A DNA stretch of 11,200 nucleotides, taken from positions 1-11,200 of the forward strand of contig JAMOSO010000028.1 of NCBI GenBank assembly GCA_027063065.1. Reading direction: 5' to 3'. This stretch comes from Planctomycetota bacterium (GTDB lineage: Bacteria; Planctomycetota; JAMOSO01). The notes below the pieces were generated by a model. The model saw only the letters and a program-made list of their open reading frames with translations. It ran no database searches and was not told the DNA's origin. A program made the translations under genes and the position numbers. This document shows positions 1 to 11,200 of the stretch, one piece after another (position 1 is the stretch's first letter; every line of letters begins with the position of its first letter).

Positions 1-249
1 TTGCTGAAATGAAAATTGCATTTTAGAATATGCAAAGCCTTGGCTAGCTTTTGATGATGGATCAAAATAATCCATTATAGCACTGATATCATTGTTTAGA
101 CTGTCTAATAAACTGTTTTTGTTGTTTGTTTGAATATTTGACATATCTGGCATGTTGTGTAGCGGATTGTTGGCGTTGGCTTTATTAAACATTTGAGAAG
201 GATTACGCCTTGCTATGTTGTTGGCAAAATTGTTAAATTGATTATTCAT
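1..249 (-). CDS. Asn-rich hypothetical protein, N-terminal part
   Basis: The reading frame is open on the minus strand from an ATG at 249-247 to the window edge, giving 83 residues; the rest of the gene lies outside. An AAGGAG ribosome binding site (261-256) sits six bases before the ATG and fixes the start. The protein has no signal peptide or membrane segment in this part. It is rich in Asn (18 of 83) and Gln, with a low-complexity first half (NNQFNNFANNIARR) followed by a more ordinary acidic stretch (LLDSLNNDISAIMDYFD). I do not recognise the family. It is transcribed divergently from the cobamide genes. The good ribosome binding site and unbroken frame support a real gene; its function is unknown. 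Confidence 0.65.
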   Translation of the reverse strand, partial: MNNQFNNFANNIARRNPSQMFNKANANNPLHNMPDMSNIQTNNKNSLLDSLNNDISAIMDYFDPSSKASQGFAYSKMQFSFQQ

Positions 250-444
250 AAATAGCTCCTTATATACGTTTGTTACCCCACCGTTAACTTATATATCGGT
301 TGTAACTAAAGTGGTCTTAACTAAAACTAAAATGTTTTTAAATTTTCAGTATCTTTTTCTTTTGTGAAAGCGTAATTGTTTTGCGATATTTATAGTTGAA
401 TTCAAATTTAAATTGATTAATCTTTGTTACAAATACAAATGAAT
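250..444. other. Divergent intergenic region
   Basis: This AT-rich spacer separates the minus-strand Asn-rich gene from the riboswitch-led plus-strand genes and should contain promoters for both. It holds a TAACTAAA direct repeat (303-310 and 318-325, start to start 15 bases). I see no good ORF, terminator or RNA gene in it. The role of the repeat is unknown. Confidence 0.5.
413..439 (+). promoter_or_regulatory. Candidate promoter for riboswitch-bzaF transcript
   Basis: A TTGATT box (413-418) and a TACAAA box (434-439) lie 15 bases apart. Each matches the sigma-70 consensus at four of six positions. The predicted transcription start, about 445-447, coincides with the first base of the riboswitch closing stem, which is the main reason to prefer this pair. 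Other weak pairs occur in this AT-rich region. Confidence 0.3.
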
Positions 445-583
445 TAAAAAATGATGTACGGAATGCGGTTAGACTCCGCAACGATCCCATCGCTGTATTC
501 GGTTATGTTCTATATAAGTCACTGGTATTTACTGGGAAGACATAGAAATTTAGGCCGTAAGTCAGAAGACGAATCATTTTTTA
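445..583 (+). promoter_or_regulatory. Cobalamin (B12) riboswitch aptamer
   Basis: The conserved blocks of the cobalamin aptamer appear in order: GGAA (460-463), a GCGG/CCGC hairpin (465-479) with the block ending in CTCCG, a TCCC...CGCTGTA block (484-497), CACTGG (520-525) and CTGGGAAGAC (532-541), then GTAAGTCAGAAGAC (557-570). The whole is closed by an 11-bp stem, 445-455 with 573-583. I derived that pairing from the sequence, and it gives independent support. No TPP riboswitch hallmark is present. It lies directly before an intrinsic terminator and the ThiC-family gene, so B12 binding is expected to favour termination and shut off the downstream cobamide genes. A covariance-model search was not possible here. 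Confidence 0.88.
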
Positions 584-600
584 TAACCGAGACCAATGGT

Positions 601-643
601 AAAGGGCTCTGGAATATTTATATATTCCAGAGCCCTTTTTTTT
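601..643 (+). terminator. Intrinsic terminator, riboswitch expression platform
   Basis: A perfect 17-bp stem (601-617 with 622-638) with a TTAT loop is followed by eight T residues (636-643). It lies 18 bases after the aptamer and only 19 bases before the bzaF start codon, the usual place for a transcription-attenuating expression platform. I could not identify a convincing anti-terminator pairing by eye. Confidence 0.92.
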
Positions 644-662
644 ATGTTTTTATAGGATTGAT

Positions 663-1976
663 ATGCAAACGCAAATAGAACAAGCACGTAATAATAAAAT
701 TAGTAAGCAGGTGGCTATAATTGCAAAAGATGAAAGTATTGCTCCTGAAATAATCATGCGTAGAGTTGCTGATGGTGAAATTGTAATACCGTGTAATTAT
801 AATAGGCCTAATCAAAAGGTGTGTGGTATTGGTACGGGATTGCGAACTAAAGTTAATGCCTCTATTGGTACTTCTTCTGATATTTGCGATATAAATCATG
901 AAGTGGCAAAAGCTGTGGCTGCAGAACAAGAAGGTGCTGATAGCCTTATGGAGCTTTCTGCGGGAGGAGATTTAGATGCTATTAGACGTGCTGTTTTAAA
1001 TAATTGCACATTGCCAATTGGTAATGTGCCGTTATATCAGGCGTTTTGCGAAGCTTCGCGTAAATACAAAAATCCTAACAAATTAGATCCAGAATTTTTG
1101 TTTGATTTAATAGAAAAACAATTAGGAGATGGTTTGTCCTTTATGGCTATCCATTGTGGAATTAACCGATACAGTATCGAGCGTTTACGTAAACAAGGTT
1201 ATCGATATGGGGGGTTAGTTTCTAAGGGTGGTACTTTTATGGTAAATTGGATGGATTACAATAAAAAAGAAAATCCGTTATACGAACAATTTGATAGGGT
1301 TTGTGCCTTGATGCGTAAATACGATGCTGTTTTAAGTTTGGGCAATGGGATTCGTGCTGGTGCGATACATGATTCTCATGATAGAGCTCAAATGGCTGAG
1401 ATGATTACTAATTGCGAGTTAGCAGAGTTAGGCCGTAAAATGGGTACTCAGATGATGGTTGAGGGGCCAGGACATGTGCCCCTTAATGAGATTGAAGCTA
1501 ATATTATTTTAGAAAAACGCATGTCAGGTAATGCGCCTTATTATGTTCTAGGGCCAATTCCAGCAGATACTGGAGCTGGTTATGATCATATCACGGCAGC
1601 TATTGGTGCAGCGCAGTCGTCTAAAGCGGGTGCAGATTTAATTTGTTACATTACTCCGGCTGAGCACTTGGCTTTGCCAAATGTAGACGATGTGCGCGAA
1701 GGGGTTCGCACGACACGGTTGGCATGTCGTGTAGGAGATATTGCAAAATATCCAGACCGTAGAGATAATGAAAAAGCCGCAGCAATGGCAAGGCGTGATA
1801 TGCAGTGGGATGAATTAAATAAATATTTATTGTTTCCAGATATTGCACAGCAGATTCGTGAAAGCCGAAGTCCAGCTAAAGAAGATACTTGTTCTATGTG
1901 TGGCGATTTTTGTGCGATGCGTAAAGGTGCAGAAATTTTTTATAACGATTTAAGTCAAAATAAAAGGAGAAAATAA
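663..1976 (+). CDS. bzaF: ThiC-family radical SAM enzyme, probable 5-hydroxybenzimidazole synthase
   Basis: This 437-residue protein belongs to the ThiC superfamily: it has the GIGTGLRTKVNASIG block near the N-terminus, EGPGHVP (267-273), GYDHI (306-310), TPAEHLALP with His335, and a C-terminal cysteine motif C410-SM-C413-GDF-C417 for the [4Fe-4S] cluster. His271 and His335 match the expected zinc ligands. ThiC turns aminoimidazole ribotide into the thiamin pyrimidine; its paralogue BzaF turns the same substrate into 5-hydroxybenzimidazole, a B12 lower ligand, under anaerobic conditions. I favour BzaF because a cobalamin riboswitch controls the gene and cobT overlaps its stop (TAATG). The cysteine motif spacing is CX2CX3C rather than the classical ThiC CX2CX4C, and the usual ThiC 'DIAPGYDHI' reads 'DTGAGYDHI'. 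A weak AGGA precedes the ATG. Plain ThiC remains the alternative. Confidence 0.8.
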   Translation: MQTQIEQARNNKISKQVAIIAKDESIAPEIIMRRVADGEIVIPCNYNRPNQKVCGIGTGLRTKVNASIGTSSDICDINHEVAKAVAAEQEGADSLMELSAGGDLDAIRRAVLNNCTLPIGNVPLYQAFCEASRKYKNPNKLDPEFLFDLIEKQLGDGLSFMAIHCGINRYSIERLRKQGYRYGGLVSKGGTFMVNWMDYNKKENPLYEQFDRVCALMRKYDAVLSLGNGIRAGAIHDSHDRAQMAEMITNCELAELGRKMGTQMMVEGPGHVPLNEIEANIILEKRMSGNAPYYVLGPIPADTGAGYDHITAAIGAAQSSKAGADLICYITPAEHLALPNVDDVREGVRTTRLACRVGDIAKYPDRRDNEKAAAMARRDMQWDELNKYLLFPDIAQQIRESRSPAKEDTCSMCGDFCAMRKGAEIFYNDLSQNKRRK

Positions 1977-3037
1977 TGAAGCTTGAAGAAGTGGTAAAAT
2001 CTATAAAACCAACTGATAAAAGTGTCTTTGTAAAAGCTAATGAACGTTTGAGAAATCAAGCTAAGCCAGCAGGTTCGTTAGGCGTTTTAGAGACAGTTAG
2101 TGCAAGACTGGCATCGATTGCTGGTAAATTAGATGTACATTTAAAACATAAAAAAGTTTTAGTTTGTGCTGGTGATCACGGTGTTGTAGCGCAGGGTGTT
2201 AGTTTGTTTCCGCAAGAGGTTACTCATCAAATGGTTTTAAATTTTGTTAATGGAGGGGCAAGTATCAATGTTTTAGCTCGCCACGCCAATGCTGATGTGC
2301 ATGTGATTGATATGGGCGTTAATTTTGATTTTGCAGATGATTTAAATATTTTTCATAAAAAAATTGCTAAAGGCACTGCCGATATTTCAGAAGGCGCAGC
2401 CATGAGCCGTAGTGAAGCAATTAAATCAATTGAAAATGGTATATCAGTAGTAGAGGAGTTATGTGCTAAAGGTTCTGTGGATATTATAGCAACTGGAGAT
2501 ATGGGTATAGGTAACACTACAGCTTCGACAGCTATTATAGGAGTATTGTCTGGGATGGATTTAGCTAAATTAGCTGGGCGTGGTACAGGTATAGACGATG
2601 AAGCACTAAAAAACAAAATAAAGGTTTTGCAACGGGCTATTCAAATTAATAGACCTGATAAATCAGACGCTATTGATGTGTTGGCAAAGGTGGGCGGTTT
2701 TGAAATAGGCGGTTTGGCAGGTATTGTTATAGGTGCAGCTGCTGCAGGATTGCCTGTGGTATGTGATGGTTTAATATCAACAGCTGGTGCATTAATAGCT
2801 TGTGAAATTGCTCCAATAGCCAAGGAATATTTGTTTGCTTCACATAAATCAGTTGAGATTGCGCATCAATTTATGCATAGTCATTTGGGTCTTGAGCCTT
2901 TGTTTGATTTTGGTTTGCGTTTAGGAGAAGGTACAGGGGCAACTTTAGCGTTGGAAATATTAGACGCATCAACAAGGGTTTTGGCTGATATTAAAACCTT
3001 TGCAGAAATTGGAATAGGGGATTGCAATCTTGATTAA
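1976..3037 (+). CDS. cobT: Nicotinate-nucleotide-dimethylbenzimidazole phosphoribosyltransferase
   Basis: CobT transfers phosphoribose from nicotinate mononucleotide to a lower-ligand base, forming the alpha-ribazole phosphate that becomes the cobamide nucleotide loop. The 353-residue length is normal. Family motifs run in order: PAGSLGVLE, CAGDHGVVAQGVS, FPQEVTHQMV, NFVNGGASINVLA, IDMGV, ATGDMGIGNTTAS, GRGTGIDD, and RLGEGTGATLAL, in which Glu318 matches the catalytic glutamate of Salmonella CobT (Glu317). The start is firm: an AAGGAG (1964-1969) lies six bases upstream and the ATG overlaps the bzaF stop by one base, so the two are probably translationally coupled. The natural substrate here would be 5-hydroxybenzimidazole if the upstream gene is bzaF. 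No cobU or cobC is seen in the window. Confidence 0.95.
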   Translation: MKLEEVVKSIKPTDKSVFVKANERLRNQAKPAGSLGVLETVSARLASIAGKLDVHLKHKKVLVCAGDHGVVAQGVSLFPQEVTHQMVLNFVNGGASINVLARHANADVHVIDMGVNFDFADDLNIFHKKIAKGTADISEGAAMSRSEAIKSIENGISVVEELCAKGSVDIIATGDMGIGNTTASTAIIGVLSGMDLAKLAGRGTGIDDEALKNKIKVLQRAIQINRPDKSDAIDVLAKVGGFEIGGLAGIVIGAAAAGLPVVCDGLISTAGALIACEIAPIAKEYLFASHKSVEIAHQFMHSHLGLEPLFDFGLRLGEGTGATLALEILDASTRVLADIKTFAEIGIGDCNLD

Positions 3038-3169
3038 TTGGAATAGTTATTAATCAGTTGTAATTATTGATACAGTTGCACTTTAGTATAGTGTAATAGA
3101 TTGGTTAAGGTTGTATTTTTTATTACAATATCATCATTACAATTTTAAGTAATTACATTGAGGATTAAT
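3038..3169 (+). other. cobT-cobS intergenic gap
   Basis: This is the only long gap in the run from bzaF to the ABC-F gene. It is AT-rich and holds an imperfect hairpin (TTGCACT 3076-3082 with AGTGTAA 3090-3096, one G-U pair) without a T run, so it is not a good terminator. A TTGATA box (3067-3072) with TATAGT (3087-3092) resembles promoter elements, but the 14-base spacing is short. An internal promoter for cobS and later genes is possible but unproven. Confidence 0.3.
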
Positions 3170-3916
3170 ATGCGTTATTTTTATATAGCATTAAGTTTTT
3201 TGACAATAATACCAATTCATTTAGATGATATTGAGGATGTGGATTTTGCAAAATCAGTTAAATATTTTACAATAGTCGGTACGCTTGTCGGTTTATTGTG
3301 TGCTGCAATTGGTTATGTTAGTTTGCTTTTGTTTGATCCGTTTAGTACCTCTATCATTGTGGTTGCCAGTATGAGTTTGATTTCTGGTGCTTTGCATACG
3401 GATGGATTGGCTGATACTTTTGATGGTTTTTTAAGTTCACGCTCTTTAAAACGTAAATTAGATATAATGCACGACAGCCGTATTGGTACAATGGGAGTGT
3501 TGGCTATATTGTTTGTGATGCTTTTAAAGATTTCATTATTGTTTAGTATTTCTTCTAGTCCAAGTTATATGTTGGCAGTTGTCTTTTTAATGCCATTAGC
3601 AGGTAGAGTATCGCAAATTTTATCGATGAGCCTATTGCCTTATGCTCGCGAGGACGGTTTGGGTTTGTTGTTTTGGGATAGTAGTCAATCAAGGTTTCGT
3701 TTAGCTTTGATTTTATTTTTAATAATTAGCATTTTAGTATGTATAATTGTTGGCGTGTCTGTATTTAAAGCTTTGTTTTTAACTTTTTGGCTGATATTAA
3801 TTACGGGGATTTTTTCTAACTGGTGTTATAAGGCAATAGAAGGCGGTACAGGTGATACTTTAGGAGCAATCACAGAGATTATAGAGCTAGTTACAGTGGC
3901 GTATTTTGCGATTTAG
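3170..3916 (+). CDS. cobS: Adenosylcobinamide-GDP ribazoletransferase (cobamide synthase)
   Basis: CobS is the inner-membrane enzyme that joins adenosylcobinamide-GDP to alpha-ribazole (phosphate), the last assembly step of cobamide synthesis. From the preferred start the protein has 248 residues, typical for the family. It shows the N-terminal FLTIIPI, the metal-binding HTDGLADTFDG (76-86, Asp78 and Asp82), MHDSRIGTMG soon after, and the C-terminal GGTGDTLGAITEI. Several hydrophobic spans, about 35-54 and 61-75 and further ones in the C-terminal half, fit a multi-pass membrane protein. I chose the ATG at 3170 because GAGG (3160-3163) lies six bases before it; an in-frame TTG at 3158 overlaps the binding site region and adds only four residues. 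It supplies the step after CobT in the same strand run. Confidence 0.95.
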   Translation: MRYFYIALSFLTIIPIHLDDIEDVDFAKSVKYFTIVGTLVGLLCAAIGYVSLLLFDPFSTSIIVVASMSLISGALHTDGLADTFDGFLSSRSLKRKLDIMHDSRIGTMGVLAILFVMLLKISLLFSISSSPSYMLAVVFLMPLAGRVSQILSMSLLPYAREDGLGLLFWDSSQSRFRLALILFLIISILVCIIVGVSVFKALFLTFWLILITGIFSNWCYKAIEGGTGDTLGAITEIIELVTVAYFAI

Positions 3917-3918
3917 AT

Positions 3919-4704
3919 ATGTGTATTGAAAAAGAACAAAAATTAATCAAATACTTACAAGGTTATAAGCAATTGGCGTTGGCTTATTCTGGTGGTGTTG
4001 ATTCTACTTATTTAGCTGATGTAATATTTGAGGTGTTAGGTTTAAATGCTCAAATGATTATTGCTGATTCGCCTTCTATCCCGCGAACAGAACTTGCTTT
4101 TGCTGTTGATATTGCCAAGCAAAGAGGTTGGAATTTGCGAGTTATCAAAACAAATGAACATAAAAAAGAGGCTTACTTATTAAATCAAGGTGATAGGTGT
4201 TATCATTGCAAAAAAGAATTATTTACACAAATGCAAACAGTTTTGGACAATGCTACTCATTTGGTATTAGCTCATGGTGCAATTGAGGACGACCGCGCCG
4301 AGATTAGGCCAGGTACAAAAGCAGCGTCAGAATCTAGTGTGATTGCCCCGTTGCAAGAGGTTAAATTGTATAAATCAGAAATACGCAAATTAAGTAAGTT
4401 GCGTTTGTTGCCAACCAGCAATAAAGCGTCTTTTGCTTGTTTAGGTTCTAGGTTTCCAACGGGGGTAAAGATAGATTTAGATACTATGCGACAAATAGAA
4501 ATGGCAGAAGAAATCTTACGCAAGTATAATTTTTATCAATATAGGGTTCGTCATCACGGAGAGATTTGTAGGATTGAAATTGATCCTAAGGATTTTGAAA
4601 AATTAATGCTTAACCGTGTAGATATAGTTACGGCTATTAAAAAAACAGGTTATCGTTATGTGAGTTTAGATTTAGATGGTTACGTTACTGGTTCAACGGC
4701 TTAA
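3919..4704 (+). CDS. larE: LarE-like ATP-dependent sacrificial sulfur transferase
   Basis: This 261-residue PP-loop protein has the ATP-pyrophosphatase motif SGGVDSTYL (24-32), then CYHCKKELF (Cys94, Cys97), RPGTKAA (130-136) and ACLGSRFP (Cys174). LarE activates a carboxylate of the nickel-pincer precursor and gives it sulfur. In single-cysteine LarE, the cysteine equivalent to Cys174 is sacrificed; in a three-cysteine group (known from Thermotoga) this cysteine and a CxxC pair hold an iron-sulfur cluster. The pattern here fits the three-cysteine group. It starts two bases after the cobS stop with no clear ribosome binding site, which suggests translational coupling. No larA, larB or larC is in the window, so the physiological substrate is uncertain. 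Assignment to the LarE family is good; the lactate racemase role is not established. Confidence 0.85.
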   Translation: MCIEKEQKLIKYLQGYKQLALAYSGGVDSTYLADVIFEVLGLNAQMIIADSPSIPRTELAFAVDIAKQRGWNLRVIKTNEHKKEAYLLNQGDRCYHCKKELFTQMQTVLDNATHLVLAHGAIEDDRAEIRPGTKAASESSVIAPLQEVKLYKSEIRKLSKLRLLPTSNKASFACLGSRFPTGVKIDLDTMRQIEMAEEILRKYNFYQYRVRHHGEICRIEIDPKDFEKLMLNRVDIVTAIKKTGYRYVSLDLDGYVTGSTA

Positions 4705-4710
4705 ATTGTT

Positions 4711-5574
4711 ATGATTAGAGTTTCTGCTATTCAACAATTATGTAATATGCCACAAGCACAGGCTTATCAACATAGTGCAGAGTTAATCTTTACAGCTTCA
4801 AACAATGGGGCTGATTTAGTTGTATTGCCAGAATTGCACTCTGGAGCATATTTTCCACAACGTGAGGATAAACAGTTTTTTAATTTAGCCCAATCAATAC
4901 CAGGGGATTTTACTAAACATTTTGCAAGTGTGGCTAAGCGAGCAGGAGTTGTTTTGGTTAGCAGTATGTTTGAAAAACACAACAATAAATATTTTAACAC
5001 TGCCGTTGTGTTTGATAGCGATGGAACTATAGCTGGGATTTATCGTAAAACACATATACCCGAAGATCCTGGGTTTTATGAAAAATTTTATTTTGCTAAT
5101 GGCGATGGTCAAATTAAGCCTATAACTACATCTTTAGGTAAATTGGGTGTGTTGGTGTGTTGGGATCAATGGTTTCCAGAAACTGCTAGAACAATGGCGG
5201 CACGGGGTGCTAATATGTTGATTTATCCTACAGCTATAGGAACTATCCCAGAAGATAACGACAATGGTGCTTTTTTAGATGCTTGGATTACTATCCAACG
5301 TTCACATTCTATAGCTAATGCTTTGCCTGTGATATCTGTTAATCGGGTTGGGCTCGAAGAGGATTTATTATCTACGGTAAAGTCGATTGATTTTTGGGGA
5401 CATTCTTTTATAACTTCCGCTATGGGTGAGTTGTTGGCTCAAGCCGATGAGACACCTCAAATAATATATGCCGATATTAAGCTGGACAATACTTTAAAAA
5501 CCAGAAGAATGTGGCCTTTCTATCGTGATTTAAGACCCAGTTTGTATTCTCTACCTAGGAGTATTTGTGATTAG
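4711..5574 (+). CDS. aguB: N-carbamoylputrescine amidase
   Basis: This 287-residue nitrilase-superfamily enzyme has the full catalytic triad: Glu41 in LPELH, Lys113 in YRKTHIPED and Cys150 in VCWDQWFPE. The substrate-class signatures, 'THIPEDPGFYEKFYF' and 'CWDQWFPETAR', together with a C-terminal 'FWGHSFI' and 'TRRMWPFYRDLRP', are those of N-carbamoylputrescine amidase. The enzyme hydrolyses N-carbamoylputrescine to putrescine, ammonia and carbon dioxide in the agmatine route of polyamine synthesis. It starts six bases after the larE-like stop and has no strong ribosome binding site, as expected within an operon. The usual partner aguA (agmatine deiminase) is not in the window. A general C-N hydrolase with another amide substrate is less likely. 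Confidence 0.88.
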   Translation: MIRVSAIQQLCNMPQAQAYQHSAELIFTASNNGADLVVLPELHSGAYFPQREDKQFFNLAQSIPGDFTKHFASVAKRAGVVLVSSMFEKHNNKYFNTAVVFDSDGTIAGIYRKTHIPEDPGFYEKFYFANGDGQIKPITTSLGKLGVLVCWDQWFPETARTMAARGANMLIYPTAIGTIPEDNDNGAFLDAWITIQRSHSIANALPVISVNRVGLEEDLLSTVKSIDFWGHSFITSAMGELLAQADETPQIIYADIKLDNTLKTRRMWPFYRDLRPSLYSLPRSICD

Positions 5575-7528
5575 TGTAACTGATTTATCTATGGCCTTTG
5601 GCCCCCAAACCCTTTTTGAAGGTGTTTCATTGTTGTTTTCACCAGGTAAGCGTTATGGTGTTGTTGGTGCTAATGGTGCGGGGAAGTCTACTTTTTTAAA
5701 AATATTGACAGGTGAGTTACAGCCAGAGACAGGGCAAGTTATTATACCTAGCGAGTTAAAAGTCGGCGTGTTGGGGCAGGATCATTTTCAATATGAAAAC
5801 AACCGTGTGATTGATGTTGTGATTATGGGCAAGCAAGAGCTTTGGAAAGTGTTTTCTGAAAAGGAAATATTATTAAATAAACCAAACCTAACAGATGACG
5901 AAAATATCCGTTTGGCAGAGTTGGAAAGCGATATTGCTAACCTTAATGGTTATATGGCCGAAGCCGATGCCTCAAAATTGTTAGAGGGTTTAGGTTTAGC
6001 AGACGAAACCCATTATTTGCCTATGAACACTTTATCTGGCGGATTTAAATTGCGTGTGTTATTGGCTCAGGTTTTATTTGGTGAGCCAGACGTGTTGTTA
6101 TTGGACGAACCAACCAATCATTTGGATATTTATTCGATTAAATGGTTAGAAGGCTTTTTGTCTAAATATAATGGTACTTTGGTTGTGATTAGTCACGACC
6201 ATGATTTTTTAAATGGCGTTTGTACGCATATTGCAGATGTTGATTTTGGAACAATTAAAATATATACGGGAAATTACGATAAATTTTGTGTGCAATGTCA
6301 AGAAGAGCGAGATCGTAAATCGGGTTTGATTGCCAAACAAGAAAAACGGCGTGATGATTTGCAATTGTTTGTTGATAGATTTAAGGCTAAGGCTTCCAAG
6401 GCTAGACAGGCTGGGTCTAAAGCTAAGATGATAGAGAAATTAGAGGATGAAATAGGTAGCAATCAATTGGCTCGCAGTACGCGTATGGAACCTCGTTTTG
6501 TTTTTAAACAAGTTAGGCCTTCAGGAATATGTCCATTAAAAGTGGCTGGGGTTACTAAGTCTTATGGAGATAAGCGAGTTCTTAATGATGTTCATTTTGA
6601 GATAGAACGCGGACAGAAAATTGCGATTATAGGCCCTAATGGTATAGGTAAATCAACCTTATTAAATATTGTAACCGACAATGTTAAAGCAAATGGTGGT
6701 GTATTTAATTGGGGACATGAAACTTATATAGGGTATTTTCCGCAGGATCATCATGCTGAGGTGCACGGAAAGTTGACAGTATTAGATTGGCTTTGGAACT
6801 GTAATCCTAAAATGACTCAAAGTTCCATACGCGAGGTTTTAGCTAGAGCTTTATTTACTGGGGATGATGTAGATAAAGGTGTAGAAAATTTAAGCGGTGG
6901 TGAAGCAGCGCGTTTGATATTGGCAAAGATGATGGTTACTAATCATAATGTATTGATTTTAGATGAACCTACCAATCATCTGGACTTAGAATCAATTACT
7001 AATTTGGCTAAGGCTTTAAATAACTATGATGGAACAGTCTTATTAGTAAGTCATAATAGGTACTTTGTCAGTAAGATTGCTAATCGAGTTATTGAAATTA
7101 GTGCAGATGGTGCTAGAGATTTTTTGGGTACATATACAGAGTATATGAACGAGCGTGAAAATGATCATTTGGCTAGAGATGTTTCATTAAAAAATCGTAG
7201 TAAGGAAGTAGAAAAAATAAGAATGAGCTCTGGCGAAGATGCCAAAAAATCAAAGCCAACAAAAGAGCTTAGTCATGCAGAACGTAAAAAATTGCGCAAT
7301 AAAATTAAATCTTTGGAACGTAAAATAAAAGATTGCGAAAAACAAAGTGTAGAATTAGAGCAAAAGATTACTGATTTAAGTAGTTATATGGCTAGCGAAG
7401 AGTTTTATAATTTATTTGCAAAAGAGCAAAGAATTAAATCGCGAGAAAAAAGTGAGACAGAGGATAAACTTTTAGCTATAATGGAGCTTTGGGAAACCTC
7501 GGCTGCTGAATTAGAAAAGCTTTTGTAA
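5567..7528 (+). CDS. ABC-F family ATPase, YbiT-like with C-terminal coiled coil
   Basis: This is a soluble tandem ATPase of the ABC-F family (653 residues), whose members act on ribosomes, usually near the tRNA exit site. Domain one has Walker A GANGAGKST (34-42), signature LSGGF (156-160) and DEPTNHLD (180-187). A basic linker, about residues 245-300, corresponds to the P-site tRNA interaction motif. Domain two has GPNGIGKST (356-364), LSGGEAA (442-448) and DEPTNHLD (466-473). There are no membrane segments. The first 520 residues resemble E. coli YbiT ('VIMGKQELW', 'NGYMAEA', 'SHDHDFLNGVCTHIAD'), but about 125 further residues, Lys/Glu-rich and likely coiled coil, recall Uup. The start is GTG: TAGGAG (5556-5561) lies five bases upstream, and the gene overlaps aguB by eight bases. 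The exact subfamily is uncertain. Confidence 0.9.
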   Translation: MISVTDLSMAFGPQTLFEGVSLLFSPGKRYGVVGANGAGKSTFLKILTGELQPETGQVIIPSELKVGVLGQDHFQYENNRVIDVVIMGKQELWKVFSEKEILLNKPNLTDDENIRLAELESDIANLNGYMAEADASKLLEGLGLADETHYLPMNTLSGGFKLRVLLAQVLFGEPDVLLLDEPTNHLDIYSIKWLEGFLSKYNGTLVVISHDHDFLNGVCTHIADVDFGTIKIYTGNYDKFCVQCQEERDRKSGLIAKQEKRRDDLQLFVDRFKAKASKARQAGSKAKMIEKLEDEIGSNQLARSTRMEPRFVFKQVRPSGICPLKVAGVTKSYGDKRVLNDVHFEIERGQKIAIIGPNGIGKSTLLNIVTDNVKANGGVFNWGHETYIGYFPQDHHAEVHGKLTVLDWLWNCNPKMTQSSIREVLARALFTGDDVDKGVENLSGGEAARLILAKMMVTNHNVLILDEPTNHLDLESITNLAKALNNYDGTVLLVSHNRYFVSKIANRVIEISADGARDFLGTYTEYMNERENDHLARDVSLKNRSKEVEKIRMSSGEDAKKSKPTKELSHAERKKLRNKIKSLERKIKDCEKQSVELEQKITDLSSYMASEEFYNLFAKEQRIKSREKSETEDKLLAIMELWETSAAELEKLL

Positions 7529-7535
7529 TAAAAGC

Positions 7536-7564
7536 TGGACATAGGTGTGTATTTTTATTAAAAT
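7536..7564 (+). promoter_or_regulatory. Promoter for rpsD
   Basis: TGGACA (7536-7541) and TAAAAT (7559-7564) are separated by the optimal 17 bases, and each matches the sigma-70 consensus at five of six positions. Transcription would start near 7571 and give a leader of about 44 bases before the rpsD start. It lies just after the ABC-F stop, which makes rpsD an independent unit. I see no clear terminator for the upstream operon, so read-through is possible. Confidence 0.55.
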
Positions 7565-7614
7565 CTCGCCTCTTAATTTTTAATATAACAATTGTAAATA
7601 AGGTAAGGTAAACG

Positions 7615-8220
7615 ATGTCAAGATACACAGGCCCTCGTAACAAAATAGCAAAGCGATTCGATGTAAACCTTTGGGGTCGTCGTCGCGATCCATTAGCTAC
7701 AGAACAACGTACAATGCGTCGTCGTCGTGGTAAAAAATCAAACTACGGTGTACGTCTTGATGAAAAACAAAAGTTGCGTTATTACTATGGTGTTATTCGT
7801 GAAAAACAATTCCGTATGTATTTTAAACAAGCTAAAAAAGTACATGGTAATATTGGTAGTGCATTTTTGGTTCTTCTTGAAAGCCGTTTAGATGTTGTTG
7901 TTTTTCGTATGAATTTCTTGCCAACTATTTTTGCTGCTCGTCAGTTTGTGTCTCACGGTCATATTCGTGTAAATGGTCAAAAGGTTGATATTGCTTCTTA
8001 TATGGTAAAAGAAGGTGATAAAATCACTTTAAGCGATACAGGTAAAGCTATGCCTTTGATTACTGAATACTTGGCAGATCCAGAACGTGATACTCCTGAT
8101 TATGTAAATTTTGATGCCAAAACAATGACGGGTGAGTTTGTTCGCAAACCAGTTCGTGATGAAATTATGTATCCTTTCACTCTTAATGAATCATTAATTG
8201 TGGAATATTACTCTCGTTAA
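7615..8220 (+). CDS. rpsD: Small ribosomal subunit protein uS4
   Basis: S4 binds 16S rRNA early in 30S assembly and shapes decoding accuracy. The 201-residue protein has the N-terminal rRNA-binding region (YGVRLDEKQKLRYYYGVIREKQF), the S4 RNA-binding domain from about residue 89 (ESRLDVVVFRMN, FVSHGHIRVNGQKVDIASY) and a C-terminal VEYYSR. It belongs to the group without zinc-binding cysteines. The widely conserved PGQHG segment is absent; the position is filled by an Arg-rich stretch (MRRRRGKKSNYG). Sequence style resembles alphaproteobacterial and rickettsial S4. The gene stands alone between its own promoter and terminator, not in an alpha operon. TAAGGT (7604-7609) precedes the ATG by five bases. 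Codons such as CGT are favoured, consistent with high expression. Confidence 0.97.
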   Translation: MSRYTGPRNKIAKRFDVNLWGRRRDPLATEQRTMRRRRGKKSNYGVRLDEKQKLRYYYGVIREKQFRMYFKQAKKVHGNIGSAFLVLLESRLDVVVFRMNFLPTIFAARQFVSHGHIRVNGQKVDIASYMVKEGDKITLSDTGKAMPLITEYLADPERDTPDYVNFDAKTMTGEFVRKPVRDEIMYPFTLNESLIVEYYSR

Positions 8221-8240
8221 AGAGTAAATAAATCTAATAA

Positions 8241-8279
8241 AAAGCCCTCTGAAGCCTTTGGTTTCAGAGGGCTTTTTTT
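8241..8279 (+). terminator. Intrinsic terminator after rpsD
   Basis: A stem of 13 perfect base pairs (8241-8253 with 8263-8275) continues inward through a G-T wobble and two G-C pairs to a TTT loop, followed by seven T residues (8273-8279). It begins 20 bases after the rpsD stop. The A-rich bases just upstream would let it also work weakly on the other strand, but no converging gene is present. Confidence 0.93.
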
Positions 8280-8286
8280 GTATACT
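8258..8286 (+). promoter_or_regulatory. Candidate promoter for HTH-pseudocyclase gene
   Basis: TATACT (8281-8286, five of six matches to the -10 consensus) follows the terminator T run, and TTGGTT (8258-8263) lies 17 bases upstream as a weak -35 inside the terminator stem. Transcription would start near 8293, leaving a leader of about 20 bases with the ribosome binding site. Some promoter is needed here because the preceding terminator is strong. Confidence 0.4.
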
Positions 8287-8311
8287 ATTATTATTTAAAT
8301 CGGGAGTCAGT

Positions 8312-9052
8312 ATGGCAATATCTGTAGTTAAGCTTGGTAAACGCATCAGAGATCAGCGTGAAAAAAAAGGCTTATATCAAGCCGATTTAGCTAGGTTGTT
8401 ACAGGTAAGTGCACAGGCAGTTTCAAAGTGGGAACGTGGTGAAAATGCTCCTGATATATCTTATTTTTTAGAACTGGCAAAAATACTTGGGGTTACTGTC
8501 GATTGGTTACTTGGACGAGCCGACTCCGAAGAAGATACTTTTGAAGCCACTATCTTTTGTACAGCCTTAAACGGTTATGCTTCTCGCAGTGCATCGCTTT
8601 CACCTCGTGATGTTGCCGATTGGGCAAATGCATTCTTTCATCCTATTACTGAAGCGGTATTGCGATATGAGGGAGTACCAGTTAAATATGTTGGAGATGG
8701 TTTTTTAGCTTTTTTTGCTGGTCGTGACCATGCGATGCGCGGTTTTGAAGCTATGCGCCAATGTAAAACTATATGTAATAATCCAGATTTGGTTATTGGC
8801 TTACATTGTGGCGAGATTTATTTAGGTTCGATAGGCTCGGGAGATTATGCCACGCCAGATATTATTGGTGAAGCAGTTAATACGTCTTTTATGGTTAGAA
8901 ATTGGATAGCTAAAAATTTAGAAAATCCTATGGCGATAACATCTTCTGTTTACAGACAGATAGAAAAAAACATACCTAAATTATTAAAATACGAGGCTCA
9001 AGTAGAAGGCTTGTTAAAAAAAATTAATGTTTATGAGTTGTGCAATGTTTAA
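8312..9052 (+). CDS. XRE-family HTH protein fused to degraded class III cyclase-like domain
   Basis: The preferred start, with GGGAG (8302-8306) five bases upstream, gives 246 residues. Residues 7-68 form an XRE/Cro-type DNA-binding domain (KKGLYQADLARLL, SAQAVSKWERGENAPD, LGVTVDWLLG). Residues about 78-245 resemble the class III adenylate/guanylate cyclase fold: VKYVGDGFLAFF (Lys125, Asp129), LHCGEIYLGSIGSGDY and PDIIGEAVN (Asp183, Asn190). The first metal aspartate position of the family ('FAD') reads Phe-Cys-Thr (Thr84), and the transition-state arginine four residues after the Asn is Met194. I therefore infer a catalytically dead or strongly altered domain that may sense a ligand and control DNA binding. 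No membrane segment is present. Its stop overlaps the likely ispG start, so it may regulate or be coupled to ispG. Target and ligand are unknown. Confidence 0.78.
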   Translation: MAISVVKLGKRIRDQREKKGLYQADLARLLQVSAQAVSKWERGENAPDISYFLELAKILGVTVDWLLGRADSEEDTFEATIFCTALNGYASRSASLSPRDVADWANAFFHPITEAVLRYEGVPVKYVGDGFLAFFAGRDHAMRGFEAMRQCKTICNNPDLVIGLHCGEIYLGSIGSGDYATPDIIGEAVNTSFMVRNWIAKNLENPMAITSSVYRQIEKNIPKLLKYEAQVEGLLKKINVYELCNV

Positions 9053-10760
9053 GCGTAGAGCTTCACGGGTAGTTAATGTTGGACATTTAAAAATAGGCGG
9101 TAACAATCCTGTTGTTGTTCAAAGTATGGTAACAGCCAATACCATGGATACAAAAGCGGTTGTCGATGAAGTTAAAGCTTTAGTTGATGTAGGTTGTCAA
9201 ATGGTGCGTATTACAGCGCCTACTGTTGGTGCAGCTAAAAATTTGGGTGTGATTAAGCAACAGTTGCATGGTGTTAAGGTTGCTTTAGTTGCGGATATCC
9301 ATTTTCAAGCTGCAGCGGCAATGGAGGCAGCTTTGTATGTGGATAAGGTAAGGATTAATCCAGGTAATTTTTGTGAGTCTCAGGCACAAAACTTAGAAGA
9401 TAGTTTTAAGGCTTTATTGGATATATGCTCTGAACGTGGGGTGGCTATCCGTATAGGTACAAATCATGGTTCTCTTTCAGAAAGAATGATGAAACAATTT
9501 GGTAATACTTCTGCTGGAATGGTAGAAAGTGCTTTAGAGTTTTTAAGAATAGCCAGAAAATATAAATTTGATGATATTATTTTATCTATGAAAGCTTCTA
9601 ATCCTAGGGTTATGATTGACGCATACCGCAGTTTAGTAGAATCCATGGATTTAGAAGGTATGGATTATCCATTGCATTTGGGTGTTACTGAAGCTGGCGA
9701 TGGCGAAGACGGACGTATTAAAAGTGCTATTGGCATAGGTTCGTTATTAAGCGATGGTATTGGCGATACTATTAGAGTATCTCTGACAGAAGATGCTGTT
9801 TGTGAAATCCCAGTTGCAAAAGATTTATTATCCGCCTTAGATGGTATTAACAAAAATGTAACTAAGATGGTTAATTGGCCTAAGGGTTTTGTTAGAAGAA
9901 TCACTCGTGAGATTAAAATAGGTGATTTGACTATAGGGGCAAAAAATCCTGTGTGTGTAGGTGTAAGTGCCAAGTTTGTTAATCAAAATAATGATACACC
10001 TGTTGAATTATTATTTACTGAGCATATTCCTGATAAAAAAATTAAGGGATGCAGTTATTGTGTAGCCTATAAGTCTCTTGTTGATGCAGGTGATATTACC
10101 AATGTTGATGCTGTGTTAGTCAATAATATTACAGAGTTAAAAAATGTCGCCAAATATAATGTAACTCCTATTATAAAATGGTCGCGCAATTTAGATTTAG
10201 ACGGGTTTGAAGGTGTTGTGTTGTTAGAGGTCAATTCTGTATACGATGTGCGTTTAGCTTTAGATTTTTTGTTAGATTTACCAGTAATTTTAAAAACAAG
10301 CGGGTCTGTTTTAGCAAATGCTGTTAAGTTGGGTTCTGCTTTATGTGATGGTTATGGTGATGGTATTTTAATTGATGATATAAATGGTGATAAGGCTTGT
10401 CGAGAAGCCTACACTATTTTGCAATCATCTGGATCGCGTTTAACCAGAACAGATTTTATAGCCTGTCCTTCTTGTGGACGTACATTATTTAACTTGCAAG
10501 AGACAACCGCTAGGGTCAAGGCTGTTACTTCGCATTTAAAAGGTGTTAAGATTGCTATTATGGGTTGCATAGTTAATGGCCCAGGCGAAATGGCCGATGC
10601 TGATTTTGGTTATGTTGGGGGTGCTCCAGATAAAATTAATTTATATGTCGGCAAGAAGTGCGTAAGGCGTTCAATACCCAGTCATAAAGCGGTTGATGAA
10701 TTGGTGGATTTGTTAAAATCAGAAGGTGTTTGGGTTGATATTAATCCTAAAACCAGCTGA
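9045..10760 (+). CDS. ispG: 4-hydroxy-3-methylbut-2-enyl-diphosphate synthase, long three-domain form
   Basis: IspG (GcpE) converts MEcPP to HMBPP, the penultimate step of the MEP isoprenoid pathway, with a [4Fe-4S] cluster. From the ATG at 9045 the protein has 571 residues, against about 360-420 for the common two-domain enzyme. The N-terminal TIM barrel shows PVVVQSM, ALVADIHF, KVRINPGN, IGTNHGSL and LGVTEAG. Residues of about 280-440 form the inserted A* domain of the long form. The C-terminal domain has C474PSC477, C508IVNGPGE with Glu515, and YVGGAPDKINLYVGK. Three starts are possible (9027, 9033, 9045). I prefer 9045 because the homologous N-terminus begins right after it and GAG (9035-9037) precedes it. 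This start overlaps the HTH-pseudocyclase gene by eight bases, implying translational coupling. Confidence 0.95.
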   Translation: MFKRRASRVVNVGHLKIGGNNPVVVQSMVTANTMDTKAVVDEVKALVDVGCQMVRITAPTVGAAKNLGVIKQQLHGVKVALVADIHFQAAAAMEAALYVDKVRINPGNFCESQAQNLEDSFKALLDICSERGVAIRIGTNHGSLSERMMKQFGNTSAGMVESALEFLRIARKYKFDDIILSMKASNPRVMIDAYRSLVESMDLEGMDYPLHLGVTEAGDGEDGRIKSAIGIGSLLSDGIGDTIRVSLTEDAVCEIPVAKDLLSALDGINKNVTKMVNWPKGFVRRITREIKIGDLTIGAKNPVCVGVSAKFVNQNNDTPVELLFTEHIPDKKIKGCSYCVAYKSLVDAGDITNVDAVLVNNITELKNVAKYNVTPIIKWSRNLDLDGFEGVVLLEVNSVYDVRLALDFLLDLPVILKTSGSVLANAVKLGSALCDGYGDGILIDDINGDKACREAYTILQSSGSRLTRTDFIACPSCGRTLFNLQETTARVKAVTSHLKGVKIAIMGCIVNGPGEMADADFGYVGGAPDKINLYVGKKCVRRSIPSHKAVDELVDLLKSEGVWVDINPKTS

Positions 10761-10774
10761 AAAGTAGGCTAATT

Positions 10775-10797
10775 AGCACTAAAAAAGTAGTGCTTTT
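10775..10797 (+). terminator. Likely intrinsic terminator after ispG
   Basis: A seven-base-pair perfect stem (AGCACTA 10775-10781 with TAGTGCT 10788-10794) encloses an A-rich loop and is followed by a four-base T run (10794-10797). It starts 14 bases after the ispG stop. The stem and T run are short, so termination may be partial. Confidence 0.55.
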
Positions 10798-10844
10798 AAA
10801 TTTAATAATTTATTTGCTTATTTACCACTAAAGTTGCCCGTTGA

Positions 10845-11030
10845 TTGGGGATTATTTTAAATGGCTTAGATATTTTTAAAGGGATTTAGGCTATTTTAAC
10901 ACGCTATTATGAGTTTATATCGCAAATAAAAGATTTGCACGATGCGGAGCTAGAAAAATTATCTTTAATGTTTAAATCACCAGTTGGTTTTGGGATTGTT
11001 TTAATTATATATTGCACAATATCGTTATGA
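10845..11030 (+). pseudogene. Possible decayed small ORF
   Basis: One frame reads like protein but is broken. From a TTG at 10845 it gives LGIILNGLDIFKGI, then a TAG at 10887-10889, then 46 open codons to a TGA at 11028-11030. The second part has a charged helix-like stretch (YYEFISQIKDLHDAELEKL) followed by a hydrophobic segment (VGFGIVLIIYCTISL) that could be a membrane anchor. There is no good ATG or ribosome binding site. I do not recognise a family, and chance open reading in AT-rich DNA is a real alternative. The rest of the gap between the ispG terminator and the last gene shows no clear gene. Confidence 0.22.
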
Positions 11031-11032
11031 TT

Positions 11033-11063
11033 GTTAAAAGTAACAATATTGTATTGTTTTAAC
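11033..11063. promoter_or_regulatory. Dyad upstream of lipoprotein gene
   Basis: Arms GTTAAAA (11033-11039) and TTTTAAC (11057-11063) flank a perfect ten-base palindrome, ACAATATTGT (11043-11052), with nearly the same centre. It lies 18-48 bases before the lipoprotein start. A TTGCAC box (11012-11017) with TAAAAG (11035-11040), 17 bases apart, could be the promoter; the dyad would overlap its -10 region and could be an operator. AT-rich DNA yields such dyads by chance, so confidence is low. Confidence 0.3.
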
Positions 11064-11080
11064 TTAGTGGAAAAGTTGTT

Positions 11081-11200
11081 ATGTGGAAAAATTTATATAA
11101 ATGTTGTTATATTGCTGTGTGTTTGTTTGTTGTTTCGTGTAATACTAATCGTGATAAATATGTATACGAAAATATCAAATTACCAAGTCATTTTGAGCAT
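11081..11200 (+). CDS. Putative lipoprotein, N-terminal part
   Basis: The last 120 bases are an open frame from an ATG at 11081 to the window edge (40 residues seen; the rest is outside). The N-terminus has a lipoprotein signal: Lys3 and Lys7, a hydrophobic stretch (YIAVCLFVV) and a lipobox VVSC with Cys20 as the likely lipidation site after signal peptidase II cleavage. The mature part begins NTNRDKYVYENIKL; Asn at position +2 does not indicate inner-membrane retention by the E. coli Asp rule. The ribosome binding site is weak (GTGGAAAAG about ten bases upstream). The family is not recognisable from 20 mature residues. Confidence 0.6.
   Translation, partial: MWKNLYKCCYIAVCLFVVSCNTNRDKYVYENIKLPSHFEH

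Follow-up and report, generated by a model that had tools for sequence, protein, structure and literature searches.

The window, by which we mean the whole stretch of 11,200 nucleotides analysed here, carries a leader with a cobalamin riboswitch aptamer and an intrinsic terminator, followed on the same strand by genes read as bzaF, cobT and cobS (Table 1). The RF00174 match spans the full covariance model (1-189) and scores far above the gathering score of 31.5 bits. The cobalamin riboswitch that the first-pass annotation had placed before a ThiC-family gene held in all checked points except its start, the match beginning at 435 and not at 445. The closing stem of 11 bp described in that annotation was recovered in the predicted fold (445-455 paired with 573-583), as was the terminator of 17 bp with its eight Ts: positions 601-617 pair with 622-638 around a UUAU loop, the T run lies at 636-643 with three Ts base-paired with AAA, and 0 of 200 dinucleotide shuffles were equally stable. 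The terminator starts 8 bases past the end of the aptamer match, and the order of aptamer, terminator and start codon fits an attenuation mechanism in which cobamide binding favours the terminator. An alternative fold sequestering the 5' arm of the terminator arose only when the 5' part of the aptamer was omitted from folding, and the antiterminator is thus a computed model.

Table 1. Leader elements and operon genes located in the window
Feature	Positions	Strand	Evidence
Cobalamin riboswitch aptamer	435..592	+	RF00174, 69.2 bits, E = 9.2e-16; predicted fold
Intrinsic terminator, 17-bp stem and eight Ts	601..643	+	-28.0 kcal/mol, z = -7.75; sequence
bzaF, predicted 5-hydroxybenzimidazole synthase (ThiC-family radical SAM), 437 aa	663..1976	+	PF01964; tree clade; Ser67/Lys188/Asn228
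cobT, lower-base activation	1976..3037	+	TIGR03160, 417.6 bits, cut-off 319.3
cobS, attachment of the lower base to the corrinoid	3158..3916	+	TIGR00317, 130.7 bits, cut-off 110; PF02654

The product of the first gene matches PF01964 with an E value of 4.8e-171. Its stop codon TAA (1974-1976) and the cobT start codon ATG (1976-1978) have one base in common, so the overlap of the ThiC-family gene with cobT, already pointed out in the first pass, is a single base. Genes for both activation and attachment of the lower ligand adjoin bzaF, cobT overlapping it and cobS coming next, with a cobS start codon that is ambiguous between GTG, TTG and ATG (one ATG lies at 3170). None of the genes bzaC, bzaD and bzaE was found within the window.

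By similarity alone the gene would be annotated thiC, as had been anticipated: the NCBIfam ThiC models accept the protein (561.9 bits against a cut-off of 410, and 511.3 against 460), a result that speaks against the BzaF reading, and the cut-off of the BzaB model TIGR04386 is missed (494.7 against 700 bits). The annotated BzaF of Trichlorobacter lovleyi likewise scores as ThiC and stays below the BzaB cut-off, so that the ThiC cut-off is not discriminating, and these models were rejected as arbiter. The window protein shares 64.8% identity with T. lovleyi BzaF and, among the matches listed from plasmid records, at most 44.2% with plasmid ThiCs; its identity to ThiC proteins is about 37-47%.

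The phylogenetic placement was examined in a tree of 42 proteins, composed of ThiC (19), BzaF (16 including the window protein) and a third group (7), each forming one side of a fully supported branch. The window protein and T. lovleyi BzaF, the sole named BzaF in the tree and one named by annotation rather than by assay, fall in one clade with support of 100/99; named BzaA and BzaB and the BzaF of G. sulfurreducens lie outside the sampling. A topology placing the window protein with ThiC was rejected (AU p = 4.2e-5, a value that ignores that the groups were named after a first tree, with a log-likelihood gap of 72 that is still large), and an earlier tree of 64 proteins was concordant. The protein therefore lies outside ThiC and with the annotated BzaF, the outcome that the first-pass annotation had predicted. 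Within its clade, which is mostly Desulfobacterota, the window BzaF branches with Lentisphaerota sequences (98/89), and this pairing suggests that the gene may have been transferred between these groups.

We compared also the active-site residues by alignment to the solved structure of A. thaliana ThiC (AtThiC, 4s25), with Asp383 and Glu422 as anchors. Ser67, Lys188, Asn228 and Ala232 of the window protein correspond to Asn228, Arg343, Asp383 and Pro387 of AtThiC, and the same four residues are found in T. lovleyi BzaF and in 80 of 80 BzaF-clade proteins. Asn228, Arg343 and Asp383 are retained in all ThiCs compared, including the ThiC of the same genome, once it is noted that one entry grouped with the BzaF loci is a ThiC by its 40% identity and its residues, and that one entry grouped with the long ThiCs is in fact the window gene. 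AIR is bonded in AtThiC at its 3'-hydroxyl by Asn228 and at its N3 by Asp383 (PMC11117688; contacts in PMC4389238); the N228D and D383A variants consume AIR with zero HMP-P formed, and partial activity remains in D383N (PMC11117688). The two residues needed for normal HMP-P formation are thus absent from the window protein, which has Ser67 and Asn228 in their place. Conserved with ThiC are the cluster cysteines, the metal histidines, Glu422, the residues contacting the AIR phosphate and most of those contacting SAM. This pattern is as expected for an enzyme that would bind AIR and SAM in the manner of ThiC and steer the radical to another product, and changes of the Ser67/Lys188/Asn228 type may decide which product is formed. 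Positions 67, 188 and 228 separate BzaF from ThiC, their relation to the product being a correlation across clades, and they could serve to relabel misnamed thiC genes. Two other candidate markers were rejected: the cysteine equivalent to Cys474 of CcThiC is retained in BzaF too, and the CX2CX3C form of the cluster motif, as against CX2CX4C, is also found in short ThiCs.

A scan of genome contigs with the window protein listed its 80 nearest matches. The relatives of the window protein at 72-80% identity come mostly from Desulfobacterota, the nearest two being from Lentisphaeria and Victivallales. A cobalamin riboswitch lies 5' of bzaF on the same strand in 23 of the 24 relatives scanned in other genomes, ending at most 230 bases from the gene in 21 of those 23; the sole exception, L006, has just 1.4 kb of upstream sequence. 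The riboswitch is present too in G240, a genome of the same phylum as the window genome, and cobT directly follows bzaF in most riboswitch-bearing relatives with enough sequence. In a simple scan, 10 of 22 relatives had terminator-like hairpins in their leaders, the 5' arm mostly starting with AAAGG as in the window. Given the riboswitch in 23 of 24 relatives, the arrangement is an ordinary one, mainly of Desulfobacterota; the order riboswitch-bzaF-cobT is a known one, common among sulfate reducers, and the window adds a further case. In Desulfocicer, Desulfospira, Desulfobulbus, Desulfoluna and Desulfosarcina the protein is 72-78% identical, with a riboswitch upstream and cobT next in most, but the host phylum differs from that of the window and several loci add a Methyltransf_2-like gene after cobT. 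Such a gene often follows bzaF-cobT (L087:13319-14353; also L022, L036, L045 and L055), and its products, 35-40% identical to the T. lovleyi methyltransferase, are candidates for BzaC.

Among known systems, BzaF occurs in Geobacterales (G. sulfurreducens GSU3005; T. lovleyi plasmid NC_010815), and the T. lovleyi protein shares with the window protein both its clade and the residues that distinguish it from ThiC. cobT stands beside bzaF in T. lovleyi as in the window, but there it lies 5' of bzaF and a methyltransferase follows, whereas the window has riboswitch-bzaF-cobT-cobS without a methyltransferase, in another phylum. G. sulfurreducens, which has bzaF and cobT, produces 5-hydroxybenzimidazolyl cobamide (PMC8123684, PMC7726332), and a riboswitch has been reported before operons including bzaF in Geotalea daltonii (PMC13119186). 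BzaA and BzaB of the acetogens Moorella and Eubacterium limosum carry out the same reaction and have ThiC ancestry (PMC8123684), but require two genes where the window has one. ThiC itself, the phosphomethylpyrimidine synthase, belongs to the same PF01964 fold family and has the AIR phosphate and SAM contacts, metal histidines and cluster cysteines in common with the window protein, from which it differs by its separate clade and by the three residues changed in the window.

A sister clade of BzaF, 53-55% identical to the window protein, was observed in other families of the phylum of the window genome (L150:6960-11873, L158:8680-13534, L159:5166-9456 and L160:5785-9652). At positions 67 and 228 its proteins carry Ser and Asn, as BzaF does; in the loci scanned, a cobalamin riboswitch and cobT were absent nearby. 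The neighbours of the gene encode a B12-binding radical SAM protein and a product similar to O-methyltransferases, and two of the loci also have a PpiC-type isomerase; the locus may be a bza-like operon. As a guess, the host families could be anammox bacteria; in a literature search on anammox and lower ligands, none of the matches listed mentions anammox.

The genome, a draft assembly of 2.13 Mb on 71 contigs, has a completeness of 90% and an estimated contamination of 0.2%, and no second genome of its class was among those compared. A search with the window protein returned only two ThiC-family genes from this 90% complete genome, the window gene and a canonical ThiC of the long form (contig C12, 27649-28905); as the only other family member is the canonical ThiC, there is no partner of the BzaA/BzaB type. 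The gene beside the canonical thiC reads by eye as thiI. The expectation of a second thiC under a TPP riboswitch held for the gene and failed for its control, since no TPP riboswitch was found in the whole draft genome by a search that was positive in 10 of 14 control genomes; TPP control of the second thiC was accordingly rejected. A second cobalamin riboswitch, above the gathering score, lies on contig C39 (17354-17465) and adjoins genes matching cbiK, L, C, D, E, F, G, H and A together with an ABC transporter, and a CobD-CbiP fusion is encoded on contig C70. Most corrin-pathway genes are thus present in this genome; the organism therefore very probably makes the corrin ring and would need a lower base. 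The best match in the genome to the methyltransferase of the related operons has 22% identity and lies beside an eboE-like gene, and was rejected as a bzaC-like methyltransferase. We observed also a divergent second CobT-like protein (L185:4787-5836, contig C7), 29% identical to the window CobT and scoring 166 bits against the cut-off of 319.3, near eboE-like, 3-dehydroquinate-synthase-like and methyltransferase genes.

The genome further encodes BluB (L180:1483-2127; G000:C67:22031-22642, minus strand), with 217 bits against a cut-off of 150 for TIGR02476 and S. meliloti BluB (2isj) as closest solved structure. Work by Taga and colleagues in 2007 is said to have shown that BluB requires oxygen. 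Because of this gene the lower ligand need not come from an anaerobic route only, and of the anaerobic lower-ligand synthesis via BzaF that had been proposed, the BzaF part is supported by the tree and the residues; that the supply is anaerobic only does not follow. The G+C content of the bluB contig (0.34) falls among the values of the other contigs inspected; its membership in the genome cannot be proved, a misplacement being possible in a draft bin.

The best explanation of these results is that bzaF-cobT-cobS constitutes a lower-ligand operon for cobamide synthesis in which a cobalamin riboswitch governs expression by attenuating transcription. We regard it as very likely, as far as the identity of the enzyme is concerned, that the gene codes for BzaF under cobamide feedback, and its product is most likely 5-hydroxybenzimidazole for factor III, judging from sequence comparisons. 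When cobamide is scarce, the leader would avoid the terminator and BzaF would be made; this radical SAM enzyme would then form 5-hydroxybenzimidazole from AIR, a precursor of purines, in an oxygen-independent reaction, CobT would turn the base into its ribazole phosphate, and CobS would join this with GDP-cobinamide to give 5-hydroxybenzimidazolyl cobamide (factor III). Plentiful cobamide would bind the aptamer, let the terminator form and switch the operon off. The base probably remains 5-hydroxybenzimidazole, given a window without bzaC, bzaD and bzaE and a methyltransferase match of only 22% in the genome. Which cobamide is present in the cells is less certain than the identity of the enzyme, because of BluB.

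That the gene is instead a second true ThiC making HMP-P, under B12 control by chance or so as to coordinate both vitamins, seems to us very improbable. Such a protein would pass the curated ThiC cut-offs and retain the catalytic cysteine and the residues in contact with AIR and SAM, as this one does, and in a genome without a TPP riboswitch control by TPP is not the rule; but the tree rejects it, the equivalents of Asn228 and Asp383 are altered, the operon is shared with cobT and cobS, and the genome has another ThiC. Somewhat less remote, though still unlikely, is an enzyme of the BzaF clade that makes another benzimidazole, or acts as half of a BzaA/BzaB-like pair, with a native cobamide other than factor III. 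The methyltransferase that often follows cobT in related operons would agree with this, as would the many sulfate reducers in the clade, whose cobamides may differ, and the naming of BzaF in the immediate clade by annotation alone; against it stand the missing partner in a genome with just two ThiC-family genes, the 22% match to the related-operon methyltransferase and the missed BzaB cut-off. Control at the level of translation, or at both levels, rather than by termination alone is improbable as well: the hairpins in just 10 of 22 relatives mean that attenuation need not be family-wide, but the window terminator is very strong and begins 8 bases behind the aptamer match.

More weight, although less than an even chance, is given to the possibility that BluB normally supplies 5,6-dimethylbenzimidazole for true cobalamin and that BzaF serves only without oxygen, the cobamide switching with oxygen. 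The BluB score and its closest structure point this way, and so do hints, recognised by eye, that the organism meets oxygen, among them a gene resembling c-type cytochrome peroxidases; on the other side, bluB lies outside the riboswitch operon and on a contig of a draft bin that may be misplaced, though its G+C content and the low contamination estimate fit. We can only tentatively propose, then, one organism with an oxygen-requiring BluB and an oxygen-sensitive BzaF, making different cobamides with and without oxygen, in which the BzaF branch is under B12 feedback. If true, BluB and BzaF together would make this a dual-route genome in a poorly sampled class. Returning to BzaF as the preferred reading, the locus firmly illustrates how regulation and genomic context can correct a name assigned by ThiC models, and it places BzaF in a lineage without another genome of its class among those compared.

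Other genes of the window were also noted. A larE gene (3919-4704, 271.7 bits against a cut-off of 150) begins three bases past cobS and may be co-transcribed with it; nicotinate nucleotides feed both the pathway of LarE and CobT, and this link may or may not be a coincidence. The product of 8258-9052 combines an XRE-type helix-turn-helix (HTH_3) with a C-terminal region that on inspection by eye looks similar to class III nucleotidyl cyclase domains (motif VKYVGDGFLAFF); Pfam gave for this protein the helix-turn-helix only, without a cyclase match. The gene at 9027-10760 codes for IspG in a long form of 577 aa with an insert, the compared genomes of the same phylum having short forms of about 360-390 aa.
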